64,000 nucleotides of DNA from Bradyrhizobium sp. ORS 285 (GTDB lineage Bacteria; Pseudomonadota; Alphaproteobacteria; Rhizobiales; Xanthobacteraceae), in assembly GCF_900176205.1 (NCBI RefSeq), contig NZ_LT859959.1, positions 5,973,001 through 6,037,000 on the forward strand, read 5' to 3'. The position numbers and the translations under genes are program-made. Of the stretch, positions 1-64,000 are shown piece by piece. The first letter of the stretch is position 1. Each line of letters begins with the position of its first letter. The notes below the pieces were generated by a model. It was not told where the DNA came from and made no database searches. It was given only the letters and a program-made list of their open reading frames with translations.

Positions 1-212
1 TCGCGCAGCAGCTGCGTGCCGGTCGCGGTGACGACGATGCAGAGGCCTAGGCCGGCGATCGCCTCGCGCGCGACATAGCCGAGATCGGCGGCATCCTCCC
101 ACACCGTCAGCCGCGGGCAGCTGGTACGCCAGGTCGCGACCACCTCGGCATGGCTGCGCGGCTCGCGCGCGATCCATTCGACGAAATCCAGCACCAGCGG
201 ATCCGTGCTCAT
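1..212 (-). CDS. hypothetical protein, 3' end outside window
   Basis: An open frame runs leftward from an ATG at 210-212 and leaves the window after about 70 codons with no stop. The protein begins MSTDPLVLDFVEWIAREPRS. A GAGGGA ribosome-binding sequence lies just upstream of the ATG, and the gene starts 7 bp after the stop of the upstream TauE/SafE gene, so the two are probably co-transcribed. I recognise no domain. The composition is that of a small soluble protein. It could be a regulatory or accessory partner of the exporter, but nothing in the sequence shows this. Confidence 0.6.
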   Translation of the reverse strand, partial: MSTDPLVLDFVEWIAREPRSHAEVVATWRTSCPRLTVWEDAADLGYVAREAIAGLGLCIVVTATGTQLLR

Positions 213-219
213 GCGTCCC

Positions 220-981
220 TCATTCGGCTGCGACGGAGCGCTGCGCGAGCAGCAGCAGCCAGCCGCCATAGAGGATGTAGTAGCTCGCGACCGCCGTGAT
301 GATCCGGCTGGCCCAGGTGCGGAACTGCTGCTCGCTCATTGCCTCCAGCAGCCGCCGCGCCAGCGTCGTGCCGAGCACGGATGCTGCGATCGCGACGGCT
401 GCGAGCAGCGGATCGAGGCTTGCGGCCTGGTCGATGATCCCGCCGAAATAGATCAGCTTGGTGAGATGGCTCGCGACCTGGCAGGTCGCCTTGGTGGCGA
501 CGATCGAGCGGCGGTCGAACCGCGCACCGAGGAAGAAGGTGTCGAGCAGCGGGCCGGACACGCCGGTCATCAGCATTAGCCCCATGCAGATCATGCCGTA
601 GGTCGCGCCCTGCCAGACGCTCTCCGGATCGGGCTTCAGCGAGGCCGGCATCAGCCGCGCCATGAACGGCGTGACGCCGAGCAGCAGCAGCGCCGCCGGC
701 TTGTCCGGCACGTGCACCAGCGACCAGGCGCCGAGCGCCAGCGCGCAGCCGATCAGATAGACCGCGACCGGCCGCCAGCGGATGTGGCGGCGCCACAGCA
801 CCGCGCGCCAGCCATTGGAGGCCATCTGCGTGATCGCGTGCAGCACCATCGCCGCCGGTAGCGGCATCAGCGCGAGCAGCACGCCGATCAGGATCAGCCC
901 GCCGGCCATGCCGAACAGGCCCGACAGGAACGCCGTCGCGACCATCAGCAATCCGAGCGCTGCAATCAAAACCGGCGTCAT
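220..981 (-). CDS. TauE/SafE-family sulfite/sulfonate exporter, membrane protein
   Basis: The protein has 253 residues and is almost wholly hydrophobic, with about seven or eight predicted membrane segments. It has the duplicated architecture of the TauE/SafE family: a glycine motif GMAGG near residue 24 and a second, GVSGP, in the C-terminal half. Known members export sulfite, sulfoacetate or related organosulfur anions; the substrate here cannot be read from sequence. The ATG at 981 was chosen over longer options because GAGGAGA lies at correct spacing upstream and the longer N-terminus is not membrane-like. It is divergent from a LysR regulator 92 bp away, the usual arrangement for a regulated exporter. 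Confidence 0.8.
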   Translation of the reverse strand: MTPVLIAALGLLMVATAFLSGLFGMAGGLILIGVLLALMPLPAAMVLHAITQMASNGWRAVLWRRHIRWRPVAVYLIGCALALGAWSLVHVPDKPAALLLLGVTPFMARLMPASLKPDPESVWQGATYGMICMGLMLMTGVSGPLLDTFFLGARFDRRSIVATKATCQVASHLTKLIYFGGIIDQAASLDPLLAAVAIAASVLGTTLARRLLEAMSEQQFRTWASRIITAVASYYILYGGWLLLLAQRSVAAE

Positions 982-1073
982 GGCTGATCTCCTCTGCCCG
1001 CAAGGATCTCGCACTGGCGGCGATAGCGCAAACCGAGTTATCTTGCCCTCCATCAGCTTTCCTGAGGGCTCGC

Positions 1074-1997
1074 ATGCGGCGGCTTCTGTTCCTGAACGGC
1101 ATCAAGGCATTCGAGGCGGCGGCGCGCACAGGCAGCTTCGCAGCGGCCGGCAGCGAGCTCAGCGTGTCCGCCGCCGCAATCAGCCGCATGGTCAACCTGC
1201 TGGAGCAGCGGCTCGGCGTCGTGCTGTTCGAGCGCAAGGCCAACCGGCTCGCGCTGACCGCGCCCGGCCGTGCCTATCAGAGCGGGCTGACGCCGATCTT
1301 CGATGCGCTGTCGAGCCTGACCGCGCAGATCATGGCGCCGTCGGCGATGCGCGTGCTGACGCTCGGCGTCGGACCCACATTCGCGATGAAATGGCTGATC
1401 CCGCGGCTCGCTGATTTCAGCACCGAGGAGCCTGACATCGAGGTGCGCATCACCACCGGCGGCGCGGCGGTGCCGTTCGGCGACGATTGGAGCTGCGGCA
1501 TCAAGCTCGGCGACGGCGCCTGGCCGGGCCTGGTCGCCGAGCCGCTGTTCGCGGCCGACCTGCTGCCGGTGTGCACGCCGCGGCTGGCCGCGACGCTGAA
1601 GCGGCCGGCCGATCTCAAGGGCCCCAGCCTGCTACGCGTGTCGCACGCGGCCGAGGACTGGTCACTCTGGTTGAAGGCCGCCGGCGTTACGCGCATCACC
1701 GCGCGAGGTACGGAGTTTCAGTATTACGGCCATGCGCTGCAGGCGGCCATCGACGGGCTCGGCGTCGCGATGGGCATCCGTCCCTACATCGACGACGATC
1801 TCGCGGCCGGACGCCTGGTTGCACCGTTCGCGCTGACCGTCCCAAAAGGCGAGCGCTGGTACCTGGTCTATCGCAGCTTCCAGGCCGGACGGCGCGATTT
1901 CACCGCGTTTCGGCGCTGGATCATGCGGGCCGCCGCGCAATCCGCCACACGGAACGCGCAACGGAAAGATACTGGCAAAAAAGACGCTGCCGTGTGA
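1074..1997 (+). CDS. LysR-family transcriptional regulator (GcvA-like)
   Basis: The protein has 307 residues with an N-terminal winged helix-turn-helix (about residues 5-65, containing the LysR pattern FEAAARTGSFAAAGSELSVS) and a C-terminal periplasmic-binding-protein-like effector domain (about 90-300). The sequence following the HTH (SAAAISRMVNLLEQRLGVVL) is typical of the GcvA/AmpR branch. AGGG lies upstream of the ATG. LysR regulators generally bind the promoter between themselves and a divergent target, so the TauE/SafE exporter on the other strand is the likely target. The effector is unknown. The last about 20 residues are basic and may be a less conserved tail. Confidence 0.88.
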   Translation: MRRLLFLNGIKAFEAAARTGSFAAAGSELSVSAAAISRMVNLLEQRLGVVLFERKANRLALTAPGRAYQSGLTPIFDALSSLTAQIMAPSAMRVLTLGVGPTFAMKWLIPRLADFSTEEPDIEVRITTGGAAVPFGDDWSCGIKLGDGAWPGLVAEPLFAADLLPVCTPRLAATLKRPADLKGPSLLRVSHAAEDWSLWLKAAGVTRITARGTEFQYYGHALQAAIDGLGVAMGIRPYIDDDLAAGRLVAPFALTVPKGERWYLVYRSFQAGRRDFTAFRRWIMRAAAQSATRNAQRKDTGKKDAAV

Positions 1998-2063
1998 ACC
2001 CGTTCACACTTGGCCAGACGTATTCATGCTGTCATTGCCGTTCGGGATATCCAGGACTGGGCA

Positions 2064-2276
2064 ATGACGTACTTGTACGAGGACTTCGCCATCGAGCCGT
2101 TCGAAGCAGGAAAGGGCTTGTGGCACGCGCGGATTCGCCGCGCAGACATGACTCCCGTGGTGATCAATGGTGTCTCGTTTCCCTCTCTCGAAGTCGGCTT
2201 TGCCTGGTCGGATGCAGACATGGCGGTTGCCGATGCCAAGAGCCACATCGACCGGTTCCGGAAACGCTGGGGATAG
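2064..2276 (+). CDS. small hypothetical protein
   Basis: A 70-residue acidic soluble protein with no signal peptide or membrane segment. The frame extends upstream to a TTG at 2010, but the ATG at 2064 is better: AGGA lies at 2052-2055 and the N-terminus MTYLYEDFAIEPFEAGKGLW looks natural. It contains a short segment VINGVSFPSLEVGFAWSDAD that could form a small beta sheet followed by a C-terminal helix. I do not recognise the family. It follows the LysR gene in the same direction with a 66-bp gap but no functional link is visible. Confidence 0.55.
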   Translation: MTYLYEDFAIEPFEAGKGLWHARIRRADMTPVVINGVSFPSLEVGFAWSDADMAVADAKSHIDRFRKRWG

Positions 2277-2459
2277 TGCGACGAATTTGCAGCCGACGGA
2301 GGATATCGAACGAACCCCGGGAAAAGACGGATAGCGCGGCGTGGAACAATCTCCGAGAGTACCGCTTCGATGCATCCACCTTCGCTGAAGACGGTTCCAA
2401 CCGACATTCACAACGCCAATTCGAAATGCCGAGTGTATTCGTAATGCGGACTGCAATTC

Positions 2460-2642
2460 ATGGCTGAGCCTGCCGTCAAACACCTCGCTTTTTCGGTTCG
2501 CACGCGATGCCCGGACTGTGATGCGGAACTGAGCATCCTCAGCGTCATCAATGGCCGCGGCGGCTCGGAATACTGGGCGCTGCAATGCGTGGCCTGCCAC
2601 GGCGTCCATCTCGACATCGTCGAACCGCCCACCCGGCATTAA
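2460..2642 (+). CDS. small zinc-ribbon-like hypothetical protein
   Basis: A 60-residue protein with two CxxC pairs: C17-P-D-C20 and C43-V-A-C46, followed by H47. Four cysteines in two knuckles about 23 residues apart is the layout of a zinc ribbon, so a structural zinc site is likely. There is no signal peptide. The gene is preceded by about 180 bp without a gene. Function is unknown; such proteins are often nucleic-acid or protein-interaction modules. The paired knuckles make a chance frame unlikely. Confidence 0.55.
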   Translation: MAEPAVKHLAFSVRTRCPDCDAELSILSVINGRGGSEYWALQCVACHGVHLDIVEPPTRH

Positions 2643-2817
2643 CCATCCGGCGGCGCCATCGCGCCGAACCATTGCTCCGGCGGTCGCTTCCCCAGGGCGA
2701 TCGCCGGAAATGAGCGGAGCGGCTTGCCCATAGCTGCTGCCACCATGCTGTCAGCAGGGCTGGTGACAAGGCGCGTTCACTCTTTCATGTCGGCCCCATC
2801 GGTCCCATATTCGGCCC

Positions 2818-5800
2818 ATGGCGAAGACCCCCGACACTCCCAAAAAGCCCGGCCGTACACCGAAATCCAAGGCGCACCGTCCGGACGTTCAGCCGATCGC
2901 GCCGGCGCTTGCCGAGTTGCTCAACCCCGCCATCAACCGCGGCGAGAGCGGCATCGGCTCATCAACGGGACTGAAGCCTCCGCCGGACAATTCCTGGGAC
3001 CGGCGCAGCGGCGGCGAGGCGGCAGCGCATCGTGCGCGGGCCTCGACCAAGAGCAAGAGCGAGGACCTCGCGACGCGTGACGGCTCGGAGCGCGCGATGC
3101 CGCTGCGGCCGAATCCGCAGCCGGCCGGCGCGCGTTCGAGCCAAGCCGCCGATGAGAGCGACGAAGCAACGGGCCTCTCCGAAGCGCCGCAGGCCAATTA
3201 CGGCACCGCCGCCACCATCCCCACGCTCGATCCGGAACTGGCGCGGCAGCTCGGCCTGCCCACGGCCGAGGATGACGATGAAGCCCTCGCCCGCCCGCCG
3301 CGCAGCAAGATGGAGGCGCTCGGCGTCAAGGCCACGGCGGAAGCGCTGGAGTCGCTGATCCGCGAGGGGCGTCCTGAGTTCCGCAAGGACGACGGCTCGC
3401 TGCGCGTCTGGACCCCGCATCGCCCGCCGCGCCCGGAAAAGAGCGAAGGCGGCGTCCGCTTCGAGATCAAGTCGGCCTACGAGCCCAAGGGCGACCAGCC
3501 GCAGGCGATCAAGGAGCTGGTCGAGGGCATCGCGCGCAACGACCGCACCCAGGTGCTGCTCGGCGTCACCGGCTCCGGCAAGACCTACACCATGGCCAAG
3601 GTGATCGAGGCGACGCAGCGTCCCGCGATCATCCTCGCGCCGAACAAGACGCTCGCCGCGCAGCTCTATGGCGAGTTCAAGAGCTTCTTCCCGGACAACG
3701 CGGTCGAGTACTTCGTCTCCTATTACGACTACTACCAGCCCGAGGCCTACGTCCCGCGCACCGATACCTATATCGAGAAGGACTCCTCGATCAACGAGCA
3801 GATCGACCGCATGCGCCACGCCGCGACGCGCGCGCTGCTGGAGCGCGACGACGTCATCATCGTCGCCTCGGTGTCCTGCATCTACGGTATCGGCTCGGTC
3901 GAGACCTACACCGCGATGACCTTCGCGCTGAAGAAGGGCGAGCGCATCGACCAGCGCCAGCTGATCGCCGACCTCGTCGCCCTGCAATACAAGCGCACGC
4001 AGCACGATTTCACCCGCGGTACCTTTCGTGTCCGCGGCGACGTCATCGACATCTTCCCGGCGCACTATGAGGACCGCGCCTGGCGCGTGAACCTGTTCGG
4101 CGACACCGTGGAGAACATCGAGGAGTTCGATCCGCTCACCGGCCACAAGCAGGACGAGCTGGAGTTCATCAAGGTCTACGCCAATTCGCACTATGTCACG
4201 CCGCGCCCCACCCTGGTGCAGGCGATGAAGTCGATCAAATCCGAATTGAGGATGCGGCTCGACCAGCTGCACGCGCAAGGCCGCCTGCTCGAGGCGCAGC
4301 GGCTGGAGCAGCGCACCACCTTCGATCTGGAGATGATGGAGGCGACCGGCAGCTGCGCCGGCATCGAGAACTACTCGCGCTATCTCACCGGACGCCTGCC
4401 CGGCGAGCCGCCGCCGACGTTGTTCGAATACGTCCCCGACAACGCGCTGGTTTTCGCCGACGAGAGCCACGTCACCGTGCCGCAGATCGGCGGCATGTTC
4501 CGCGGCGACTTCCGCCGCAAGGCGACGCTGGCCGAATACGGCTTCCGCCTGCCCTCCTGCATGGACAACCGCCCGCTGCGCTTCGAGGAATGGGACATGA
4601 TGCGGCCGCAGACGGTCGCAGTGTCAGCTACTCCTGCGGCCTGGGAGATCAACGAGGCCGGCGGCGTGTTCGTCGAGCAGGTCATCCGTCCGACCGGACT
4701 GATCGACCCGCCCGTTGATATCAGGCCCGCCCGCACCCAGGTCGACGACCTCCTCGGCGAGGTCCGCGCCACAGCGCAGAAGGGCTATCGCTCGCTGATC
4801 ACGGTGCTGACCAAGCGCATGGCCGAGGACCTCACCGAATATCTGCACGAGCAGGGCATCCGCGTCCGCTACATGCACAGTGACATCGACACCATCGAGC
4901 GCATCGAGATCATCCGCGACCTTCGCCTCGGGGCGTTCGACGCGCTGGTCGGCATTAACCTGCTGCGCGAGGGCCTCGACATTCCCGAATGCGCTCTGGT
5001 CGCGATCCTCGACGCCGACAAGGAAGGTTTCCTGCGCAGCGAGACCTCGCTGATCCAGACCATCGGCCGAGCCGCGCGCAACGTCGACGGCAAGGTCATC
5101 CTCTATGCCGACCAGGTCACGGGCTCGATGGAGCGCGCGATGGCCGAGACCACGCGCCGCCGCGAGAAGCAGATGGAGTACAACACGCTCAACGGCATCA
5201 CGCCGGAGAGCGTGAAGAAGTCGATCGGCGACATCCTCAACTCGGTCTATGAGCGCGACCACGTGCTGATCGAAACCGGCGGCGGCACAACCACCGACGA
5301 CGTCATCTCGATCGGCCACAATTTCGAGGCCGTGCTCGCCGACCTCGAAACCCGCATGCGCGAGGCCGCCGCCGACCTGAACTTCGAGGAAGCCGCCCGC
5401 CTCCGCGACGAAGTCAAGCGCCTGCGCGCCACCGAGCTCGCCGTCGTCGACGACCCCACCGCCAAGCAGCGCACCGTGCAGGACAAGGCCGGCTCTTACG
5501 CCGGCGCCAAGAAATACGGCGACGCCGCCAATCTACCGACGGCTGCGATGAAGGGCCGCGGCGACCGCGCGGCCTCTTCACCCTCCCCTGGAGGGGGAGG
5601 GTCGGCCGCCAAGGGCGGCCGGGGTAGGATGAAGCCCCGCGACCCGCTCGCGCCATCGCTCGACGATATCCTCAGCGGCGGCTCAAGCAGCGGCTCCAAG
5701 GTCCACAAGCCCCATCTCGACGAGATGCACGGCCCAGAGTCCCTGCCCTACCGCCCCAACGCCAAGCTGCCGCCCAAACCTTTCGGCAGCAGCAGCAAGA

Positions 5801-5904
5801 TCATCCAGCCAACCAACTCGCGGGAGTCCGGCCCGGAATTCGGCCCCGCACCACGATCGACCGGCGGCGCACCAGGGAAGCGCGGTGGGTGGAAGAAGCG
5901 GTAG
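2818..5904 (+). CDS. uvrB: UvrB, excinuclease ABC subunit B, with long N- and C-terminal extensions
   Basis: UvrB is the damage-verifying helicase-like subunit of nucleotide excision repair; it is loaded by UvrA and recruits UvrC. The protein has 1,028 residues, against about 670 in the E. coli type. The catalytic core starts near residue 215 ([20 protein letters not shown]) with Walker A GVTGSGKT at 249-256, the beta-hairpin [12 protein letters not shown] near 302 and the DESH box at 548-551. The C-terminal UVR domain, which binds UvrC, is at about 838-875. The first about 215 residues are polar and low complexity, and the last about 150 are Gly/Ser/Pro/Lys-rich. The tail includes an in-frame palindromic repeat (residues 921-939). 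UvrC is also in the window, about 49 kb away. Confidence 0.96.
5581..5628. repeat. palindromic intergenic-type repeat lying inside uvrB
   Basis: Two adjacent stem-loops: CCCTCCCC/GGGGAGGG around TGGA, then GGCCGCC/GGCGGCC around AAG. The same kind of GC-rich double hairpin occurs between genes elsewhere in this window (for example near 41681). Here it lies within the 3' part of uvrB and is read through as the Gly-rich segment at residues 921-939, keeping the frame. Confidence 0.7.
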
Positions 5905-5970
5905 TTGCGCCTACCGCGCCTCGGGCAAGCTCACACCGACGAACTCGCAACTCATACTGCCCGTGCGGTC

Positions 5971-6020
5971 GCCCCTCACCCCAACCCTCTCCCCGTGAAG
6001 GACGGGGAGAGGGAGCGCAC
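5971..6020. repeat. palindromic intergenic repeat, family A
   Basis: A 50-bp unit with a CTCTCCCCGT/ACGGGGAGAG stem. An almost identical copy (one difference by eye) is at 32511-32560, and a shorter related unit is at 49175-49214. It lies in the gene-free 5905-6195 stretch after uvrB and could act as a bidirectional terminator or mRNA-stabilising hairpin. Confidence 0.75.
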
Positions 6021-6100
6021 CGTTGGCGCGGCAATAGCTCGGATCACGTTGAAGAATTGGCCGGTTCATTGGGGCAATTGTTGTCGGCGCAGGCGGTGCA

Positions 6101-6157
6101 ACCTCTCCCCGCTCTTTGCGGGGAGAGGTCGGATTGCGCAGCAATCCGGGTGAGGGG
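6101..6157. repeat. palindromic intergenic repeat, family B
   Basis: Two stem-loops: ACCTCTCCCC/GGGGAGAGGT, then GGATTGC/GCAATCC, followed by GGGTGAGGGG. A closely related unit at 32422-32481 also sits next to a family A unit, so A and B travel as a pair. Confidence 0.7.
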
Positions 6158-6195
6158 CATGGCACAAGCGCAACTCCGCGGAAGGGCCATCGGAC

Positions 6196-6560
6196 CTACG
6201 TGTCAGCCCCTCGCGCCACTAACCGCCCTACTCCCTGAAAGTAGTCGTCGCGGTTGACGCCGTCATAGCGTCCGGACGTCATGCAGCAGGCCTTGAAACC
6301 TGCGTCCGGAGCCGCATGGGCAGAGATCGTTGCGGCCGAGCTTCTCGCTGAGCTCGACATCGCCGTGAACGAAGCGCCGTCCACGCTTCACATGCGTTTC
6401 TGAGGGATAGGAATTCCGCCGCTTACGCGTGACGCTGAAAGCTGGGGAGGTTGTCGAGATCATCGATCTTGCGCATGATGGCCTCCATCGTTTGAGGCGC
6501 AGCCTGATTGCCGCGAGAAGACTTCGGTAGCAGCTTGCGTTGCTGCTGGGAAGCCTAGCC
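6196..6560 (-). pseudogene. frameshifted remnant of a SEC-C zinc-motif protein
   Basis: Coding sense runs through three frames on the minus strand. The first frame encodes [11 protein letters not shown] to [12 protein letters not shown] (about 6560-6433). The second continues [19 protein letters not shown] to [12 protein letters not shown] (about 6433-6302). The third finishes [18 protein letters not shown] and stops at 6196. Joined, the last two give CPCGSG..FKACC, the SEC-C metal-binding signature CxCxnCC found at the end of SecA and in many small proteins. Two frameshifts are therefore needed for an intact product. The 5' side ends close to the REP pair at 6581-6653. The parent family of the upstream part is not recognised. 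Confidence 0.55.
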
Positions 6561-6580
6561 GTTGATCCTTGTCGAGCATA

Positions 6581-6653
6581 GCGGATTACGCTGCGCTAAT
6601 CCGCCCTACGGAGTGGAATGCGTAGGGCGGATTAGGCGAAGCCGTAATCCGCC
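6581..6653. repeat. inverted pair of REP elements next to the RAYT gene
   Basis: Two hairpin units, each GCGGATTA...TAATCCGC with a GTAGG foot, lie head to head around the spacer GAGTGGAATG. A GTAG foot beside a hairpin is the kind of site known to be recognised by REP-associated tyrosine transposases. The transposase gene begins 88 bp downstream. The sequence 6604-6623 recurs with two differences at 44446-44465. Confidence 0.75.
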
Positions 6654-6740
6654 GCCACAGACGCTCAGCTGTCGTCGGCTCTTGTCTCCACTCAGCCGCA
6701 TCGGTAGGCCATCCATCATCTCGACGTTGGCTTCGAGTCC

Positions 6741-7259
6741 ATGCCCAACTATCGTCGCGCATTCGTTCCAGGCGGTTGTTGGTTCTTCACCGTCAACCTC
6801 CTCGATCGGCGTCTTGGTCTGCTGATCGAACATATCGATCTCTGGCGTTCGGCCATAGCTGCGACTCGGGAGAGATACCCTTTCAAAATCGATGCCTTCG
6901 TTGTCATGCCCGATCATCTGCACGCAGTCTGGACGCTACCGCCTGATGATGCCGACTTTTCAACGCGCTGGCGGCTGATCAAAAATCGCTTCGCACGGGA
7001 GTTGCCAAGAACTGAACGCCTAAGCCCGGCTCGTCTCGCAAATGGAGAGCGGGGCATCTGGCAGCGCCGATTTTGGGAGCATCTCATACGCGACGAGGAT
7101 GATTATGCCCGACACGTGGAGCATTGCTACATCAATCCAGTGAAGCATGGTCTGGTCAGCAGCGTGGTCGAATGGCCTCATTCGTCATTTCATCGCGACG
7201 TGCGCGCTGGGCTTTTTCCAGCGATTGGGCCGGTGGCCGCTGCAGGTTATGATTGGTAA
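6741..7259 (+). CDS. REP-associated tyrosine transposase (RAYT, Y1/HUH family)
   Basis: A 172-residue single-domain Y1 transposase. The HUH metal-binding motif is H59-L-H61 in VVMPDHLHAVW, and the catalytic tyrosine is Y130 in the conserved context HVEHCYINPVKHGLV. The family also shows IWQRRFWEHLIRDEDDYARH just upstream. RAYTs nick single-stranded REP DNA and are domesticated single-copy genes that maintain REP elements rather than moving themselves. An inverted REP pair sits 88 bp upstream, which supports the assignment. All catalytic residues are present, so the gene looks intact. No terminal inverted repeats of an insertion sequence are visible. Confidence 0.9.
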   Translation: MPNYRRAFVPGGCWFFTVNLLDRRLGLLIEHIDLWRSAIAATRERYPFKIDAFVVMPDHLHAVWTLPPDDADFSTRWRLIKNRFARELPRTERLSPARLANGERGIWQRRFWEHLIRDEDDYARHVEHCYINPVKHGLVSSVVEWPHSSFHRDVRAGLFPAIGPVAAAGYDW

Positions 7260-7404
7260 TGAGCTGGTTGACCAAGCGACGTATCCGCTCGGCCTTCGGC
7301 GCCTTCATGTCGAAGAGTGCGCTGCGTGCCCTCGAGCATGGCGACGTGTCGAAACCCCCGCCGGCAATGACGAGGGTGTGCCACGTTCTGCTTCAGGTCC
7401 GTGA

Positions 7405-7728
7405 CGATACGGCCGAGGACATATCGAGGAATGTGTCCGTCGTGCCGAGTTGATCCTCGGCGAGGGAGCGATCATCGAGAGCGTTCTATCGTCGCTGATC
7501 TCCGCCGTCTTCGTGCCGGGGCCACCGGGAACGGGCCATGACATCGAACGGGCTCTCGGGCGACTGGGTCCGAATGTCAGGGCCGTCTACCACTACGGCG
7601 AGTACATGCGTGGCTTGTTCGGCTCACATGCTCGTATGACCTATGGTACCCTTGTTCCTGAGATGAGCACGATACTGGAAGTTCTGCTTTGCTCCGAGTT
7701 CGGCACAGCCATACGGCTTGGTCGCTGA
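7405..7728 (+). pseudogene. possible coding remnant of unknown family
   Basis: A frame open from 7405 to the TGA at 7726-7728 has GC-rich third positions and reads like protein: EECVRRAELILGEGAIIESV, then VFVPGPPGTGHDIERALGRL, then YGEYMRGLFGSHARMTYGTL. The only start is a TTG at 7450, with no ribosome-binding site. The preceding coding-like stretch (7259-7404) is in another frame, so this may be the 3' part of a frameshifted gene in the island. I do not recognise the family, and it may not be expressed. Confidence 0.3.
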
Positions 7729-7775
7729 GCCGGCCTTGAACTGCTCGGCGCGCCAGATCGCCTCCTGAAGGCGTG

Positions 7776-8177
7776 TCAGGCCGCCTCGTCCGTCATGAGC
7801 TTTTTGGCCGCCTGCACCAACAACCCGGACCGGGTAAAGCCGTGCGCTTCGGCATAGCGATCGATTTGGGCCAGCACGTCTTCGGGCAGCGTGACATTCA
7901 CGCGCACTGCCCTGGACTGCTCGACCTTGGCTGGAACGAGAACAGCGACGCCGGAGCGGTTGGTTCGATGGGACATGATCTGCTCCAGTGAGGATGGCTC
8001 GGGAATGGCTTCGCCGTCCTCGACGAGACCTTCGATATGTAACGCCAGGGCTTCCTCGGCCATCACCCGCGCGTCATCCAGAGTTGTCCCCGCTGTCACG
8101 ACGCCGGGCAAATCCGGAAATGAGACGCCGAAATGGCTATCAGCATCCTTGTGAATGAGACCGATGTAGTACCGCAT
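7776..8177 (-). CDS. hicB: HicB-family antitoxin
   Basis: A 133-residue two-domain protein. The N-terminal half (MRYYIGLIHKDADSHFGVSF, then DLPGVVTAGTTLDDARVMAE) is the partly degraded RNase H-like HicB fold that covers the toxin. The C-terminal half (AVRVNVTLPEDVLAQIDRYA) is a ribbon-helix-helix DNA-binding domain. HicB neutralises HicA and represses their shared promoter. The start at 8177 lies 5 bp after the hicA stop, so translation is probably coupled. The toxin-first order is usual for hicAB. The likely operator is the palindrome at 8371-8390. Confidence 0.9.
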   Translation of the reverse strand: MRYYIGLIHKDADSHFGVSFPDLPGVVTAGTTLDDARVMAEEALALHIEGLVEDGEAIPEPSSLEQIMSHRTNRSGVAVLVPAKVEQSRAVRVNVTLPEDVLAQIDRYAEAHGFTRSGLLVQAAKKLMTDEAA

Positions 8178-8182
8178 GCTGC

Positions 8183-8371
8183 TCACCTCAGCTTGAGACC
8201 TGCTTGCTTCTCGATGCTTTTCAGCGTGCCGATCGGGAGGTCTCGCGACGGATGAGGAACGGTCACTCGTCCCTTTTTGGACGGATGCTTGAATTGGACG
8301 TGGCTGCCCTTCTGGGCGATTTGAACCCACCCGTCCCGTTGCAGAACCGAGATCACGTCCCGACTGTTCAT
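8183..8371 (-). CDS. hicA: HicA-family mRNA interferase toxin
   Basis: A 62-residue protein with the compact dsRBD-like HicA fold: MNSRDVISVLQRDGWVQIAQ, then KGSHVQFKHP with the conserved catalytic histidine, and a basic C-terminus (GTLKSIEKQAGLKLR). HicA toxins bind and cleave mRNA without the ribosome. It is followed by hicB in the same transcript. The ATG at 8371 matches the usual family start. No Shine-Dalgarno sequence is present, because the promoter -10 element ends about 8 bp upstream; the message may be leaderless. Confidence 0.9.
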   Translation of the reverse strand: MNSRDVISVLQRDGWVQIAQKGSHVQFKHPSKKGRVTVPHPSRDLPIGTLKSIEKQAGLKLR

Positions 8372-8407
8372 GTGTGTATTTATACACACACGGGCTTGGC
8401 GCGTCAA
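8371..8407 (-). promoter_or_regulatory. hicAB promoter with overlapping palindromic operator
   Basis: On the minus strand there is TTGACG (8402-8407), a 17-bp spacer and TATAAA (8379-8384), a near-consensus sigma-70 promoter. A perfect inverted repeat with arms TGTGTGTAT (8371-8379) and ATACACACA (8382-8390) covers the -10 element and the start point. This is where a HicB ribbon-helix-helix dimer would repress. Confidence 0.75.
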
Positions 8408-8575
8408 CGTGGTCTGAAGGAATTCCGGCCGTCCGCTTCCGGTCTTTGTATCGCTGCTCCCGAGTATCGTCACACGCCACGGCTTAGACAGCCTTGCGAC
8501 AGACCCTGCGTGCCGTTTCGGATAACGATAATTATGTTGACGGCTTCGGCAAATCAGCAGTAAAGTCCCGCTCGT

Positions 8576-8945
8576 TCCGTTGCGTCGGAGGGGACGTATC
8601 GCGGTCGTCACGGACGTCGGCAGCGGAATGCGGTGGGTGTGTCGGGTCGCAGCGTGGCGGATGCCGCGCCGACGAACGATCCGGCACGCACGGTGAAGTC
8701 GCGTGGTCCTGGCCTCCCGGTGCTGAGGTCAAGCCTGCGGGCGGTGCGCTGAGCGCGGCGTGCAGGTGATGGGGGCAAGACAGCCGGTCCCCAGGGAGAT
8801 CGCGTATAAATCGTAAAACCATCGCGCAGGGAAGGCCGGGCGTGCTCGGCCAGACCTGTGGTACCTGCCGCCTGCATTTATTTCCGCAGGCGGGCCACGG
8901 GCGCGGCCAGCGCCCGGCCTTCCCTGCGCCCTTCTCTGTGGAGGG
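8576..8945. repeat. dispersed repeat with long inverted arms
   Basis: The right half has inverted arms CGCGCAGGGAAGGCCGGGCG (8823-8842) and the complementary CGCCCGGCCTTCCCTGCGC (8911-8929), enclosing a smaller hairpin around TGCCGCCTGCATTTATTTCC. From memory, blocks like this are frequent in Bradyrhizobium genomes. No second copy lies in this window. Confidence 0.5.
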
Positions 8946-9060
8946 CGATGCCGAGATCAAAGCTCGGGTGCGAGATGCGCCGCGAGAACGAGGCGACGCG
9001 TCCGCGGTGTCGATTGCTGATGCAGATCGTCGTTGGAGCCATGAATGCGCCCCACCCTCC

Positions 9061-9220
9061 CCTGTCGTCCCGGACAAGCCGCAGCGCGCGGCAGCGCGTT
9101 GCGACGCCGATCCGGGATCCATACGCCGCGGCGGTCATGATGAGCAGAAAGCCTACGGCCAGCGTGCCTCGATCCGCACCCTGGGGGTATGGGTCCCGGC
9201 GTTCGCCGGGACGACAGCGG
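9061..9220. repeat. 160-bp dispersed repeat, family C
   Basis: Bounded by GTCGTCCCGG on the left and CGCCGGGACGAC on the right, complementary ends that could form a long hairpin. The copy at 42131-42290 matches over nearly its whole length, including GGACCCATACGCCGCG-type and GGGTCCCGGCGTTCGCCGGG segments. A shorter derivative lies at 40693-40825. Confidence 0.75.
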
Positions 9221-9323
9221 TGGCCTTCGGGACAGCCGGGGCCCACATCTTCCCGCGATGGCAAGATGCACGTTCTACCGAGGTCAGCCGATCAGACGAA
9301 GTCCGACAGGATGGGGCGACTAC

Positions 9324-10277
<954 letters not shown>

Positions 10278-10412
10278 CGCGATTTCTCCTCGCGTCTCGC
10301 TGGAGACCTTGTTCAGCATATCGGACTATCCGTGGAACCGGCGGTTTTACACGGGCGAGGTGATATCAAGGACATAGCGCGGCTGGCAACCCGCCGCTTG
10401 TGTTTTCCCGGT

Positions 10413-10437
10413 CAAAAAACGGCGCAAAATGCGCCGC
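10413..10437 (-). terminator. rho-independent terminator after the lipoprotein gene
   Basis: On the minus strand the stem CGGCGCA/TGCGCCG with loop TTT is followed directly by GTTTTTT. It lies 6 bp past the stop of the lipoprotein gene and prevents read-through into prs. Confidence 0.75.
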
Positions 10438-10442
10438 TTTGC

Positions 10443-11072
10443 CTAATGGTCGGTGTAGCCGAGGGCGGCGACGCTGGTGCCGTCGGCGGCCGGCTCGGCG
10501 GCTGCGATCGCGGGGCCGCGCGAGGCTGGCGCCGCAGGAGGCGTGGTCCCGGCAGGGGCGCCGTTCAGCATGTTGCTGAGCCCGCTGAAGCCGGCCTGCG
10601 CGATCTTTCTCAGCACCATGTCGTCCACGGCACCCCAGGGATCGCGGCCGCCACGGCCGATCGGCTCCTCGCCGGACATCCGGAGAGCGCGCTGCTGATT
10701 GCGGTCGTAGACGTCGAACACCCAGGCGATCACGCTCTTGCCGCTAACGACCTGCGCCGAGAGATAGGTGCGGACGCGATAGGCGGCCGGCGCTTCGCGC
10801 GAAACGATCGCAAGGCTGCGCAGCTTGGACTCGCTGTCGAGCACGCTCACCATGCGGTCGAAGATCTGCGGCGGCGGGCCGTCGATCTGCTCGAAAGCGA
10901 TGGTGGCGCCGTCGGACGACGGCGCCATGGCGTAGGCGTTCGCAGGACCACTGCTGCCGCTGCCGGCACAGCCTGCGAGCGTTGCGGCGGACGCGATCAG
11001 CAAAGCGGCAACGCAGGCGTGCTGCGCAGCGCGGCTGATCAGTCGAAGTGGTGTCGGCGCTCCCCTCATCAT
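10443..11072 (-). CDS. probable lipoprotein of unknown function
   Basis: A 209-residue protein with a lipoprotein signal peptide: a basic start, a hydrophobic stretch ACVAALLIASAATL and the lipobox LAGC (cysteine about residue 35). The mature part contains a mixed alpha/beta region (FEQIDGPPPQIFDRMVSVLD to SGKSVIAWVFDVYDRNQQRA) and an Ala/Pro-rich C-terminus. It is probably anchored in the inner or outer membrane. A terminator follows the gene. The start may be either of two adjacent ATG codons (11072 or 11069). Function is unknown. Confidence 0.75.
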   Translation of the reverse strand: MMRGAPTPLRLISRAAQHACVAALLIASAATLAGCAGSGSSGPANAYAMAPSSDGATIAFEQIDGPPPQIFDRMVSVLDSESKLRSLAIVSREAPAAYRVRTYLSAQVVSGKSVIAWVFDVYDRNQQRALRMSGEEPIGRGGRDPWGAVDDMVLRKIAQAGFSGLSNMLNGAPAGTTPPAAPASRGPAIAAAEPAADGTSVAALGYTDH

Positions 11073-11195
11073 CGGGAGCGATATCGTTAAAATCGATTAA
11101 CGTCTAGGTCGCCGCTGCCACAGATTGGGACAGAACGTCGTCAGTTGTAGAGAAAGGGTTAAGCAATCCACATGCAGCCACAATGGCGCCCAGCT

Positions 11196-11966
11196 TCAGC
11201 CTTCGAGCATGATCGCGTGCACGTGCCGGCCGTAGTCCGGTTCTTGACGGTGCACGGAGCGGCGGTAACTGAAGAAGCGCTCGTCGGCATAGGTGTCGAG
11301 GCCGAGGTCATCGATCAGCAGCACACCCGCTTTTTGCAGCCGCATCCGGATGAAGCCACCGAGATCGAACATCGCGTGCCCCTCTCGCTCGGCTGGCAAG
11401 AAGAAGCGCGCATGCTCGGCATCGTCGTCGATGAAGCGGGTGACGAACTCAGGCCCGACTTCGTAGCTCGGCTGCCGGATCAGGGGACCGATCGCGGCGA
11501 TGATCTGTCCGCGCTCGGCGCCGAGCTCTTCCATCGCCTGCAGCGTGGCTTCGAGCACGCCGGTCAACGCGCCCTTCCAGCCGGCATGCGCCGCGCCGAC
11601 GACGCGCTTGTGCGGATCGGCGAACAGGATCGGCCCGCAGTCGGCCGTGGTGACGCCGATCGCGAGATTGGGCGTGGCGGTGACCAGGGCATCCGCCTTC
11701 GGCCTGACGGCGCCGTCCCACGGACCGGTCGCCACCACGACGTCAGGCGAGTGGATCTGATGCACGCTGAGGAACTGCTCGGGCGCGACGCCCATCTGCG
11801 CCGCCATCCGGCGACGGTTTTCCCGCACGGCCTCCGGCACGTCGTTGGATCCGAGCCCGCCATTGAGGCCGGCATAGATGCCGTCGGACACTCCGCCCTC
11901 CCGGGTGAAGAAGGCGTGGCGCAGGCCGGGGATTGCGGACATCACATCCGATGACACCAGCATCAT
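11196..11966 (-). CDS. pgeF: PgeF, peptidoglycan editing factor (laccase-fold YfiH family)
   Basis: Members of this family remove wrongly incorporated residues from cytoplasmic peptidoglycan precursors; some are described as multicopper oxidases or purine-nucleoside phosphorylases. The 256-residue protein has the family motifs in order: TREGGVSDGIYAGLNGG near the N-terminus, SVHQIHSPDV, TTADCGPILF, AHAGWKGALTGV and FFSYRRSVHRQEPDYGRHVH. These supply the conserved His/Cys metal site. Its ATG overlaps the stop of midA by 4 bp, so it is the last gene of the lgt-midA-pgeF operon. Confidence 0.92.
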   Translation of the reverse strand: MMLVSSDVMSAIPGLRHAFFTREGGVSDGIYAGLNGGLGSNDVPEAVRENRRRMAAQMGVAPEQFLSVHQIHSPDVVVATGPWDGAVRPKADALVTATPNLAIGVTTADCGPILFADPHKRVVGAAHAGWKGALTGVLEATLQAMEELGAERGQIIAAIGPLIRQPSYEVGPEFVTRFIDDDAEHARFFLPAEREGHAMFDLGGFIRMRLQKAGVLLIDDLGLDTYADERFFSYRRSVHRQEPDYGRHVHAIMLEG

Positions 11967-13090
11967 GCGCCTCCCGTCTTCTCGCTCGTGTGCTCGTCGC
12001 TGATCCCCGCGAGCATCGGAATCCCCGGGTCGGATACGCCGAGCACCTTGAACAGCGAGCCCATGCCGTCGCGGCCGCCGCCGGTCAGGCGCTTCAGCCC
12101 GCTCGCAATGTCGGCGGAGACCTCGGGCGAGGCCTTCTGCATCAGGGTCAGCGCCCGCGTCTCGATGCCGAGCCGCTGCAGGAATTCACCTTGGGTGATC
12201 GGCCCATGAACACGCGCGCCGACCGCTTCCGCCGACCGCGCCAGCGCATCGAAATCGACATGCGCGGTGATGTCGGCGAGCCCCGGCGTCTTCAGCGGGT
12301 CGGCAAAGCTGTGCCGGGCGATCGCCTGGAAGGTGTCGCCGACATCGCTGCGGACATGGCCGTAGTCGATGATGACCGCGGCGCCGCGCTGCTCGCGAAT
12401 GCGCTTGGCGATCGCCATGATCTCGGTGTTCGGCCGCCATTCGAAGATCGCGCCCGACGGAGCGGCGCGCACCAGCGGCGACAGCAGCAGCTCGAAGCCC
12501 GGCGTCGGGTCCGCGGCCGTGCCATAGACGAAGTTCTCCTCCTCATCGAGCTCGACGACGCGCTCGTGCCAGCCGGTTTCGCGCCTCACCACCTGGTGCA
12601 CCGGCAGCACGTCGAAATACTCGTTGGCGAAGATGACGCTCGGCCCCTCCGGCACGTCGTCGAAATTGTCGTGCCAGGTGACGTTGCGCAGGCCGGTCAA
12701 GGTCGCCTTCTGTTTCTCACGCAGCACCGGGTTGATCTCGACGAGGTGCACCGAGATCGTCTGGTAGAGCGGCGGCAGCACGCGCAGCGCGCGCAGCGCA
12801 TCCGACATCATGGTGCCGCGGCCCGGCCCCAGCTCGATCAGCCGGAACTGCTGCGGCGAACCCGAGGCTTTCCAGATCGAGGCCGCCCACAGGCCGAGCA
12901 GCTCGCCGAACATCTGGCTCACCTCCGGCGCAGTGGTGAAGTCGCCCTCGCGTCCCAGCGGATCGCGCGCGATGTAGTAGCCGTGCTCCGGATGCGTCAG
13001 GCACAGCTCCATGTAGCGCCAGACCGGCATCGGTCCCGACGCCTTGATCAGCCGCTTGAGCTCGGTGTGGAGCGGAGAGGTTTCGATCAC
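11963..13090 (-). CDS. MidA/NDUFAF7-family SAM-dependent methyltransferase
   Basis: A 375-residue protein of the DUF185 family. The mitochondrial homologue NDUFAF7 (MidA) methylates an arginine of a complex I subunit during assembly. Hallmarks are [20 protein letters not shown] near the N-terminus, [17 protein letters not shown], the SAM-binding motif [16 protein letters not shown] and later [15 protein letters not shown]. The natural substrate in bacteria is not settled; complex I is plausible. It overlaps both lgt upstream and pgeF downstream by 4 bp, implying translational coupling. Confidence 0.9.
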
Positions 13091-13944
13091 GGCTGGGCCT
13101 GCAGCGCGGGAGTGGCGTGATGAACACCGGGCTTGCGCAGCGCCCTGATCACCAGGATCGCGCCGACGATCAGCATCGGCACCGACAGGATCATGCCCAT
13201 GGTGAGATGGCGCCAGAAGAAGCCGAGCTGCTCGTCCGGCTCGCGGAAAAACTCACTGACGATGCGGGCCACACCATAAAGACCGATGAAGCTGCCGAGG
13301 ATCAGGCCCGGGCGCCTCAACGCGCCGAACCGGATCATGATCGCGAGCACGATGAACAGCACGATGCCTTCGAAACCGGCCTCGTAGAGCTGGCTCGGAT
13401 GGCGCGGCAGATGGGTCGGATCGCGCGGGAAGATCATCGCCCAGGGCACGCTGGAATCGGCCGGGCGGCCCCACAATTCACCGTTGATGAAGTTGGCGAT
13501 GCGGCCGAGCAGCAGGCCGATCGGGGCAACCGCGGTGGTGATGTCGCCGAGCGACAGGATCGGCAGGCCGTTGCGGCGGGCGAACCAGATCACCGCGACG
13601 ACGCAGCCCATGAAGCCGCCGTGGAACGACATGCCGCCATTCCACAGCTGCAAGATCTCGAGCGGGTGCTTGATGAAGTGCGGCAGGTTGTAGAACAGCA
13701 CGTAGCCGGTGCGGCCGCCGAGGATGATGCCGAGCGTGGCCCACAGGATGAAGTCGTCGAGTTGGATCAGCGACACCGGCGCCGGGCCGCCCCACAGCCG
13801 CTCCTTCTTGAGCAGCGAGCGGGCATAGAGCCAGCCGATCACGATCCCGCAGATATAGGCCAACGCGTACCAGCGGATCGCCAGGGGGCCGACCGCGATC
13901 GCCACGGGATCGAACACGGGGAAGTCGATGAGGAGAGGCGTCAT
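13087..13944 (-). CDS. lgt: prolipoprotein diacylglyceryl transferase
   Basis: Transfers a diacylglyceryl group from phosphatidylglycerol to the lipobox cysteine of prolipoproteins in the inner membrane. The 285-residue protein has about seven membrane segments. The essential HGG motif is in [10 protein letters not shown], and the signature [15 protein letters not shown] is complete, followed by [12 protein letters not shown] and FREPDEQLG. It is the first gene of the operon with midA and pgeF. The upstream 240 bp also carries the divergent ubiK promoter. Confidence 0.97.
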
Positions 13945-14186
13945 TCACAGGCTTTCGTGGGCACGCGTTCCGTTGTCCGGACGCACGCGAGCGAGACGGG
14001 CTTTGAACAGGCCCTCGCCGCAGGGGCGGCGCGATGCCGTCCAGGGCCGCTCATACAGCGCGGCGGGCCGACGCAACAAGTACGATGACAAGGAAACCGC
14101 GGCGTGACAAGACGGGCCCATCTTGAAGGCGGCGGGATGGATCGCCATTCTGTGATCGAGCGCGTCGCGGAGAGCGGAGTTTGAGC

Positions 14187-14477
14187 ATGACCCAGACCAA
14201 CAACCGGTTTTTCGACGAGATCGGCCGCCTGATGAACGACGCCGCCGGCGCCGCGCAGGGCATGAAGCGGGAGGTCGACTCCGTCATCCGCAACCAGGCC
14301 GAAAAGATCCTGAACGACCTGGACATCGTGAAGCGCGAGGAGTTCGAGGCAGTCAAGGACATGGCCCGGCTCGCCCGCGAGGAGAACGAGGCGCTGAAGG
14401 CCCGGATCGCGGCGCTCGAGGCCAAGCTGGGCGGGGCGGCCGGCGGTCAACCGGGCACCGGCAGCGCGGACGGCTGA
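14187..14477 (+). CDS. ubiK: UbiK/BMFP-family ubiquinone biosynthesis accessory factor
   Basis: A 96-residue protein with an amphipathic N-terminus (MTQTNNRFFDEIGRLMNDAA) and a C-terminal coiled coil (REEFEAVKDMARLAREENEA, then LKARIAALEAKLG). This is the YqiC/BMFP fold, which binds membranes, forms trimers and in enterobacteria (UbiK) assists the soluble Ubi complex. The ATG at 14187 has GGAG upstream and is preferred to an in-frame TTG at 14181. The Gly-rich last dozen residues are disordered. A hairpin after the stop may be its terminator. Confidence 0.82.
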   Translation: MTQTNNRFFDEIGRLMNDAAGAAQGMKREVDSVIRNQAEKILNDLDIVKREEFEAVKDMARLAREENEALKARIAALEAKLGGAAGGQPGTGSADG

Positions 14478-14508
14478 GGCCGGGCGGACAGCCGCGGGGC
14501 GGAAGCAT

Positions 14509-14533
14509 GGGGCCATCGGCCCCTTCATTTCCT
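14509..14533 (+). terminator. possible terminator after ubiK
   Basis: Stem GGGGCC/GGCCCC with loop ATC, followed by TTCATTTCCTT. The T-run is interrupted, so efficiency is uncertain. Confidence 0.4.
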
Positions 14534-14561
14534 TGTCATTTCCCGGGTTTGCCGCTAGAAC
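14533..14561 (+). promoter_or_regulatory. promoter of rplY
   Basis: TTGTCA (14533-14538), a 17-bp spacer and TAGAAC (14556-14561). This gives a 5' leader of about 98 nt before rplY. Confidence 0.5.
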
Positions 14562-14666
14562 GCCGCCACGTCCGCGGCCCCCGCACCCCTGGAGGCTTGC
14601 CGAAGGACCGTCCAGCAACGGGCCGCATTGCGGCCTTTAACTTTTTAAAACAAGGACTTGAGCAAG

Positions 14667-15368
14667 ATGGCGACCGTCAGAGAACTGAAGGCGACCGCCC
14701 GTCCGTCAGTCGGCAAGGGGGCCGCACGGGCAGAGCGTCGCGCCGGGAGAGTGCCCGGAGTGATTTATGGAGACAACCAGCCCCCCCTGCCGATCTCGGT
14801 GGAAGACCGCGAGCTGCGCCAGCGCATCCTCGCCGGCCGGTTTCTGACCACGATCTTCGACATCAGCCTCGACGGCAAGAAGCACCGGGTGATCCCGCGC
14901 GACTTCCATCTCGATCCGGTCAAGGACTTCCCGATCCACGTCGACTTCATGCGGCTCGGCCAGGGCGCGACCATCCGCGTCAGCGTACCGCTGCACGTGG
15001 TGGGCTCGGAAGGCGCGCCGGGCGTGAAGCGTGGCGGCACGGTCAACATCGTGACCCACACGCTGGACCTCGAGTGCCTCGCGGAGAACATCCCGCAGTT
15101 CATCGAGGCCGATGTCAGCGCGCTGGAAATCAACCACTCGCTGCACATCTCCGACGTCAAGCTGCCGACCGGCGTCAAGACGCTGTCGCGCGATGACTCG
15201 ACGCTCGTCACCATCGTGCCGCCGTCGGGCTATGGCGAGGAGCAGAAAGCCGCTGCTGGCGCTGCCGCGGCTCCCGCTGCTGCCGCTCCGGCTGCCGGCG
15301 CCAAGGCTCCTGCCGCCGCCGCGAAGGCCCCTGCTGCCGCCGCCAAGGCCCCCGAGAAGAAGAAGTAA
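14667..15368 (+). CDS. rplY: 50S ribosomal protein L25, long CTC form
   Basis: Binds 5S rRNA in the large ribosomal subunit. The 233-residue protein has the N-terminal L25 barrel (residues 1 to about 95: [20 protein letters not shown] and [20 protein letters not shown]) and the TL5/CTC beta domain (about 96-190). The last about 40 residues are an Ala/Pro/Lys tail, common in alphaproteobacterial L25. The ATG at 14667 is preferred to a TTG at 14658, because AAGGA at 14652-14656 is too close to the TTG. It is followed by pth, the usual gene pair. Confidence 0.94.
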
Positions 15369-15441
15369 GCCGATCCGCTGTCGGGGCGCGCGGGCTTACC
15401 TCGCGCGCTCCGAAAGCGACGGCAGGTCCCGGTGCCGCGCC

Positions 15442-16047
15442 ATGCTGCTGTTCGTCGGTCTCGGCAATCCCGGCGCGAAATATGCGCGCAACCGGCACAA
15501 TATCGGCTTCATGGCCGTGGACGAGATTTCCCGGCGCCACCGCTTCTCGCCCTGGCGCCGCCGGTTTCAGGGCGAGACCTCCGAAGGCACGCTCGACTCC
15601 GAGCGCGTCATCCTGCTGAAGCCGACCACCTATATGAACGAATCCGGCCGCGCGGTGCAGGAAGCCGCCAGCTTCTTCAAGCTCGGCGTCGGCGACGTCA
15701 CCGTGTTTCAGGACGAACTCGAGCTTGCCCCGGGCAAGCTGCGCGTCAAGGTCGGCGGCGGCATTGCCGGACATAACGGGCTGCGCTCGATCTCCGCGCA
15801 TCTCGGCAACGACTATCGCCGCGTCCGGCTCGGCATCGGCCATCCCGGCGTCAAGGAGCTGGTGCACGGCCACGTGCTGTCGGACTTCGCCAAGAGCGAG
15901 ATGCCCTGGGTCGAGGCGCTGTGCGAGGCGGTGGCCGACAATGCTGAATTGTTGACGGGCAAGCGCGACTCCACCTTCGCCAACAAGGTGCATCTGGCGT
16001 TGCAGGCCAAAGGTTTTCTGGACAAGGGCGACGCCGGCGCCGCGTGA
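15442..16047 (+). CDS. pth: peptidyl-tRNA hydrolase
   Basis: Releases tRNA from prematurely dissociated peptidyl-tRNA. At 201 residues it has the usual bacterial length. The active-site residues are visible: N9 in GLGNPG, catalytic H19 in RNRHNIGF and D91 in [15 protein letters not shown], followed by [13 protein letters not shown]. The C-terminal lid [16 protein letters not shown] is also typical. It lies 73 bp after rplY and 42 bp before ychF, probably in one transcript. Confidence 0.97.
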
Positions 16048-16089
16048 GGCGCGCGCGGTTGTTGCCTCGAAGAGGATGCGAGACGGATC

Positions 16090-17187
16090 ATGGGATTCAA
16101 ATGCGGGATCGTCGGCCTGCCCAACGTCGGCAAGTCGACGCTGTTCAACGCGCTGACGGAGACGGCGGCGGCGCAGGCGGCGAACTATCCGTTCTGCACC
16201 ATCGAGCCGAATGTCGGCGAGGTCGCCGTGCCCGATCCGCGGCTTGAGAAGCTCGCGGCGATCGCCAAGTCCGGCCAGATCATTCCGACGCGGCTGACCT
16301 TCGTCGATATCGCCGGCCTCGTGCGTGGCGCCTCCAAGGGTGAAGGCCTCGGCAACCAGTTTCTCGCCAACATCCGCGAGGTCGACGCGATCGCGCATGT
16401 CGTGCGCTGCTTCGAGGATTCCGACATCACCCATGTCGAGGGCAAGATCGCGCCGCTCGCCGACATCGAGACCATCGAGACCGAGCTGATGCTCGCCGAT
16501 CTCGACAGCCTCGAAAAGCGCGTCGACAATCTCGCCAAGAAGGCCAAGGGCGGCGACAAGGACGCCAAGGAGCAGCACGACCTCGTCACCCGCGCGCTGG
16601 TTCTGCTGCGCGACGGCAAGCCGGCGCGGCTGCTGGAGCGCAAGCCGGAGGAGGAGCGCGCCTTCGGCATGCTCGGCCTGTTGAGTTCGAAGCCGGTGCT
16701 CTACGTCTGCAACGTCGAGGAAGGCTCGGCCAAGGACGGCAACAGCTTCTCGCAGGCGGTGTTCGCGCGCGCCAAGGAGGAGGGCGCGATCGCCGTGGTG
16801 ATCTCGGCCAAGATCGAATCGGAGATCGCGACCCTGTCGCGCGAGGAGCGCGTCGACTTCCTGGATACTTTAGGGCTCGAAGAGGCCGGCCTCGACCGGC
16901 TGATCCGCGCCGGCTATCAGCTGCTCGACCTGATCACCTACTTCACGGTCGGTCCGAAGGAGGCGCGTGCCTGGACCATCCACCGCGGCACCAAGGCGCC
17001 GGCGGCGGCGGGCGTCATCCACACCGATTTCGAGAAGGGGTTCATCCGCGCCGAGACGATCGCCTATGCCGACTACGTGGCGCTTGGCGGTGAAGCAGGC
17101 GCGCGCGAGGGCGGCAAGTTGCGGCTCGAGGGCAAGGAATATGTGGTCGCCGACGGCGACGTGATGCACTTCCGCTTCAACAACTAA
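16090..17187 (+). CDS. ychF: YchF/Ola1-family redox-regulated P-loop ATPase
   Basis: A 365-residue Obg-superfamily protein. The P-loop GLPNVGKST (residues 9-17) is followed by the switch region [32 protein letters not shown] and the adenine-preferring NVEE in place of NKxD. The C-terminal TGS domain begins near [14 protein letters not shown]. YchF binds ribosomes and hydrolyses ATP rather than GTP; it is linked to oxidative-stress responses. Gene order rplY-pth-ychF is common in this group. Confidence 0.96.
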
Positions 17188-17206
17188 CGGCGCCGCATGG
17201 GGCGGA

Positions 17207-17497
17207 CTACATCCGCCCCTGCTCGCGGATCGCGCCGAGATGCTCGTTGATGCGGAAGACGATCAGCACGAACTCCGCGATGATGCGCGAGAACACCATG
17301 CCGACGATGATGCCGGCGAGTGACGACAGCAGCATCAGGAAACCGCCGAACGGGCTGATCGCCATCTCGGACAGGCCCGTGAAAACGCCGCGAATGCCCG
17401 ACAGGATGATCAGCACGATCACCAGCCAATAAAACGTCTTGATGATGGTGGGCGTGATGAAGCGGTCCCACTGGAACAAATCGCGAAATTCCAACAT
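17207..17497 (-). CDS. DUF4282-like small membrane protein
   Basis: A 96-residue protein with two hydrophobic segments (FYWLVIVLIILSGIRGVF and FLMLLSSLAGIIVGMVFSRI) after an amphipathic start, MLEFRDLFQWDRFITPTIIK. This matches the DUF4282 pattern (FQFDxFITPxxIKxxYW). The end EFVLIVFRINEHLGAIREQG is predicted cytoplasmic helix. The ATG at 17497 has GGGGGAT upstream. It converges with ychF. Function unknown; these proteins are widespread short inner-membrane proteins. Confidence 0.75.
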   Translation of the reverse strand: MLEFRDLFQWDRFITPTIIKTFYWLVIVLIILSGIRGVFTGLSEMAISPFGGFLMLLSSLAGIIVGMVFSRIIAEFVLIVFRINEHLGAIREQGRM

Positions 17498-17718
17498 CCT
17501 GATCCCCCAGCACCTTCCGAATCGCAACGCACAACCGTCTTTAAGTCCTGCTCGAATCCGGCGCCAGCCGACATCAGCGGCGCGGATCTCAGCCCGGTAT
17601 CAGGCGCCTTCTGGCGCTCTCTCTAGGACGCGACCGGGCGTCAGCCATGCGAGCGGCCCGGTTGTGATTGCTGCAAAGTGCGGCCACAATCGGGCTTCTT
17701 TCAGCCATTCCCGACCTC

Positions 17719-18180
17719 ATGACCCTCACCTTCGAAGATTTTCCGCAAGGCCCGTTCGGCAGCTTCGGCCCGCGACACGTCACCCGCGACGAGATCATCG
17801 CTTTCGCCTCCGAGTTCGATCCGCAACCGATGCATCTGGACGAAGAGGCCGCCAAGCAGTCGATGCTCAACGGCCTCTCTGGGTCCGGCTGGCATCTGTG
17901 CTCGCTGATGATGCGCATGATGTTCGACGGCTTCATCGGCCACACCGCCTCGCTCGGCTCGCCGGGTGTGAACGAGGTGCGGTGGCTGTCGCCGTTGCGG
18001 CCGGATGACGAATTGATGCTCGATGTCGAGGTCATCGAGGCGCGGGTGTCGCGGAGCCGCCCGTCGACCGGGATCGTCACCTTCAAATGCGGCGTGCGCA
18101 ACAAGGCCGGTGAGAGGCTGTGTGAGATGGTCTCTCCGATCATCGTCGAGCGCCGTGCAGCCGGCGCGGAGGTGGCCTGA
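17719..18180 (+). CDS. MaoC-family hot-dog-fold dehydratase, first of a tandem pair
   Basis: A 153-residue single hot-dog domain. The hydratase-2 motif is recognisable: F(ASEFDPQPMHLDEEAAKQSM), with D and H of the catalytic pair, then FNGLSGSGWH-type sequence (LNGLSGSGWHLCSLMMRMMF). It would hydrate or dehydrate enoyl-CoA substrates. Its stop overlaps the start of the second MaoC gene (TGATG), so the two products probably form a heteromer. The substrate is unknown. The ATG at 17719 was chosen because the hot-dog strand starts immediately after it. Confidence 0.88.
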   Translation: MTLTFEDFPQGPFGSFGPRHVTRDEIIAFASEFDPQPMHLDEEAAKQSMLNGLSGSGWHLCSLMMRMMFDGFIGHTASLGSPGVNEVRWLSPLRPDDELMLDVEVIEARVSRSRPSTGIVTFKCGVRNKAGERLCEMVSPIIVERRAAGAEVA

Positions 18181-18659
18181 TGCGCTTCTTCGAGGATCTT
18201 GAGATCGGCCAGCGTCGCGAACTCGGCTCCTACACGTTCACGGCCGAAGAGATCATCCGGTTCGCGCGACAGTTTGATCCGCAGCGCTTCCACCTCGATG
18301 AGGAGGAAGGCCGCAACTCGCTGTTCGGCGGGCTGGCCGCCTCGGGGTGGCACATCGGCTCGGTCTGCATGAAGCTGATCGTCGCCGACAACCAGCGGCT
18401 TGCAGAGCTTGCGCGATCGCGCGGCGAGCCGGTTTCGGTCGGCGGACCGTCGCCTGGATTCCGCGAGCTGCGCTGGCTCAAGCCGGTGCTCGCAGGCGAT
18501 ACGATCGCCTTCTCCAGTGAGATTGATTCGCTACGCGCCTCCGCCTCGCGTCCGCAGTGGGGCATCCTGCAAGCGCGCAATACCGGCATCAATCAGCGCG
18601 GCGAGTTGGTGTTCTCAGTGCTCGCATCGGCATTTGTCCCGCGACGGAACAACCGTTGA
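18180..18659 (+). CDS. MaoC-family hot-dog-fold dehydratase, second of a tandem pair
   Basis: A 159-residue paralogue of the preceding protein, with the same motif order: FARQFDPQRFHLDEEEGRNS followed by LFGGLAASGWHIGSVCMKL. The catalytic Asp and His are retained. Sequence divergence between the two suggests different roles within a heterodimer rather than a recent duplication. Translation is coupled to the first gene by an overlap at 18177-18182. No CoA ligase or dehydrogenase lies next to the pair, so the pathway cannot be inferred. Confidence 0.88.
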   Translation: MRFFEDLEIGQRRELGSYTFTAEEIIRFARQFDPQRFHLDEEEGRNSLFGGLAASGWHIGSVCMKLIVADNQRLAELARSRGEPVSVGGPSPGFRELRWLKPVLAGDTIAFSSEIDSLRASASRPQWGILQARNTGINQRGELVFSVLASAFVPRRNNR

Positions 18660-18759
18660 GGCGAAAAGGTCACGCTGCGTAGGATTGTCTGCGCGGAACG
18701 AACTTCGCGCTAACGCATTCTGAACCCGGACTCTATAAGACAGCCCATCAGGGATCAGG

Positions 18760-18918
18760 ATGTGGGGGATGAGTATGGCAGATCGCAGTGGTCTGAAACT
18801 CCTCGGCTTTATCTTTGCCAGCGTGACGCTCGCAGTGATGCTCGCCACGGGAATGGTCGTAAAGGGATACGCCGACGGTTCGTATTCGTTGGAGACGTCG
18901 GCTTCGGTCGAAGAGTGA
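18760..18918 (+). CDS. small single-span membrane protein
   Basis: A 52-residue product, MWGMSMADRSGLKLLGFIFA and on, with one membrane helix (LLGFIFASVTLAVMLATGMVV) and a short acidic C-terminus (DGSYSLETSASVEE). Three in-frame ATGs (18760, 18769, 18775) are possible; AGGG at 18750-18753 fits the first and GGGGG fits the last. A short hydrophobic gene with clean start signals is plausible but unrecognised. Confidence 0.55.
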   Translation: MWGMSMADRSGLKLLGFIFASVTLAVMLATGMVVKGYADGSYSLETSASVEE

Positions 18919-18985
18919 CGAACTTAAGAGTTCGTTAACGCCGAACGGCAAGAACGACGAACGGCGCAGCCCTCGTCCCGGCGGT

Positions 18986-19123
18986 CTACCGGCTCCAGAT
19001 GAGCACCATGACCGCCATCGCAATCACCAGCAATCCGACGAAGCGGACCATGATGGTCCCGATCCGCTGAGGCTCCGGCCTCAGGGGGATCGGATCGGTT
19101 TTTTCCGGCCGGATCGTTTCCAT
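18986..19123 (-). CDS. small C-tail-anchored membrane protein
   Basis: A 45-residue product: a charged N-terminus METIRPEKTDPIPLRPEPQR followed by one helix (MVRFVGLLVIAMAVMVLIWS) ending in R at the C-terminus. The frame extends upstream to 19195, but that part has unrelated composition. Only a weak G-rich ribosome site is seen. Function unknown. Confidence 0.5.
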   Translation of the reverse strand: METIRPEKTDPIPLRPEPQRIGTIMVRFVGLLVIAMAVMVLIWSR

Positions 19124-19220
19124 GGAATTGACAGCCCCCGAACACACTCGCCCGCAAACAAATGGGCAGGAGTTGGTCGCGACGCTGTCGAACAACGTTC
19201 AACACTGGTCATTGCAATGA

Positions 19221-19253
19221 GAAAAGCCGCCGCGCGATGCCTCGCACGGCGGC
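19221..19253 (-). terminator. rho-independent terminator of the 19278-19691 gene
   Basis: On the minus strand a 12-bp stem (19242-19253 with 19226-19237, one G-U pair) is followed by TTTTC. It lies 25 bp beyond the stop of the upstream gene. Confidence 0.7.
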
Positions 19254-19277
19254 TCTATTCCTCTCAGGAAAGATCGC

Positions 19278-19691
19278 TCAGCTGCTGCGCAGCCCGTCGG
19301 CGGCGCGCTTCCACTGCGTGACGTTCTCGGCGATCGCCCGGGTCGACTTCATCGCCGCCTGGCTGAGCTGGGCGTAGCTCGCGATCTCGCGCTGAACGCG
19401 CTGGCCCTCGGCGTGCAGCAGTTCGCGCAGGCTCTCGAGCTCGCCGATCAGGTTCTCGATCTCCGACAAAGACGTACCCGCCACGCGCTGAATCAACGTG
19501 GTGACGCTGTTGACGGCCGCGTCGGCATCGATGGCAGCCTCGGCCGTGGCAGCAGCATTGGGGCGGCGCAGATAGGCGATGTCATTACGCACGAAATCAC
19601 GAATGCCGGCCTCGACTTCGGAGACCGCAGCGAGATCCGTGTCCAGCTCGGTTTCAGTTCCATCGATCTTGTCCGGACGAATGGCATTCAT
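19278..19691 (-). CDS. hypothetical helical protein
   Basis: A 137-residue soluble protein with no signal peptide. The middle and C-terminal parts are strongly helical with heptad spacing (LSEIENLIGELESLRELLHA, then EGQRVQREIASYAQLSQAAM), suggesting a coiled-coil or helical bundle. The N-terminal about 60 residues are acidic. The gene has its own terminator. I do not recognise the family. The pattern resembles small helical proteins of chemotaxis or envelope complexes, but that is only an impression. Confidence 0.65.
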   Translation of the reverse strand: MNAIRPDKIDGTETELDTDLAAVSEVEAGIRDFVRNDIAYLRRPNAAATAEAAIDADAAVNSVTTLIQRVAGTSLSEIENLIGELESLRELLHAEGQRVQREIASYAQLSQAAMKSTRAIAENVTQWKRAADGLRSS

Positions 19692-19843
19692 CGGCTATTT
19701 CCTCATTTCGCGTTCAAGCGAGCGCGGTGTCCCCGCACGACGAACTTCTCAAAGCCTATCAGTGCGGCCAAATTGGGCCGCAACGCGGCGAACCTGCGGC
19801 GATGGTTCGATCATTCGTGGCAGGCTGCCGCAATTCGCCGGGC

Positions 19844-20779
19844 TTACCAGCTGCGTTTGAACCCCGCCGAGATGCTCTTGCTGGTCCCGCCTTGCGGCGT
19901 CTCGCTGACCGAGCCGGATACGCTGAGACCATCCGACAGCTTCTGCTCAGCGCCGATCTTGCGCAGCCATTTATCATCGCTCGAGGACAATGTCTGTCCG
20001 GCCGTGACGCTCGTGCCCGTATCCTGGATCGAGAGCTTCGCGGATTGCTCGGTATCGAAGCTGCGACTGGTCTTCGGCGCCGCGCCGGGAATCGGCACCA
20101 TGCCCTGCTGCGTGACGTTGTAGCCGTTCTGCAGAGTCAGATTGTAATGATCGATCGGCACGGCCTTGGTGATGGTGGTGCCGAGCCGGCTCTGATCGGA
20201 GCCGGGATCGACGCGGGCCTCGATGGCGGTCTTGTCCCAGATCGAGCCGGCGCCCGGTGCGGTAACGGCCGCCCAGGCCGAGCCCCCGGATTGAGGAGCG
20301 CTGCCGCCGTTCTCGGCCTTCTCCGCCAGCAACTCCGACATCGTGGTCGGCTGCCGCGCGACCGTCATGTCGGCGCCGACGCGCGCGTCCCAAAACGGCG
20401 ATACGGACTGCTTGACCGAGACACCCGAGGCAAGGCTGCCCTTGTTCTGATTGGACCAGTCAAGCGAGGCCGCCTTCTCTGCGGCTGCCTTGCGCTTCGC
20501 CGCGGCGGCTGCTTCAGGGCGATCCAGAAACGTCAGTTCGTCGATCGCGAGCTGGCTCCAGTCGAGCTTGTCGACGTCGATGTCCTTCATCGGGTCGGCT
20601 GCTGCCACCTGATCTTCGGGCTTGCCGCCGTCCTCGTCCTGGGGCTCCGGCGCAATCTGCTGCCAGGGGGCGATCTGCAGCGGCTGCGGCGCCTGCATCA
20701 GCGTCTGCGCGTGCCCGGCGGACGCAAGAAGTCCGATGCCGGCCGTTACAACCGCCAGCGCGCAACCATACGATCTCAT
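19844..20779 (-). CDS. secreted protein with possible outer-membrane strands
   Basis: A 311-residue protein with a clear signal peptide (MRSYGCALAVVTAGIGLLAS, cut after GHAQ). The N-terminal third is Ala/Pro/Asp-rich, and the remainder has alternating polar-hydrophobic strands (DHYNLTLQNGYNVTQQGM, LSVSGSVSETPQGGTSKSIS). It ends with aromatic W (AGFKRSW), as outer-membrane barrel strands do. This suggests a periplasmic or outer-membrane location. The strands are few, so a full barrel is doubtful. No known domain is recognised. Confidence 0.65.
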   Translation of the reverse strand: MRSYGCALAVVTAGIGLLASAGHAQTLMQAPQPLQIAPWQQIAPEPQDEDGGKPEDQVAAADPMKDIDVDKLDWSQLAIDELTFLDRPEAAAAAKRKAAAEKAASLDWSNQNKGSLASGVSVKQSVSPFWDARVGADMTVARQPTTMSELLAEKAENGGSAPQSGGSAWAAVTAPGAGSIWDKTAIEARVDPGSDQSRLGTTITKAVPIDHYNLTLQNGYNVTQQGMVPIPGAAPKTSRSFDTEQSAKLSIQDTGTSVTAGQTLSSSDDKWLRKIGAEQKLSDGLSVSGSVSETPQGGTSKSISAGFKRSW

Positions 20780-20921
20780 GAGAGCAACCCCCGCCGCCCG
20801 AACCTGTCTGCCGGAATATGGTGGAATCTTGGCGCAAAATTATGACCGCGCCAGTCACGAAGTGTTGGGTTGTGGAAAGCCGAAATGCAATCCGCGCACG
20901 CCCCAGCAGTCGGTACGCGTC

Positions 20922-21374
20922 TCAGGCGAAGCTGCCGATCCGCGGCAGGTCGATCGGCCGGCCGAGCGTCTGCTCGACGAGATCGAACGTGTCGATCAGG
21001 ATGCGCAGCCGCGCCAGCTTGCCAGCGCGGAATTGCATGAATTGAGCAAGGCGAGCCGTGATCGGCCTGTCGGAATCCTGTGTCGTCATCGCGCATTTGA
21101 CCATCGTTGCCGCGCCGCTCTCGTCCAGCATCAGCGTCTCGCGGTCGAGCTTGCGAATGTGGACGTTATCGGCGATCTGCCGAACCGTCTCGAGTACGGC
21201 ATCCTTGCCCAAGCGGGCGCCGAGGAAAGGAAACATGTCGATGGGCCCATAGATGGCCCAATCGATTTCGTCGTCGAGAATCGCAGCGAGGTCGTCGAGA
21301 TGGCGTTCGTTGATCGCGCGATGCAATGCGCGCGACAGACGCCAGAGGCTATGCTCCGTCATCTTCCTGGTCAT
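20922..21374 (-). CDS. SnoaL/NTF2-like protein 1
   Basis: A 150-residue alpha+beta cone-fold protein of the SnoaL/NTF2-like superfamily: an N-terminal helix (ALHRAINERHLDDLAAILDD), then DEIDWAIYGPIDMFPFLGAR, and ending FMQFRAGKLARLRILIDTFD. It shares this plan, including PIDxFPxLG and the final DTFDLVxQ, with the protein at 21966-22412, so the two are related. Such proteins may be enzymes (ketosteroid isomerase-like) or binding domains. The start may be 21374 or 21362. Confidence 0.75.
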   Translation of the reverse strand: MTRKMTEHSLWRLSRALHRAINERHLDDLAAILDDEIDWAIYGPIDMFPFLGARLGKDAVLETVRQIADNVHIRKLDRETLMLDESGAATMVKCAMTTQDSDRPITARLAQFMQFRAGKLARLRILIDTFDLVEQTLGRPIDLPRIGSFA

Positions 21375-21562
21375 CCTGATCTGGCTTGCAAGGCGGCGCG
21401 CCGGCCCTCAGGCGACATGGTCGTGATGTCGCGGCAGGGCGCCCAATTTATTTTCTCTATGCTCCCCTCATACGCCAGCCTGACGCACGCGCAACGAGTG
21501 TTTTTGCATTGCACAAATGCGCCCTGCCTTGCCGCAAGCGAGTTGGAGTCGTTGAGATCTCG

Positions 21563-21835
21563 TTAACCGTGCTGTCGAGGCATCTGCTGGCGCGCCAGCG
21601 CAAGCTCGTGATCGCGGAAGGCCGCGATCCCGAACAGGGTCGCGCCCCCCAGTCCCCCGATCAGGGCTCCAAGCGGCATGAACGTGAAGAACACCAGCAT
21701 GCCGGCATAGCCTTCGAATTCGCTGGTGCTGAACAGCTCGATCCAGGCCAGGCCAAGGCCTACTCCGACCGTCGCGCCGCCCACGACGCCCATCACCAGT
21801 CCTGCCATCGCCAGGAAAGCGATCTTCATATGCAT
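21563..21835 (-). CDS. small two-span membrane protein
   Basis: A 90-residue protein with two glycine-rich membrane helices (FLAMAGLVMGVVGGATVGVG and MLVFFTFMPLGALIGGLGGA) and a short polar C-terminus. The start is 21835 or 21829. It lies between two related NTF2-like genes on the same strand, but gaps of about 130-190 bp argue against a tight operon. Function unknown. Confidence 0.6.
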   Translation of the reverse strand: MHMKIAFLAMAGLVMGVVGGATVGVGLGLAWIELFSTSEFEGYAGMLVFFTFMPLGALIGGLGGATLFGIAAFRDHELALARQQMPRQHG

Positions 21836-21965
21836 CGATGCCCCATCAACCACCCGCTGATGGGTTCCCGCCGCCTGCCGCAGGTTCAATGTCCCGAGCG
21901 GGAGTTTGCTGACGTTTGCGTGATCGGGCCGGATGGTCCGGGCAGCCGCCGCCCTGGCCGCCGAA

Positions 21966-22412
21966 TCAGGGCCGGGCAGTCCCCGCAATCAGCAACCGGC
22001 TGAGGTCGCATTCGAGCACCTGCTGCACCAGGTCGAACGTATCCATGATCTCGCGGATGCGGCTGATCCGGCCATCCCGCAGCGTGTAGAAGGCGGCGAG
22101 GTCGTACTGCACGATACGGTCGTTGTCGCGCTTGCGCAGGAAGATGCGGAGGTCGGCGGCGACCTGGTCGCCTTCGCAGATCATCGTCTTGATCTCGTGC
22201 CTGACGTCGGCATAGCGGCTGCGGCCGGCCTCCCACATCTGCCTGACCTCGGCCTTGCCGTGGCGTCGCCCGAGATGGGGAAAGATGTCGATCGGGGCCG
22301 AGGCGAAGTGCTCGAGGTCGTCGGTGCAATGAGCCAGCACGGCGTCGAAATCGCCGGCGGCATGAGCCTCGAGCAGCTTGCGCACGCGCTGCTTGTTGAT
22401 GTGCTCGATCAT
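21966..22412 (-). CDS. SnoaL/NTF2-like protein 2
   Basis: A 148-residue relative of the 20922-21374 product, beginning MIEHINKQRVRKLLEAHAAG. The fold signature PIDIFPHLGRRHGKAEVRQM and the end IREIMDTFDLVQQVLECDLS parallel its neighbour. The ATG at 22412 has GGAG upstream. SnoaL-like domains form a deep pocket; no catalytic pair can be assigned with confidence. The pairing with the paralogue suggests an old tandem duplication later separated by the small membrane-protein gene. Confidence 0.78.
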   Translation of the reverse strand: MIEHINKQRVRKLLEAHAAGDFDAVLAHCTDDLEHFASAPIDIFPHLGRRHGKAEVRQMWEAGRSRYADVRHEIKTMICEGDQVAADLRIFLRKRDNDRIVQYDLAAFYTLRDGRISRIREIMDTFDLVQQVLECDLSRLLIAGTARP

Positions 22413-22660
22413 CCTGTCTCCACTGACCGGAAGCCCTTGTCCGCGCCCTTCGTTCTGGAGAGATTGGCTGGGGAGCGTCAATCGCGGAGCGCCAGCCTAC
22501 AGTGACAATGCGCCGACACGGTGAATCGAAGCTTGGCATTCGTTCCTGCGCGCTATCAAATCTTCCGACCGGAAGGTCACGGTCAGGGTACCTCGCCGCT
22601 CACAGGGCGGAACCACGCCGCAGAGCCGTCGTTAGAGAGCATCATGTCCAGCGGAGCTCG

Positions 22661-22894
22661 ATGATGAAAACCATGCTTGCCCTGTCCGTTGCAGCCGTCG
22701 CGCTGCTGTCCGCCCCGGCTGCCGAGGCCAAGGGCTGCATCAAGGGCGCCATCGTCGGCGGCGTCGCCGGCCATTATGCAGGCCATCACGGCGTGCTCGG
22801 CGCGGCTGCGGGCTGCCTGTATGGCCGCCACCGCGCCAAGGAGCAGGATCGTCAGCAGCAGCAGGGCCAGGTCAACGGCCAGGGCCGGACATAG
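22661..22894 (+). CDS. small secreted glycine/histidine-rich protein
   Basis: A 77-residue protein with a signal peptide MMKTMLALSVAAVALLSAPA cut near AEA-K. The mature part is a glycine-zipper-like stretch (GAIVGGVAGHYAGHHGVLGA, then AAGCLYGRH) with two cysteines, followed by a Gln-rich tail. GGAG precedes the ATG at 22661. This pattern is common in small rhizobial envelope proteins. Function unknown. Confidence 0.65.
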   Translation: MMKTMLALSVAAVALLSAPAAEAKGCIKGAIVGGVAGHYAGHHGVLGAAAGCLYGRHRAKEQDRQQQQGQVNGQGRT

Positions 22895-23047
22895 TTGGCG
22901 GCCGGCGTCGCCCGGCATTGACGGCACGCTTCGTCAGCGTTCGGTAACACCCCCGGTGTGACGCGCGTCACGGTGCACACGGGGTGCGCGGGCTACATGG
23001 GAGCGGTCGGGTCCTCGTCGAGGACCGCCGCAACCGGACATTCAGCC

Positions 23048-23440
23048 ATGCACGCCGTCTCATCGCCCAGCTCGTCTGCGCCGAAAGCCCCCCTGCTCAA
23101 CCTGCTCGAAGGAATGGCGCTGACCGCGCTGTTTCAGGCGATCCCGACCTATGCCGGCGCCGCGCTGATCCTCAAGCTGGCGCGCAGCCATACGCTGCAT
23201 ACGAGCATCATCGGCTTCGTTGCAATCGCGACCATCATTCACGTGCTGATGACATCTGCCGCCGGTCCCCGCTATCCGCATGTGCTCAAGCAAGCGTATG
23301 CCGCAGAGTTTTACGACGCGACCCTCGGTCTTGCCGACAAGGTGCTGCGCTGGCGCATGCAGCCCGAAGCTTCGCTGCAACTGCTGAGCTCGACGGTGAT
23401 GTTGGCGATCCTGTCGATCGCCGCGCTCGCGATGGGCTGA
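23048..23440 (+). CDS. hypothetical membrane protein
   Basis: A 130-residue protein with three hydrophobic segments: LEGMALTALFQAIPTYAGAA, TSIIGFVAIATIIHVLMTSA and a C-terminal LSSTVMLAILSIAALAMG. An amphipathic loop (FYDATLGLADKVLRWRMQPE) separates the last two. The ATG at 23048 was chosen from several in frame because the preceding residues look non-coding. Nothing links it to a known family. Confidence 0.55.
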   Translation: MHAVSSPSSSAPKAPLLNLLEGMALTALFQAIPTYAGAALILKLARSHTLHTSIIGFVAIATIIHVLMTSAAGPRYPHVLKQAYAAEFYDATLGLADKVLRWRMQPEASLQLLSSTVMLAILSIAALAMG

Positions 23441-23614
23441 GGCCACGCGAATCCGCTGTGTGCAGCCGCGTCAGGATTGCGCAAGCGGCCCGCAGGAGCG
23501 GCCCACACTTAACCACCAAAGCCAATCGTCTTGCGCAGCCGAATGGCTTCCGTCACAACATCCTCTGGAGACGCCACCGGACAACAACAAGAACACTTCG
23601 AGCCACTGCCTTTC

Positions 23615-24847
23615 ATGTTCAGCGCCATCGAACGCCCCGCCGGCCCGCCGCCTCCGCTCAGCCAGATCGCCGGCGATTTCGGTCCGCTCTATGCGACCCA
23701 CGGCTTCATCGGCTGGCTGTTCGCCATCACCGGTCCCGTCGCCATCATCCTCTCGGTCGGCGCCAATGGCGGACTATCGCAGGCCGAGATCGCGTCGTGG
23801 ATCTTCGGCGTGTTCTTCATCAACGGCCTGATCACGCTGGTGTTGTCGTGGCGGTACCGTGAGCCGCTGGTGCTGTTCTGGACCATTCCCGGCACCGTGC
23901 TGGTCGGCCAGTCGCTGACGCATCTCAGCTTCGCGCAGGTGGTCGGCGCGTTCTACGGCACCGCGCTGCTGATGTTCATTCTCGGGCTCTCCGGCTGGGT
24001 CAAGCGCGCGATGCAGCTGGTGCCGAGGCCGATCGTGATGGGCATGGTCGCCGGCGTCTTCCTGCGCTTCGGCCTCGATCTGGTGCGCGCCGTGCTGGCC
24101 GAATTCGCCATCGCCGGTCCGATGGTTGTCGTCTGGCTGATGCTGACGGCGTTGCCGGCGCTTGGCCGGCGCTGTCCGCCGATCATCGGCGCGCTCGTGA
24201 TCGGCACGGTGGCGGCGATCGTGCTCGGCAAATACGACCACAGCGCCTCGCTGCAGATGGCGCTGATCCGTCCCGTGATCCCGACGCCCTCCTTCTCACT
24301 ACCGGCCATGATCGAGCTGATCGTACCGCTCGCGGTGACCGTGCTCGTCGTGCAGAACGGCCAGGGATTTGCCGTGCTGACCGCCGCCGGGCACAAGCCG
24401 CCGGTCAACCTGGTCACGGTCGCCTGCGGCATCGGCTCGGCGCTGGCGGCCATCGTCGGCGGCGTCTCGACCTGTCTCACTGGCCCGACCAATGCCATCG
24501 TCGTCGCCGGCGGCGAGCCCAAGCGCCATTATACCGCAGCGATGGCGGTCGGCGTGCTCGCCCTCGGCTTCGGCCTGTTGGCACCGACCTTCACGACGCT
24601 GCTGCTGATCGCGCCGAAAGCGCTGATCACCGCGCTCGCCGGCCTCGCCATGCTGCGCGTGCTGCAGACGGCGTTCGTCACCGCGTTCAAGACGCGCTTC
24701 TCCCTCGGAGCTCTCACAGCCTTTCTCGTCACGGTCGCTGACGTGCCGCTGCTGAACATCGGCGCGGCGTTCTGGGGTCTCGTGGCCGGCTTTGCGCTCT
24801 CGTGGCTGCTGGAGCGTGCTGACTTCGCGGCCGGCGCGCAGGATTGA
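23615..24847 (+). CDS. BenE-family benzoate/H+ symporter-like transporter
   Basis: A 410-residue inner-membrane protein with about 11-12 helices. It has the BenE family features: WIFGVFFINGLITLVLSWRY, the pore segment FWTIPGTVLVGQSLTHLSFA and the repeated half with ACGIGSALAAIVGGVSTCLT followed by GPTNAI. BenE of Acinetobacter imports benzoate with protons; the substrate here is unproven. No aromatic catabolic genes are adjacent. The start is uncertain: the frame continues upstream to an ATG at 23543, but that stretch has lower third-position GC. The gene is followed by a separate ABC operon. Confidence 0.85.
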   Translation: MFSAIERPAGPPPPLSQIAGDFGPLYATHGFIGWLFAITGPVAIILSVGANGGLSQAEIASWIFGVFFINGLITLVLSWRYREPLVLFWTIPGTVLVGQSLTHLSFAQVVGAFYGTALLMFILGLSGWVKRAMQLVPRPIVMGMVAGVFLRFGLDLVRAVLAEFAIAGPMVVVWLMLTALPALGRRCPPIIGALVIGTVAAIVLGKYDHSASLQMALIRPVIPTPSFSLPAMIELIVPLAVTVLVVQNGQGFAVLTAAGHKPPVNLVTVACGIGSALAAIVGGVSTCLTGPTNAIVVAGGEPKRHYTAAMAVGVLALGFGLLAPTFTTLLLIAPKALITALAGLAMLRVLQTAFVTAFKTRFSLGALTAFLVTVADVPLLNIGAAFWGLVAGFALSWLLERADFAAGAQD

Positions 24848-24915
24848 ACGGCAGCGCTCTCGCTGCATCGCATCACGTTCGATCGTGACATCTGCGCACA
24901 TCGCGCAACGCCCTG

Positions 24916-24943
24916 TTGCAGCGCCGCTCAATCGCGCTACACT
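24916..24943 (+). promoter_or_regulatory. possible promoter of the ABC uptake operon
   Basis: TTGCAG (24916-24921), a 16-bp spacer and TACACT (24938-24943), 36 bp ahead of the binding-protein ATG, which has GGGAGGA as its ribosome site. Confidence 0.4.
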
Positions 24944-24979
24944 TCCCAACCAAACAAAAAATCTTCTGGGAGGATACTG

Positions 24980-26299
24980 ATGACCGCGATCACGCGCCGC
25001 AACATGCTTGCGGGCACGGCAGCAGCGGGCGCGCTGGCGCTCACCGGCCAGCCGGCCTGGTCGGAGCCGCAGTGGAAGAAATATGCCGGCACCAAGCTCG
25101 AGGCGATGCTGATCAAAGGGCCCCGCGGCGACAATGCCCAGAAATATCTCAAGGAATTCACCGCGCTGACCGGCATCGAGGTCGAGTCCGAGCAGATCCC
25201 GGAGCAGCAGCAGCGGCAGAAGGTGGTGATCGAGCTGTCGTCGGGCAAGCCGAGCTTCGACGTGGTCCATTTGAGCTATCACGTACAGAAGCGGCAGTTC
25301 GAGAAGGCCGGCTGGCTCGCCGATGTCACTGACATGATGAAGGATCCGAACCTCACGGCGCCGGACCTCGTCCCCGCCGATTTCTCCGCCGCGGGCCTCA
25401 CTTACGCCAGCAACGACAAGGGCCGCATGTTCTCGCTGCCATGGTCGGTGGACTACTTCATCCTCTACTACAACAAGGAGCTGTTCGCGAAGAAGGGCGT
25501 CGAGGTGCCGAAGACGCTCGACGAGATGGTCACCGCGGCGCAGAAGCTGACCGATCCGAAGGACGGCACCTTCGGCTTCGTCGGCCGCGGCCTGCGCAAC
25601 GCCAACATGACGTTGTGGACCAACTTCTTCCTCAATTATGGCGGCGAGTTCCTCGACGCCAAAGGCAACATTCTCACCGATGGTCCGGAAGCGGTCGAGG
25701 CGACCAAGCTCTATCAGAAGCTGCTGACGACCTGCGCGCCTCCCGGCGTCGCCGGCTTCAACTGGATGGAGTCGATGGCCTCGTTCACGCAAGGCCGCTC
25801 GGCGATGTGGATCGACGGCGTCGGCTGGGCGCCGCCGCTGGAAGACCCCAATGCCTCGCGCGTCGTCGGCAAGGTCGGCTACACCGTGGTGCCGGCTGGT
25901 CCCAAGGGGCAGTACTCGGCGACCTATGGCGACGGCGTCGGCATCCCCGCGGCGTGCAAGAACAAGGAGGCGGCCTGGCTGCTGTGCCAATGGATGGTCT
26001 CGAAGGCGCAGGGCGCGCGGCTCGTGCAGGCCGGCGGCGGCGTGCCGTTCCGCAACTCCGTGCTCAACGATGCCGGCATTCAGAGCGGAGTGAAGATGCC
26101 GAAGGAATGGCTGCAGTCGGCGATCGACTCCGGCAAGATCTCGAAGCTCGGCCTGCCCGTGGTCATTCCGGTCGCCGAATTCCGCGATCTCGTCGGCGCG
26201 GCGCTAACCGCCACGCTCTCGGGCGCCGATCCCGCGACCGAGCTGAAGAAGGCGCATGAGCAGTTCCGCCCGATCCTGGAGCGCAGCGAAAAAGCGTGA
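24980..26299 (+). CDS. ABC transporter extracellular solute-binding protein (family 1)
   Basis: A 439-residue periplasmic binding protein of the sugar/family 1 type. The signal peptide has a twin-arginine motif (ITRRNMLAGTAAAGALALTG), suggesting Tat export. The two-lobed fold is shown by KKYAGTKLEAMLIKGPRGDN, FDVVHLSYHVQKRQFEKAGW and LPWSVDYFILYYNKELFAKK, and by the C-terminal hinge region AAWLLCQWMVSKAQGARLVQ. The ligand is probably a sugar, polyol or glycerol-phosphate-like compound; this cannot be decided. It starts an operon with two permeases; its TGA overlaps the GTG of the next gene. Confidence 0.92.
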   Translation: MTAITRRNMLAGTAAAGALALTGQPAWSEPQWKKYAGTKLEAMLIKGPRGDNAQKYLKEFTALTGIEVESEQIPEQQQRQKVVIELSSGKPSFDVVHLSYHVQKRQFEKAGWLADVTDMMKDPNLTAPDLVPADFSAAGLTYASNDKGRMFSLPWSVDYFILYYNKELFAKKGVEVPKTLDEMVTAAQKLTDPKDGTFGFVGRGLRNANMTLWTNFFLNYGGEFLDAKGNILTDGPEAVEATKLYQKLLTTCAPPGVAGFNWMESMASFTQGRSAMWIDGVGWAPPLEDPNASRVVGKVGYTVVPAGPKGQYSATYGDGVGIPAACKNKEAAWLLCQWMVSKAQGARLVQAGGGVPFRNSVLNDAGIQSGVKMPKEWLQSAIDSGKISKLGLPVVIPVAEFRDLVGAALTATLSGADPATELKKAHEQFRPILERSEKA

Positions 26300-27231
26300 G
26301 CACGATCGTCGAACAGGCTGGCGCGGCAGCGGAAGTTGCTGCGCCTGAGCGCGCGTTGCGGCTGCCGTCGTATTGGCCGTTCGTGGTGCCCGCGCTGATC
26401 ACCGTGCTCGCGGTGATCATCTTCCCCTGGCTGTTCACGATCTGGATGAGTTTTCAGGAGTGGAAGGTCGGTTCGCCCACGACCTTCGTCGGACTGTCGA
26501 ACTATCTGCGGCTGCCCGCCGATCCGCGCTTCGTCGAAGCGATCGGACACACGCTGTCCTACACGGCGCTGTCGGTGCTGCTGCCGCTGGTGCTCGGCAC
26601 CTTCGCGGCGGTGATCTTCCACGCCCGCTTTCCCGGACGCGGGCTGCTGCGGGCGCTGTTCATCATGCCGATGATGGCGACGCCGGTGGCGATCGCGCTG
26701 GTGTGGACGATGATGTTCCACCCGCAGCTCGGCATCCTGAACTACTTGTTGTCACTCATCGGCCTGCCACCGCAGCTCTGGGTGTTCCACCCGGGCACCG
26801 TGATCCCGTCGCTGGTGCTGGTCGAGACTTGGCAGTGGACGCCGCTGGTCATGCTGATCGTGCTCGGCGGCATCGCCTCGCTGCCGACCGAGCCGTATGA
26901 GAGCGCGCAGATCGACGGCGCCTCGACCTGGCAGATGTTCCGCTACATCACCCTGCCCTTGATCATGCCGTTCCTGTTCATCGCCGCCATGATTCGCGCG
27001 ATCGACGCGATCAAGAGCTTCGACATCATCTTCGCGATCACGCAAGGCGGCCCCGGCTCGGCGTCGGAGACGATCAACCTGTATCTCTACAGCGTCGCCT
27101 TCGTCTATTACGACCTCGGCTATGCCTCGGCGATCGCCGTTGTGTTCTTCGCCCTGATCATCGCGCTGACCGCGCTGCTGCTGGTGCTGCGCCGGCGCGC
27201 GCAATGGAATGCGCTGGGGAGCGAGACATGA
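26296..27231 (+). CDS. ABC transporter permease, MalF-type
   Basis: A 311-residue inner-membrane permease with six predicted helices. The cytoplasmic EAA loop, which contacts the ATPase, is EPYESAQIDGASTWQMFRYI followed by TLPLIMP. The GTG start at 26296 overlaps the stop of the binding-protein gene by 4 bp. The product would pair with the following MalG-type permease. The N-terminal segment before helix 1 is short, as in UgpA-like rather than MalF proteins. Confidence 0.92.
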   Translation: MSTIVEQAGAAAEVAAPERALRLPSYWPFVVPALITVLAVIIFPWLFTIWMSFQEWKVGSPTTFVGLSNYLRLPADPRFVEAIGHTLSYTALSVLLPLVLGTFAAVIFHARFPGRGLLRALFIMPMMATPVAIALVWTMMFHPQLGILNYLLSLIGLPPQLWVFHPGTVIPSLVLVETWQWTPLVMLIVLGGIASLPTEPYESAQIDGASTWQMFRYITLPLIMPFLFIAAMIRAIDAIKSFDIIFAITQGGPGSASETINLYLYSVAFVYYDLGYASAIAVVFFALIIALTALLLVLRRRAQWNALGSET

Positions 27232-28052
27232 GCGTCAACACCCTGCTCGGCCGTCTCGGACTCGCCTTCGGCGTCTTCCTCATCGTCTCGCCGGCGATCC
27301 TGTTCTTCCTCTGGATGATCTCGCTGTCGGTGAAGTTCGAGGTCGACAACGCCGCCTATCCGCCGGTGTTCTGGCCGGAGCATTTCGCCTGGAAGAACTA
27401 CACCGACGTGCTGTCGTCGAATCGGTTCTTCACCTATTTCAAGAACAGCCTGCTGGTCACCGGCGGCGCCACCGCGCTGGCGATGCTGGTCGGCGTGCCC
27501 GCCGGCTACGGCATCGCGCGAATGGCCGCACACAAATCCGCGATCGTGATCCTGATCGCGCGTATCACGCCGGGACTGTCCTATTTGATTCCGCTGTTCC
27601 TGCTGTTTCAGTGGCTCGGCCTGCTCGGCACCCTCTGGCCGCAGATCATCATCCACCTCGTCGTCACCGTGCCGATCGTGATCTGGATCATGATCGGCTA
27701 TTTCGAGACCACGCCGATCGAGCTGGAGGAAGCCGCGCGCATCGACGGCGCCACGCGCTGGCAGGTCTTCCGCCATGTGGCCTTGCCGGTGGCCAAGCCC
27801 GGATTGGCCGTCGCCTTCATCCTCGCCGTGATCTTCTCGTGGAATAATTTCGTGTTCGGCATCGTGCTGGCGGGCCGCGAGACGCGCACTTTGCCGGTCG
27901 CTGTCTACAACATGATCTCGTTCGATCAGCTGAGCTGGGGCCCGCTCGCGGCTGCTGCGCTGATCGTAACGCTACCGGTGCTGCTGCTGACGGTCACGGC
28001 ACAACGGCAGATCGTCGCGGGCCTGACTGCTGGCGCGGTCAAAGGAGGATAA
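27228..28052 (+). CDS. ABC transporter permease, MalG-type
   Basis: A 274-residue permease with six helices and an EAA loop ELEEAARIDGATRWQVFRHV followed by ALPVAKPG. The ATG at 27228 overlaps the preceding stop (ATGA). It closes the operon: no ABC ATPase gene follows in the next 275 bp, which show nothing gene-like. The transporter therefore probably uses an ATPase encoded elsewhere, as happens with shared MsmX/UgpC-type subunits. Confidence 0.92.
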   Translation: MSVNTLLGRLGLAFGVFLIVSPAILFFLWMISLSVKFEVDNAAYPPVFWPEHFAWKNYTDVLSSNRFFTYFKNSLLVTGGATALAMLVGVPAGYGIARMAAHKSAIVILIARITPGLSYLIPLFLLFQWLGLLGTLWPQIIIHLVVTVPIVIWIMIGYFETTPIELEEAARIDGATRWQVFRHVALPVAKPGLAVAFILAVIFSWNNFVFGIVLAGRETRTLPVAVYNMISFDQLSWGPLAAAALIVTLPVLLLTVTAQRQIVAGLTAGAVKGG

Positions 28053-28328
28053 TCATCATACTTTTGAGGTCGCGCGAGCGGCTGGCAGCACGCGTATAAT
28101 GCATGCCAGCGACAACCCGCGGCAGAAACTCCAGCCTGCCTTCGTCAGGCCACAGTCTGCCCCTTGGTTGTCGCTGATGGAACCCGGATTCGTCCAAAGG
28201 TGATCACCGCTTGCGGCGATCGCCTTGTGGGTTTCATCGCGTAGTGACGGCTTCGTTTCAGCCGGATTCCACCGCGTAGCGCGACCGTCCAAAGCCGGGT
28301 TGGCAACCCGCTAGGTCGATCGTGCTGC

Positions 28329-29462
28329 ATGTTGCCACCCGCTGAACCGCCCGACGAATACAGACTCATGCCGTCCGATCGCGACGCACCTGCGCCAGAC
28401 CGACTGAATGCCCTGTTGCAGACCGAGCTCCTGGACTCACCGCCAGAGCCCGGTTTCGACCGCGTGACGCGTCTGACAACGCGGCTCTTGCAGGCCCCCG
28501 CCGCGATCATCGCGCTGGTCGACCGCGATCGGCAGTTCTTCAAGAGCTCGGTCGGGCTGTGTGAGCCGTGGGCGTCGCTGCGCGAGACGCCGCTCAGCCA
28601 CTCGTTCTGCCAGCACGTCGTGACCTCGGCCGAGCCGCTGGTCGTCAGCGACGCCAAGCAGCACCCGCTGGTGAAGGACAATCTCGCGATCCCGAGCCTT
28701 GGCGTTAACGCCTATCTCGGCGTGCCCCTGAAGCTGCCGAGCGGCGAGGTGATCGGTGCGCTCTGCGCCATCGATCACGAACCGCGGCCGTGGAGCGAGG
28801 ACGACATCACCCAGATCACGGAGCTCAGCGAGATCGTCATGGACGAGATCGCGCTGCGCACCGAGAATGCGCGCCGGCGCAGCATCGAGCAGCATCAGCG
28901 CGTGCTGGTGCATGAGCTCAATCACCGGGTCAAGAACACGCTGGCATTGGTGGACAGCGTGATCGCGCTCAGCATCCGCGCCGCCCCCGCGCTCACCGAT
29001 TTCGGAGAGGTGCTGCGCGGCCGCATCGCGGCACTGACCCGCAGTCACGCCTTGGCGCTGGACCGCGGTCGCGAGGCCATCGCGCTCGACGCGCTGGTCT
29101 GCGCCGAGCTAGCGCCGCTGCAATCCGATCGCGTCACCGTCGATGGCCCTGCGGTGCAGCTGTCGCCGGGCATCGCGCTGTATCTGTCGATGGGGCTGCA
29201 CGAGCTCGTCACCAATGCCGTGAAATACGGCGCGCTGTCCAACGAGGCAGGACGGGTGGCGCTGAGCTGGACGCACCTCGATGACCGGCTCAGACTGGCA
29301 TGGCAGGAGAGCGACGGACCCGAGGTGACGCCGCCGGCCCGCAACGGCTTCGGCTCGCTGCTGTTCGAACGCATCCTCGGCGCGGCCTTGAAGGGCCAGG
29401 TGACGCGCGACTTTGCCGCGGACGGGCTGAAGGTGACGTTCGACCTGCCCGTCTCGGTGTGA
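28329..29462 (+). CDS. GAF-domain HWE-family sensor histidine kinase
   Basis: A 377-residue soluble kinase. Residues about 15-180 form a GAF domain (ETPLSHSFCQHVVTSAEPLV and LGVPLKLPSGEVIGALCAID). The phosphoacceptor motif is H195-ELNHRVKNTL and the ATPase N-box is LHELVTNAVKYGAL. LAWQESDGPEV near the C-terminus supplies the W-x-E that defines the HWE family, followed by GFGSLLFERIL. No membrane segment is seen, so it senses a cytoplasmic signal or light via GAF. Its response-regulator partner is not in the window. The start may be 28329 or 28368; neither has a good ribosome site. It converges with coxF. Confidence 0.88.
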   Translation: MLPPAEPPDEYRLMPSDRDAPAPDRLNALLQTELLDSPPEPGFDRVTRLTTRLLQAPAAIIALVDRDRQFFKSSVGLCEPWASLRETPLSHSFCQHVVTSAEPLVVSDAKQHPLVKDNLAIPSLGVNAYLGVPLKLPSGEVIGALCAIDHEPRPWSEDDITQITELSEIVMDEIALRTENARRRSIEQHQRVLVHELNHRVKNTLALVDSVIALSIRAAPALTDFGEVLRGRIAALTRSHALALDRGREAIALDALVCAELAPLQSDRVTVDGPAVQLSPGIALYLSMGLHELVTNAVKYGALSNEAGRVALSWTHLDDRLRLAWQESDGPEVTPPARNGFGSLLFERILGAALKGQVTRDFAADGLKVTFDLPVSV

Positions 29463-29468
29463 CAGAGA

Positions 29469-30284
29469 TCAGCCGCGCTGGCCGCGTCGGCGCATCAACG
29501 TGATCTCGGCCAGGATCGACATTGCGATCTCCTCCGGCGTGATGGCGCCGAGATCGAGCCCGGCCGGCGCCTTCACCTTGTCGAGCCGAGCTGAGTCGAT
29601 GCCGTCCTTCGTCAGCCTGTCCCGCAAGCTGTCCATCTTGCGGCGGCTGCCGACGAAGGCGTGATAGGCCGCTTCGCAGCCGAGTGCGGCACGCAGCGCG
29701 GCCTCATCACCCTTGCCTTGCGTCGACACCACGATGAAGCGACGGCCGCCGGCGAGATCGTCGAGTGCAAAGCCATCGACCACGCGATCCGCGTCCGGCG
29801 TGCCGACGATATCGGCCGATGGTGCGGCGAGCGTGACGTGATAGCCGAGCGGCCGCGCCTGCGCCGCGAGCGCCAGCGCCACCGGACTGGCGCCGAGGAT
29901 CACCAGCGCGGGATGCGGCAGCACCGGCTCGACGAAGATGTCCATGGTGCCCTTGCTCGGGCACATGTTGGCGGCGAAGCGCACGCCCTCTTTCGTTTCG
30001 CCGGCCTTGACGCCGAGCTCGGCGAGCAGGTTCTCCGGCTGCACCGACACCATGCGCGGAATGCCATCAGCCAGCGCCTCCCGCGCCGCCTTCAGCACCG
30101 CTCCGCGCGCGCAGCCGCCACCGATCCAGCCGGCAACGATGCTGCCGTCGGGCCGGATGATCGCCTTGGCGCCGGCTTTGGCGGCGGTCACCGATACCGT
30201 GCGCACGACGGTGGCGAGCACGAAGCTTTCCTCGTTGGCTTTCAACTGCGCTGCGAGGTCGAGCATCTCCGTCGACGTCGTCAT
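29469..30284 (-). CDS. coxF: CoxF, XdhC/CoxI-family molybdoenzyme maturation protein
   Basis: A 271-residue protein with the XdhC plan: an N-terminal domain (SFVLATVVRTVSVTAAKAGA, then GWIGGGCARGAV) and a C-terminal Rossmann domain (LVILGASPVALALAAQARPL). XdhC proteins bind Mo cofactor and help insert or sulfurate it in xanthine-oxidase-family enzymes. CoxF of Afipia (Oligotropha) carboxidovorans has a role in assembling the Cu-S-Mo centre of CO dehydrogenase. Position directly after coxE (27 bp gap) supports this name. It is the last cox gene seen here; coxG is not present downstream, where a convergent kinase gene lies. Confidence 0.85.
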   Translation of the reverse strand: MTTSTEMLDLAAQLKANEESFVLATVVRTVSVTAAKAGAKAIIRPDGSIVAGWIGGGCARGAVLKAAREALADGIPRMVSVQPENLLAELGVKAGETKEGVRFAANMCPSKGTMDIFVEPVLPHPALVILGASPVALALAAQARPLGYHVTLAAPSADIVGTPDADRVVDGFALDDLAGGRRFIVVSTQGKGDEAALRAALGCEAAYHAFVGSRRKMDSLRDRLTKDGIDSARLDKVKAPAGLDLGAITPEEIAMSILAEITLMRRRGQRG

Positions 30285-30311
30285 GGATGAGCTCCTCTCG
30301 ACGGCATGGCC

Positions 30312-31517
30312 TCATAACCTCGCCAGATACGGCTCCAGCGCCGCCAGCGAATTCAGCGTGTGCGCGGGGGCATAGAGATCGACATGCGGCAGCGCGGCCT
30401 TGATGCCGCGCGCTTCCGGAGCGTAGCCGTCCCAGCCGAGCATGGGGTTGAGCCAGACGATGCGGCGGCAGCGGCGGCGCAGCTGCGCCATCTCACGGCC
30501 GAGCAACGCGGGATCGCCGGTGTCGTAGCCGTCGGAGACGATCATCACGCAAGTGCGCGAATGAATTACGCGCGCGGCGTGCCAGCGGTTGAAGGTCTGC
30601 AGACTCTCGCCGATGCGTGTGCCACCGCCCGCACCCTGCGCCATCATCGAGAGCCGGTCGAGCGCCCGCGCCGCGTCGCGCTCCTTCATTGCATCGGAGA
30701 CATGGGCGAGCCGGGTGTGAAACAGGAACGCCTCGGCCTCGCGAAATTGATCGAGCACGCCGTGGACGAAACGCAGGAATACCGCGGTGTAGGCGCTCAT
30801 CGAACCGGAGGCATCGAGCAGCACCACCAGCCGCAGCGGCTTCTCCTTGCGGCGGCGATGCACCAGCGCGATCGGCACGCCGCCATGACTGATGTTGCGA
30901 TGGATGGTCCGGCGGAGATCAAGACGCTCGCCCTTGCGGCGCAGCTGATCGCGCCGCGTCAGCCGCGTGCGCATGGCCTTCGCCAGCCGCGCCGCGGCCT
31001 CATGCGCCAGCGCGACCTGGTCGGGATCGGCGAGCTTGCGGAAGTCGGTGTCACTGATCGACTCCACGCGCGAGGCGCCCTCGCGCTGGCCCTCACCGGA
31101 TGCCTCGCGCGGGATCTCATCCGAGGGAATCTGCTCGGTCGCGCCTTGCGGACCGCGCTCGCCGCCGCCAGCATCCTGCAAGCTCTTCAGCGATGGGCTG
31201 TTCGCCGCCTGCGAATATCCCGACGCGAGCACCCGCGAGCGCACGCGCTTGCCGAGCCAGAACGCATCGAACAGACCATCGAAGCGATCCCACTCGCTCT
31301 TGCGTGCCGCGAACAGGTGCTTGAACGCGGAGCGCAGCAGGCCCGGCTTGTCGGCATAGCCCGCCGCCATCACCGCCGCCGCGTCGTGGCCTTCCGGCAT
31401 TCCAACCGCGAAGCCGTTGTCGCGCAGCGTCCGGAGAAACGCACCGAGCCGGCCGGCGACGAGCCGCGCCACCGCGTCCATGTCCTCATGATCAGGAGTG
31501 GCGCCGCAGCAGCTCAT
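30312..31517 (-). CDS. coxE: CoxE, VWA-domain CO dehydrogenase maturation protein
   Basis: A 401-residue protein. The N-terminal half is helical and the middle is acidic and variable. The C-terminal von Willebrand factor A domain (about 215-395) carries the MIDAS metal site DASGSMS and later VSDGYDTGD. CoxE works with the AAA+ ATPase CoxD to mature the CuSMo centre of CO dehydrogenase; MoxR-VWA pairs act as chaperone-like machines. The start overlaps coxD by 4 bp, so the two are translationally coupled. Confidence 0.92.
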   Translation of the reverse strand: MSCCGATPDHEDMDAVARLVAGRLGAFLRTLRDNGFAVGMPEGHDAAAVMAAGYADKPGLLRSAFKHLFAARKSEWDRFDGLFDAFWLGKRVRSRVLASGYSQAANSPSLKSLQDAGGGERGPQGATEQIPSDEIPREASGEGQREGASRVESISDTDFRKLADPDQVALAHEAAARLAKAMRTRLTRRDQLRRKGERLDLRRTIHRNISHGGVPIALVHRRRKEKPLRLVVLLDASGSMSAYTAVFLRFVHGVLDQFREAEAFLFHTRLAHVSDAMKERDAARALDRLSMMAQGAGGGTRIGESLQTFNRWHAARVIHSRTCVMIVSDGYDTGDPALLGREMAQLRRRCRRIVWLNPMLGWDGYAPEARGIKAALPHVDLYAPAHTLNSLAALEPYLARL

Positions 31518-32383
31518 GCGACCTTCCCCAGCAGCCGCGCCGTGACCTCGCGGGAGACGCGGGAGCGATCCTCGTGAGTCTTGAGCAGGCAGATCAGCGT
31601 GTCGTGGACGACTTCCGGCTGATCCTTGAGGTCGCGGATATCAAGCCCGACCAGCGCCGCGGCCCAATCGAGCGTCTCGGCGACACCCGGCACCTTGCGC
31701 AGCTCCTCCTTGCGCAGGCCCTCGACCATCCGCGCGATCTGCAGCGCAAGCTGCGCGGAGGCGCCGTCGATCCGTGCCAGGATGATGCGGGCCTCGCGGT
31801 CGACGTCGGGATAGTTGACATAGTGATACAGGCAGCGCCGGCGCAGCGCGTCCGACAGCTCGCGGGTGCCGTTGGATGTCAGCACCACATGCGGGATGCT
31901 CCTCGCCTTGATGGTGCCGAGCTCGGGGATCGAGACCTGGAAGTCGGACAACAGCTCCAGCAGGAACGCCTCGAATTCGTCATCGGCACGGTCGATCTCG
32001 TCGATCAGCAGCACCGGCGGCGTGGCGCGACGGATCGCGGCGAGCAGCGGGCGTTCGAGCAGATATTTCTCGGAGAAGATCTGGTCCTCGATGGCGTCGG
32101 CATGGCCACGATGCGCCTCGATCGCCAGGAGCTGGCGCTGGTAGTTCCACTCGTAGAGCGCGGCGCTCTGATCGAGCCCCTCGTAGCATTGCAGTCGGAT
32201 CAGCTCGGTGCCGTGGACCTCAGCCAGCGCCTTCGCGACCTCGGTCTTGCCGACGCCGGCCTCGCCCTCCAGCAGCAACGGCCGCTTCAACAGCTGCATC
32301 AGCGCAATCGCCGTCGCCAGCTCGCCATCGGCGATGTAGCCGCAGGCGGCGAGAGATTGCGCGATGTCGTCGCGGGTTTTCAT
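31514..32383 (-). CDS. coxD: CoxD, MoxR-type AAA+ ATPase for CO dehydrogenase maturation
   Basis: A 289-residue AAA+ protein. Walker A is GEAGVGKTE, Walker B is VLLIDEIDRADDEFEAFLLE, and TSNGTRELSDALRRRCLYHY supplies sensor 1 and the arginine finger. In A. carboxidovorans CoxD unfolds or remodels apo-CODH so that sulfur and copper can be inserted. It overlaps coxE downstream. Upstream, 360 bp filled with repeats separate it from coxL, so its expression may differ from that of the structural genes. Confidence 0.94.
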   Translation of the reverse strand: MKTRDDIAQSLAACGYIADGELATAIALMQLLKRPLLLEGEAGVGKTEVAKALAEVHGTELIRLQCYEGLDQSAALYEWNYQRQLLAIEAHRGHADAIEDQIFSEKYLLERPLLAAIRRATPPVLLIDEIDRADDEFEAFLLELLSDFQVSIPELGTIKARSIPHVVLTSNGTRELSDALRRRCLYHYVNYPDVDREARIILARIDGASAQLALQIARMVEGLRKEELRKVPGVAETLDWAAALVGLDIRDLKDQPEVVHDTLICLLKTHEDRSRVSREVTARLLGKVA

Positions 32384-32421
32384 CGTTACTGTCGTTCCTC
32401 GTGGCGGTGTCGGCGGTCTTC

Positions 32422-32481
32422 ACCTCTCCCCGCGTGCGGGGAGAGGTCGGATCGCATCGCAAGATGCGATCCGGGTGAGGG
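32422..32481. repeat. family B palindromic repeat between coxL and coxD
   Basis: CACCTCTCCCC/GGGGAGAGGT stem followed by ATCGCATC/GATGCGAT stem and GGGTGAGGGG. Relative of 6101-6157. Confidence 0.75.
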
Positions 32482-32510
32482 GGCTTTCCGCGAGGTCACT
32501 GGGTGTGGCT

Positions 32511-32560
32511 GCCCCTCACCCCAACCCTCTCCCCGTGAAGAACGGGGAGAGGGAGCGCAC
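32511..32560. repeat. family A palindromic repeat between coxL and coxD
   Basis: Matches 5971-6020 with one difference over 50 bp by eye. Lies in the cox operon, so it would be transcribed. Confidence 0.8.
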
Positions 32561-32607
32561 TACCGATGCCGCTATGTCTCTTTAAACAGTTTCGCTCGCT
32601 CTCTCCG

Positions 32608-32722
32608 CGTCATTGCGAGCGAAGCGAAGCAATCCAGGGGCTCGGGTGGGACTCTGGATTGCTTCCGCCGTCGCCCTTCGGGCTATGGCGGACACATCGT
32701 CGCTTCGCTCCTCGCAATGACG
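32608..32722. repeat. dispersed repeat with CGTCATTGCGAG ends, family D
   Basis: The left end CGTCATTGCGAG is complementary to the right end CTCGCAATGACG. The interior repeats GCGAAGC/GCTTCGC and CTGGATTGCTTC-type motifs. A related copy is at 42587-42683. With the two units before it, it fills the coxL-coxD gap. Confidence 0.75.
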
Positions 32723-32743
32723 CCTGTGCTCTGGATGAGAGAC

Positions 32744-35164
32744 CTAAGCCACCACACCCAAATTCTTCGCCGCCTGCCAGTTGCGCCAGAAGTCGTGGGG
32801 CATCTGGATGTGCGTCGCGCCCAGGAACGAGAACGCGTCGTTGACCGCGTTCGAGAACGCGGGCACGCCGCCGACATTGGGGCTTTCGCCGACGCCCTTG
32901 GCGCCGATCGGGTGGTGCGGCGACGGGGTCACCGTGTAGTCGGTCTCCCAATGCGGGGTCTCCACCGCAGTCGGCATGAAGAAATCCATGAACGAGCCGG
33001 TGACGACGTTGCCCTCGGCATCGTAGCGGATTTCCTGGCCCATCGCGATGGCGAAGGCCTCGGTGAGGCCGCCATGGACCTGGCCCTCGATGATCATCGG
33101 GTTGATGCGGGTGCCGCAATCGTCGAGCGCGTAGAAGCGCCGGACCTTGTACACGCCGGTGTCGACGTCGATGTCCATCACGCAGAGATAGGCGCCGAAC
33201 GGATAGGTCATGTTGGGCGGATCGTAGTAGCTGACCGCCTCGAGCCCCGGCTCCATGCCCGGGGGCACCGAGTTGTACGCCGCCCAGCAGATGTCCTTCA
33301 TCGACATCGCCTTCTCCGGCAGGCCCTTGACCCGGAAGCGGTCGATGTCCCATTCGAGATCGTCCTCGTGAACCTCGAGCTTGTAGGCCGCAATCATCTG
33401 CGCCTTGGCCTTGATCTTGCGCGCAGCCATCGCGATGGCCGCGCCAGCCACCGGCGTCGAGCGCGAGCCGTAGGTGCCGAGGCCGTAAGGCGCGGTGTCG
33501 GTGTTGCCCTCCTCGACCATGATATTGTCGGCGGGAATGCCGATCTCGCTGGCGATGATCTGCGCCCAGGTGGTCTCGTGCCCCTGGCCCTGGCTCTTGG
33601 TGCCCATCCGCGCGATGCCGGCCCCCGTGGGATGCAGCCGGATCTCGCAGGAATCGAACATCGCGATCCCCAGGATGTCGCAGTTCTTCGACGGGCCGGC
33701 GCCGACGATCTCGGTGAAGAAGGAGATGCCGAGGCCCATGATCTCGCGGGTCTCACCGCGCTTGAACGCCGCGCGCTTCTCCGCCTGCTCCTTGCGAAGA
33801 CCGGCATAGTCGACAGTCTCCATCATCTTGCGCATGGCGGTGTGATAGTCGCCGGAATCGTATTCCCACCCCAAGGCCGAGTGATACGGAAACTGCTCCG
33901 GCTTGACGAAGTTCTTCAGCCGCAGCTCCGCCGGATCCATGCCCAGCTTCTGCGCGAGAATGTCCATCGCGCGCTCGATGCAATAGGCCGCCTCGGTGAC
34001 GCGGAACGAGCAACGATAGGCGACGCCGCCCGGCGCCTTGTTGGTGTAGACGCCGTCGACCACGAGATGCGCGACCGGGAAGTCGTAGGAGCCGGTGACG
34101 ATGTTGAAGAAGCCGGCCGGCCATTTCGACGGATCCGCGCAGGCATCGAAGCCGCCGTGATCGGCGAGCACATGCACGCGCAGGCCGGTGACCTTGCCAT
34201 CCCTGGTCGCGGCGATCTCGGTCGTCATGTGATAGTCGCGCGCGAACGCAGTCGCGGTGAGATTCTCGATGCGGTCCTCGACCCATTTCACCGGCTTGCC
34301 GGTGACGATCGAAGCCACGGCCGCGCAGATGTAGCCGGGATAGGCGCCGACCTTGTTGCCGAAGCCGCCGCCGATATCCGGCGCGATGACGTGGATCTTC
34401 TGCTCAGGGAGCTTGGCGATCAGCGACACCACGGTGCGGATGACGTGCGGCGCCTGGAAGGTGCCCCAGATCGTCAACTCGCCCTTGATCTTGTCGAACG
34501 AACAGACGCACTGGCAGGTCTCGAGCGGCGACGGATGGGTGCGGTGATAGGAGATCATCTCCTTGATCGTCACATCCGCCTTCTTGAACGCCGCATCGGT
34601 CAGCTCCTTGTCGCCGACGCTCCACTCGAAGATGTGGTTGTGGTGCTTGCGCGGGCCGTGCGCGCCTGATGTCTTGCCGGTAAGATCCTCGCGCAGGACA
34701 GGCGCATCCGGGTCCATCGCCTTGAACGGATCGACCAGCACCGGCAGCGGCTCGTAGTCGACGACCACCTTGGAGACGCCGTCATCGGCGGCGTAGCGAT
34801 CGGTGGCGACGACGAAGGCAACCTCCTGGTTCTGGAACAGCACCTTGCCATCGGCGAGCACCATCTGCACGTCGCCGGCCAATGTCGGCATCCAGGCGAG
34901 GTTGACGGTCTTCAAGGTCTCGGCGGTGATCACTGCGAGCACGCCCGGCACCTTCAGGGCGTCCTCGGTGTGGATCGCCTTCACCCGGGCATGGGCATGC
35001 GGCGAGCGCACGAAGTCGCCATGCAGCATGCCCGGCAGCTTGACGTCATCGACGTAGTTGCCCTTGCCTTGGGTGAAGCGGATGTCCTCGACGCGCTTGC
35101 GCCGGCAGCCCATGCCTTCGAGCGCGGCTTCGCGTTGTTCCCGCGTGGGAGTCATGTCGTTCAT
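32744..35164 (-). CDS. coxL: CoxL, molybdenum-copper large subunit of form I CO dehydrogenase
   Basis: The catalytic subunit that oxidises CO to CO2 with water, passing electrons via CoxS and CoxM to the quinone pool. The 806 residues match the A. carboxidovorans subunit (809) closely in length. The active-site loop AYRCSFR is present, with C385 as the copper-binding cysteine; this distinguishes true form I enzymes from form II (AYRGAGR). The catalytic-base glutamate is E760 in [13 protein letters not shown]. The Mo-cofactor segments [20 protein letters not shown] and [16 protein letters not shown] are also intact. The start overlaps the coxS stop by 4 bp. Nothing suggests loss of function. 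Confidence 0.97.
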
Positions 35165-35661
35165 TCCGCGGCCTCCTGGAATTCAACGCCGTTGATCTTG
35201 GCGGCGGCGTATTGGATTGCCTTGACGATGTTCTGATAGCCGGTGCAGCGGCAGATATTGCCGGAGATGCCGGCGCGGATCTCGGCTTCCGTCGGCGACG
35301 GATTCTCCTTCAGCAGCCGATGCGCGCGCAGAATCATTCCGGGCGTGCAGAAGCCGCATTGCAGGCCGTGCATCATGCGAAAGCCTTCCTGCAGCGGCGA
35401 CAAGGTGCCGTCGGCATTGGCCATGCCCTCGATCGTGGTGATCTCGGCACCGTTGGCCTGCACCGCCAGCATGGTGCAGCTCTTCACGCTCATGCCGTCG
35501 ATATCGATAGTGCAGGCGCCGCAATGGCTGGTCTCGCAGCCGATATGCGTGCCGGTGAGCTGCGCCTGCTCGCGCAGGAAGTGGACCAGAAGCGTGCGCG
35601 GCTCCGCGAGGCCCTCGACCTCGCTGCCGTTCACCTTCATCGTGACATGGGTTTTGGGCAT
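35161..35661 (-). CDS. coxS: CoxS, iron-sulfur small subunit of CO dehydrogenase
   Basis: A 166-residue protein carrying two [2Fe-2S] clusters. The plant-ferredoxin-type cluster is bound by [16 protein letters not shown] plus a later Cys (VKSCTM). The C-terminal helical cluster is bound by CGFCTPGM and NICRCTGYQ. It relays electrons from CoxL to the flavin of CoxM. The ATG at 35661 has AGGGAG at good spacing; a longer frame upstream runs into the palindromic repeat and is not real. Translational overlap couples it to coxL. Confidence 0.97.
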
Positions 35662-35723
35662 TCGGTGCTCCCTGGAAGATTCTTTTGAGCTTTGTGCCGA
35701 GCTATCAGCCGCGATCTCGGTGC

Positions 35724-35852
35724 GCTCCCCTCCCCCTTGTGGGGAGGGGTCGGGGGTGGGGGTCCCAGGAAAGACCACCCGCGTGGACCCCCCACCCCGA
35801 CCCTCCCCCGCCTAGCGAAGCTCCGCTTCGCGCGGGGGGAGGGAGAAGAGCG
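35724..35852. repeat. long inverted repeat between coxM and coxS, family E
   Basis: CCCCTCCCCC and GGGGAGGGGTCGGGGGTGGG on the left face complementary CCCACCCCGACCCTCCCCC and GGGGGGAGGG on the right, around a GGAAAGACCACCCGCGTGG centre. Related copies: 38668-38816 and 44587-44687. It splits the cox structural genes. Confidence 0.8.
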
Positions 35853-35879
35853 TTTGCGCCGCAACGGCAGTGTCACTAA

Positions 35880-36743
35880 CTAATTGGCCCTGCTCGCCGC
35901 GCGCTGCAGCGCGCGCATCACCATGATGCCGCCGACATGCACGCGATACTCGGCCGGCCCCCGCGCATCGGACGCCGGCTGCATGATCGCGCGCGCCGCC
36001 GTTGCCGCGGCCTTCAGCGCCGCCTCGTCCAGCGTGGTCCCGATCACCGCCTTCGCCGCGTCGGTCGCCAACAGCGGCGTCTCATGCAGGTTGGTCAGCG
36101 AAATCACGCAGCTCGCCACCTTGCCGCCGGCCATCGTCAGCACGACGCCCGCCGCCGCGGTCGCATAATCGCCCACCTTGCGCTTCAGCTTCTCATAGGC
36201 GTAGCCGTGACCCGCGGGCGGCACGGGAATGGTGACTCCCGTCAGGATCTCGCCAGGCTCCAGCGCCGTGAAATACGCCCCCTGGTAAAACTCCCGCGCC
36301 GCGACCTCGCGGGCGCCGTTCGGTCCCTCCAGCCGATAACTCGCATCCAGCGCCAGCATCAGCGCCGGCATGTCGTTGCCGGGATCGCCATTGGCGACAT
36401 TGCCGCCCAGCGTGCCGCGATAGCGCACCTGCGGATCGGCAATCAGCAGCGCCGCCTCGTGCAGGATCGGCAACGCCTCACCGATCTCCTTGGAGGCCAA
36501 AAGCTCTGCCTGCGTCGTCATCGCACCGATCGCGATGCGGTCGCCGTCGCGGCAGATGCCCTTGAGGCCGGCGATGCCGTGCAGGTCGATCAGATGCGCC
36601 GGCGTCGCCAACCGCAGCTTCATCATCGGCAGCAGGCTGTGGCCGCCAGCGAGCGGACGCGCGTCGTCACCGAGATCGGCGAGCAGCTTGATCGCATCGC
36701 CGACACTCGCGGGCCGGTGATAGTCGAACGGGCCTGGAATCAT
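35880..36743 (-). CDS. coxM: CoxM, FAD-binding medium subunit of CO dehydrogenase
   Basis: A 287-residue flavoprotein of the xanthine-oxidase FAD family. FAD contacts are AGGHSLLPMMKLRLA and the signature TLGGNVANGDPGNDMPAL (about residues 100-118). The CO-dehydrogenase C-terminal domain follows (about 170-280). It hands electrons to quinone. The ATG at 36743 follows an excellent AGGAGGGAA ribosome site. It is the first structural gene of the operon; the likely regulator coxC lies upstream on the same strand, with a candidate LytTR site between them. Confidence 0.97.
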   Translation of the reverse strand: MIPGPFDYHRPASVGDAIKLLADLGDDARPLAGGHSLLPMMKLRLATPAHLIDLHGIAGLKGICRDGDRIAIGAMTTQAELLASKEIGEALPILHEAALLIADPQVRYRGTLGGNVANGDPGNDMPALMLALDASYRLEGPNGAREVAAREFYQGAYFTALEPGEILTGVTIPVPPAGHGYAYEKLKRKVGDYATAAAGVVLTMAGGKVASCVISLTNLHETPLLATDAAKAVIGTTLDEAALKAAATAARAIMQPASDARGPAEYRVHVGGIMVMRALQRAASRAN

Positions 36744-36911
36744 GGCGTTCCCTCCTGGACTGGCTTGCCTTGACGGCTAGGCCTTGCGCGGATGCAGTGG
36801 GCGTTCATGCTGCGAGAGCGAAAGCGAACGCGGGCGCATTGCGCTGTTGGCGGGAAGTTCGATCCTGATTGGCGGATCGCGCAACGAAGCCGGCACGGAG
36901 AGCGATGAATT

Positions 36912-36945
36912 CGCACGAGTTGCGGATCAGCGCGCACGAATTGCG
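36912..36945. promoter_or_regulatory. candidate LytTR (CoxC) binding site: two direct repeats 21 bp apart
   Basis: CGCACGAGTTGCG (36912-36924) and CGCACGAATTGCG (36933-36945) differ at one base and start exactly 21 bp apart, two helical turns. LytTR-domain regulators bind paired direct repeats with this spacing. A weaker GCACGGAGAGCG at 36893-36904 may be a third half-site. The site is 169 bp upstream of coxM, and coxC is the nearest LytTR gene. Confidence 0.6.
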
Positions 36946-37040
36946 ACAGCGACGCCGACCTAATTATGCGCGCCGCGAGGCCGATCCGATCGGCAGGACC
37001 CAAACTCGCTGAACCAAGCTTGAGTTCAGATTCCTCCTCG

Positions 37041-37128
37041 CCGTCATGGCCGGGCTTGTCCCGGCCATCCACGTCGTTCGGCGTGCTGGGAAAGACGTGG
37101 ATGCCCGGGACAAGCCCGGGCATGACGG
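37041..37128. repeat. 88-bp inverted repeat, family F
   Basis: Arms CCGTCATGGCCGGG (37041-37054) and CCCGGGCATGACGG (37115-37128), extended by CTTGTCCCGG...GACGTGG complementarity. One near-continuous hairpin. It sits just after the coxC stop and may end that transcript. Confidence 0.75.
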
Positions 37129-37247
37129 AGCAACTAACCCGCAGGATCGCTCGTCGCGACGGCCTGCATCTCGCTATACGAGAGTCCTGATGCGAACGCG
37201 TGCGATGCAGAAAGATCTGCGCGTCGTATTTGCAGTTGCGAACAGAT

Positions 37248-38480
37248 TTAGGCCGGCCGCCGCAGCCCGAGCCGCGCCTTGACTTCGGCGACCTTGGCGC
37301 GGCTCACCGGCACGCGCGGCTTGGACGGGCCGTCCAGCTCGATGATCGCGCCCTCGCCTTCCTTGCCGACGAAGGTCACGTGCTCGATCGCGACGATGTG
37401 ACTCCGATGCACGCGGATGAAGCGGCCGGGATCGAGCTGGGCCTCGGCCTCGGAGATCGACCACGGGCACATCCGCTCGCGGGTGCCGTCGTGCACTCGG
37501 GTGTAGTGCGCGTCGGCGCGGACGCTGCGGACATCGCCGGCGTCGATAAAGTGGGTGCCATTGGCGCCTTCGAGCGGCAGCCGCACGGCTGCGATGCGTG
37601 GCGGCTGGCCGATGCCGCCGAGCGGCGCGGCGGTGATGCGGGTGGACGCGATGGTCTCGACGGGTTCTGCAGGCGACGGCGCAGCGGATTGCGCTGGCGG
37701 CGGCATGGCCGGCTCAGGCGCCAGTTCAGGGGCGGGCTCGGCCAACACCGTTGCCGGCTGCGACGCGCGATGCGGCTCCGGCACCAGTGACAGCAGGAAG
37801 CCTGCGGCGACGACAAAACACAGCACGGCGACCACGATCGCCAGCGCCTGCGGTGATGCCGCAAGCCCCGCGGCCTGATGATGGTGGCCCTCGCCGGCCG
37901 GCACCACATGCATGCCCAGCATCGCCGTATAATGCATGCCTGACACGGCAATGCCGAAGGCGAGCGCGCTGATGGCAAGCCGCAAGCCATCCTGCCGCGC
38001 CAGGAAGATGCGCAAGCCTCCGTAGGCGGCAACGATCGCAATCGCGACCGACAGCGCCACCAGCGCCGGGTCATGCGTCAGTCCAAAGCTTCCGGCGAGC
38101 CCGTGCATCCCGACATAATGCATGCTGGCGATGCCGGCGCCGAGCAGCAGCGCCGAGGGAATGACGCGCTTGGCCGAGGGATCACCGATGCTGACGAAGA
38201 ACAGCGAGATGCCGACGACGAGCGCGCAGATCAGGAAGGAGATGATGGTCGGCAGCACCAGATAGACGGCATCGGTGGGCATGGGCGCGGCCATCATGCC
38301 CACGAAATGCATCGTCCAGATGCCCACCGCCAGGATCGCCGCCGCGCCGGACAGCAGCACGCGCGGATTCGCTCCCGGCCCGCTGCGGATGCGCGCCGTC
38401 AGACTGAATCCGGTATAGCCACCCAGGCTCGCGATCACGACCGAGAGCGCGACGAGATAAGGATCGTATCCTTCGATCAT
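37248..38480 (-). CDS. coxC: CoxC-like MHYT-domain sensor with LytTR DNA-binding domain
   Basis: A 410-residue membrane-bound one-component regulator. The N-terminal about 240 residues are a seven-helix MHYT domain with the repeated motif MHFVGM, MHYVGMH and MHYTAML; the His/Met pairs are thought to bind a metal (copper) and sense a diatomic gas such as CO or O2. A Pro/Ala-rich linker (about 245-290) leads to a C-terminal LytTR domain (about 305-405: AHYTRVHDGTRERMCPWSIS, RFIRVHRSHIVAIEHVTFVG). CoxC and CoxH of A. carboxidovorans have this architecture. The ATG at 38480 starts the conserved YDPYLVALSVVIA. It lies directly upstream of coxM, hence the name; binding to DNA is inferred. Confidence 0.85.
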   Translation of the reverse strand: MIEGYDPYLVALSVVIASLGGYTGFSLTARIRSGPGANPRVLLSGAAAILAVGIWTMHFVGMMAAPMPTDAVYLVLPTIISFLICALVVGISLFFVSIGDPSAKRVIPSALLLGAGIASMHYVGMHGLAGSFGLTHDPALVALSVAIAIVAAYGGLRIFLARQDGLRLAISALAFGIAVSGMHYTAMLGMHVVPAGEGHHHQAAGLAASPQALAIVVAVLCFVVAAGFLLSLVPEPHRASQPATVLAEPAPELAPEPAMPPPAQSAAPSPAEPVETIASTRITAAPLGGIGQPPRIAAVRLPLEGANGTHFIDAGDVRSVRADAHYTRVHDGTRERMCPWSISEAEAQLDPGRFIRVHRSHIVAIEHVTFVGKEGEGAIIELDGPSKPRVPVSRAKVAEVKARLGLRRPA

Positions 38481-38898
38481 CCTTGCCGGCCGCCCGTCGC
38501 CACGGGCCAGCCTCCTCCCGGGAGAGGTTTTACAGGGGGCGGGCGGGGAATGACAACACAAGGCGGGGAGCGCGAGAGGGCGTGATGTCGCTGCGTGGCA
38601 GGACTGATGTGCGCGCAACATTTCGGTCGCGAAGTTGGGATTCGAGCTCTCACCGCGAAGACGATGCACTCCCCTCCCCCTTGCGGGGAGGGGTCGGGGG
38701 TGGGGGTCCACGCATTCCGCTCAAAGTGATGAGCTTCGACTCCGGTAAGGCATTTTGTCGGAAGTGAGTCTCACGGAATTCAGCGTCCGGAGACCCCCCG
38801 CAAGGGGGAGGGGAGCCGACTGCCCGTGTCGAGGGATGTGCGATCTTGCAATCAGAAAGCGTGCGGCTGACCTCCGCCAGCCACACGCGCTCACCCGG
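38481..38898. other. gene-free stretch upstream of coxC
   Basis: 418 bp without a convincing gene. The central part is the family E repeat at 38668-38816. The coxC promoter should lie between 38481 and about 38660; no clear consensus is visible. Confidence 0.55.
38668..38816. repeat. long inverted repeat, family E, second copy
   Basis: ACTCCCCTCCCCCTTGCGGG on the left face CCCGCAAGGGGGAGGGGAG on the right. The inner ends GGGGGTGGGGGTCC and GGACCCCC are lost or altered by an unrelated middle. Confidence 0.75.
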
Positions 38899-39501
38899 TC
38901 AGATGATCCCCGCCGCTACTTGGCTGCGCAGCCGCTCGAGGCTCAGCAGGGTCTCCGCGCATGCCGTGGCCACTTCGACGCCCTTGGTCGCAAAGTGCTT
39001 CCGGAAGAAATCGAAATGCGCCTGCGTCTCGTGGAATTGCTGCGGGGTCAGCACCGCCGAGAACACCGGCACCTCGGTGCGCAGCTGCACGTCCATCAAA
39101 GCCTTGATGACGGTGTCGGCGACGAATTCGTGGCGATAGATGCCGCCATCGACGACGAGGCCGGCAGCGACGATCGCGGTGTAGCGACGCGTCTTGGCGA
39201 GCAGTTGTGCATGCAGCGGGATCTCGAAAGAGCCCGGCACCTCGAAGATGTCGACGCGGTCGCGGGCAATGTGGCGTGCCTCGATCTCGTCGAGGAACGC
39301 CACGCGGCATTCGGCGACAACGTCGCGATGCCAGGCCGATTGCACGAAGGCGACCCGCTGCGGCTTGGCGAAGCGGGGATGCGCCGGCGCTGGCGGCCGC
39401 TCCTCGGGTGGTGAGGCGACCGGCGTCTCCGCCGGCGGCGCGGTTTCGGTGGTGGTGTCGATGGAGGTGGTGTCGATGGAGTCTTGCAGCATCTGATTCA
39501 T
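38899..39501 (-). CDS. ribH2: 6,7-dimethyl-8-ribityllumazine synthase, type II
   Basis: Condenses 5-amino-6-ribitylamino-uracil with dihydroxybutanone phosphate to make the lumazine precursor of riboflavin. The 200-residue protein has an acidic Pro-rich N-terminal extension of about 45 residues, then FVQSAWHRDVVAECRVAFLD, FEVPGSFEIPLHAQ and FSAVLTPQQFHE. The sequence fits the decameric type II (RibH2) enzymes of rhizobia and Brucella better than the icosahedral type I. GAGGAC precedes the ATG at 39501. An FMN riboswitch lies upstream, so the gene is controlled by flavin level. Confidence 0.92.
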   Translation of the reverse strand: MNQMLQDSIDTTSIDTTTETAPPAETPVASPPEERPPAPAHPRFAKPQRVAFVQSAWHRDVVAECRVAFLDEIEARHIARDRVDIFEVPGSFEIPLHAQLLAKTRRYTAIVAAGLVVDGGIYRHEFVADTVIKALMDVQLRTEVPVFSAVLTPQQFHETQAHFDFFRKHFATKGVEVATACAETLLSLERLRSQVAAGII

Positions 39502-39583
39502 GGTTGTCCTCGTTGAGAGACCAGAATCAGGGCACACGGAACGACGACGCCCCCACGCTGAATTGCGCGGGGTGCCGGGACCC

Positions 39584-39770
39584 GTTCTCTTTCATCCGGA
39601 CTTTAACCGTCGGCTTCGGAGTCACACCGAATCTGCTGACCCTTCTCTTCGAGGCGCGATCCGGAGAACGGGATTCTCCAGATCATGCGTTGTAGAGAAG
39701 GCGCTCGCGGGCTCGCGCTCTCGACCGAGACCGCTTACCGCCGGTGGGGAATTTCGCCCCGCCCTGAGAA
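39584..39770 (-). promoter_or_regulatory. FMN riboswitch (RFN element) of ribH2
   Basis: On the minus strand the conserved blocks occur in order: TTCTCAGGGCGGGG (P1/P2 start), AAATTCCCCACCGGCGGTA, AGCCCGCGAGCG, then GGTCAGCAGATTCGGTG, TGACTCCGAAGCCGACGG and TTAAAGTCCGGATGAAAGAG closing P1. An expanded variable arm lies between. It ends about 83 nt before the ribH2 ATG. FMN binding should reduce expression; GGGTCCCGGCACCCCG after P1 could be part of the expression platform. Confidence 0.92.
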
Positions 39771-40168
39771 CATGAGCCGCCCGGCTGGACGGCCCGCATG
39801 AACTATGCAGGCGCTCTTAGGCTGCGGCAAGGCCCGACGGCCGCAATCCACGAGGGCCGGCCATGCAGCCCGCGGCCGTCGTTCCTGCGGCAAAATCGGC
39901 CCAGCCGGCGCATTTGCGGCGATTCCGATTCCGTTTTGTTCTCGTTTGGCCATGATTCCACAGGCTGGACAGGAGTTGTGGACGAAGCGGTGTTTCGCTG
40001 TGGACGGACTCGCCCCCCCGTTGCGCAGATTCCGCAAATCACATCAGTTTGTCCTCGCACGCCCGGGGCACCTCCGGGGCTGCAAGCCAGGTCGCGAAGC
40101 GCCGTGAGGGCGCGGGCCGGGTCGCCGCGTATGTACCAACGAGATCAAGAAGACGAGGTCGAGACGGC
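39771..40168. other. gene-free control region between ribH2 riboswitch and the YbjN gene
   Basis: 398 bp holding the divergent promoters of the riboswitch transcript and of the gene at 40169. No gene or repeat family is recognisable. Three TGTGGA/TCCACA motifs lie within 39956-40006. Confidence 0.5.
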
Positions 40169-40669
40169 ATGTCCCTGCTCGAAAGCACTATCGATTCCGG
40201 AAATCATCCTTTGAGCGTCGTCGAGAACATCGCCGCCGACAACAACTGGATGTTCGAGCGCTCCGGCGAGGACGAGATCACGATCGCCTCCAAGGGCCAG
40301 TGGACCGACTACCAAATCTCCTTCACCTGGATGGGTGAGATCGAGGCGCTGCATCTGGCCTGCGCCTTCGACATGAAGATTCCGGAAGCGCGCCGCGCCG
40401 AGGTGCAGCGGCTGATCGCGGCCATCAACGAGCAGCTCTGGCTCGGCCATTTCGACATCTGGACCCACACCGGCATGGTGATGCACCGCCAGGCCCTGGT
40501 GCTGCCCGGCGGCATCACCGCCTCGGGTCCGCAATGCGAGAGCATGCTGGCCGGCGCCATCCACGCCTGCGAGCGCTATTTCCCGGCCTTCCAGTTCGTG
40601 GTGTGGGCCGGCAAGTCGACCCAGGAGGCCATGGCGGCGGCGCTGTTCGATACGGAAGGCGAGGCATAA
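40169..40669 (+). CDS. YbjN-family protein
   Basis: A 166-residue soluble protein of the YbjN/type III chaperone-like fold: an N-terminal helix (PLSVVENIAADNNWMFERSG), strands (ISFTWMGEIEALHLACAFDM), the helix RRAEVQRLIAAINEQLWLGH and the terminal helix HACERYFPAFQFVVWAGKST. YbjN proteins act as putative sensory or chaperone-like factors; overexpression in E. coli affects motility and stress. GAGG lies ahead of the ATG at 40169. In Rhizobiales the gene is typically next to proC, as here. The precise role is unknown. Confidence 0.8.
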   Translation: MSLLESTIDSGNHPLSVVENIAADNNWMFERSGEDEITIASKGQWTDYQISFTWMGEIEALHLACAFDMKIPEARRAEVQRLIAAINEQLWLGHFDIWTHTGMVMHRQALVLPGGITASGPQCESMLAGAIHACERYFPAFQFVVWAGKSTQEAMAAALFDTEGEA

Positions 40670-40692
40670 GCGGCCGGCGCCTCGACACACTC

Positions 40693-40825
40693 GGTGTCGT
40701 CCCGGCCTTGAGCCGGGATCCATACCGCGTGATATCGGCGTGGCGCGCGATGCTTGTCGCTCTGCCCTCGCTCCACTAGAACCGCCTGCGTTTATGGGTC
40801 CCGGCTTTCGCCGGGACGACAGTGG
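40693..40825. repeat. family C repeat, shortened copy, reaching the proC ribosome site
   Basis: Ends TGTCGTCCCGG and CGCCGGGACGACAGTGG match those of 9061-9220 and 42131-42290, but the middle is different and shorter. Its right end runs into the GGAG (40825-40828) used by proC. Confidence 0.65.
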
Positions 40826-40833
40826 AGTGCGTC

Positions 40834-41661
40834 GTGGCTTCAGCGGACAACAACCTGCTTCATCACTTCACCGGCACGATCGTGCTCGCCGGCGCCGGCA
40901 AGATGGGCGGGGCGATGCTGACCGGCTGGCTGGCTGGTGGCCTCGATCCCAAGCGTGTCGTCGTGATCGAGCCGATGCCGTCGGCGGAGATTACGGCGCT
41001 GGCGGCCAGGGGCGTCCGGCTCAATCCGACGGATGCCGCGCCGGCTGAGGTCGTCATTCTCGCCGTCAAGCCGCAGATGTTCCGCGACGCCGGGCCGGCG
41101 CTGAAATCCTGGGTGGGCGACGCCACGCTGGTGCTGTCCATCATGGCCGGCACGACGATCGCGAGCCTGCAGCAGGTCGTGGGCGGCGCTGTCGTCCGCG
41201 CGATGCCGAACACGCCGGCCGCGATCGGCCGCGGCATCACGGTCGCGGTGCCCGCCGCCAATGTCAGCACCGCGCAGCGCGCGCTGACCGATGCGCTGCT
41301 GCGCGCGACGGGTGGCATCGAGTGGGTCGACGACGAGGCGCTCATGGATGCGGTCACCGCCGTATCCGGCTCCGGCCCCGCATATGTGTTCCTGCTCGCC
41401 GAGGAGCTGGCCCGCGCCGGCGTCGCCGCCGGCCTGCCCGAGGCACTGGCCACCAAACTCGCCCGCGACACGGTCTCGGGCGCCGGCGAGCTGCTGCGTC
41501 AGTCGGAGTTGCCATCGGCGACCTTGCGGCAGAACGTCACCTCGCCCGGCGGCACGACCGCAGCCGCGCTGTCGGTGCTGATGGCCGGTGACGGCTTCCA
41601 GCCGCTGCTGGAGCGCGCGGTGGCGGCCGCGACAGCACGGTCGAAGGAATTGGCGAAGTAG
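40834..41661 (+). CDS. proC: pyrroline-5-carboxylate reductase
   Basis: Catalyses the last step of proline synthesis, reducing pyrroline-5-carboxylate with NAD(P)H. The 275-residue protein has the Rossmann motif VLAGAGKMGGAMLTGWLAGG near the N-terminus, VRAMPNTPAAIGRGITVAVP, and the substrate-binding signature SGSGPAYVFLLAEEL, then NVTSPGGTTAAAL. The GTG at 40834 (GGAG at 40825-40828) is preferred to the in-frame GTG at 40822, which lacks a ribosome site and lies within the repeat. It follows the YbjN gene. Confidence 0.95.
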   Translation: MASADNNLLHHFTGTIVLAGAGKMGGAMLTGWLAGGLDPKRVVVIEPMPSAEITALAARGVRLNPTDAAPAEVVILAVKPQMFRDAGPALKSWVGDATLVLSIMAGTTIASLQQVVGGAVVRAMPNTPAAIGRGITVAVPAANVSTAQRALTDALLRATGGIEWVDDEALMDAVTAVSGSGPAYVFLLAEELARAGVAAGLPEALATKLARDTVSGAGELLRQSELPSATLRQNVTSPGGTTAAALSVLMAGDGFQPLLERAVAAATARSKELAK

Positions 41662-41680
41662 CCGGCAGCGCCGCAGCTGC

Positions 41681-41718
41681 CACCCTCCCCTCGAGGGTGC
41701 CCTCCAGGGCAGGGTGAA
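41681..41718. repeat. hairpin repeat between convergent genes
   Basis: CACCCTCCCCTCGAGGGTG followed by CCCTCCAGGGCAGGGTG; resembles the element inside uvrB. Placed between proC and the convergent thioesterase gene, it could end both transcripts. Confidence 0.5.
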
Positions 41719-42114
41719 CTAAGGCACCGCGAAGCGCTTCTTGAACTGCTCGACATTGATCAGGCCGCGGCCATGGCGGCCACCGCCGATCTTCACATCG
41801 CCATGATAGGCCTCGACGCTGAAGCGGATGACGCGGCGCTCGACCTCGATCACTTCGGCCACGGTGCGGATGGTGGCCCCCACCGGCGACGCCGCGAGAT
41901 GGCGGATGTTGACCTCGGTGCCGACGGTGACCCAGCCCGGCGGCAACATCGGCTTGATGGCGTCGCCCGACGTCATCTCCATCTCCAGGATCATCATCGG
42001 CGTCGCATAGACCATCGGCATATCAGGCACGAAATGCCCGACCGTGCGCTCCGGCGGCACGACCAGCAGACGCTCGGCGCGCATGCCCGGCTTGATGAAG
42101 TCACGTGCGTCCAT
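41719..42114 (-). CDS. FlK-like hot-dog thioesterase
   Basis: A 131-residue hot-dog-fold protein. YATPMMILEMEMTSGDAIKP and VGTEVNIRHLAASPVGATIR match the fluoroacetyl-CoA thioesterase (FlK) group, with the Thr, Glu and His expected of the catalytic triad. Most members act on other acyl-CoA esters, so fluoroacetate is not implied. GGAGCACCC lies upstream of the ATG at 42114. A family C repeat separates it from the upstream tautomerase gene. Co-transcription is possible. Confidence 0.8.
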   Translation of the reverse strand: MDARDFIKPGMRAERLLVVPPERTVGHFVPDMPMVYATPMMILEMEMTSGDAIKPMLPPGWVTVGTEVNIRHLAASPVGATIRTVAEVIEVERRVIRFSVEAYHGDVKIGGGRHGRGLINVEQFKKRFAVP

Positions 42115-42130
42115 GGGTGCTCCGAATTCC

Positions 42131-42290
42131 GCTGTCGTCCCGGACAAGCTGCGACGCGCGAAGCGCGGCGTGGCGCCGATCCGGGACCCATACGCCGCGC
42201 CGGTCGTGACGGGCAAAAAGCCAATGACCAGCGTGCCTTGAACCGCTCCCTGGGGATATGGGTCCCGGCGTTCGCCGGGACGACAGCGGT
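42131..42290. repeat. 160-bp dispersed repeat, family C
   Basis: Near full-length match to 9061-9220, with complementary ends GTCGTCCCGG and CGCCGGGACGAC. Lies between the thioesterase and tautomerase genes. Confidence 0.8.
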
Positions 42291-42329
42291 GAATGGCGAT
42301 GGCCACGCTCCGCCGGTGCGGCGTCTGGG

Positions 42330-42533
42330 CTACTTCTTCTGCTCGGCCAGGCGCTCGACGAAGGTCTTGCCGCCCTTCATCTTGTGGGTCAGCGGCGCCT
42401 CGTTGATCTGGATGACGACGGCTTCGGGGTCGACGCCGAGATGCGTCACCAGCGCCTTGCTGATGTCGCGCATCATGTTGGTCTTCTGCTCTTCGGTCCG
42501 GCCGGCGGCCATGTTGATGGTGATCTCGGGCAT
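42330..42533 (-). CDS. 4-oxalocrotonate tautomerase-family protein
   Basis: A 67-residue protein that begins M-P-E-I-T-I, so that after removal of Met the catalytic Pro1 is exposed, as in all active tautomerases of this superfamily. ALVTHLGVDPEAVVIQINEA and the lysine/arginine-rich end fit the hexameric 4-OT type. AGGAG precedes the ATG at 42533. The substrate is unknown; family members isomerise 2-hydroxymuconate or dehalogenate small acids. It has no catabolic neighbours. Confidence 0.9.
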   Translation of the reverse strand: MPEITINMAAGRTEEQKTNMMRDISKALVTHLGVDPEAVVIQINEAPLTHKMKGGKTFVERLAEQKK

Positions 42534-42586
42534 TGAGTTTCTCCTTGTATCTCTCGTCGTTCTTACGATTGGCTCGTGAGTAAGAT

Positions 42587-42683
42587 CGTCATCGCGAGGA
42601 GCGAAGCGACGAAGCGATCCAGGGCTGCTCCGAAAGATCGTTCTACCTAGCCCCTGGATTGCTTCGCTTCGCTCGCAATGACG
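42587..42683. repeat. dispersed repeat, family D
   Basis: Begins CGTCATCGCGAGGAGCGAAG and ends GCTTCGCTCGCAATGACG; related to 32608-32722. Lies between hisS and the tautomerase gene. Confidence 0.75.
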
Positions 42684-42749
42684 TAACAAATCAACGGCGC
42701 CGTTTGACATGATGGATGCGCGGGTCAAGCCCGCGCATGACGAGTATCC

Positions 42750-44348
42750 CTACCCCCAGCTCACATCATGGCGCGCGAGCACCTCGCGGACCGCGGCGAC
42801 GAGTTCGTCCTCCTTGGCCGAGAATTGCGCCGGGCGGCTCTCGCGCCATTCCTGGTTGGAGGCGATCGCGGCCGCGGCCTTGGCGCCCTCAATCAGGTCC
42901 TTGATCTGGACCTCGCCGCGCGCCTTCTCGTCCGAGCCCTGGATGATGACGCAGGGCGCGTTGCGGCGGTCGGCATATTTGAGCTGGTTGCCCATGTTCT
43001 TCGGGTTGCCGAGATAGAGCTCGGCGCGGATGCCATGGCCGCGCAGGGTCGAGACCATCTTCTGATAGTCGGCGACGCGATCGCGATCGAACACGGTGAC
43101 GACCACGGGGCCGAAGGCGGGGCGCGTGTCGAGCTTGCCGAGCAAGGTCAGCGCCGCCTGCAGCCGCGACACGCCGATCGAGAACCCGGTCGCCGGCACC
43201 GGCTCGCCGCGGAAGCGCGAGACCAGACCATCATAACGGCCGCCACCGCCGACCGAGCCGAACACCACCGGCTGGCCCTTCTCGTTCGGGATCGCGGCCA
43301 GCAGCTGCGCCTCGAACACCGGGCCCGTGTAGTATTCGAGACCGCGCACGACCGATGGATCGACCATGATCTGGCTGTGATAGCCGGCGGCATCGACCAG
43401 ACGCGCGATCTCGACGAGCTCGTTCAGGCCGTCGACCGCGAGCTTCGAGTCGGCAAAGGTCTCGCGCAGCATGTCCACGATGCGGCGCGCGATGTCGTAC
43501 TCATTCTCCTTGCGATCGGTATCGCCGGCGAGTCGCTGCGCGACATCCTTGTCGCCGGAATAGGCGAGCGTCGGCGGCGCGACCAGGGAGCGCGCATTGA
43601 CGAAGGTCTCGATCTTCCTGATCTGCGTCTCGTCGAGTCCGGCGCCCTTGGTGAAGTCACCGCTCTCGTCCTTGCGGCCAGCGCCCAGCAGCTCGCGCAC
43701 GCCGCGCTCGCCGAGACGGTCGAGCTTGTCGATCGCGCGCAGCACCGTCAGGCGGCGGCCGATGTTCTCGTCGCCACCAAGGCCGATCGCCTCCATCACG
43801 CCGTCGAGCACCTTGCGATTGTTGACCTTGATCGCGTAGTCGCCGCGCGCAATACCGAGTGCCTCCAAGGTATCGGCCGCCATCATGCACATCTCGGCAT
43901 CCGCCGCCGGCGAAGCCGAGCCGACGGTGTCGGCGTCGAACTGCATGAACTGGCGGAAACGGCCGGGGCCGGGCTTTTCGTTGCGGAAGACGTAGCCGGA
44001 GCGGTAGCTGCGATAGGGCAGCACCAGGCCGTCGGTGCCGTAACGCTCGCCGACATAGCGCGCGAGCGGCGCGGTGAGGTCGTAGCGCAGCGAGATCCAC
44101 TGCTCGTCATCGTCCTGGAACGAGAACACGCCCTCGTTCGGGCGGTCCTGGTCCGGCAGGAACTTGCCGAGCGCGTCGGTGTATTCGAACGCCGGCGTCT
44201 CCACCGGCTCAAAGCCGTAGCGCTCGTAGACAACGCGGATCTTCTCGACCATCTCGCGCGTCGCCGCGATCGCCGCGGGGCCGCGATCCTCGAGCCCGCG
44301 CGGCAGCCGCGCCTTCAGCTTCTGGGGTTTCTTGGGTTTGTCGGACAT
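42750..44348 (-). CDS. hisS: histidyl-tRNA synthetase
   Basis: Class II synthetase charging tRNA-His. The 532-residue protein (E. coli has 424) has motif 1 around [20 protein letters not shown], motif 2 ([16 protein letters not shown] type: [20 protein letters not shown]), the histidine-binding [13 protein letters not shown] and motif 3 (GFSIGVSRL). Insertions after about residue 210 ([20 protein letters not shown]) match the divergent alphaproteobacterial HisRS, which is known to charge a tRNA-His lacking the usual G-1. The ATG at 44348 was chosen; the longer frame is repeat-derived. Confidence 0.95.
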
Positions 44349-44351
44349 GGG

Positions 44352-44465
44352 ACTCGACACGTAGGGTGGGCAAAGCGCAGCGTGCCCACCGTGGGTGACA
44401 AACACCGCAGCGGTGGGCACGGCCCGCTTCGCGGTCCTTTGCCCACCCTACGGGATGGAATGCGT
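44352..44465. repeat. REP-like inverted pair upstream of hisS
   Basis: Begins CGTAGGGTGGGCAAAG and ends CTTTGCCCACCCTACGG, with inner hairpins GGTGGGCA/TGCCCACC. GTAGG feet face outward, unlike the pair at 6581-6653. The tail at 44446-44465 is shared with that pair (18 of 20). Confidence 0.7.
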
Positions 44466-44586
44466 TGAAGGGTTGGTAGCAGCCAGGGCGGGGGGCGGCA
44501 ACCCGAAGGGCGGGTTGGGCGACCACGCATCATATTGGTCACTCATGCCCAATGAGAGGCAGGATGTTTGCTCACCGGCGGTGGGC

Positions 44587-44687
44587 GCCCCTCCCCCTTG
44601 CGGGGAGGGGTTGGGGGTGGGGGTCCCAGCAAAGACTGCCCGTGTGGACCCCCACCCCCGACCCCTCCCCGCAAGGGGGAGGGGAGT
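44587..44687. repeat. 101-bp inverted repeat, family E, third copy
   Basis: CCCCTCCCCCTTGCGGGGAG on the left and CTCCCCGCAAGGGGGAGGGG on the right, with inner GGGGGTGGGGGTCC/GGACCCCCACCCCC. Almost perfectly palindromic. It accounts for most of the hisS-ilvE gap. Confidence 0.85.
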
Positions 44688-44759
44688 CGACCGTCATCGC
44701 GGCTCGACGGTGCCCAGAAATTTACCTAAGGGCGCCCTGCCCCTACTTCACTACAGCCC

Positions 44760-45839
44760 CTACTTCACATCTCTGATCCACTGGTGCGGGTCCGGGGTGC
44801 GGCCGTATTGGATGTCCACCAGCTGCTTGCGCAGGCCCATGGCGACCGGGCCGGCGTCGCCGCCGTTGATCAGCACGTCGCCGCTGACCGAGCGCACCTT
44901 GCCGATCGGCGAGATCACCGCGGCGGTGCCGCAGGCGAACGCCTCTTTCAACTTGCCGCTCTTGGCATCCGCGCGCCACTGGTCGATCGAATAGGCCTCC
45001 TCGCGCACCTCGCGGCCGGCGTCGCGGGCCAGCTTGATGATGGAGTCGCGGGTGATGCCGGGCAGGATGGTGCCGAGCGGCGGCGTCGACAGCGAGCCGT
45101 CGTCGAACACGAAGAACACGTTCATGCCGCCGAGCTCCTCGACATAGCGGCGCTCGATCGCATCCAGGAACACGACCTGGTCGCAGCCATGCTGGATCGC
45201 CTCGGCCTGCGCCTTCAGGCTCGCAGCATAGTTGCCGCCGCATTTGACTCCACCGGTGCCGCCGACCGCGGCGCGGGTGTAGTTCTCCGAGACCCAGATC
45301 GAGACCGGGGCCGGGCCGCCCTTGAAATAGGAGCCGACCGGCGAGGCGATCACCGCGAAGATGTATTCGGCCGACGGCTTCACGCCGAGGAACACCTCGT
45401 TGGCGATCATGAACGGGCGCAGATACAGGCTGCCCTCGCCGCCCGGGATCCAGGCGCGGTCGATGCGGACGAGCTGCTCGACCGCCTCGATGAAGACGCT
45501 CTCCGGCAGCTGCGCCATCGCCATGCGCTCGGCCGAATTCCAGAACCGCTTGGCGTTGGCGTCGGGGCGGAACAGGTTCACGCCGCCATCGTCGCGCTTG
45601 TAGGCCTTCAGCCCCTCGAAGATCTCCTGCGCGTAGTGCAGGACGGCAGCCGCCGGATCGAGCGGAAAGTTGGCGCGGGACTCGACGCGCGCGCTGTGCC
45701 AGCCCTTGTCCTGGCTGTACTGGACCACGGCCATGTGATCGGTGAACACGCGGCCGAAGCCGGGGTTGGCGAGCTTGGCCGCCCGCTCCTGGTCGGAGGT
45801 CGGGTTCACCGAAGGCCTAATGTCGAATGTCAAAGTCAT
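44760..45839 (-). CDS. ilvE: branched-chain amino acid aminotransferase
   Basis: PLP enzyme that makes leucine, isoleucine and valine from their keto acids. The 359-residue length and motifs place it in the BCAT type with GLKAYKRDDGGVNLFRP near residue 77, the PLP lysine K199 in GGVKCGGNYAASLKA, and EELGGMNVFFVFDDG. The sequence around residue 250 (TPPLGTILPGITRDSIIKLA) is conserved. The ATG at 45839 is supported by GGGGGAAGCAAGG upstream. Divergent, 347 bp away, is a MarR-type regulator. Confidence 0.95.
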   Translation of the reverse strand: MTLTFDIRPSVNPTSDQERAAKLANPGFGRVFTDHMAVVQYSQDKGWHSARVESRANFPLDPAAAVLHYAQEIFEGLKAYKRDDGGVNLFRPDANAKRFWNSAERMAMAQLPESVFIEAVEQLVRIDRAWIPGGEGSLYLRPFMIANEVFLGVKPSAEYIFAVIASPVGSYFKGGPAPVSIWVSENYTRAAVGGTGGVKCGGNYAASLKAQAEAIQHGCDQVVFLDAIERRYVEELGGMNVFFVFDDGSLSTPPLGTILPGITRDSIIKLARDAGREVREEAYSIDQWRADAKSGKLKEAFACGTAAVISPIGKVRSVSGDVLINGGDAGPVAMGLRKQLVDIQYGRTPDPHQWIRDVK

Positions 45840-46110
45840 GTCCTTGCTTCCCCCGCTCTGATCGCCATTCGCGAGTTCTGGCGCCGACCCGTCCGATCGG
45901 GCCAGTCGGCTTTTGAATTTCGGACCTGCCGTGGGCCGGCTGTCGAGCCGGTCGCCGGGCAAGCGTGCCACCACAGGACATGCTTTTGCGCCCCGCGGAA
46001 GTCCAGTATGGTTTGCCGAAATGCCGCTCGACATCACACGGTTGTTGGATACGTCGCCAAGGGTTGCCCGTCCGGGTTGCTTTCGGCCCGTTCAGACACG
46101 TCTTGAGACG
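45840..46110. other. intergenic region upstream of ilvE
   Basis: No gene or repeat recognised. Contains the ilvE promoter. The part beyond 46110 holds the inverted repeat listed next. Confidence 0.5.
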
Positions 46111-46153
46111 ATCACCCGCCGATGAAACGATCTAAAATTTCGTGGCGGGTGAT
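46111..46153. promoter_or_regulatory. inverted repeat upstream of the marR-type gene
   Basis: ATCACCCGCC (46111-46120) and GGCGGGTGAT (46144-46153) form perfect 10-bp arms around a 23-bp centre that itself has GAAA/TTTC symmetry. It lies 34 bp before the ATG of the regulator and could be its operator. A factor-independent terminator is less likely, as no T-run follows. Confidence 0.5.
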
Positions 46154-46186
46154 TGTTTTGTAACATTGAACCGCAGAAACGTCAAT

Positions 46187-46735
46187 ATGGCTGACATAAA
46201 TTTCTCGTCTCCGACGATGAGCCCCGAGCTGCGCGCGGCTGAGCCTTCCGCGGCCGCTGGCGAGCCGCTGCGCTGGGACATCATCGAGCTGCTGTTCTTC
46301 GCCTATCGCGACTTCGTCGGCGATGCCGACCATGAGCTGGAGGCGTTCGGCTTTGGCCGCGCGCATCATCGCGTGATGCATTTCGTCACACGCTATCCCG
46401 GCCTGAAGGTCGCCGACCTGCTCGACGTCTTGCGCATCACCAAACAGTCGCTCGGCCGCGTGCTCAAGCAGCTGCTCGACGAGGGTTACATCGTGCAGAA
46501 GACCGGCAACAATGATCGCCGGCAGCGCCTTCTTTTCGCCACCCCGAAGGGCGAGGCGCTGGTGGCCAAGCTGGCCGGCCTGCAGACCAAGCGCATCGAT
46601 CGCGCGCTGGAGCAGATCGGACCTGCCGGCGCCGAAAAAGTCCGCCAATTCCTGCGCGCGATGATCGATCGCGACGATCCGGACAAGGTGCTGGAAGCGA
46701 TCTTCCGGACGCCCGTCACCACTGCCAAGGAGTGA
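46187..46735 (+). CDS. MarR-family transcriptional regulator
   Basis: A 182-residue regulator. The winged HTH is in HRVMHFVTRYPGLKVADLLD, then VLRITKQSLGRVLKQLLDEG and the wing QKTGNNDRRQRLLFATPKGE. The N-terminal about 30 residues are an extra Ala/Pro-rich stretch. MarR proteins bind as dimers to inverted repeats and usually respond to phenolic or oxidant ligands. Its stop overlaps the GTG of the response-regulator gene (GTGA), so the regulator and the two-component system form one operon, which is unusual. Confidence 0.9.
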   Translation: MADINFSSPTMSPELRAAEPSAAAGEPLRWDIIELLFFAYRDFVGDADHELEAFGFGRAHHRVMHFVTRYPGLKVADLLDVLRITKQSLGRVLKQLLDEGYIVQKTGNNDRRQRLLFATPKGEALVAKLAGLQTKRIDRALEQIGPAGAEKVRQFLRAMIDRDDPDKVLEAIFRTPVTTAKE

Positions 46736-47463
46736 CCGTGACGATCACCGCCATCGCCCCGCATCAGCCGCAGACGCCGGCTGACGACGCGCCGCATCTG
46801 CTGCTCGTCGACGACGACCGCCGCATCCGCGATCTGCTGTCGCGCTTCCTGCGCGGCGAGGGCTATCGCGTCACCACGGCGGCGAGCGCGAGCGATGCAC
46901 GCGCCAAGCTGACCGGCCTGCATTTCGATCTCCTGATCCTCGACGTCATGATGCCCGGCGAAAGCGGCTTCGACCTCGCCCGCTATATCCGCACGCAGTC
47001 GTCCGTGCCGATCGTGATGCTGACCGCGCGCGCGGAGCCCGAGAGCCGCATCGAGGGGCTGCAGCTCGGCGCCGACGATTACGTCGCCAAACCGTTCGAG
47101 CCGCGCGAGCTCGCGCTGCGCATCGGCAACATCCTCAAGCGCGCCGCGCCGCCGCCGGCCGAGGAAGTCATCGAGCAGATCAGCTTCGGCCCGTTCGTCT
47201 ATCATCTGGCGCGCGGCGAATTGAAACAGGGCGAGGAGATCGTCCACCTCACCGATCGCGAGCGCGAGATGCTGCGCATCCTCGCCACCGCCCGCGGCGA
47301 GACCGTGCCGCGCGGCGCGCTGACCGGCAACGGCACCGTCAACGAGCGCGCCGTCGACGTCCAGATCAACCGCCTGCGCCGCAAGCTCGAGATCGACCCC
47401 GCCAACCCGCTGTTCCTGCAAGCCGTGCGCGGCATCGGCTATCGGCTGATGACCTCGGGCTGA
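46732..47463 (+). CDS. OmpR/PhoB-type response regulator
   Basis: A 243-residue protein. The receiver domain (about 20-140) has the acidic pocket LVDDD, phosphoacceptor D71 in LLILDVMMPGE and K in ADDYVAKPFEP. The C-terminal winged HTH (about 155-240) includes HLTDREREMLRILATARGET and RAVDVQINRLRRKLEIDPAN. The GTG at 46732 overlaps the marR stop; a second GTG at 46738 is possible. The partner kinase follows, separated by 295 bp that contain a large inverted repeat. Confidence 0.93.
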   Translation: MTVTITAIAPHQPQTPADDAPHLLLVDDDRRIRDLLSRFLRGEGYRVTTAASASDARAKLTGLHFDLLILDVMMPGESGFDLARYIRTQSSVPIVMLTARAEPESRIEGLQLGADDYVAKPFEPRELALRIGNILKRAAPPPAEEVIEQISFGPFVYHLARGELKQGEEIVHLTDREREMLRILATARGETVPRGALTGNGTVNERAVDVQINRLRRKLEIDPANPLFLQAVRGIGYRLMTSG

Positions 47464-47549
47464 TGAGCGGGTTGATGATCCGACGCGGGCACCACGATCA
47501 ATCTCTTTTTTCGCGGATGACGTTACACGCACTTCGCGCGGCACATTCG

Positions 47550-47713
47550 GTGCACCCTCTCCCCTTGCGGGAGAGGGTGGATCGCATGAGCGCAGCGAAA
47601 TGCGAACCGGGTGAGGGGTCTGCCTCCACAGACGAGATCGCGGAGGCAGACCCCTCACCCGGTTTCGAACTTCGTTCGAAACCACCCTCTCCCACAAGGG
47701 GAGAGGGTGCACC
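47550..47713. repeat. 164-bp nested inverted repeat between response regulator and kinase
   Basis: The outer ends GTGCACCCTCTCCCC and GGGGAGAGGGTGCACC are complementary. Nested inside are perfect 22-bp arms at 47606-47627 and 47642-47663 around a 14-bp loop. The whole could fold as one long cruciform. It splits a two-component operon. Confidence 0.85.
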
Positions 47714-47758
47714 GACGTCGCCGCGCGCGATCGTGCAACAACAAACAACTCCTTGCGC

Positions 47759-49147
47759 ATGACCACCCTCGACACCGGCCTCACGCTGATCCGCACCGCC
47801 TCGCGCCGCGTGTCGCGGGCCAACAGCATCGTCGGCAACGCCTTCAAGGGCTGGATGCCGACCGGGCTCTACGCCCGCGCGCTGCTGATCATGATCGTGC
47901 CGATGGTGATCCTGCAGACGGTGGTCGCTGGCGTGTTCATGGAGCGGCACTGGAACACGGTGACGCGACGGCTCTCCGCCGCCGTGGTGCAGGACGTCGC
48001 CGCGCTGATCGACATCTACAAGGGCTATCCGCAGGACAAGGATCGCACGATGCTGCGCCGGATCGCGCAGCAGCGGCTCAATCTCGTCGTCGACTTCCTG
48101 CCCGCCGGCGACATGCCGCCGCCCGGTCCGAAGCCGTTCTTCAATCTGCTCGACCAGTCGCTATCGAGCCAGATCGGCCGCCAGATCAGCCGCCCCTATT
48201 GGATCGATACCGTCGGCCGCTCCAACCTGGTCGAGATCCGCATCGCGCTCGACGATGCCGTGATGCGCGTGTTCGCGCAGCGCGGCGCCGCCTACGCGTC
48301 GAACACCGACATCTTCCTGTTCTGGATGGTCGGCACATCATCGATCCTGCTGATCGTCTCGGTGCTGTTCCTGCGCAACCAGATCAAGCCCATCCTGCGG
48401 CTGGCCGACGCCGCCGAGAGTTTCGGCAAGGGCCGCGAGGTGCCGAACTTCCGGCCGCGCGGCGCGCGCGAGGTGCGGCGCGCGGCGCATGCGTTCCTGG
48501 AGATGAAGGCGCGCATCGAGCGCGCGATGGAGCAGCGCACCGCGATGCTGGCCGGTGTCAGCCACGACCTCCGCACTATCCTGACGCGCTTCAAGCTCGA
48601 GCTGGCGCTGCTCGGCGACAGCCCCGAGATCGACGCCATGCGCAAGGATGTCGACGAGATGTCGCACATGCTGGAGGATTATCTGGCGTTCGCGCGCGGC
48701 GACAATGGCGAGATCGCGCAGCCGACCGACATCTCCAACGCGCTGGAAGAGCTGCGCAGCGATGCCGAACGTAACGGCCATTCCGCGACCGTGTCGTTCC
48801 ATGGCCTGCCGGTGGTCACGGTAAAGCCGCAGGCGCTGAAGCGCTGCCTCGGCAATCTCGTCTCCAACGCCGCGCGCCATGCCGATGCGATCGCCATCAC
48901 CGGCCATCGCGACCACCGCTATCTCACCATCACCGTCGATGATGACGGCCCGGGCATTCCCGCCGACATGCGCGAGGAGGTGTTCAAGCCGTTCCTCCGC
49001 CTCGATGACGCCCGCAACCAGGATGAAGGCGGCACCGGCCTCGGCCTCGCCATCGCCCGCGACATCGCGCGATCCCATGGCGGCGACATCACGCTGGGTG
49101 ACAGCCCGATGGGGGGACTAAGGGCGAGCGTGCGGATTCCGGTTTAG
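47759..49147 (+). CDS. EnvZ-like sensor histidine kinase
   Basis: A 462-residue inner-membrane kinase with two membrane helices (ALLIMIVPMVILQTVVAGVF near 45 and FLFWMVGTSSILLIVSVLFL near 195) flanking a periplasmic domain of about 125 residues. HAMP follows, then the H-box GVSHDLRTILTRFKLEL with H269. The usual proline after HDLRT is Ile, a change that in other kinases affects phosphatase activity. The ATPase domain has NLVSNAARHA (N-box), DDDGPGIP (G1) and GGTGLGLAIA (G2). The ATG at 47759 follows a TTG at 47753. It is the cognate partner of the preceding regulator. Confidence 0.92.
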   Translation: MTTLDTGLTLIRTASRRVSRANSIVGNAFKGWMPTGLYARALLIMIVPMVILQTVVAGVFMERHWNTVTRRLSAAVVQDVAALIDIYKGYPQDKDRTMLRRIAQQRLNLVVDFLPAGDMPPPGPKPFFNLLDQSLSSQIGRQISRPYWIDTVGRSNLVEIRIALDDAVMRVFAQRGAAYASNTDIFLFWMVGTSSILLIVSVLFLRNQIKPILRLADAAESFGKGREVPNFRPRGAREVRRAAHAFLEMKARIERAMEQRTAMLAGVSHDLRTILTRFKLELALLGDSPEIDAMRKDVDEMSHMLEDYLAFARGDNGEIAQPTDISNALEELRSDAERNGHSATVSFHGLPVVTVKPQALKRCLGNLVSNAARHADAIAITGHRDHRYLTITVDDDGPGIPADMREEVFKPFLRLDDARNQDEGGTGLGLAIARDIARSHGGDITLGDSPMGGLRASVRIPV

Positions 49148-49174
49148 GGCGGCGTTCGCACCCATACGGCGGTG

Positions 49175-49214
49175 CGCCCCCTCTCCCCGTTCTTCACGGG
49201 GAGAGGGAGCGCAC
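49175..49214. repeat. family A palindromic repeat, short form
   Basis: CCCCTCTCCCCGT/ACGGGGAGAGGG stem with loop TCTTC, then AGCGCAC. Between the kinase and the convergent DUF3617 gene; may serve as a terminator. Confidence 0.7.
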
Positions 49215-49281
49215 TGCCGTCGCGGCAGTCTGCTCGCACTTCTCTCAAGCTCCGTGCGCCACGCAGTCGTCAGCCCGCGAC

Positions 49282-49830
49282 CTACTGCTTCACGCCCGGA
49301 ATCAGGTTCTTCAGCTTGTTCATGTCCTTGACGTTCATCTTCATGCCGCCGGGCATGACGATGTCGCCGGGCTTCTGGTCGGGCTTGCAGGCGCCGAGCC
49401 ACTTGGCCTCGATGGTCATCGCCGTGTCCTTGGTGCCGGCACCGGTGGCGCCGCCCGACATCTTCGATGTGGTCTTCACCGTGTAGGCGGAATTGAAGTC
49501 GCCGGTGATCTCGGCATGCGAGGTCGTGCTCATGCCGCCGAAATTGCAGACGGCATCGCTGACATAGCCCGTCGCCGTCTTCTGGATCTCCTGCTTGGAG
49601 CAGACCTGCTGCGCCATCGGCGAGGCCATGTTGTTCATGTCCTTGTCGGTGGCCTCGTCGGTGCAGTGCTGCATCGTCATGTCGGGCGTCTGGCCGCCGG
49701 ACCTGACCATCTTCAGCTCCCATAGCCCCGCCTTGCGGACCGGCAGGTCCACGGCGCGGGCCTCATGGTTGGCGGCCACACTGAGAAGGCAGCAGGCCAA
49801 CAGGCCGAGGGCGGTGCGGGTGCGTGTCAT
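49282..49830 (-). CDS. DUF3617-family secreted protein
   Basis: A 182-residue protein with a signal peptide (TRTALGLLACCLLSVAANHE, cut near ARA-V). The mature domain has the DUF3617 pattern: RKAGLWELKMV near its start, MQHCTDEATDKDM and QEIQKTATGYVSDAVCNF with paired cysteines, ending in DNA KWLGACKPDQKPGDIVMPGG. It is predicted periplasmic. The family is widespread in proteobacteria with no assigned function. The start at 49830 gives a natural signal sequence. Confidence 0.85.
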   Translation of the reverse strand: MTRTRTALGLLACCLLSVAANHEARAVDLPVRKAGLWELKMVRSGGQTPDMTMQHCTDEATDKDMNNMASPMAQQVCSKQEIQKTATGYVSDAVCNFGGMSTTSHAEITGDFNSAYTVKTTSKMSGGATGAGTKDTAMTIEAKWLGACKPDQKPGDIVMPGGMKMNVKDMNKLKNLIPGVKQ

Positions 49831-49913
49831 CAGGTTCGTTCCAGATCGTTGCGCGATGCCGGAGCGAATGCCGCCAAAAGATGGCAATTAGGAGAACGTC
49901 AGTTGATCGAACG

Positions 49914-50219
49914 TCAGTACAGCGTCCGCAGCGGCCGCTGCGCCGAGCCGTAGGGTACCCAGCGGCAGGCGAACGAGACATAGCCGCCGTAGCGCGCGTC
50001 GACAGCCTTGAACTTCGCGACCTTGCCGTAGGAGGCGCAATGGTCGACCGCGAGCTGGCGCGCGTCGGTGGTCTGGGCCAGCTGATAGGAAATGATGCCG
50101 CCGGTGTCGTTGCCCTTGAAGGCCGGCACCACGTCGGCCTGGGCGGCCGCGGCGGTCAGCAACGTTCCCAAGGCCACCAGGCCTGCAGTCTTCACGAATC
50201 CGGCCTTGAGCGTCCGCAT
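49914..50219 (-). CDS. small secreted protein of unknown function
   Basis: A 101-residue protein with a signal peptide (MRTLKAGFVKTAGLVALGTL, cut near AQA-D). The mature part (VVPAFKGNDTGGIISYQLAQ to VSFACRWVPYGSAQRPLRTL) contains two cysteines that could form one disulfide. AAGGAG is perfectly placed before the ATG at 50219. The family is not recognised; secreted proteins of this size are common in Bradyrhizobium. Confidence 0.75.
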   Translation of the reverse strand: MRTLKAGFVKTAGLVALGTLLTAAAAQADVVPAFKGNDTGGIISYQLAQTTDARQLAVDHCASYGKVAKFKAVDARYGGYVSFACRWVPYGSAQRPLRTLY

Positions 50220-50387
50220 TGCATTCTCCTTGCGCTGGCCTGCCATTCTAAAGGTCCTGTCCGGCCAAGAAAAGAACACCGCTCATCGGTTAACAGGACT
50301 AATCGTGGAGTGTTGCCGCGTTGCACTTGACCTCCTGTGGCCGCCGCGGCACGGTCCACGCTCCCGGATCAGCCTTTCGGACGGCCC

Positions 50388-50852
50388 ATGCGCGACTTCA
50401 GCTCCTCGATCAAGACATTCGGCGCCGCCTGCGGCGCGTTGGTTGCCGCCCTGGTCGCGACGGCCCCGGCGCATGCCGCCAATCCGCTCGAGCTGAACTT
50501 CTGGCTGTCGGGGCCCAAATATGAAGGCCGGGTCGCCCCCTGCGAGGCAGCCATCCCGACCATCGTCAGCCGATTCCAGGAGAAGGAAAGCACCTTCTGG
50601 AATTCGTCGCTGCAGATCACCGGCGTCGCCAATGTCCATGAGATCGCCTTCCGTCCCTGGCAGTCCGACAACATTCCGCGCCGCTTCTGCACCGGCAGCG
50701 TGATGATCAGCGACGGCAAGGCGCGCACCGTCAATTTCTCGATCATCGAGGACGGCGGCTTCGCCGGTTATGACCAGGGTGTCGAATTCTGCGTCGTCGG
50801 CCTGGACCGCAACTGGGCGTTCAATCCGGCCTGCCGCGCCGCCAAGCCCTGA
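50388..50852 (+). CDS. secreted protein of unknown function
   Basis: A 154-residue protein with a signal peptide (IKTFGAACGALVAALVATAP, cut near AHA-A). The mature part begins NPLELNFWLSGPKYEGRVAP and contains four cysteines (CEAAIP, RRFCTGS, VEFCVVG, NPACRAA), probably two disulfides. FAGYDQGVEFCVVGLDRNWA is a distinctive C-terminal segment. A rho-independent terminator follows. The ATG at 50388 was chosen as the start of the signal peptide. Confidence 0.78.
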   Translation: MRDFSSSIKTFGAACGALVAALVATAPAHAANPLELNFWLSGPKYEGRVAPCEAAIPTIVSRFQEKESTFWNSSLQITGVANVHEIAFRPWQSDNIPRRFCTGSVMISDGKARTVNFSIIEDGGFAGYDQGVEFCVVGLDRNWAFNPACRAAKP

Positions 50853-50909
50853 TTCGGCAATCGCCGTTCAAGGCAGATTGGTCTGAACCCATCCTCCGAA
50901 CATGCGATG

Positions 50910-50937
50910 TGGCTGCCTCCGGGCAGCCATTTTTGTT
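50910..50937 (+). terminator. rho-independent terminator
   Basis: TGGCTGCC/GGCAGCCA stem around TCC then TTTTTGTT. It ends the transcript of the secreted-protein gene, 58 bp past its stop. Confidence 0.8.
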
Positions 50938-50992
50938 CTTGAAATGTTCCGAAGTGCTGGTAGGCTCCCGCCATTGTCCGGGGGAGTTCGCC

Positions 50993-51697
50993 ATGTTCGA
51001 TTGCCTGCGCCGACCTGCCGTCTTCTTTGCCAGAACGATCGTCTGCCTGACCCTGCTGATCGGCGCGCTCGCCATAAGGCCGGCCGACGCGCAGGACCGC
51101 CGCCAGAACGCGCCGGGTGCATTCGACTTTTACGTACTGTCGCTGTCCTGGTCGCCGTCGTTCTGCGCCGAGGCCGAGGAGCGCGGCGGCCGGGGCAGCC
51201 GCTCACAGCAATGCAGCGGCCGGCCCTACTCCTTCGTCGTGCACGGGCTGTGGCCGCAATATGAGACCGGCTATCCGGAATATTGCGAGCAGCCGGCGCC
51301 GCGCCTGCCGCGCAACATCATGACCTCGATGCTCGATCTGATGCCGGCGCCGGGCCTGATCTACAACGAGTGGGACAAGCACGGCACCTGCGCCGGCCTG
51401 TCGGCGAAGGCCTATTTCGAGGCGATTCGCAAAGCCCGCGCCGCCATCAAGATCCCGCCGGAATTCCTCGATCTGTCGGAAGCGAAGACGGTATCTCCGG
51501 CCGCGATCGAGGAAGCCTTCATCAAGGCCAACCCCAAGCTGACGACCTCAAGCATTGCCGTGACCTGCAATCGCACCCGGCTGAGCGAAGTGCGGATCTG
51601 CCTCTCCAAGGACCTGGAGTTCCGCAGCTGTGACGAGGTCGACCGCCAGGCCTGCCGCCGCGATGAGGTCAACATGCCGCCGGTGCGCGGCGGCTAA
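50993..51697 (+). CDS. secreted ribonuclease T2-family enzyme
   Basis: A 234-residue protein with a signal peptide (IVCLTLLIGALAIRPADAQD). The mature enzyme has both T2 active-site blocks: CAS1 FVVHGLWPQ with H84, and CAS2 NEWDKHGTC with E126, K129 and H130. YVLSLSWSPSFC is the typical first strand. RNase T2 enzymes cleave single-stranded RNA with little base preference in the periplasm, for RNA scavenging. Several cysteine pairs fit the family. GGGGGAG is upstream of the ATG at 50993. Confidence 0.95.
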   Translation: MFDCLRRPAVFFARTIVCLTLLIGALAIRPADAQDRRQNAPGAFDFYVLSLSWSPSFCAEAEERGGRGSRSQQCSGRPYSFVVHGLWPQYETGYPEYCEQPAPRLPRNIMTSMLDLMPAPGLIYNEWDKHGTCAGLSAKAYFEAIRKARAAIKIPPEFLDLSEAKTVSPAAIEEAFIKANPKLTTSSIAVTCNRTRLSEVRICLSKDLEFRSCDEVDRQACRRDEVNMPPVRGG

Positions 51698-51797
51698 GCA
51701 TGATCCGGAAAAGTGCGCAGCGGTTTTCCGAAAAGATCATGCGCAAACAATAACCTAAAGTGCGATGACGATTCATCCTGATCTCATCGCGCTTTAG
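51698..51797. repeat. 100-bp double-hairpin repeat, family G, copy 1
   Basis: Starts immediately after the RNase T2 TAA. GCATGATC...GATCATGC forms one stem and the AAAG(T/C)GCGATGA...TCATCGCGCTTT pair a second. The copy at 62605-62704 differs by one base (T here, C there). Ends in CGCTTTAG, so it may serve as a terminator. Confidence 0.9.
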
Positions 51798-51895
51798 AAG
51801 CTCCAGCGGCTCGGCCGCAGGTCCGGTTCGATCGCCGGCGGCGGACGACAACGACGGGGTACCCTTTTGGCGCGGAACGGCGTAACTCCGGCGGC

Positions 51896-52756
51896 ATGAA
51901 CTACCGACACGCCTTTCATGCCGGCGGCTTCGCCGACGTCATCAAGCACATCGTGCTGACGCGCATCCTGATCTATTTGCAGGAGAAGCCGGCGGCATTC
52001 CGGGTGATCGATACCCATGCCGGCGCCGGTCTCTATGACCTTACCGGCGACGAGGCGACGCGCAGCGGCGAGTACCTCACCGGCATCGCGCGGCTGCTAC
52101 AGGCGCGTCTGTCGGACGAAGCCTATGCACTGCTTCAACCATATCTCGACGTCGTCCGATCGTTCAATCCGAAGGCCGAGCTCGTCGCCTATCCCGGCTC
52201 GCCGCTGATCGCGCGCGCGCTGCTGCGGCCGCAGGACCGCATGACCTTGTGCGAGCTGGCGCCGGTCCCGCGCAAGCAGCTGATCGATGCGCTGCGCCGC
52301 GACACGCAGGCGCGTGTCGTCGATCTCGACGGCTGGGTTGCCCTGCCCGCCTTCGTGCCGCCGAACGAGCGCCGCGGCGTGGTGCTGATCGATCCGGCGT
52401 TCGAGGCCAAGGATGAGTTCGAGCGGCTCACGGACCGTTTCGCTGCGGCCTACGCGAAATGGACAACCGGTATCTATGTGCTCTGGTATCCCGCCAAGAG
52501 CCGCCGCGCGACCGAGCAACTCGCCGAGCGCGTTGCCCAACTCGCAGCTGCGGCCAAACCGGCGGGCAAGGTGCTGCGTATCGAGTTCAGCGTTGCGCCG
52601 CAGATCGAAGGCGAGGCGCTGACCTCGACCGGGCTCCTGGTCGTGAACCCGCCCTGGACATTGCATGATGAGCTGAAGCTCATCCTGCAGGAGCTGGTCA
52701 GGCCGCTCGGCCAGGGCGGCGCAGCACGCTTCCGTCTGGAAATCCCCAAAGCTTGA
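51896..52756 (+). CDS. rlmJ: RlmJ-family 23S rRNA adenine-N6 methyltransferase
   Basis: A 286-residue homologue of RlmJ, which methylates A2030 of 23S rRNA. The family N-terminus MNYRHAFHAGGFADVIKHIV is complete, followed by IDTHAGAGLYDLTGDEATRS (SAM-binding motif). The catalytic motif IV of N6-adenine methyltransferases is (D/N)PP(Y/F); here it is D166-P-A-F, so the second proline is alanine. The remaining strands and the C-terminal NPPWTLHDELKLILQELVRP are normal. Activity may be retained or reduced; this cannot be settled here. Confidence 0.88.
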   Translation: MNYRHAFHAGGFADVIKHIVLTRILIYLQEKPAAFRVIDTHAGAGLYDLTGDEATRSGEYLTGIARLLQARLSDEAYALLQPYLDVVRSFNPKAELVAYPGSPLIARALLRPQDRMTLCELAPVPRKQLIDALRRDTQARVVDLDGWVALPAFVPPNERRGVVLIDPAFEAKDEFERLTDRFAAAYAKWTTGIYVLWYPAKSRRATEQLAERVAQLAAAAKPAGKVLRIEFSVAPQIEGEALTSTGLLVVNPPWTLHDELKLILQELVRPLGQGGAARFRLEIPKA

Positions 52757-53008
52757 CACCGATACTGGTCGAAAAGCCGTAGTCAATCGGCGCGGAACCG
52801 TATTATTGTGTCTGATTGTAAGACTGGCTTTACGTTCCGCTTCCGCGAATGGTTGCGGCGGGGTGATCAAGGCCTAATAAGATCCGGCGATCCGGCGCGC
52901 CAAGCGCTGGGCGTTAAGGTGGCCAACGCTTTCCGATCAAAGTGATGTCCGGTCGGACGCTGCGCAGGGCGCGCAGTGGAGGAAGCATTGCGGGGGAGGA
53001 GTTTCCCG

Positions 53009-53224
53009 ATGGCCATGACTGGGACAGTCAAGTTCTTCAACGGTGAGCGCGGCTACGGCTTCATCAAGCCGGATGATGGTGGACGCGATGTGTTCGTGCA
53101 CATCACGGCTGTCGAGCGCGCCGGCTTGAAGGACCTGACCGAGGGACAGCGTATCAGCTTCGAGGTCGAGCCCGACAAGAAGGGCAAGGGTCCGAAAGCG
53201 GTGAACCTGGTCCTGTCGTCCTGA
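53009..53224 (+). CDS. CspA-family cold-shock protein
   Basis: A 71-residue single cold-shock domain. Both RNA-binding motifs are intact: RNP1 GYGFI in NGERGYGFIKPDDG and RNP2 VFVHI. It should bind single-stranded RNA or DNA and act as an RNA chaperone. The ATG at 53009 has GGGGGAGGAG at 52992-53001. The leader upstream is about 250 bp long without a gene, as in many csp genes whose leader controls translation; no known leader motif is visible. Confidence 0.96.
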   Translation: MAMTGTVKFFNGERGYGFIKPDDGGRDVFVHITAVERAGLKDLTEGQRISFEVEPDKKGKGPKAVNLVLSS

Positions 53225-53410
53225 GGCGGGCCCGCCGGCCACGGTTCACGCGCCAGCGTGACTGTAGCAGCGGGCGCCTCGACCTCATTCGTTCGTTGGT
53301 TTTGGAAGCTACCGGCAACGCAGCCGGTCCGCGTGCGCAGCGTTTGCTGACCAGTACGTGCAGGCTGCGTTCGACGCCGCACGCCTCCAGATCGCATCGA
53401 GAATCAGAGT

Positions 53411-53441
53411 AAAAAAATCCCGGCCGCGCGAGCGGCCGGGA
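53411..53441 (-). terminator. rho-independent terminator of the outer-membrane protein gene
   Basis: On the minus strand CCCGGCCGC/GCGGCCGGG with loop TCGC is followed by ATTTTTTT. It lies 42 bp past the stop of the barrel protein gene. Confidence 0.85.
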
Positions 53442-53482
53442 GGTTGTCGTTCGACGTTTCTTCTTCCTATCCCGTTTTGCTA

Positions 53483-54118
53483 TCAGAACCGGAAGTTGAT
53501 GCCCAAGCGCACCAATCCCGACCGATAGTCGTTCTTCGCCCCCGTGATCACGAAATTGCTGCTGTCGAGATCGACATAGAGATATTCGATCTTGGCGCTC
53601 CAGTTCTGCGTCAGCCCGACCTCGGTGCCGACGCCGAGCGTCCACCCGACCGCGGTGTGCGATTCCGACAGACCGAATGTCTCCGCACGCAGCGAGCCCA
53701 AGGCGAGGCCGCCGGTGCCGTAGAACAGGATGTTGTTGAAGGAATAGCCGGCGCGGCCGCGCAAGGTGCCGAACCAGGGGTTCGAGAACTTCCACGGCGC
53801 GAACGTGTCGTTCGCCCCCGTCAGGTTGAAGTCGCCTTCGAGACCGAACACCCAGGGACCGTTCTGCCAGTTGTAGCCCGCGGTGATGCCACCGGTCAGG
53901 CCGGACGGCTTGGTCGCGTTGTTGCCGACAGTGCCCCATTCATAGCCCAGCGTACCGCCGAGATACGGGCCAGCCCAGCTATAGGCATTGAGGGGCTGGT
54001 TCACCGTATAGGGCGCGCCGCGCCCATAGCCGAGGTCGGCCGCCTGCGCCGACACCGAGCCGAAAGCCGCTGCGCCAAACCCCGCCGCGACGGCAGCACC
54101 GACCAAGAACCTGTTCAT
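53483..54118 (-). CDS. outer-membrane beta-barrel protein (Omp25/RopB-like)
   Basis: A 211-residue protein with a signal peptide (VGAAVAAGFGAAAFGSVSAQ, cut near AQA-A). The mature part is an eight-stranded barrel: WAGPYLGGTLGYEWGTV, TAGYNWQNGPWVFGLEGDFN, and others, ending GINFRF with the C-terminal phenylalanine required for BamA recognition. Domain type OMP_b-brl, as in Brucella Omp25/31 and rhizobial RopB. It has its own strong terminator. Its promoter lies in 54119-54371, divergent from uvrC. Confidence 0.92.
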   Translation of the reverse strand: MNRFLVGAAVAAGFGAAAFGSVSAQAADLGYGRGAPYTVNQPLNAYSWAGPYLGGTLGYEWGTVGNNATKPSGLTGGITAGYNWQNGPWVFGLEGDFNLTGANDTFAPWKFSNPWFGTLRGRAGYSFNNILFYGTGGLALGSLRAETFGLSESHTAVGWTLGVGTEVGLTQNWSAKIEYLYVDLDSSNFVITGAKNDYRSGLVRLGINFRF

Positions 54119-54371
54119 CGCTCACTCCACGCCACTCGCCGCGACCACCCGGAGCAAGCGCCGCGCGATCGCGGCGCGGGCCGGCATGGTTACGGAACTC
54201 CGTCCTTTTTCGTGAGCATTTATCGAGAGTTTTAGGTTAAGCCGTTGTTAAGCCCGGTTAGCGGGCCATTAATGTGCTTAACGAAGCGTTACCGCCTCCT
54301 TCTCTCCCTGCCCTGTGCATGGCGCGTGCACACGCTGGCGAGACGACGCGGCAGCGCTTAATTTGTCGAAC

Positions 54372-56435
54372 ATGACCACCCACAGCTCAGATCCACCCAA
54401 GGCGCCGGCGCCTGAAAGCCGTCGTGGCGCCGCAGCCGACCTGCCGCCCGAGGCAGGCGACACGCCCGATCTCGATCCCGCGGCGCCCGCCGACGAGGAC
54501 GATGAGGGACGGCTGCCCGAGCTGACCGAGGAGAGCCTGGAGCCGATCGGCGAAGGCCCACTCGCGACCGGCCATGCCGCGATCGAGAACGCGGTGCGGC
54601 TGGCGCCGACCTCGCCGGGCGTCTACCGCATGCTCAATGCGGCCCACGACGTGCTCTATGTCGGCAAGGCCAAGAACGTCAAAAAGCGATTGTCGTCCTA
54701 TGCGCGCGCCAACGCGCCGCTGCCGGCGCGCATCCTGCGCATGATCGCCGCCACCGTGACCGTCGAGATCGTCTCGACCACCACGGAGACCGAGGCGCTG
54801 CTGCTGGAAGCGAACCTGATCAAGCAGCTCAAGCCGCGCTTCAACGTGCAGCTGCGCGACGACAAGTCGTTCCCCTACATCCTCATCACCGGCGACCATT
54901 GGGCGCCGCAGATCCTCAAGCACCGCGGCGCGCAGTCGCGGCCCGGTCGCTATTTCGGCCCGTTCGCCTCGGCCGGCGCGGTCAACCGCACCATCACGGC
55001 GCTACAGCGCGCCTTCCTGATCCGCTCCTGCACCGACTCGTTCTTCGAGAGCCGCAGCCGCCCCTGCCTGCTGCACCAGATCCGCCGCTGCGCCGGTCCG
55101 TGCACGCAGGAGATCGACTTCCCCGGCTATACCGAACTGGTGCGCGAGGCGACCGACTTCCTGTCGGGCCGCAGCCAGGCGGTGAAATCGCTGCTCGCAG
55201 GCGAGATGGAGAAGGCGTCCGCGGAGCTCGAATTCGAGACCGCCGCCGTCTATCGCGACCGTCTCGCCGCGCTGTCGGCCATCTCCTCGCAGCAGGGCAT
55301 CAACCCGCGCACGGTCGAGGAAGCCGACGTGTTCGCCATCCACCAGGAGGGCGGCTTCTCCTGCGTCGAGGTGTTCTTCTTCCGCACCGGACAGAACTGG
55401 GGCAACCGCGCCTACTTCCCGCGCGCCGAGAAGACGTTCACACCGGAGGAGGTGCTGTCCGCCTTCCTGTCGCAGTTCTACGACGACAAGCCGCCCCCGA
55501 AACTCATCTTGCTGTCGCATGAGATCGAGGAGGCCGAGCTGCTCGCCGAGGCGCTGTGCGTCAAGGCCGGCCACAAGGTCGAGGTGTCCTGCCCGAAGCG
55601 CGGCGAGAAGAAGGATCTCGTCACGCATGCCCTGACCAATGCCCGCGAGGCGCTCGGCCGCAAGCTCGCCGACACCGCAACGCAGAGCCGGCTGTTGGAG
55701 GCGATGACGGCGACGCTCGCGCTGCCGCAGATCCCGAAGCGCATCGAGGTCTACGACAACAGCCACATTCAGGGCACCAACGCGGTCGGCGCGATGATCG
55801 TCGCCGGCCCCGATGGCTTCATGAAGAACCAGTACCGCAAGTTCAACATCAAGTCGGAAGGGCTGACGCCCGGCGACGACTACGCGATGATGAAGGAGGT
55901 GCTGCAGCGCCGCTTCAAGCGATTGGTGTCGCCGTCCGAGAAGGACCTCGCGCGCGCGGCGAAGGAGGACGACGTGCCGCAATGGCCCGATCTCGTCATC
56001 ATCGACGGTGGCCGCGGCCAGCTCAATGCTGTCAGAGAGATCTTCACCGAGCTCGGCGTCAGCAACGTCGCGCTGATGTCGGTCGCCAAGGGTCCGGATC
56101 GCGACGCCGGCCGCGAGACGCTGTTCATTCCCGAGCGCGAGGCGATCAAGCTCGAGCCGCGCGACCCCGTGCTGTATTTCATCCAGCGCCTGCGCGACGA
56201 GGCACATCGTTTCGTCATCGGCTCGCACCGCAAGCTGCGCAAGAAGGACATCCGCGAAGCCGGCCTGCAGGAGATCCCGGGCATCGGCCCGTCGCGAAAG
56301 CGCGCCCTGCTGCATCATTTCGGCACCCTGAAGGAGATCGAGCGCGCCTCGATCGCCGATCTCGGCAAGGTCCCCGGCGTGAGCGCCGAGAGCGCGCGGA
56401 AGATCTTCGAGTACTTCCACAGCAATGCGAACTGA
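54372..56435 (+). CDS. uvrC: UvrC, excinuclease ABC subunit C
   Basis: Makes both incisions in nucleotide excision repair. The 687-residue protein has an acidic N-terminal extension (about 75 residues), the GIY-YIG nuclease for the 3' cut (GVY at 83-85 and [16 protein letters not shown]), a UVR domain that binds UvrB (about 276-310), the RNase H-like 5' nuclease ([15 protein letters not shown] near 461) and C-terminal helix-hairpin-helix DNA-binding motifs (about 634-685). The ATG at 54372 is preferred to a GTG at 54315. UvrB is also in the window. Confidence 0.96.
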
Positions 56436-56463
56436 CCGCCTTGCTGCGCCATCGACGCGGTGC

Positions 56464-56880
56464 TCAGAACGGCTTGACGACGACGAGCACGGCGATTGCG
56501 GCGGCGCTGCCGACGATCAGCGGCGGCACATGAGAGAACCAGCGCGGCACCGGCGCCTCTGAGCGCACCAGCCGCCGCAGCATTCCCGCGAGCACACCGT
56601 GCAGCGCGGAGAGCCCGGCCACGAGGCCGAGCTTGATCGTCAGCCAGAGCGAGCCGAACCATTGACCCTGCATCGCGAGTGCGAGGCCTGCGCCCCACAC
56701 GACGAGCATGGCCGGCGTCGTGACCCGCCGGTCCCAGCGGCTGACCGCAGCAATCATGCCCCTGCCCGCAGCGTCCTCCTTGGCCGCATGCACGGCGATG
56801 GTCACCGCCGCGGCCAGCATCCCGCCGCTCCAGCATAGCACCGCGGCGACATGCAGCGCCTTCACCCAGAGATAGATCAT
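56464..56880 (-). CDS. CopD/HemJ-like membrane protein
   Basis: A 138-residue protein with four membrane helices. MIYLWVKALHVAAVLCWSGG contains the invariant histidine (KALHV) and W of the CopD/HemJ group, in which some members bind heme or copper and HemJ acts as protoporphyrinogen oxidase. RRVTTPAMLVVWGAGLALAM and the final PLIVGSAAAIAVLVVVKPF complete the fold. It is too short and divergent to call HemJ. It is the last gene of an overlapping four-gene operon led by an ArsR regulator. Confidence 0.78.
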   Translation of the reverse strand: MIYLWVKALHVAAVLCWSGGMLAAAVTIAVHAAKEDAAGRGMIAAVSRWDRRVTTPAMLVVWGAGLALAMQGQWFGSLWLTIKLGLVAGLSALHGVLAGMLRRLVRSEAPVPRWFSHVPPLIVGSAAAIAVLVVVKPF

Positions 56881-57209
56881 GGCGCGGCCAGCCGCGTCTC
56901 GCGTCGCGCCAGAACGCCGGCATTGACGAAGCCGCCGAACGGCAGCAGTGCAGCGATCGTCATCCGGATGATCTCTGCCCGCGACCAGCCGCCGCCGGTG
57001 GCAAGCTGGATCAGCATCCAGACATAGGTCAAGAAAGCGAGGCCATGGATCGGCCCCATGATGCGGGTCGCGATCGCGACGCCGGCAAAATGTTTCAACG
57101 GCATCGCAACGAGCACCAACAGCAACAGCGTGCTGCCTTCGAGCAGCGACACAGCGCGCATCCGCTTCAGTTGCGACAGCCCCTCGGCGCGGTCCTGGGA
57201 TGTCATCAT
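56877..57209 (-). CDS. DUF3817-family membrane protein
   Basis: A 110-residue protein with three membrane helices. RMRAVSLLEGSTLLLLVLVA, then MPLKHF and MGPIHGLAFLTYVWMLIQLA are the DUF3817 signature (VxxxEGxxLL...MPLKYF...GxxHGxxF). Its histidines and glutamate lie in membrane positions that could bind a ligand or cofactor. Its ends overlap both neighbours by 4 bp (56877-56880 and 57206-57209), so it is translated with them. Function unknown. Confidence 0.82.
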   Translation of the reverse strand: MMTSQDRAEGLSQLKRMRAVSLLEGSTLLLLVLVAMPLKHFAGVAIATRIMGPIHGLAFLTYVWMLIQLATGGGWSRAEIIRMTIAALLPFGGFVNAGVLARRETRLAAP

Positions 57210-57469
57210 TCGACCTCCTTCAGGACCTTTTCGACCTGGGCGAGCCGCAGCTCGATCTGCCCGAGACTGCTCTTGAGCGCAGCGAGCAGCTCGGCGCTCG
57301 TCTCCTGGGCCCGCACCGCCCGTTCGGTCAGCGCGCGATAGCCCTCCTCGGTGGCGACTTGCAGCCCGGCCTGCCGGACAGCGGCGGCATACTTCATCGC
57401 AAACACCAGGATGATGGTGACGAGCACGAGGATGGTGATGAGCAGAAAGATGGCGGCCTTGTCAGCCAT
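57206..57469 (-). CDS. small membrane-anchored coiled-coil protein
   Basis: An 87-residue protein with one N-terminal membrane helix (AAIFLLITILVLVTIILVFA) and a C-terminal coiled coil (ETSAELLAALKSSLGQIELR, LAQVEKVLKEVE). The stop overlaps the start of the DUF3817 gene by 4 bp, and its start overlaps the ArsR gene by 8 bp. It resembles small membrane scaffolds. I do not recognise a named family. Confidence 0.75.
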   Translation of the reverse strand: MADKAAIFLLITILVLVTIILVFAMKYAAAVRQAGLQVATEEGYRALTERAVRAQETSAELLAALKSSLGQIELRLAQVEKVLKEVE

Positions 57470-57803
57470 GGGGGTCTCCTTCCGATTTGATGGAGGCGGG
57501 GACGCTCAGCGTCTGGACCGCCTCGGCGATCGAGGACGGCGTGAGCGCGATGTCGAAAGGCGCGACCTCGAAATAGTTCAGCGCCTTGCCGTCGGCAGAC
57601 AGCTCCAGTCGGCTGACCACGAGCCCCGCCTGTTCGAGTTTGCGCAGATGGAGGTGCAGCAGCGGCCGGCTGATCCCGAGCTCTCGTGCGAGCTGGCTGA
57701 CATAGGTGCGCCCGTTCAGACGCAGCGCGGCCAGCACCCGCAGCCGATGCGGATTGGCCAGCGCCGACAACGTGTCCAGCAGTTGGTCGCCTTGGCTCGG
57801 CAT
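57462..57803 (-). CDS. ArsR-family winged-helix regulator
   Basis: A 113-residue dimeric winged HTH. LSALANPHRLRVLAALRLNG is the ArsR start, VSQLARELGISRPLLHLHLR the recognition helix and KLEQAGLVVSRLELSADGKA the wing. No CxC metal motif is present, so a metal other than the classic ArsR type, or another ligand, is likely. It is the first gene of the operon with three membrane proteins. A perfect 15-bp inverted repeat just upstream is the probable operator, implying autoregulation. Confidence 0.88.
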   Translation of the reverse strand: MPSQGDQLLDTLSALANPHRLRVLAALRLNGRTYVSQLARELGISRPLLHLHLRKLEQAGLVVSRLELSADGKALNYFEVAPFDIALTPSSIAEAVQTLSVPASIKSEGDPHG

Positions 57804-57811
57804 GCGCCGCT

Positions 57812-57857
57812 GCTCCTACCTGTCAGGATATTCTGACAGGTAGGAGCCAAGCGTCAA
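57812..57857 (-). promoter_or_regulatory. arsR-operon promoter and 36-bp palindromic operator
   Basis: Perfect inverted arms GCTCCTACCTGTCAG (57812-57826) and CTGACAGGTAGGAGC (57833-57847) with spacer GATATT. On the minus strand TTGACG (57852-57857) serves as -35 and CAGAAT at 16-bp spacing as -10, so the operator covers the -10 and start point. It ends 8 bp before the ATG of the regulator. Confidence 0.8.
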
Positions 57858-57893
57858 CAGTTAGAGACACCTGCCAGTAAAATATTTCACGTC

Positions 57894-57922
57894 TTGCATA
57901 TTTACCCGGGTAAAAATATAGA
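57894..57922 (+). promoter_or_regulatory. GIY-YIG gene promoter with palindrome between -35 and -10
   Basis: TTGCAT (57894-57899), a 17-bp spacer and TATAGA (57917-57922). The spacer contains the perfect palindrome TTTACCCGGGTAAA (57901-57914). A repressor bound there would block RNA polymerase. It is unlike the ArsR operator 54 bp away, so a different regulator is implied. Confidence 0.7.
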
Positions 57923-57954
57923 CCGACCAGCCAATCGCCACGGAGCCGCACATC

Positions 57955-58290
57955 ATGACCCCCGATCAGCGCAAGGCGGCCACCGCCGCCTACAAGGAGC
58001 GCAAGACCCCCGCCGGCATCTTCGCCGTGACCTGTGCCGCCACGGGCGAGCGCTGGATCGGCTGCGCGCCCGATCTAGAGAAAATCCAGAACCGTCTCTG
58101 GTTCACTTTGCGCCAGGGCGGCCACCGGCGCGGTGGGCTGCAGGCAGCCTGGAGCACCCATGGCGAGGCCGCGTTCAGCCTGGAGGTGATCGAGACCTTC
58201 GATGAGGAGATGCTCGCCTATGTGCGCGACCGCGTGTTCGCGGAGCGGCAGGCGCATTGGTGCGCGGTTCACCAAGCCGAGGCGATCTGA
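57955..58290 (+). CDS. small GIY-YIG-like nuclease-family protein
   Basis: A 111-residue protein. GIFAVTCAATGERWIGCAPD corresponds to the GIY...YIG core with G-I-F for GIY and W-I-G for YIG. RLWFTLRQGGHRRGGLQAAW supplies the conserved arginine region and FSLEVIETFDEEMLAYVRDR the glutamate helix. Such stand-alone proteins are frequent in Bradyrhizobium; nuclease activity is unproven. GGAG is upstream of the ATG. The gene faces the arsR operon across a 151-bp control region with two palindromes. Confidence 0.78.
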   Translation: MTPDQRKAATAAYKERKTPAGIFAVTCAATGERWIGCAPDLEKIQNRLWFTLRQGGHRRGGLQAAWSTHGEAAFSLEVIETFDEEMLAYVRDRVFAERQAHWCAVHQAEAI

Positions 58291-58539
58291 CGCGGAGTCG
58301 CGCTGCTGTCATTGCACCGCAATAAGAGGGAGCGGCGCGCGCCGCCCCGGAGCGATCTCGACACTGGCGCGGGCGCGCCGGGTTGCTTAAGGAAGCGTTA
58401 CCGCTCGCTTTGTAACCGGGCGGGTGAGTTCCTATCTCCCGCAAGACCTCGTTGCGAACAGCGTCATATCTGCGTCATCCTGCCCAGGCCGCGCGGCTCG
58501 GAGGTTGACGTTCGAACGGCGGCAGTATTGGTACACCGG

Positions 58540-59157
58540 ATGAATATTGCGACCACACGCGTGCCCAGCAAGACGTCGACGTCCCTGCCGAACATCCTGA
58601 CCTATACGCGCATCGCCGCGATACCGGTCGTGGTCGGCTGCATCTACGCGCAGTCCATCATGGACTATCCGCTGTGGCTGCGCTGGGTCGCGGTGGCCGT
58701 GTTCATCGCCGCAGCCATCACCGACTATCTCGACGGCTATTACGCGCGCATCTGGAACCAGCAATCGGCGTTCGGCCGCATGCTCGACCCGATCGCCGAC
58801 AAGCTGCTGGTCGCCTCGTGCCTGCTGATGCTCGCCGCCGACAACAGCATCCATGGCTGGACGCTGTGGGCCGCGATCGTGATCCTGTGCCGCGAGATCC
58901 TGGTGTCGGGCCTGCGCGAATATCTCGCCGCGCTGCGCGTCAGCGTGCCCGTGACCAAGGTCGCGAAGTGGAAGACCACGATGCAGCTGATCGCGATCGG
59001 CTTCCTGCTCGCGGGCGAGGCCGGCGATCAGGTGGTTCCCGTGGTGACCATGATCGGCATCGTGCTGCTATGGGCCTCGGCGATCTTCACGATCTACACC
59101 GGCTACGACTATTTCCGCGCCGGCATCCACCACCTCATCGAGGAAGATTCGCGATGA
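58540..59157 (+). CDS. pgsA: CDP-diacylglycerol-glycerol-3-phosphate 3-phosphatidyltransferase
   Basis: Makes phosphatidylglycerophosphate, the first committed step to phosphatidylglycerol and cardiolipin. The 205-residue protein has about five or six membrane helices. The CDP-alcohol phosphotransferase motif DGxxAR(x8)GxxxDxxxD is complete: DYLDGYYARIWNQQSAFGRM then LDPIADKLL. The N-terminus SLPNILTYTRIAAIPVVVGC is typical. Its TGA overlaps the ATG of moaD. Confidence 0.95.
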   Translation: MNIATTRVPSKTSTSLPNILTYTRIAAIPVVVGCIYAQSIMDYPLWLRWVAVAVFIAAAITDYLDGYYARIWNQQSAFGRMLDPIADKLLVASCLLMLAADNSIHGWTLWAAIVILCREILVSGLREYLAALRVSVPVTKVAKWKTTMQLIAIGFLLAGEAGDQVVPVVTMIGIVLLWASAIFTIYTGYDYFRAGIHHLIEEDSR

Positions 59158-59405
59158 AGGTGAAGTATTTCGCCTGGGTGCGCGAGCGCATCGGCAAGGC
59201 CGAGGAGACGATCGAGCCGCCGGCGGATGTCCGGACCGTGAGCGAGCTGATCGCCTGGCTGACCGCGCAGGGCGAAGGCTACGCCTATGCATTCGAGAAA
59301 CCGAGGGTGATCCGCACGGCGATCGACCAGACCCATGTGCAGCCGGACACGGCCATCGCCGGCGCCCGCGAGATCGCGTTCTTTCCGCCGATGACCGGCG
59401 GCTGA
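59154..59405 (+). CDS. moaD: MoaD, molybdopterin synthase sulfur-carrier subunit
   Basis: An 83-residue ubiquitin-fold protein ending in the required Gly-Gly (FFPPMTGG), which is thiocarboxylated and inserted into the MoaE active site to deliver sulfur to precursor Z. MKVKYFAWVRERIGKAEETI is the usual start. The ATG overlaps the pgsA stop (ATGA). The molybdopterin made here would supply, among others, the CO dehydrogenase elsewhere in the window, though a direct link is only inference. Confidence 0.95.
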   Translation: MKVKYFAWVRERIGKAEETIEPPADVRTVSELIAWLTAQGEGYAYAFEKPRVIRTAIDQTHVQPDTAIAGAREIAFFPPMTGG

Positions 59406-59441
59406 CACACGCCAGAAGACAACCGCCAAAAGACAACCGCC

Positions 59442-59906
59442 ATGACCGCGATCGTCACCGTCCGGGTGCAGCACGAGGATTTCGACACAGCTGCCGAGAT
59501 CGCGGCGCTCGGCAAGGGGCGCACCGATATCGGCGCCATCGTCAGCTTCTCCGGCCTGTGCCGCGGCAACGACCACGAGACGCCGATCTCGGCGCTGACG
59601 CTCGAGCATTATCCGGGCATGGCCGAGGCCGAGATCATGCGCCATGCCGAGCAGGCGATGGCGCGCTGGCCGCTCCAGGGCCTGACCGTGATCCACCGCT
59701 TCGGCCGTATCACACCCGGCGAGAACATCGTGCTGGTGGTGACCGCGTCGAGCCACCGCCAGGCGGCGTTCGAGGCGGCCGAGTTCCTGATGGATTATCT
59801 CAAGACCAACGCGCCGTTCTGGAAGCGCGAGGAAACCGCGGATGGCGGCAGCTGGGTCGAGGCTAGGAGCCACGACGATGCCGCCGCGGCGCGCTGGACG
59901 AAGTGA
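59442..59906 (+). CDS. moaE: MoaE, molybdopterin synthase catalytic subunit
   Basis: A 154-residue large subunit of molybdopterin synthase. GAIVSFSGLCRGNDHETPIS and LEHYPGMAEAEIMRHAEQAM are the conserved N-terminal features. HRFGRITPGENIVLVVTASS, HRQAAFEAAEFLMDYLKTNA and PFWKREE contain the basic residues that bind precursor Z. It lies 36 bp after moaD. Two molecules pair with two MoaD. Confidence 0.96.
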   Translation: MTAIVTVRVQHEDFDTAAEIAALGKGRTDIGAIVSFSGLCRGNDHETPISALTLEHYPGMAEAEIMRHAEQAMARWPLQGLTVIHRFGRITPGENIVLVVTASSHRQAAFEAAEFLMDYLKTNAPFWKREETADGGSWVEARSHDDAAAARWTK

Positions 59907-59910
59907 AGTG

Positions 59911-60876
59911 ATGGCAAAGAAGGCGAAGGCGGCTGCGCCGCCCAAGACGGCTCCCCCGAAGCTGCCGAAGGTCAATACCGGCGAGCTGGTGAGCCTGCTC
60001 GACTACCTGCGCTATGCGGTGAGCTGCTTCCAGAACGCCGATCTGGTGTTCGCGCACGGCACCACCGATCCGGTCTCGGAGGCCGCCTTCCTGATCGGCG
60101 AGGCCTTGCATCTGCGCCCCGAGCAGTTCGAGAGCTTCGTCACGGCGCGGGTCACCGCCGTCGAGGGCAAGACCATCCTCGACCTGGTCACGGCCCGAAT
60201 CGCCACGCGCAAGCCAGCGGCGTATCTGGTCAACAAGGTCTACATGCGCGGCCTGCCGTTCTATGTCGACGAGCGCGTGATCGTGCCGCGCTCCTTCATC
60301 GGCGAGCTCCTGGAAACGCATTTCGGCGGCGCCGATGCCGACGGCACCTCGCTGATCGACGATCCCCTTGCGGTCGACAGCGTGCTCGACCTCTGCACCG
60401 GCTCGGGGTGCCTCGCGATCCTCGCCAGCCGGCACTTTCCCAACGCCGTCATCGACGCGGTCGACATCTCCAAGGATGCGCTCGCGGTCGCAGCGAAGAA
60501 CGTCGCCGACTACGACCTCGGCGAGCGCATTGCGCTGCACCGCGGCGACCTGTTCGCGCCGCTGAGCCAGCGCCGTTACGACCTGATCATCACCAACCCG
60601 CCCTATGTCGACGCCGAGGGCATGGCCGGCCTGCCCAGGGAATGCCGCGCCGAGCCGCGGCTTGCCTTCGACGGCGGTGCCGACGGCCTGGACATCATCC
60701 ACCGCATCATCGCCGAGGCCCGCGATCACCTGACCGCCGAAGGCGGGCTGCTATGCGAGGTCGGCCGCGACCGCCCGCAGATCGAAGCCGCCTACCCGGA
60801 CCTGCCGCTGCTGTGGCTCGATACCGAGGACTCCGAGGGCGAGGTGTTCTGGATCACCGCGCGCGATCTGGTGTGA
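59911..60876 (+). CDS. prmB: PrmB-family glutamine-N5 methyltransferase for ribosomal protein L3
   Basis: A 321-residue SAM-dependent methyltransferase. The N-terminal helical domain (about 25-125) precedes RVIVPRSFIGELL, a PrmB feature that distinguishes it from PrmC (RPETE). Motif I is LDLCTGSGCLAILAS, and the catalytic NPPY is at 229-232 (NPPYVDAEGM). The N-terminal 20 residues are a Lys/Ala/Pro-rich extension. The ATG at 59911 lies 4 bp after the moaE stop. Methylation of L3 aids 50S assembly in E. coli. Confidence 0.92.
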   Translation: MAKKAKAAAPPKTAPPKLPKVNTGELVSLLDYLRYAVSCFQNADLVFAHGTTDPVSEAAFLIGEALHLRPEQFESFVTARVTAVEGKTILDLVTARIATRKPAAYLVNKVYMRGLPFYVDERVIVPRSFIGELLETHFGGADADGTSLIDDPLAVDSVLDLCTGSGCLAILASRHFPNAVIDAVDISKDALAVAAKNVADYDLGERIALHRGDLFAPLSQRRYDLIITNPPYVDAEGMAGLPRECRAEPRLAFDGGADGLDIIHRIIAEARDHLTAEGGLLCEVGRDRPQIEAAYPDLPLLWLDTEDSEGEVFWITARDLV

Positions 60877-61180
60877 GGCTTCGCGCCGACGCACGCTGGC
60901 GCGAAATGACGCAGCCAACTCCAATATTCGGCACAAACTGCTGGCGCTGTGCAGAATTCGCTCACCAGGGCAGCGGGAACGCCGGACCTTTGACGTTTCC
61001 GTTCGTCCGCGAAACTGATAGCTTGGCGCCGGCCCGGATCATCGGCTGACGACGTCGGCGCGCGCATTCAGGCCCCTCACGCACGATCCGTTTCGGTCAG
61101 TGTCTGGCAACCGGTTTGCCACCTTTCCGGGTCATGCTATCGCCGTCGCACAATCTGCCTCAACTACCCGAGAGGTCCCC
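60877..61180. other. gene-free stretch upstream of the transaminase gene
   Basis: 304 bp with no gene. TTGCCA (61116-61121) and TATCGC (61138-61143) with a 16-bp spacer could be its promoter. Confidence 0.45.
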
Positions 61181-62524
61181 ATGCTGGACAAGAGCCCCCG
61201 CCCCGCCGTCACCGTTCCGAACGATCTTGCCGCGCATTGGATGCCGTTCACCGCGAACCGCGCGTTCAAGAAGAACCCGCGCATGCTCGCCGGCGCCAAG
61301 GACATGCACTACATCACCGTCGACGGCCGTAAGATCATCGACGCCGCCGCCGGCATGTGGTGCTGCAACGCCGGCCACGGCCGCACCCAGATCGCCGAGG
61401 CGATCGGCCAGCAGGCCGCCGCGCTCGACTACGCGCCGCCGTTCCAGTTCGGCATTCCCCAGGCGTTCGAGCTGGCGAACCGCATCGCCGATCTCGCCCC
61501 CGCCGGGCTCGACCACGTGTTCTTCTGCAACTCCGGCTCGGAGGCCGCGGACACCGCGCTGAAGATGGCGCTCGCCTATCACCAGATCAACGGCCAGGGC
61601 AGCCGCACCCGCCTGATCGGCCGCGTCCGCGGCTATCACGGCGTTGGCTTCGGCGGCACATCGGTCGGCGGCATCGTCAACAACCGCAAGCTGTTCGGCA
61701 CCCTGCTGACCGGCGTCGACCACATCCCCGCGACCTATGACCGCGAGAAGCAGGCCTTCACCAAGGGCGAGCCGGAATACGGCGCGCACTTCGCCGAGGA
61801 GCTCGAGAACCTGGTCGCGCTGCACGGCGCCAACACCATCGCCGCCGTCATCGTCGAGCCGATGGCCGGCTCCACCGGCGTGATCCCGGCGCCGAAGGGC
61901 TATCTCAAGCGGCTGCGCGAGATCACCCAGAAGCACGGCATCCTCTTGATCTTCGACGAGGTCATCACCGGCTTCGGCCGCCTCGGCCATGCCTTCGCCG
62001 CCGAGCGCTACGGCGTGACGCCGGACCTGCTGACCTTCGCCAAGGGCGTCACCAACGGCGCAGCGCCGATGGGCGGCGTGCTGGTGCGCGACACCATCCA
62101 TGACGCGTTCATGAGCGGCCCGGAGCACATGGTGGAGTTCACCCATGGCTACACCTACTCGGCGCACCCGATCGCCTGCGCGGCCGGCCTCGCCACGCTC
62201 GACATCTACCGCGACGAGAAGCTGTTCGAGCAAACCAAGGCGATCGAGCCGAAATGGGCGGACGCCGTGATGTCGCTCAAGGGCCTGCCCAACGTGCTCG
62301 ACATCCGCACCGTCGGCCTGACCGCCGGCATCGACCTCGCAGCCCTGCCCGACGCCGTCGGCAAGCGCGGCTATCAGGCGATGGAGCACGCCTTCCACAA
62401 CACCGACCTGATGCTGCGCATCGCCGGCGACACCCTCGCTTTGACCCCGCCGCTGATCATCAACGAGGATCAGATCGGCGAGATCGTCGAGAAGGTCGGC
62501 AAGGTCATCAAGGCCGTGGCGTAA
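61181..62524 (+). CDS. omega-amino-acid:pyruvate transaminase (beta-alanine type)
   Basis: A 447-residue class III PLP aminotransferase. PLP is bound by K288 in LLTFAKGVTNGAAPMGGVLV; the cofactor pocket also has CNSGSEAADTALKMALAYHQ and LIFDEVITGFGRLG. HWMPFTANRAFKKNPRMLAG is the start characteristic of the beta-alanine-pyruvate transaminases. It would transfer an amino group from beta-alanine or a similar omega-amino acid to pyruvate. GAGAGG precedes the ATG. It has its own terminator. No catabolic partner gene lies beside it. Confidence 0.92.
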   Translation: MLDKSPRPAVTVPNDLAAHWMPFTANRAFKKNPRMLAGAKDMHYITVDGRKIIDAAAGMWCCNAGHGRTQIAEAIGQQAAALDYAPPFQFGIPQAFELANRIADLAPAGLDHVFFCNSGSEAADTALKMALAYHQINGQGSRTRLIGRVRGYHGVGFGGTSVGGIVNNRKLFGTLLTGVDHIPATYDREKQAFTKGEPEYGAHFAEELENLVALHGANTIAAVIVEPMAGSTGVIPAPKGYLKRLREITQKHGILLIFDEVITGFGRLGHAFAAERYGVTPDLLTFAKGVTNGAAPMGGVLVRDTIHDAFMSGPEHMVEFTHGYTYSAHPIACAAGLATLDIYRDEKLFEQTKAIEPKWADAVMSLKGLPNVLDIRTVGLTAGIDLAALPDAVGKRGYQAMEHAFHNTDLMLRIAGDTLALTPPLIINEDQIGEIVEKVGKVIKAVA

Positions 62525-62551
62525 GCCGCGCGAAACCTGATCCAACAATCA

Positions 62552-62580
62552 ATGGCGGCTTTCAGAGCCGCCATTTTTGT
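62552..62580 (+). terminator. rho-independent terminator of the transaminase gene
   Basis: ATGGCGGCT/AGCCGCCAT stem with a short loop followed by TTTTGTTT, 28 bp after the stop. Confidence 0.85.
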
Positions 62581-62604
62581 TTGCAGCGGATGTCTCGTCC
62601 TAAA

Positions 62605-62704
62605 GCATGATCCGGAAAAGTGCGCAGCGGTTTTCCGAAAAGATCATGCGCAAACAATAACCTAAAGCGCGATGACGATTCATCCTGATCTCATCGCGCT
62701 TTAG
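62605..62704. repeat. 100-bp double-hairpin repeat, family G, copy 2
   Basis: Matches 51698-51797 with one difference. Here both stems are perfect. Lies between the transaminase terminator and the convergent Fic gene. Confidence 0.9.
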
Positions 62705-62722
62705 GCGCGGGCACTGATAGAG

Positions 62723-63448
62723 TTAGGCGCCTGGATCCCTGCGCTTCAACTCCTGAGCCTCATAGCGAGCCTCAAGCGCTGGATCCCCGATGCGGCCAGA
62801 GACGGTATCGACGTCATCGCCGTCGAGGCCCGGGGCCGCCTTGATCGCACTGGCAAGATTATTCTGTGACAAGTCTTTGCGGAGAAAAGGTCTCAGGTAG
62901 CTGTCCAGCTTACCTCGGCCGGGAGTCTCGATCTCCTCGGTCAGGGCGGCAAGATACTGGTCCTTGTCCGTGGTCGACCAATCAATGCCAAAGCCGGCGC
63001 GCCGCGCGAGTTCGGCATGGATCAGCATGATCGTGCGTCCGTTGCCGTCGAGAAACGGATGGCCATAGGCAAGATAGCCCATTACCTCGCCGGGCCTTTC
63101 GGTCATGAATGCCTTGTTTTGCCCTTTGTCGAGTGCGTGTTCCACGGCACGTCGGATGTCCTTCGGATGGGCGAAGAGCACCGCGCCCTTACTGACGAAG
63201 ATCAACGGAGCGTTTTTCAGACGATCTTCGCCTGCCCAGGGAAAGACCGCCTCGAACAGTATTTTGTGAACTTGGAGTACATCTGCATAGGTCAACAGGG
63301 AGCATCTTTCGAGATATTTCAGCCCCGCGTCGATGCCTGTCAGGAAGGAATTGTGCTGGAGACGCTGAACGATCTTCTGGTCTTTGGCCTTCGCAAGATT
63401 GCGCAAATAGCCCCGGGTCTCAAAGTCTCCAAAAGGATCAAATGTCAC
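62723..63448 (-). CDS. Fic-domain protein (possible AMP-transferase), toxin-like
   Basis: A 241-residue Fic-family protein. The active-site loop begins at H130: HPFLDGNGRT. Canonical Fic is HxFx(D/E)GNGRxxR; here the last Arg position holds Met. KGAVLFAHPKDI provides the target-binding flap. The helical core is DVLQVHKILFEAVFPWAGED and ARRAGFGIDWSTTDKDQYLA. The start is a GTG at 63448, overlapping the preceding gene by 11 bp. Fic proteins usually transfer AMP to target hydroxyls. The upstream partner is likely the antitoxin. The full activity is uncertain because of the missing Arg. Confidence 0.85.
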   Translation of the reverse strand: MTFDPFGDFETRGYLRNLAKAKDQKIVQRLQHNSFLTGIDAGLKYLERCSLLTYADVLQVHKILFEAVFPWAGEDRLKNAPLIFVSKGAVLFAHPKDIRRAVEHALDKGQNKAFMTERPGEVMGYLAYGHPFLDGNGRTIMLIHAELARRAGFGIDWSTTDKDQYLAALTEEIETPGRGKLDSYLRPFLRKDLSQNNLASAIKAAPGLDGDDVDTVSGRIGDPALEARYEAQELKRRDPGA

Positions 63449-63698
63449 GGACGGCTTCGCGCAAGTAGCGGGCCTGAAGTCGAACCGCCTGAACGCGATC
63501 AAGAATGCCAGCCCGTTGCAAGGCGACGATGGTATTCTCGACTGGGTCGAAATCGATGTCGTCGCCGGACAGGCGAGTGACATGGTGAGCAAGGACGTCA
63601 TTGGCCGACGCAACGACCGCGATCTTGTTGGTCCTTGCGAGCCTCTGGATCACGCTGGCGGTGTAGCCGGGTCTGTTGGTGGCGCGTCGGGCGGACAT
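63438..63698 (-). CDS. probable antitoxin partner of the Fic protein
   Basis: An 86-residue small protein, MSARRATNRPGYTASVIQRL through FDPVENTIVALQRAGILDRV to the end YLREAVRDI. It is helical and charged. A strong GGAGGAG lies upstream of the ATG at 63698, and the gene overlaps the Fic gene by 11 bp. Antitoxins of Fic toxins such as VbhA carry (S/T)xxxE(G/N); I do not find that motif, so the mode of inhibition may differ. The role as antitoxin is inferred from position and size. Confidence 0.7.
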   Translation of the reverse strand: MSARRATNRPGYTASVIQRLARTNKIAVVASANDVLAHHVTRLSGDDIDFDPVENTIVALQRAGILDRVQAVRLQARYLREAVRDI

Positions 63699-63993
63699 GG
63701 CTCCTCCTCCGCTCAATATAGGCTGGTCAGCACCAAGAATCCATTGAGGGAAAGCGGTCGCAGTTTGGCCGGGCAAAGCACTGCTGAGTTCGCCAGCTTC
63801 AGCAAACGACTGCTGCCCCGAAGACAACCCGAGAAATTCGAGGGGATCGGAGGCGAGCAACGTCGCGCAGGTCCTCGGCCGCAAAGAAAGACCAAACCTA
63901 AGGGTTCAGCGGGCCGGGGAACCTTCCCAAATCCTCCACGTTCATGTCGCGAGCCGGCGGTTCGCGCGCGGCGACGACTTTCGGAGGACGCGC
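63699..63993. other. intergenic end of the window
   Basis: About 295 bp with no convincing gene on either strand. It should contain the promoter of the Fic operon and of the gene starting at 63994. Confidence 0.5.
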
Positions 63994-64000
63994 ATGCTCG
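63994..64000 (+). CDS. start of a gene cut by the window edge
   Basis: An ATG at 63994-63996 follows GGAGG (63982-63986) at proper spacing, and the next codon is CTC. Only two codons are visible, so no product can be assigned. Confidence 0.35.

What the first reader, a model, noticed from the sequence alone, without database searches (positions are those of the whole stretch)
36912..36945. Candidate CoxC operator: 13-bp direct repeats exactly two helical turns apart upstream of the CO dehydrogenase genes
CGCACGAGTTGCG and CGCACGAATTGCG start 21 bp apart in the coxC-coxM gap. LytTR-domain proteins bind paired direct repeats at about 21-22 bp spacing, and coxC just upstream encodes an MHYT membrane sensor with a LytTR domain. 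If correct, a membrane sensor would bind DNA directly to switch on CO oxidation, with no two-component relay. I know of no defined operator for a CoxC-type protein.
Basis: partly seen in the sequence, partly recalled or inferred. Interest (0 to 1): 0.7.

Follow-up and report, generated by a model that had tools for sequence, protein, structure and literature searches.

The report
Conserved CoxC operator before CO-dehydrogenase genes
The short DNA repeats in front of the carbon-monoxide-oxidation genes are part of a three-repeat landing site, very probably for the neighbouring gas-sensing protein CoxC, and the same site sits at a fixed distance from the likely promoter of these genes in many related soil bacteria.

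Summary
In detail: two 13-mers, 21 bp apart, at 36912-36924 and 36933-36945. They are two thirds of a three-repeat site. On the coding (minus) strand it reads TTCGTGCG, CTCGTGCG, TCCGTGCC, starts 21 and 20 bp apart. The triplet occurs in 124 of 124 distinct coxC-coxM gaps scored, against 2 of 1240 shuffles and 0 of 124 control stretches. It stays with coxM where 1.5-3.7 kb separate it from coxC. Three coxM loci in genomes without an MHYT-LytTR protein lack it.

It is very probably the CoxC operator of the coxMSL promoter. 'No defined CoxC operator' is out of date: Afipia carboxidovorans PcoxB was published in 2024, with CoxC as a CO-relieved repressor (PMC11347149).

New here: the coxM site is the conserved one; a model of it recovers PcoxB in another register than the published one; a TTG (-35-like) stands at one of two distances from the third repeat, 11-12 bp apart, in 124 of 124 loci, followed by a -10-like nAnnnT in 119 of 124. 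The operator lies upstream of that -35, a layout more usual for activators. Binding and sign of regulation are untested.

The parts
37248..38480 (-). coxC: MHYT membrane sensor fused to a LytTR DNA-binding domain (start codon taken at 38480; stop codon 37250-37248)
   Evidence: Pfam MHYT 8.3e-35 (3 stretches), LytTR 2.1e-16; 38% identity to A. carboxidovorans CoxC, 65% to a Shinella plasmid CoxC
36933..36945 (-). Operator repeat R1, CGCAA+TTCGTGCG (core 36940-36933)
   Evidence: each of the first six core bases TTCGTG is kept in at least 121 of 124 orthologous gaps
36912..36924 (-). Operator repeat R2, CGCAA+CTCGTGCG (core 36919-36912), 21 bp after R1
   Evidence: each base of GTG kept in at least 123 of 124; first core base T in 91, C in 32, G in 1 of 124
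36892..36899 (-). Operator repeat R3, TCCGTGCC, 20 bp after R2; not in the finding
   Evidence: each base of GTG kept in at least 123 of 124; no conserved CGCA before it
36879..36884 (-). Inferred -35 element TTGCGC, starting 15 bp after the start of R3
   Evidence: TTG at 15 bp (83) or 26-27 bp (41) from the R3 start in 124 of 124 loci
36855..36860 (-). Inferred -10 element GAACTT, 18-bp spacer here
   Evidence: nAnnnT at a 17- or 18-bp spacer in 119 of 124 loci against 1-5 of 124 at six shifted positions; the generic sigma-70 scan found nothing
36847..36848 (-). Predicted transcription start of coxMSL (about 105 nt before the coxM ATG)
   Evidence: inference from the -10 position and a commonly kept A at +36 of the TTG; not mapped experimentally
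35880..36743 (-). coxM, FAD subunit of CO dehydrogenase, first gene of coxMSL
   Evidence: FAD_binding_5 and CO_deh_flav_C
32744..35658 (-). coxS and coxL (AYRCSFR visible in the CoxL translation; that this marks form I CO dehydrogenase is recalled)
   Evidence: Pfam Fer2_2 and MoCoBD domains; translation

Best explanation
The repeats are two of three direct repeats that form the operator of the membrane-bound CO sensor CoxC, directly upstream of the promoter of coxMSL. CoxC's cytoplasmic LytTR domains bind the three phased repeats (21 and 19-20 bp apart) beside the -35 box, and CO sensed by the MHYT domain changes that binding and so coxMSL transcription. By the only experimental precedent (A. 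carboxidovorans PcoxB), CoxC bound without CO holds the promoter down and CO releases it. Shown here: sequence, spacing, conservation, association with a CoxC gene, and a conserved -35/-10-like pair at fixed distance. Inferred: binding by this CoxC, the transcription start, and repression with CO release at this promoter.
For: Triplet in 124 of 124 distinct coxC-coxM gaps, 2 of 1240 shuffles, 0 of 124 control stretches. In three loci where about 1.5, 2.4 and 3.7 kb separate coxC from coxM (G171, G167, G025) the triplet stays 136-195 bp before coxM. In 43 coxM loci from an order-wide search, outside the genus, 35 of 37 with a CoxC/LytTR gene upstream exceed the 99th percentile of the null and 24 exceed its maximum. 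Of 6 without one in the fetched stretch, the 3 whose R1-R2 pair score exceeds the null's 99th percentile have a CoxC-like protein elsewhere in the genome; the other 3 have none with both MHYT and LytTR. A matrix trained without A. carboxidovorans and its near relative scores two positive sites in about 21.5 kb of that species' cox region: PcoxB, bound by CoxC in published EMSA, and the coxC-coxM gap (16.4 and 15.3; next best -11.3). The repeats resemble the published TTNNNGCN and RcoM1 TTCNNGCA motifs.
Against: No binding or expression data for this protein or DNA. CoxC here is only 38% identical to the tested one. Two loci with CoxC upstream lack a detectable site (L237, L251). In 13 of 37 order-wide loci the score lies within the range of the null. 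The published PcoxB operator is said to overlap the -35 box, whereas here it lies upstream, which fits repression less well. Most of the 124 gaps come from one genus, so they are not independent cases.
Confidence: 0.87

Rival explanations
1. Same operator, opposite sign: at coxM, CoxC is an activator (or has both roles) that touches RNA polymerase from a phase-locked position upstream of the -35, as RcoM1 and AgrA do, and CO promotes rather than relieves its action.
For: All three repeats lie upstream of the conserved TTG. Each of 124 loci has a TTG at exactly one of two distances from R3 start, 15 or 26-27 bp, with at least 8 switches on a fast CoxC tree, 3 of them forced by well-supported branches. 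AgrA activates from direct repeats upstream of its promoters and represses bsaA from a site downstream of that promoter (PMC4227749 passages). The CoxC paper notes that RcoM1 and most LytTR regulators bind upstream of -35 and activate.
Against: The only tested CoxC represses PcoxB in E. coli and is released by CO (PMC11347149); on my register PcoxB has the same layout, so the layout alone does not exclude repression. R3 would also lie inside a usual polymerase footprint (recalled). The -35 is itself inferred.
Confidence: 0.3
2. The repeats bind another regulator, not CoxC.
For: R1 and R2 are also imperfect palindromes (CGCA...TGCG), and no binding was measured.
Against: Presence follows CoxC across the genomes tested, with two exceptions; the motif model picks out the CoxC-bound PcoxB; triple phased direct repeats are the RcoM1/CoxC pattern.
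Confidence: 0.06
3. Chance similarity, or plain descent of a non-coding gap.
For: Many of the sequences are close relatives.
Against: The gap varies from 127 to 1501 bp among the loci scored while the triplet, its spacing and its distance to TTG stay nearly fixed; the triplet is also found in Shinella, Ciceribacter, Mesorhizobium, Aminobacter and Rhizobium and, more loosely, in other families of the order.
Confidence: 0.01

Closest known systems
CoxC operator at PcoxB of Afipia carboxidovorans OM5 (Durante-Rodriguez et al. 2024, PMC11347149)
   Same: MHYT-LytTR regulator of aerobic CO dehydrogenase genes; three direct repeats of the TTNNNGC type; upstream of cox genes
   Different: Site lies before coxM, not coxB; core TTCGTGCG; starts 21/20 apart (the published motifs lie 29 and 26 bp apart start to start, by my reading of the printed primers and the plasmid record); operator upstream of, not overlapping, the inferred -35; protein 38% identical
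RcoM1 operator of Paraburkholderia xenovorans (as described in PMC11347149)
   Same: Triplet of TTCNNGCA-like repeats with 12-13 bp spacers, LytTR domain, CO control of cox genes, placed upstream of -35
   Different: RcoM1 is a haem sensor and activator; here the regulator is a membrane MHYT protein
AgrA and other LytTR paired-repeat sites (PMC4227749)
   Same: Direct repeats recognised by LytTR domains, upstream of the promoter
   Different: AgrA binds as a dimer to two repeats and is a two-component response regulator (the latter recalled); here one-component and three repeats

Membership tests
CoxC operator (as published for PcoxB) | Controls cox genes beside a gene for an MHYT-LytTR protein | tested here: met
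   Position and neighbours only; control itself not tested
CoxC operator (as published for PcoxB) | Three direct repeats TTNNNGCN | tested here: inconclusive
   R1 fits; R2 and R3 in the window each have C for one T; R2 begins with T in 91 of 124 gaps
CoxC operator (as published for PcoxB) | Repeat spacing as published | tested here: not met
   Here 21/20 start to start; the published motifs lie 29/26 apart, but a re-registered PcoxB triplet has 21/20
CoxC operator (as published for PcoxB) | Overlaps the -35 box | tested here: not met
   R3 ends 7 bp before the inferred -35; the -35 is inferred
CoxC operator (as published for PcoxB) | Bound by the LytTR domain; CO relieves repression | not testable with these tools
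   needs EMSA and reporter assays
RcoM1-type triplet operator | Three TTCNNGCA-like repeats with 12-13 bp spacers | tested here: met
   Cores with 13 and 12 bp spacers in the window (13 and 11 in 108 of 124 relatives); R2 and R3 deviate by one base from TT
RcoM1-type triplet operator | Regulator is a haem RcoM protein | tested here: not met
   Neighbour is MHYT-LytTR
Canonical LytTR paired site | Direct repeats about two turns apart | tested here: met
   R1-R2 21 bp in 120 of 124, 20 bp in 4 of 124

The most novel reading that the evidence does not exclude
The coxM site, not PcoxB, is the ancestral and main CoxC operator of alphaproteobacterial CO oxidation. CoxC acts there from a helical-phase-locked position upstream of the -35 as a CO-dependent activator or dual regulator. 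The published PcoxB operator is misregistered: its real triplet is TTCATGCG/TTGGTGGA/TTTGGGCA, and the published 'repeat III' is a -35-like element.
Probability: 0.3. Interest if true: 0.72.

Novelty: new member of a known kind. Interest (0 to 1): 0.52.

Why it matters
It gives a testable operator and promoter model for aerobic CO dehydrogenase in a widespread group of soil and plant-associated bacteria. It ties a membrane gas sensor to its probable main target with no relay. It makes the question whether CoxC represses or activates directly testable, and suggests the one published CoxC operator should be re-mapped.

Tried and rejected
A pair-only reading was rejected: R3 is as constant as R1 and R2 in its GTG core. 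A coxC 3'-end function was rejected: the repeats stay with coxM in the displaced loci. Autoregulation of coxC by the same kind of site was not seen: 0 of 124 upstream stretches reach 16. Other targets in the genome: none found by these patterns. The first triplet pattern, with R2-R3 spacing 19, found nothing because this clade has 20. The generic sigma-70 scan found no promoter in 36700-37300; the inferred -35/-10 rests on conservation alone. In a class-wide blind pattern search 15 of 385 genomes matched (20 places, several of them tandem repeats); only the window's own and G311 show coxC or coxM in the fetched flanks, and the reversed control pattern matched in 4 genomes, so the pattern alone is not specific. 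A PDB sequence search with the LytTR part gave nothing. No structure was predicted. TSS tables of Bradyrhizobium dRNA-seq could not be opened (supplement look-ups are capped at 0); the main text of PMC4842269 has no 'coxM', 'coxL' or 'carbon monoxide'.

Rows dropped: 180 loci (several of them copies of one place) were reduced to 130 distinct ones by the last 200 nt of coxC; 6 of these had no coxM within 1600 nt and were left out of the 124. Of the 6: L129 (G167) and L019 (G025, seen in L099) have the triplet by a displaced coxM; L035 and L102 have the triplet but no coxM found in the fetched DNA; L153 and L158 have neither in the 1338 and 514 nt held after coxC. Four listed genus hits that are partial (G098, G229, G205, G155) were not fetched. 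In the order-wide coxM test the three same-genus genomes and one weak second match (G661:C67, 38%) were not used.

Full report
What is there. The cox genes run on the minus strand: coxC (MHYT-LytTR), a 504-bp gap, then coxM, coxS, coxL. Read on that strand the site is CGCAA-TTCGTGCG, CGCAA-CTCGTGCG, TCCGTGCC: three repeats with cores at 36940-36933, 36919-36912 and 36899-36892, starts 21 and 20 bp apart.

Conservation. A CoxC search of 242 genomes of the genus found some match in 226; many of the listed matches cover only the MHYT part, and about 90 genomes have a close CoxC relative. I read the stretch after coxC in the 30 loci returned by that search, 60 further loci fetched by place, four plasmid records and 80 named loci from one scan of GTDB species genomes, which kept the best 80 of 571. 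After removing copies 130 distinct coxC loci remained, 124 with coxM within 1600 nt. All 124 have the triplet (score at least 16 of 21); 1240 dinucleotide shuffles gave 2; 124 equal stretches upstream of coxC gave 0. Spacing was 21/19 in 108, 21/20 in 12, 20/20 in 3, 20/19 in 1. The T and the last G of the GTG core are invariant in all three repeats (124 of 124), and the first G is kept in at least 121 of 124. CGCA precedes R1 and R2 but not R3. Named carriers include Bradyrhizobium, Mesorhizobium, Aminobacter, Ciceribacter, Shinella, Rhizobium and A. carboxidovorans itself. Many of the 124 are close relatives, mostly of one genus, so the count is not one of independent events.

Natural experiments. 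Where about 1.5 kb (G171), 2.4 kb (G167) or 3.7 kb (G025) separate coxC from coxM, the triplet is 136, 137 and about 195 bp before coxM, not behind coxC. Two Sinorhizobium meliloti plasmid records carry coxC followed by the full triplet, with no coxM in the 13.2 and 11.2 kb fetched. An order-wide search of 297 genomes found coxM in 46; I read 43 loci outside the genus. Of 37 with a CoxC or LytTR gene upstream, 35 exceed the null's 99th percentile and 24 its maximum; the two that fail are L237 and L251, and the sites outside Bradyrhizobium are often looser, above all in R3. Of 6 without such a gene in the fetched stretch, G785, G665 and G870 have R1-R2 pair scores of 8.9, 17.9 and 4.6 (null 99th percentile -2.9, maximum 7.6) and carry CoxC-like proteins elsewhere; in G870 the MHYT and LytTR parts lie in adjacent stretches, with one TGA noted. 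G703, G664 and G887 score -17.1, -17.1 and -18.8; the first two have only an MHYT stretch in a frame of 808-809 aa, the third no match. On the stricter three-repeat score only G665 of the six exceeds the 99th percentile. Numbers are small.

Link to experiment. Full-text search found one paper with both CoxC and MHYT. I saw its abstract, passages, the plasmid-construction section and the first of two parts of the discussion. It reports that the LytTR domain of A. carboxidovorans CoxC binds PcoxB, that CoxC represses PcoxB in E. coli, and that CO, with copper, relieves this. In what I saw it does not describe a site in the coxC-coxM gap; 'coxM' occurs twice in the text, both times within 'coxMSL' in the introduction. 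A scoring matrix trained on my set without the A. carboxidovorans and B. betae rows gives two positive sites in about 21.5 kb of the OM5 cox region, both strands: 16.4 at PcoxB and 15.3 in the coxC-coxM gap; the next best is -11.3. The 124 rows, rescored, have a median of 59.7 and a minimum of 15.3, the OM5 gap itself. At PcoxB the matrix picks CCGCAG-TTCATGCG, TTGGTGGA, TTTGGGCA, starts 21/20 apart, of which only the last is a published repeat. On the simple scale this register scores 16 of 21, while the three published motifs score 4, 5 and 4. Published repeat I overlaps the CCGC flank of my R2, and its published mutation also changes the G of that flank (G in 121 of 124 gaps). Published repeat III (TTGCGGCA) begins 26 bp after my R3, the place of the TTG in my second group; another TTG stands at 15 bp. 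This is a reinterpretation that fits the published data, not a refutation.

Promoter. Each of 124 loci has a TTG 15 bp (83 loci) or 26-27 bp (41 loci) after the start of R3. I saw these positions in the data and then tallied them; in the full histogram no other offset holds more than 8 loci, apart from offset 1, which lies inside R3, and the 11 TTGs at 17-22 bp are extra ones in loci that also have one at 15 or 26-27. From that TTG, nAnnnT follows at a 17-bp spacer in 110 and at 18 bp only in 9 more; 5 have neither. Frames shifted by 3, 6 or 9 bp either way give 1-5 of 124. A fast tree of CoxC needs at least 8 switches between the two distances, 3 of them forced by well-supported branches. A jump of 11-12 bp is about one helical turn, as a face-of-helix requirement would give. 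In the window: -35 TTGCGC 36884-36879, -10 GAACTT 36860-36855, predicted start near 36848, 105 nt before the coxM ATG. A generic promoter scan does not see it.

How it probably works. LytTR domains of membrane CoxC bind the phased repeats next to the -35; CO at the MHYT domain changes the state. Precedent favours repression relieved by CO; the layout (operator upstream of -35, phase-locked) is that of LytTR activators such as RcoM1 and AgrA. I give repression about 0.6 and activation or dual action about 0.3.

Novelty. The kind of site is known (RcoM1, PcoxB). I found no description of the coxM site, its conservation, the promoter geometry or the PcoxB re-registration in my searches (open-licence papers only, most seen as listings).

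Noticed in passing
window 37036-37130: A dispersed palindromic element lies between coxC and the operator; the search of the own genome lists 81 matches counting both strands (78-100% identity). Among the eight close Bradyrhizobium gaps printed it is otherwise seen only in part, in G065 (L006).
   Followed up: partly
L035 7258-7310 and L276 6257-6310: Sinorhizobium meliloti plasmids carry a 57%-identical CoxC followed by a full triplet but no coxM in the DNA fetched; in L035 an EAL-domain gene follows. Scar or rewired target.
   Followed up: partly
L033 about 3819-4235: The published PcoxB operator region of A. carboxidovorans overlaps the end of an open frame that looks like a DnaE2-type polymerase remnant (by eye from the translation, not tested).
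   Followed up: no
L098 2725-3925: The gene in CoxH's place in A. carboxidovorans OM5 is annotated as two overlapping MHYT proteins, as if frame-shifted in this record.
   Followed up: no
L034, L093, L094: Bradyrhizobium plasmids or contigs carry an Afipia-like cox cluster (CoxC about 39% identical to the window's) with its own triplet before coxM.
   Followed up: partly
window 36912-36945: R1 and R2 are each imperfect palindromes (CGCA...TGCG); R3 is not. Whether the CGCA half is contacted by the protein is unknown.
   Followed up: no
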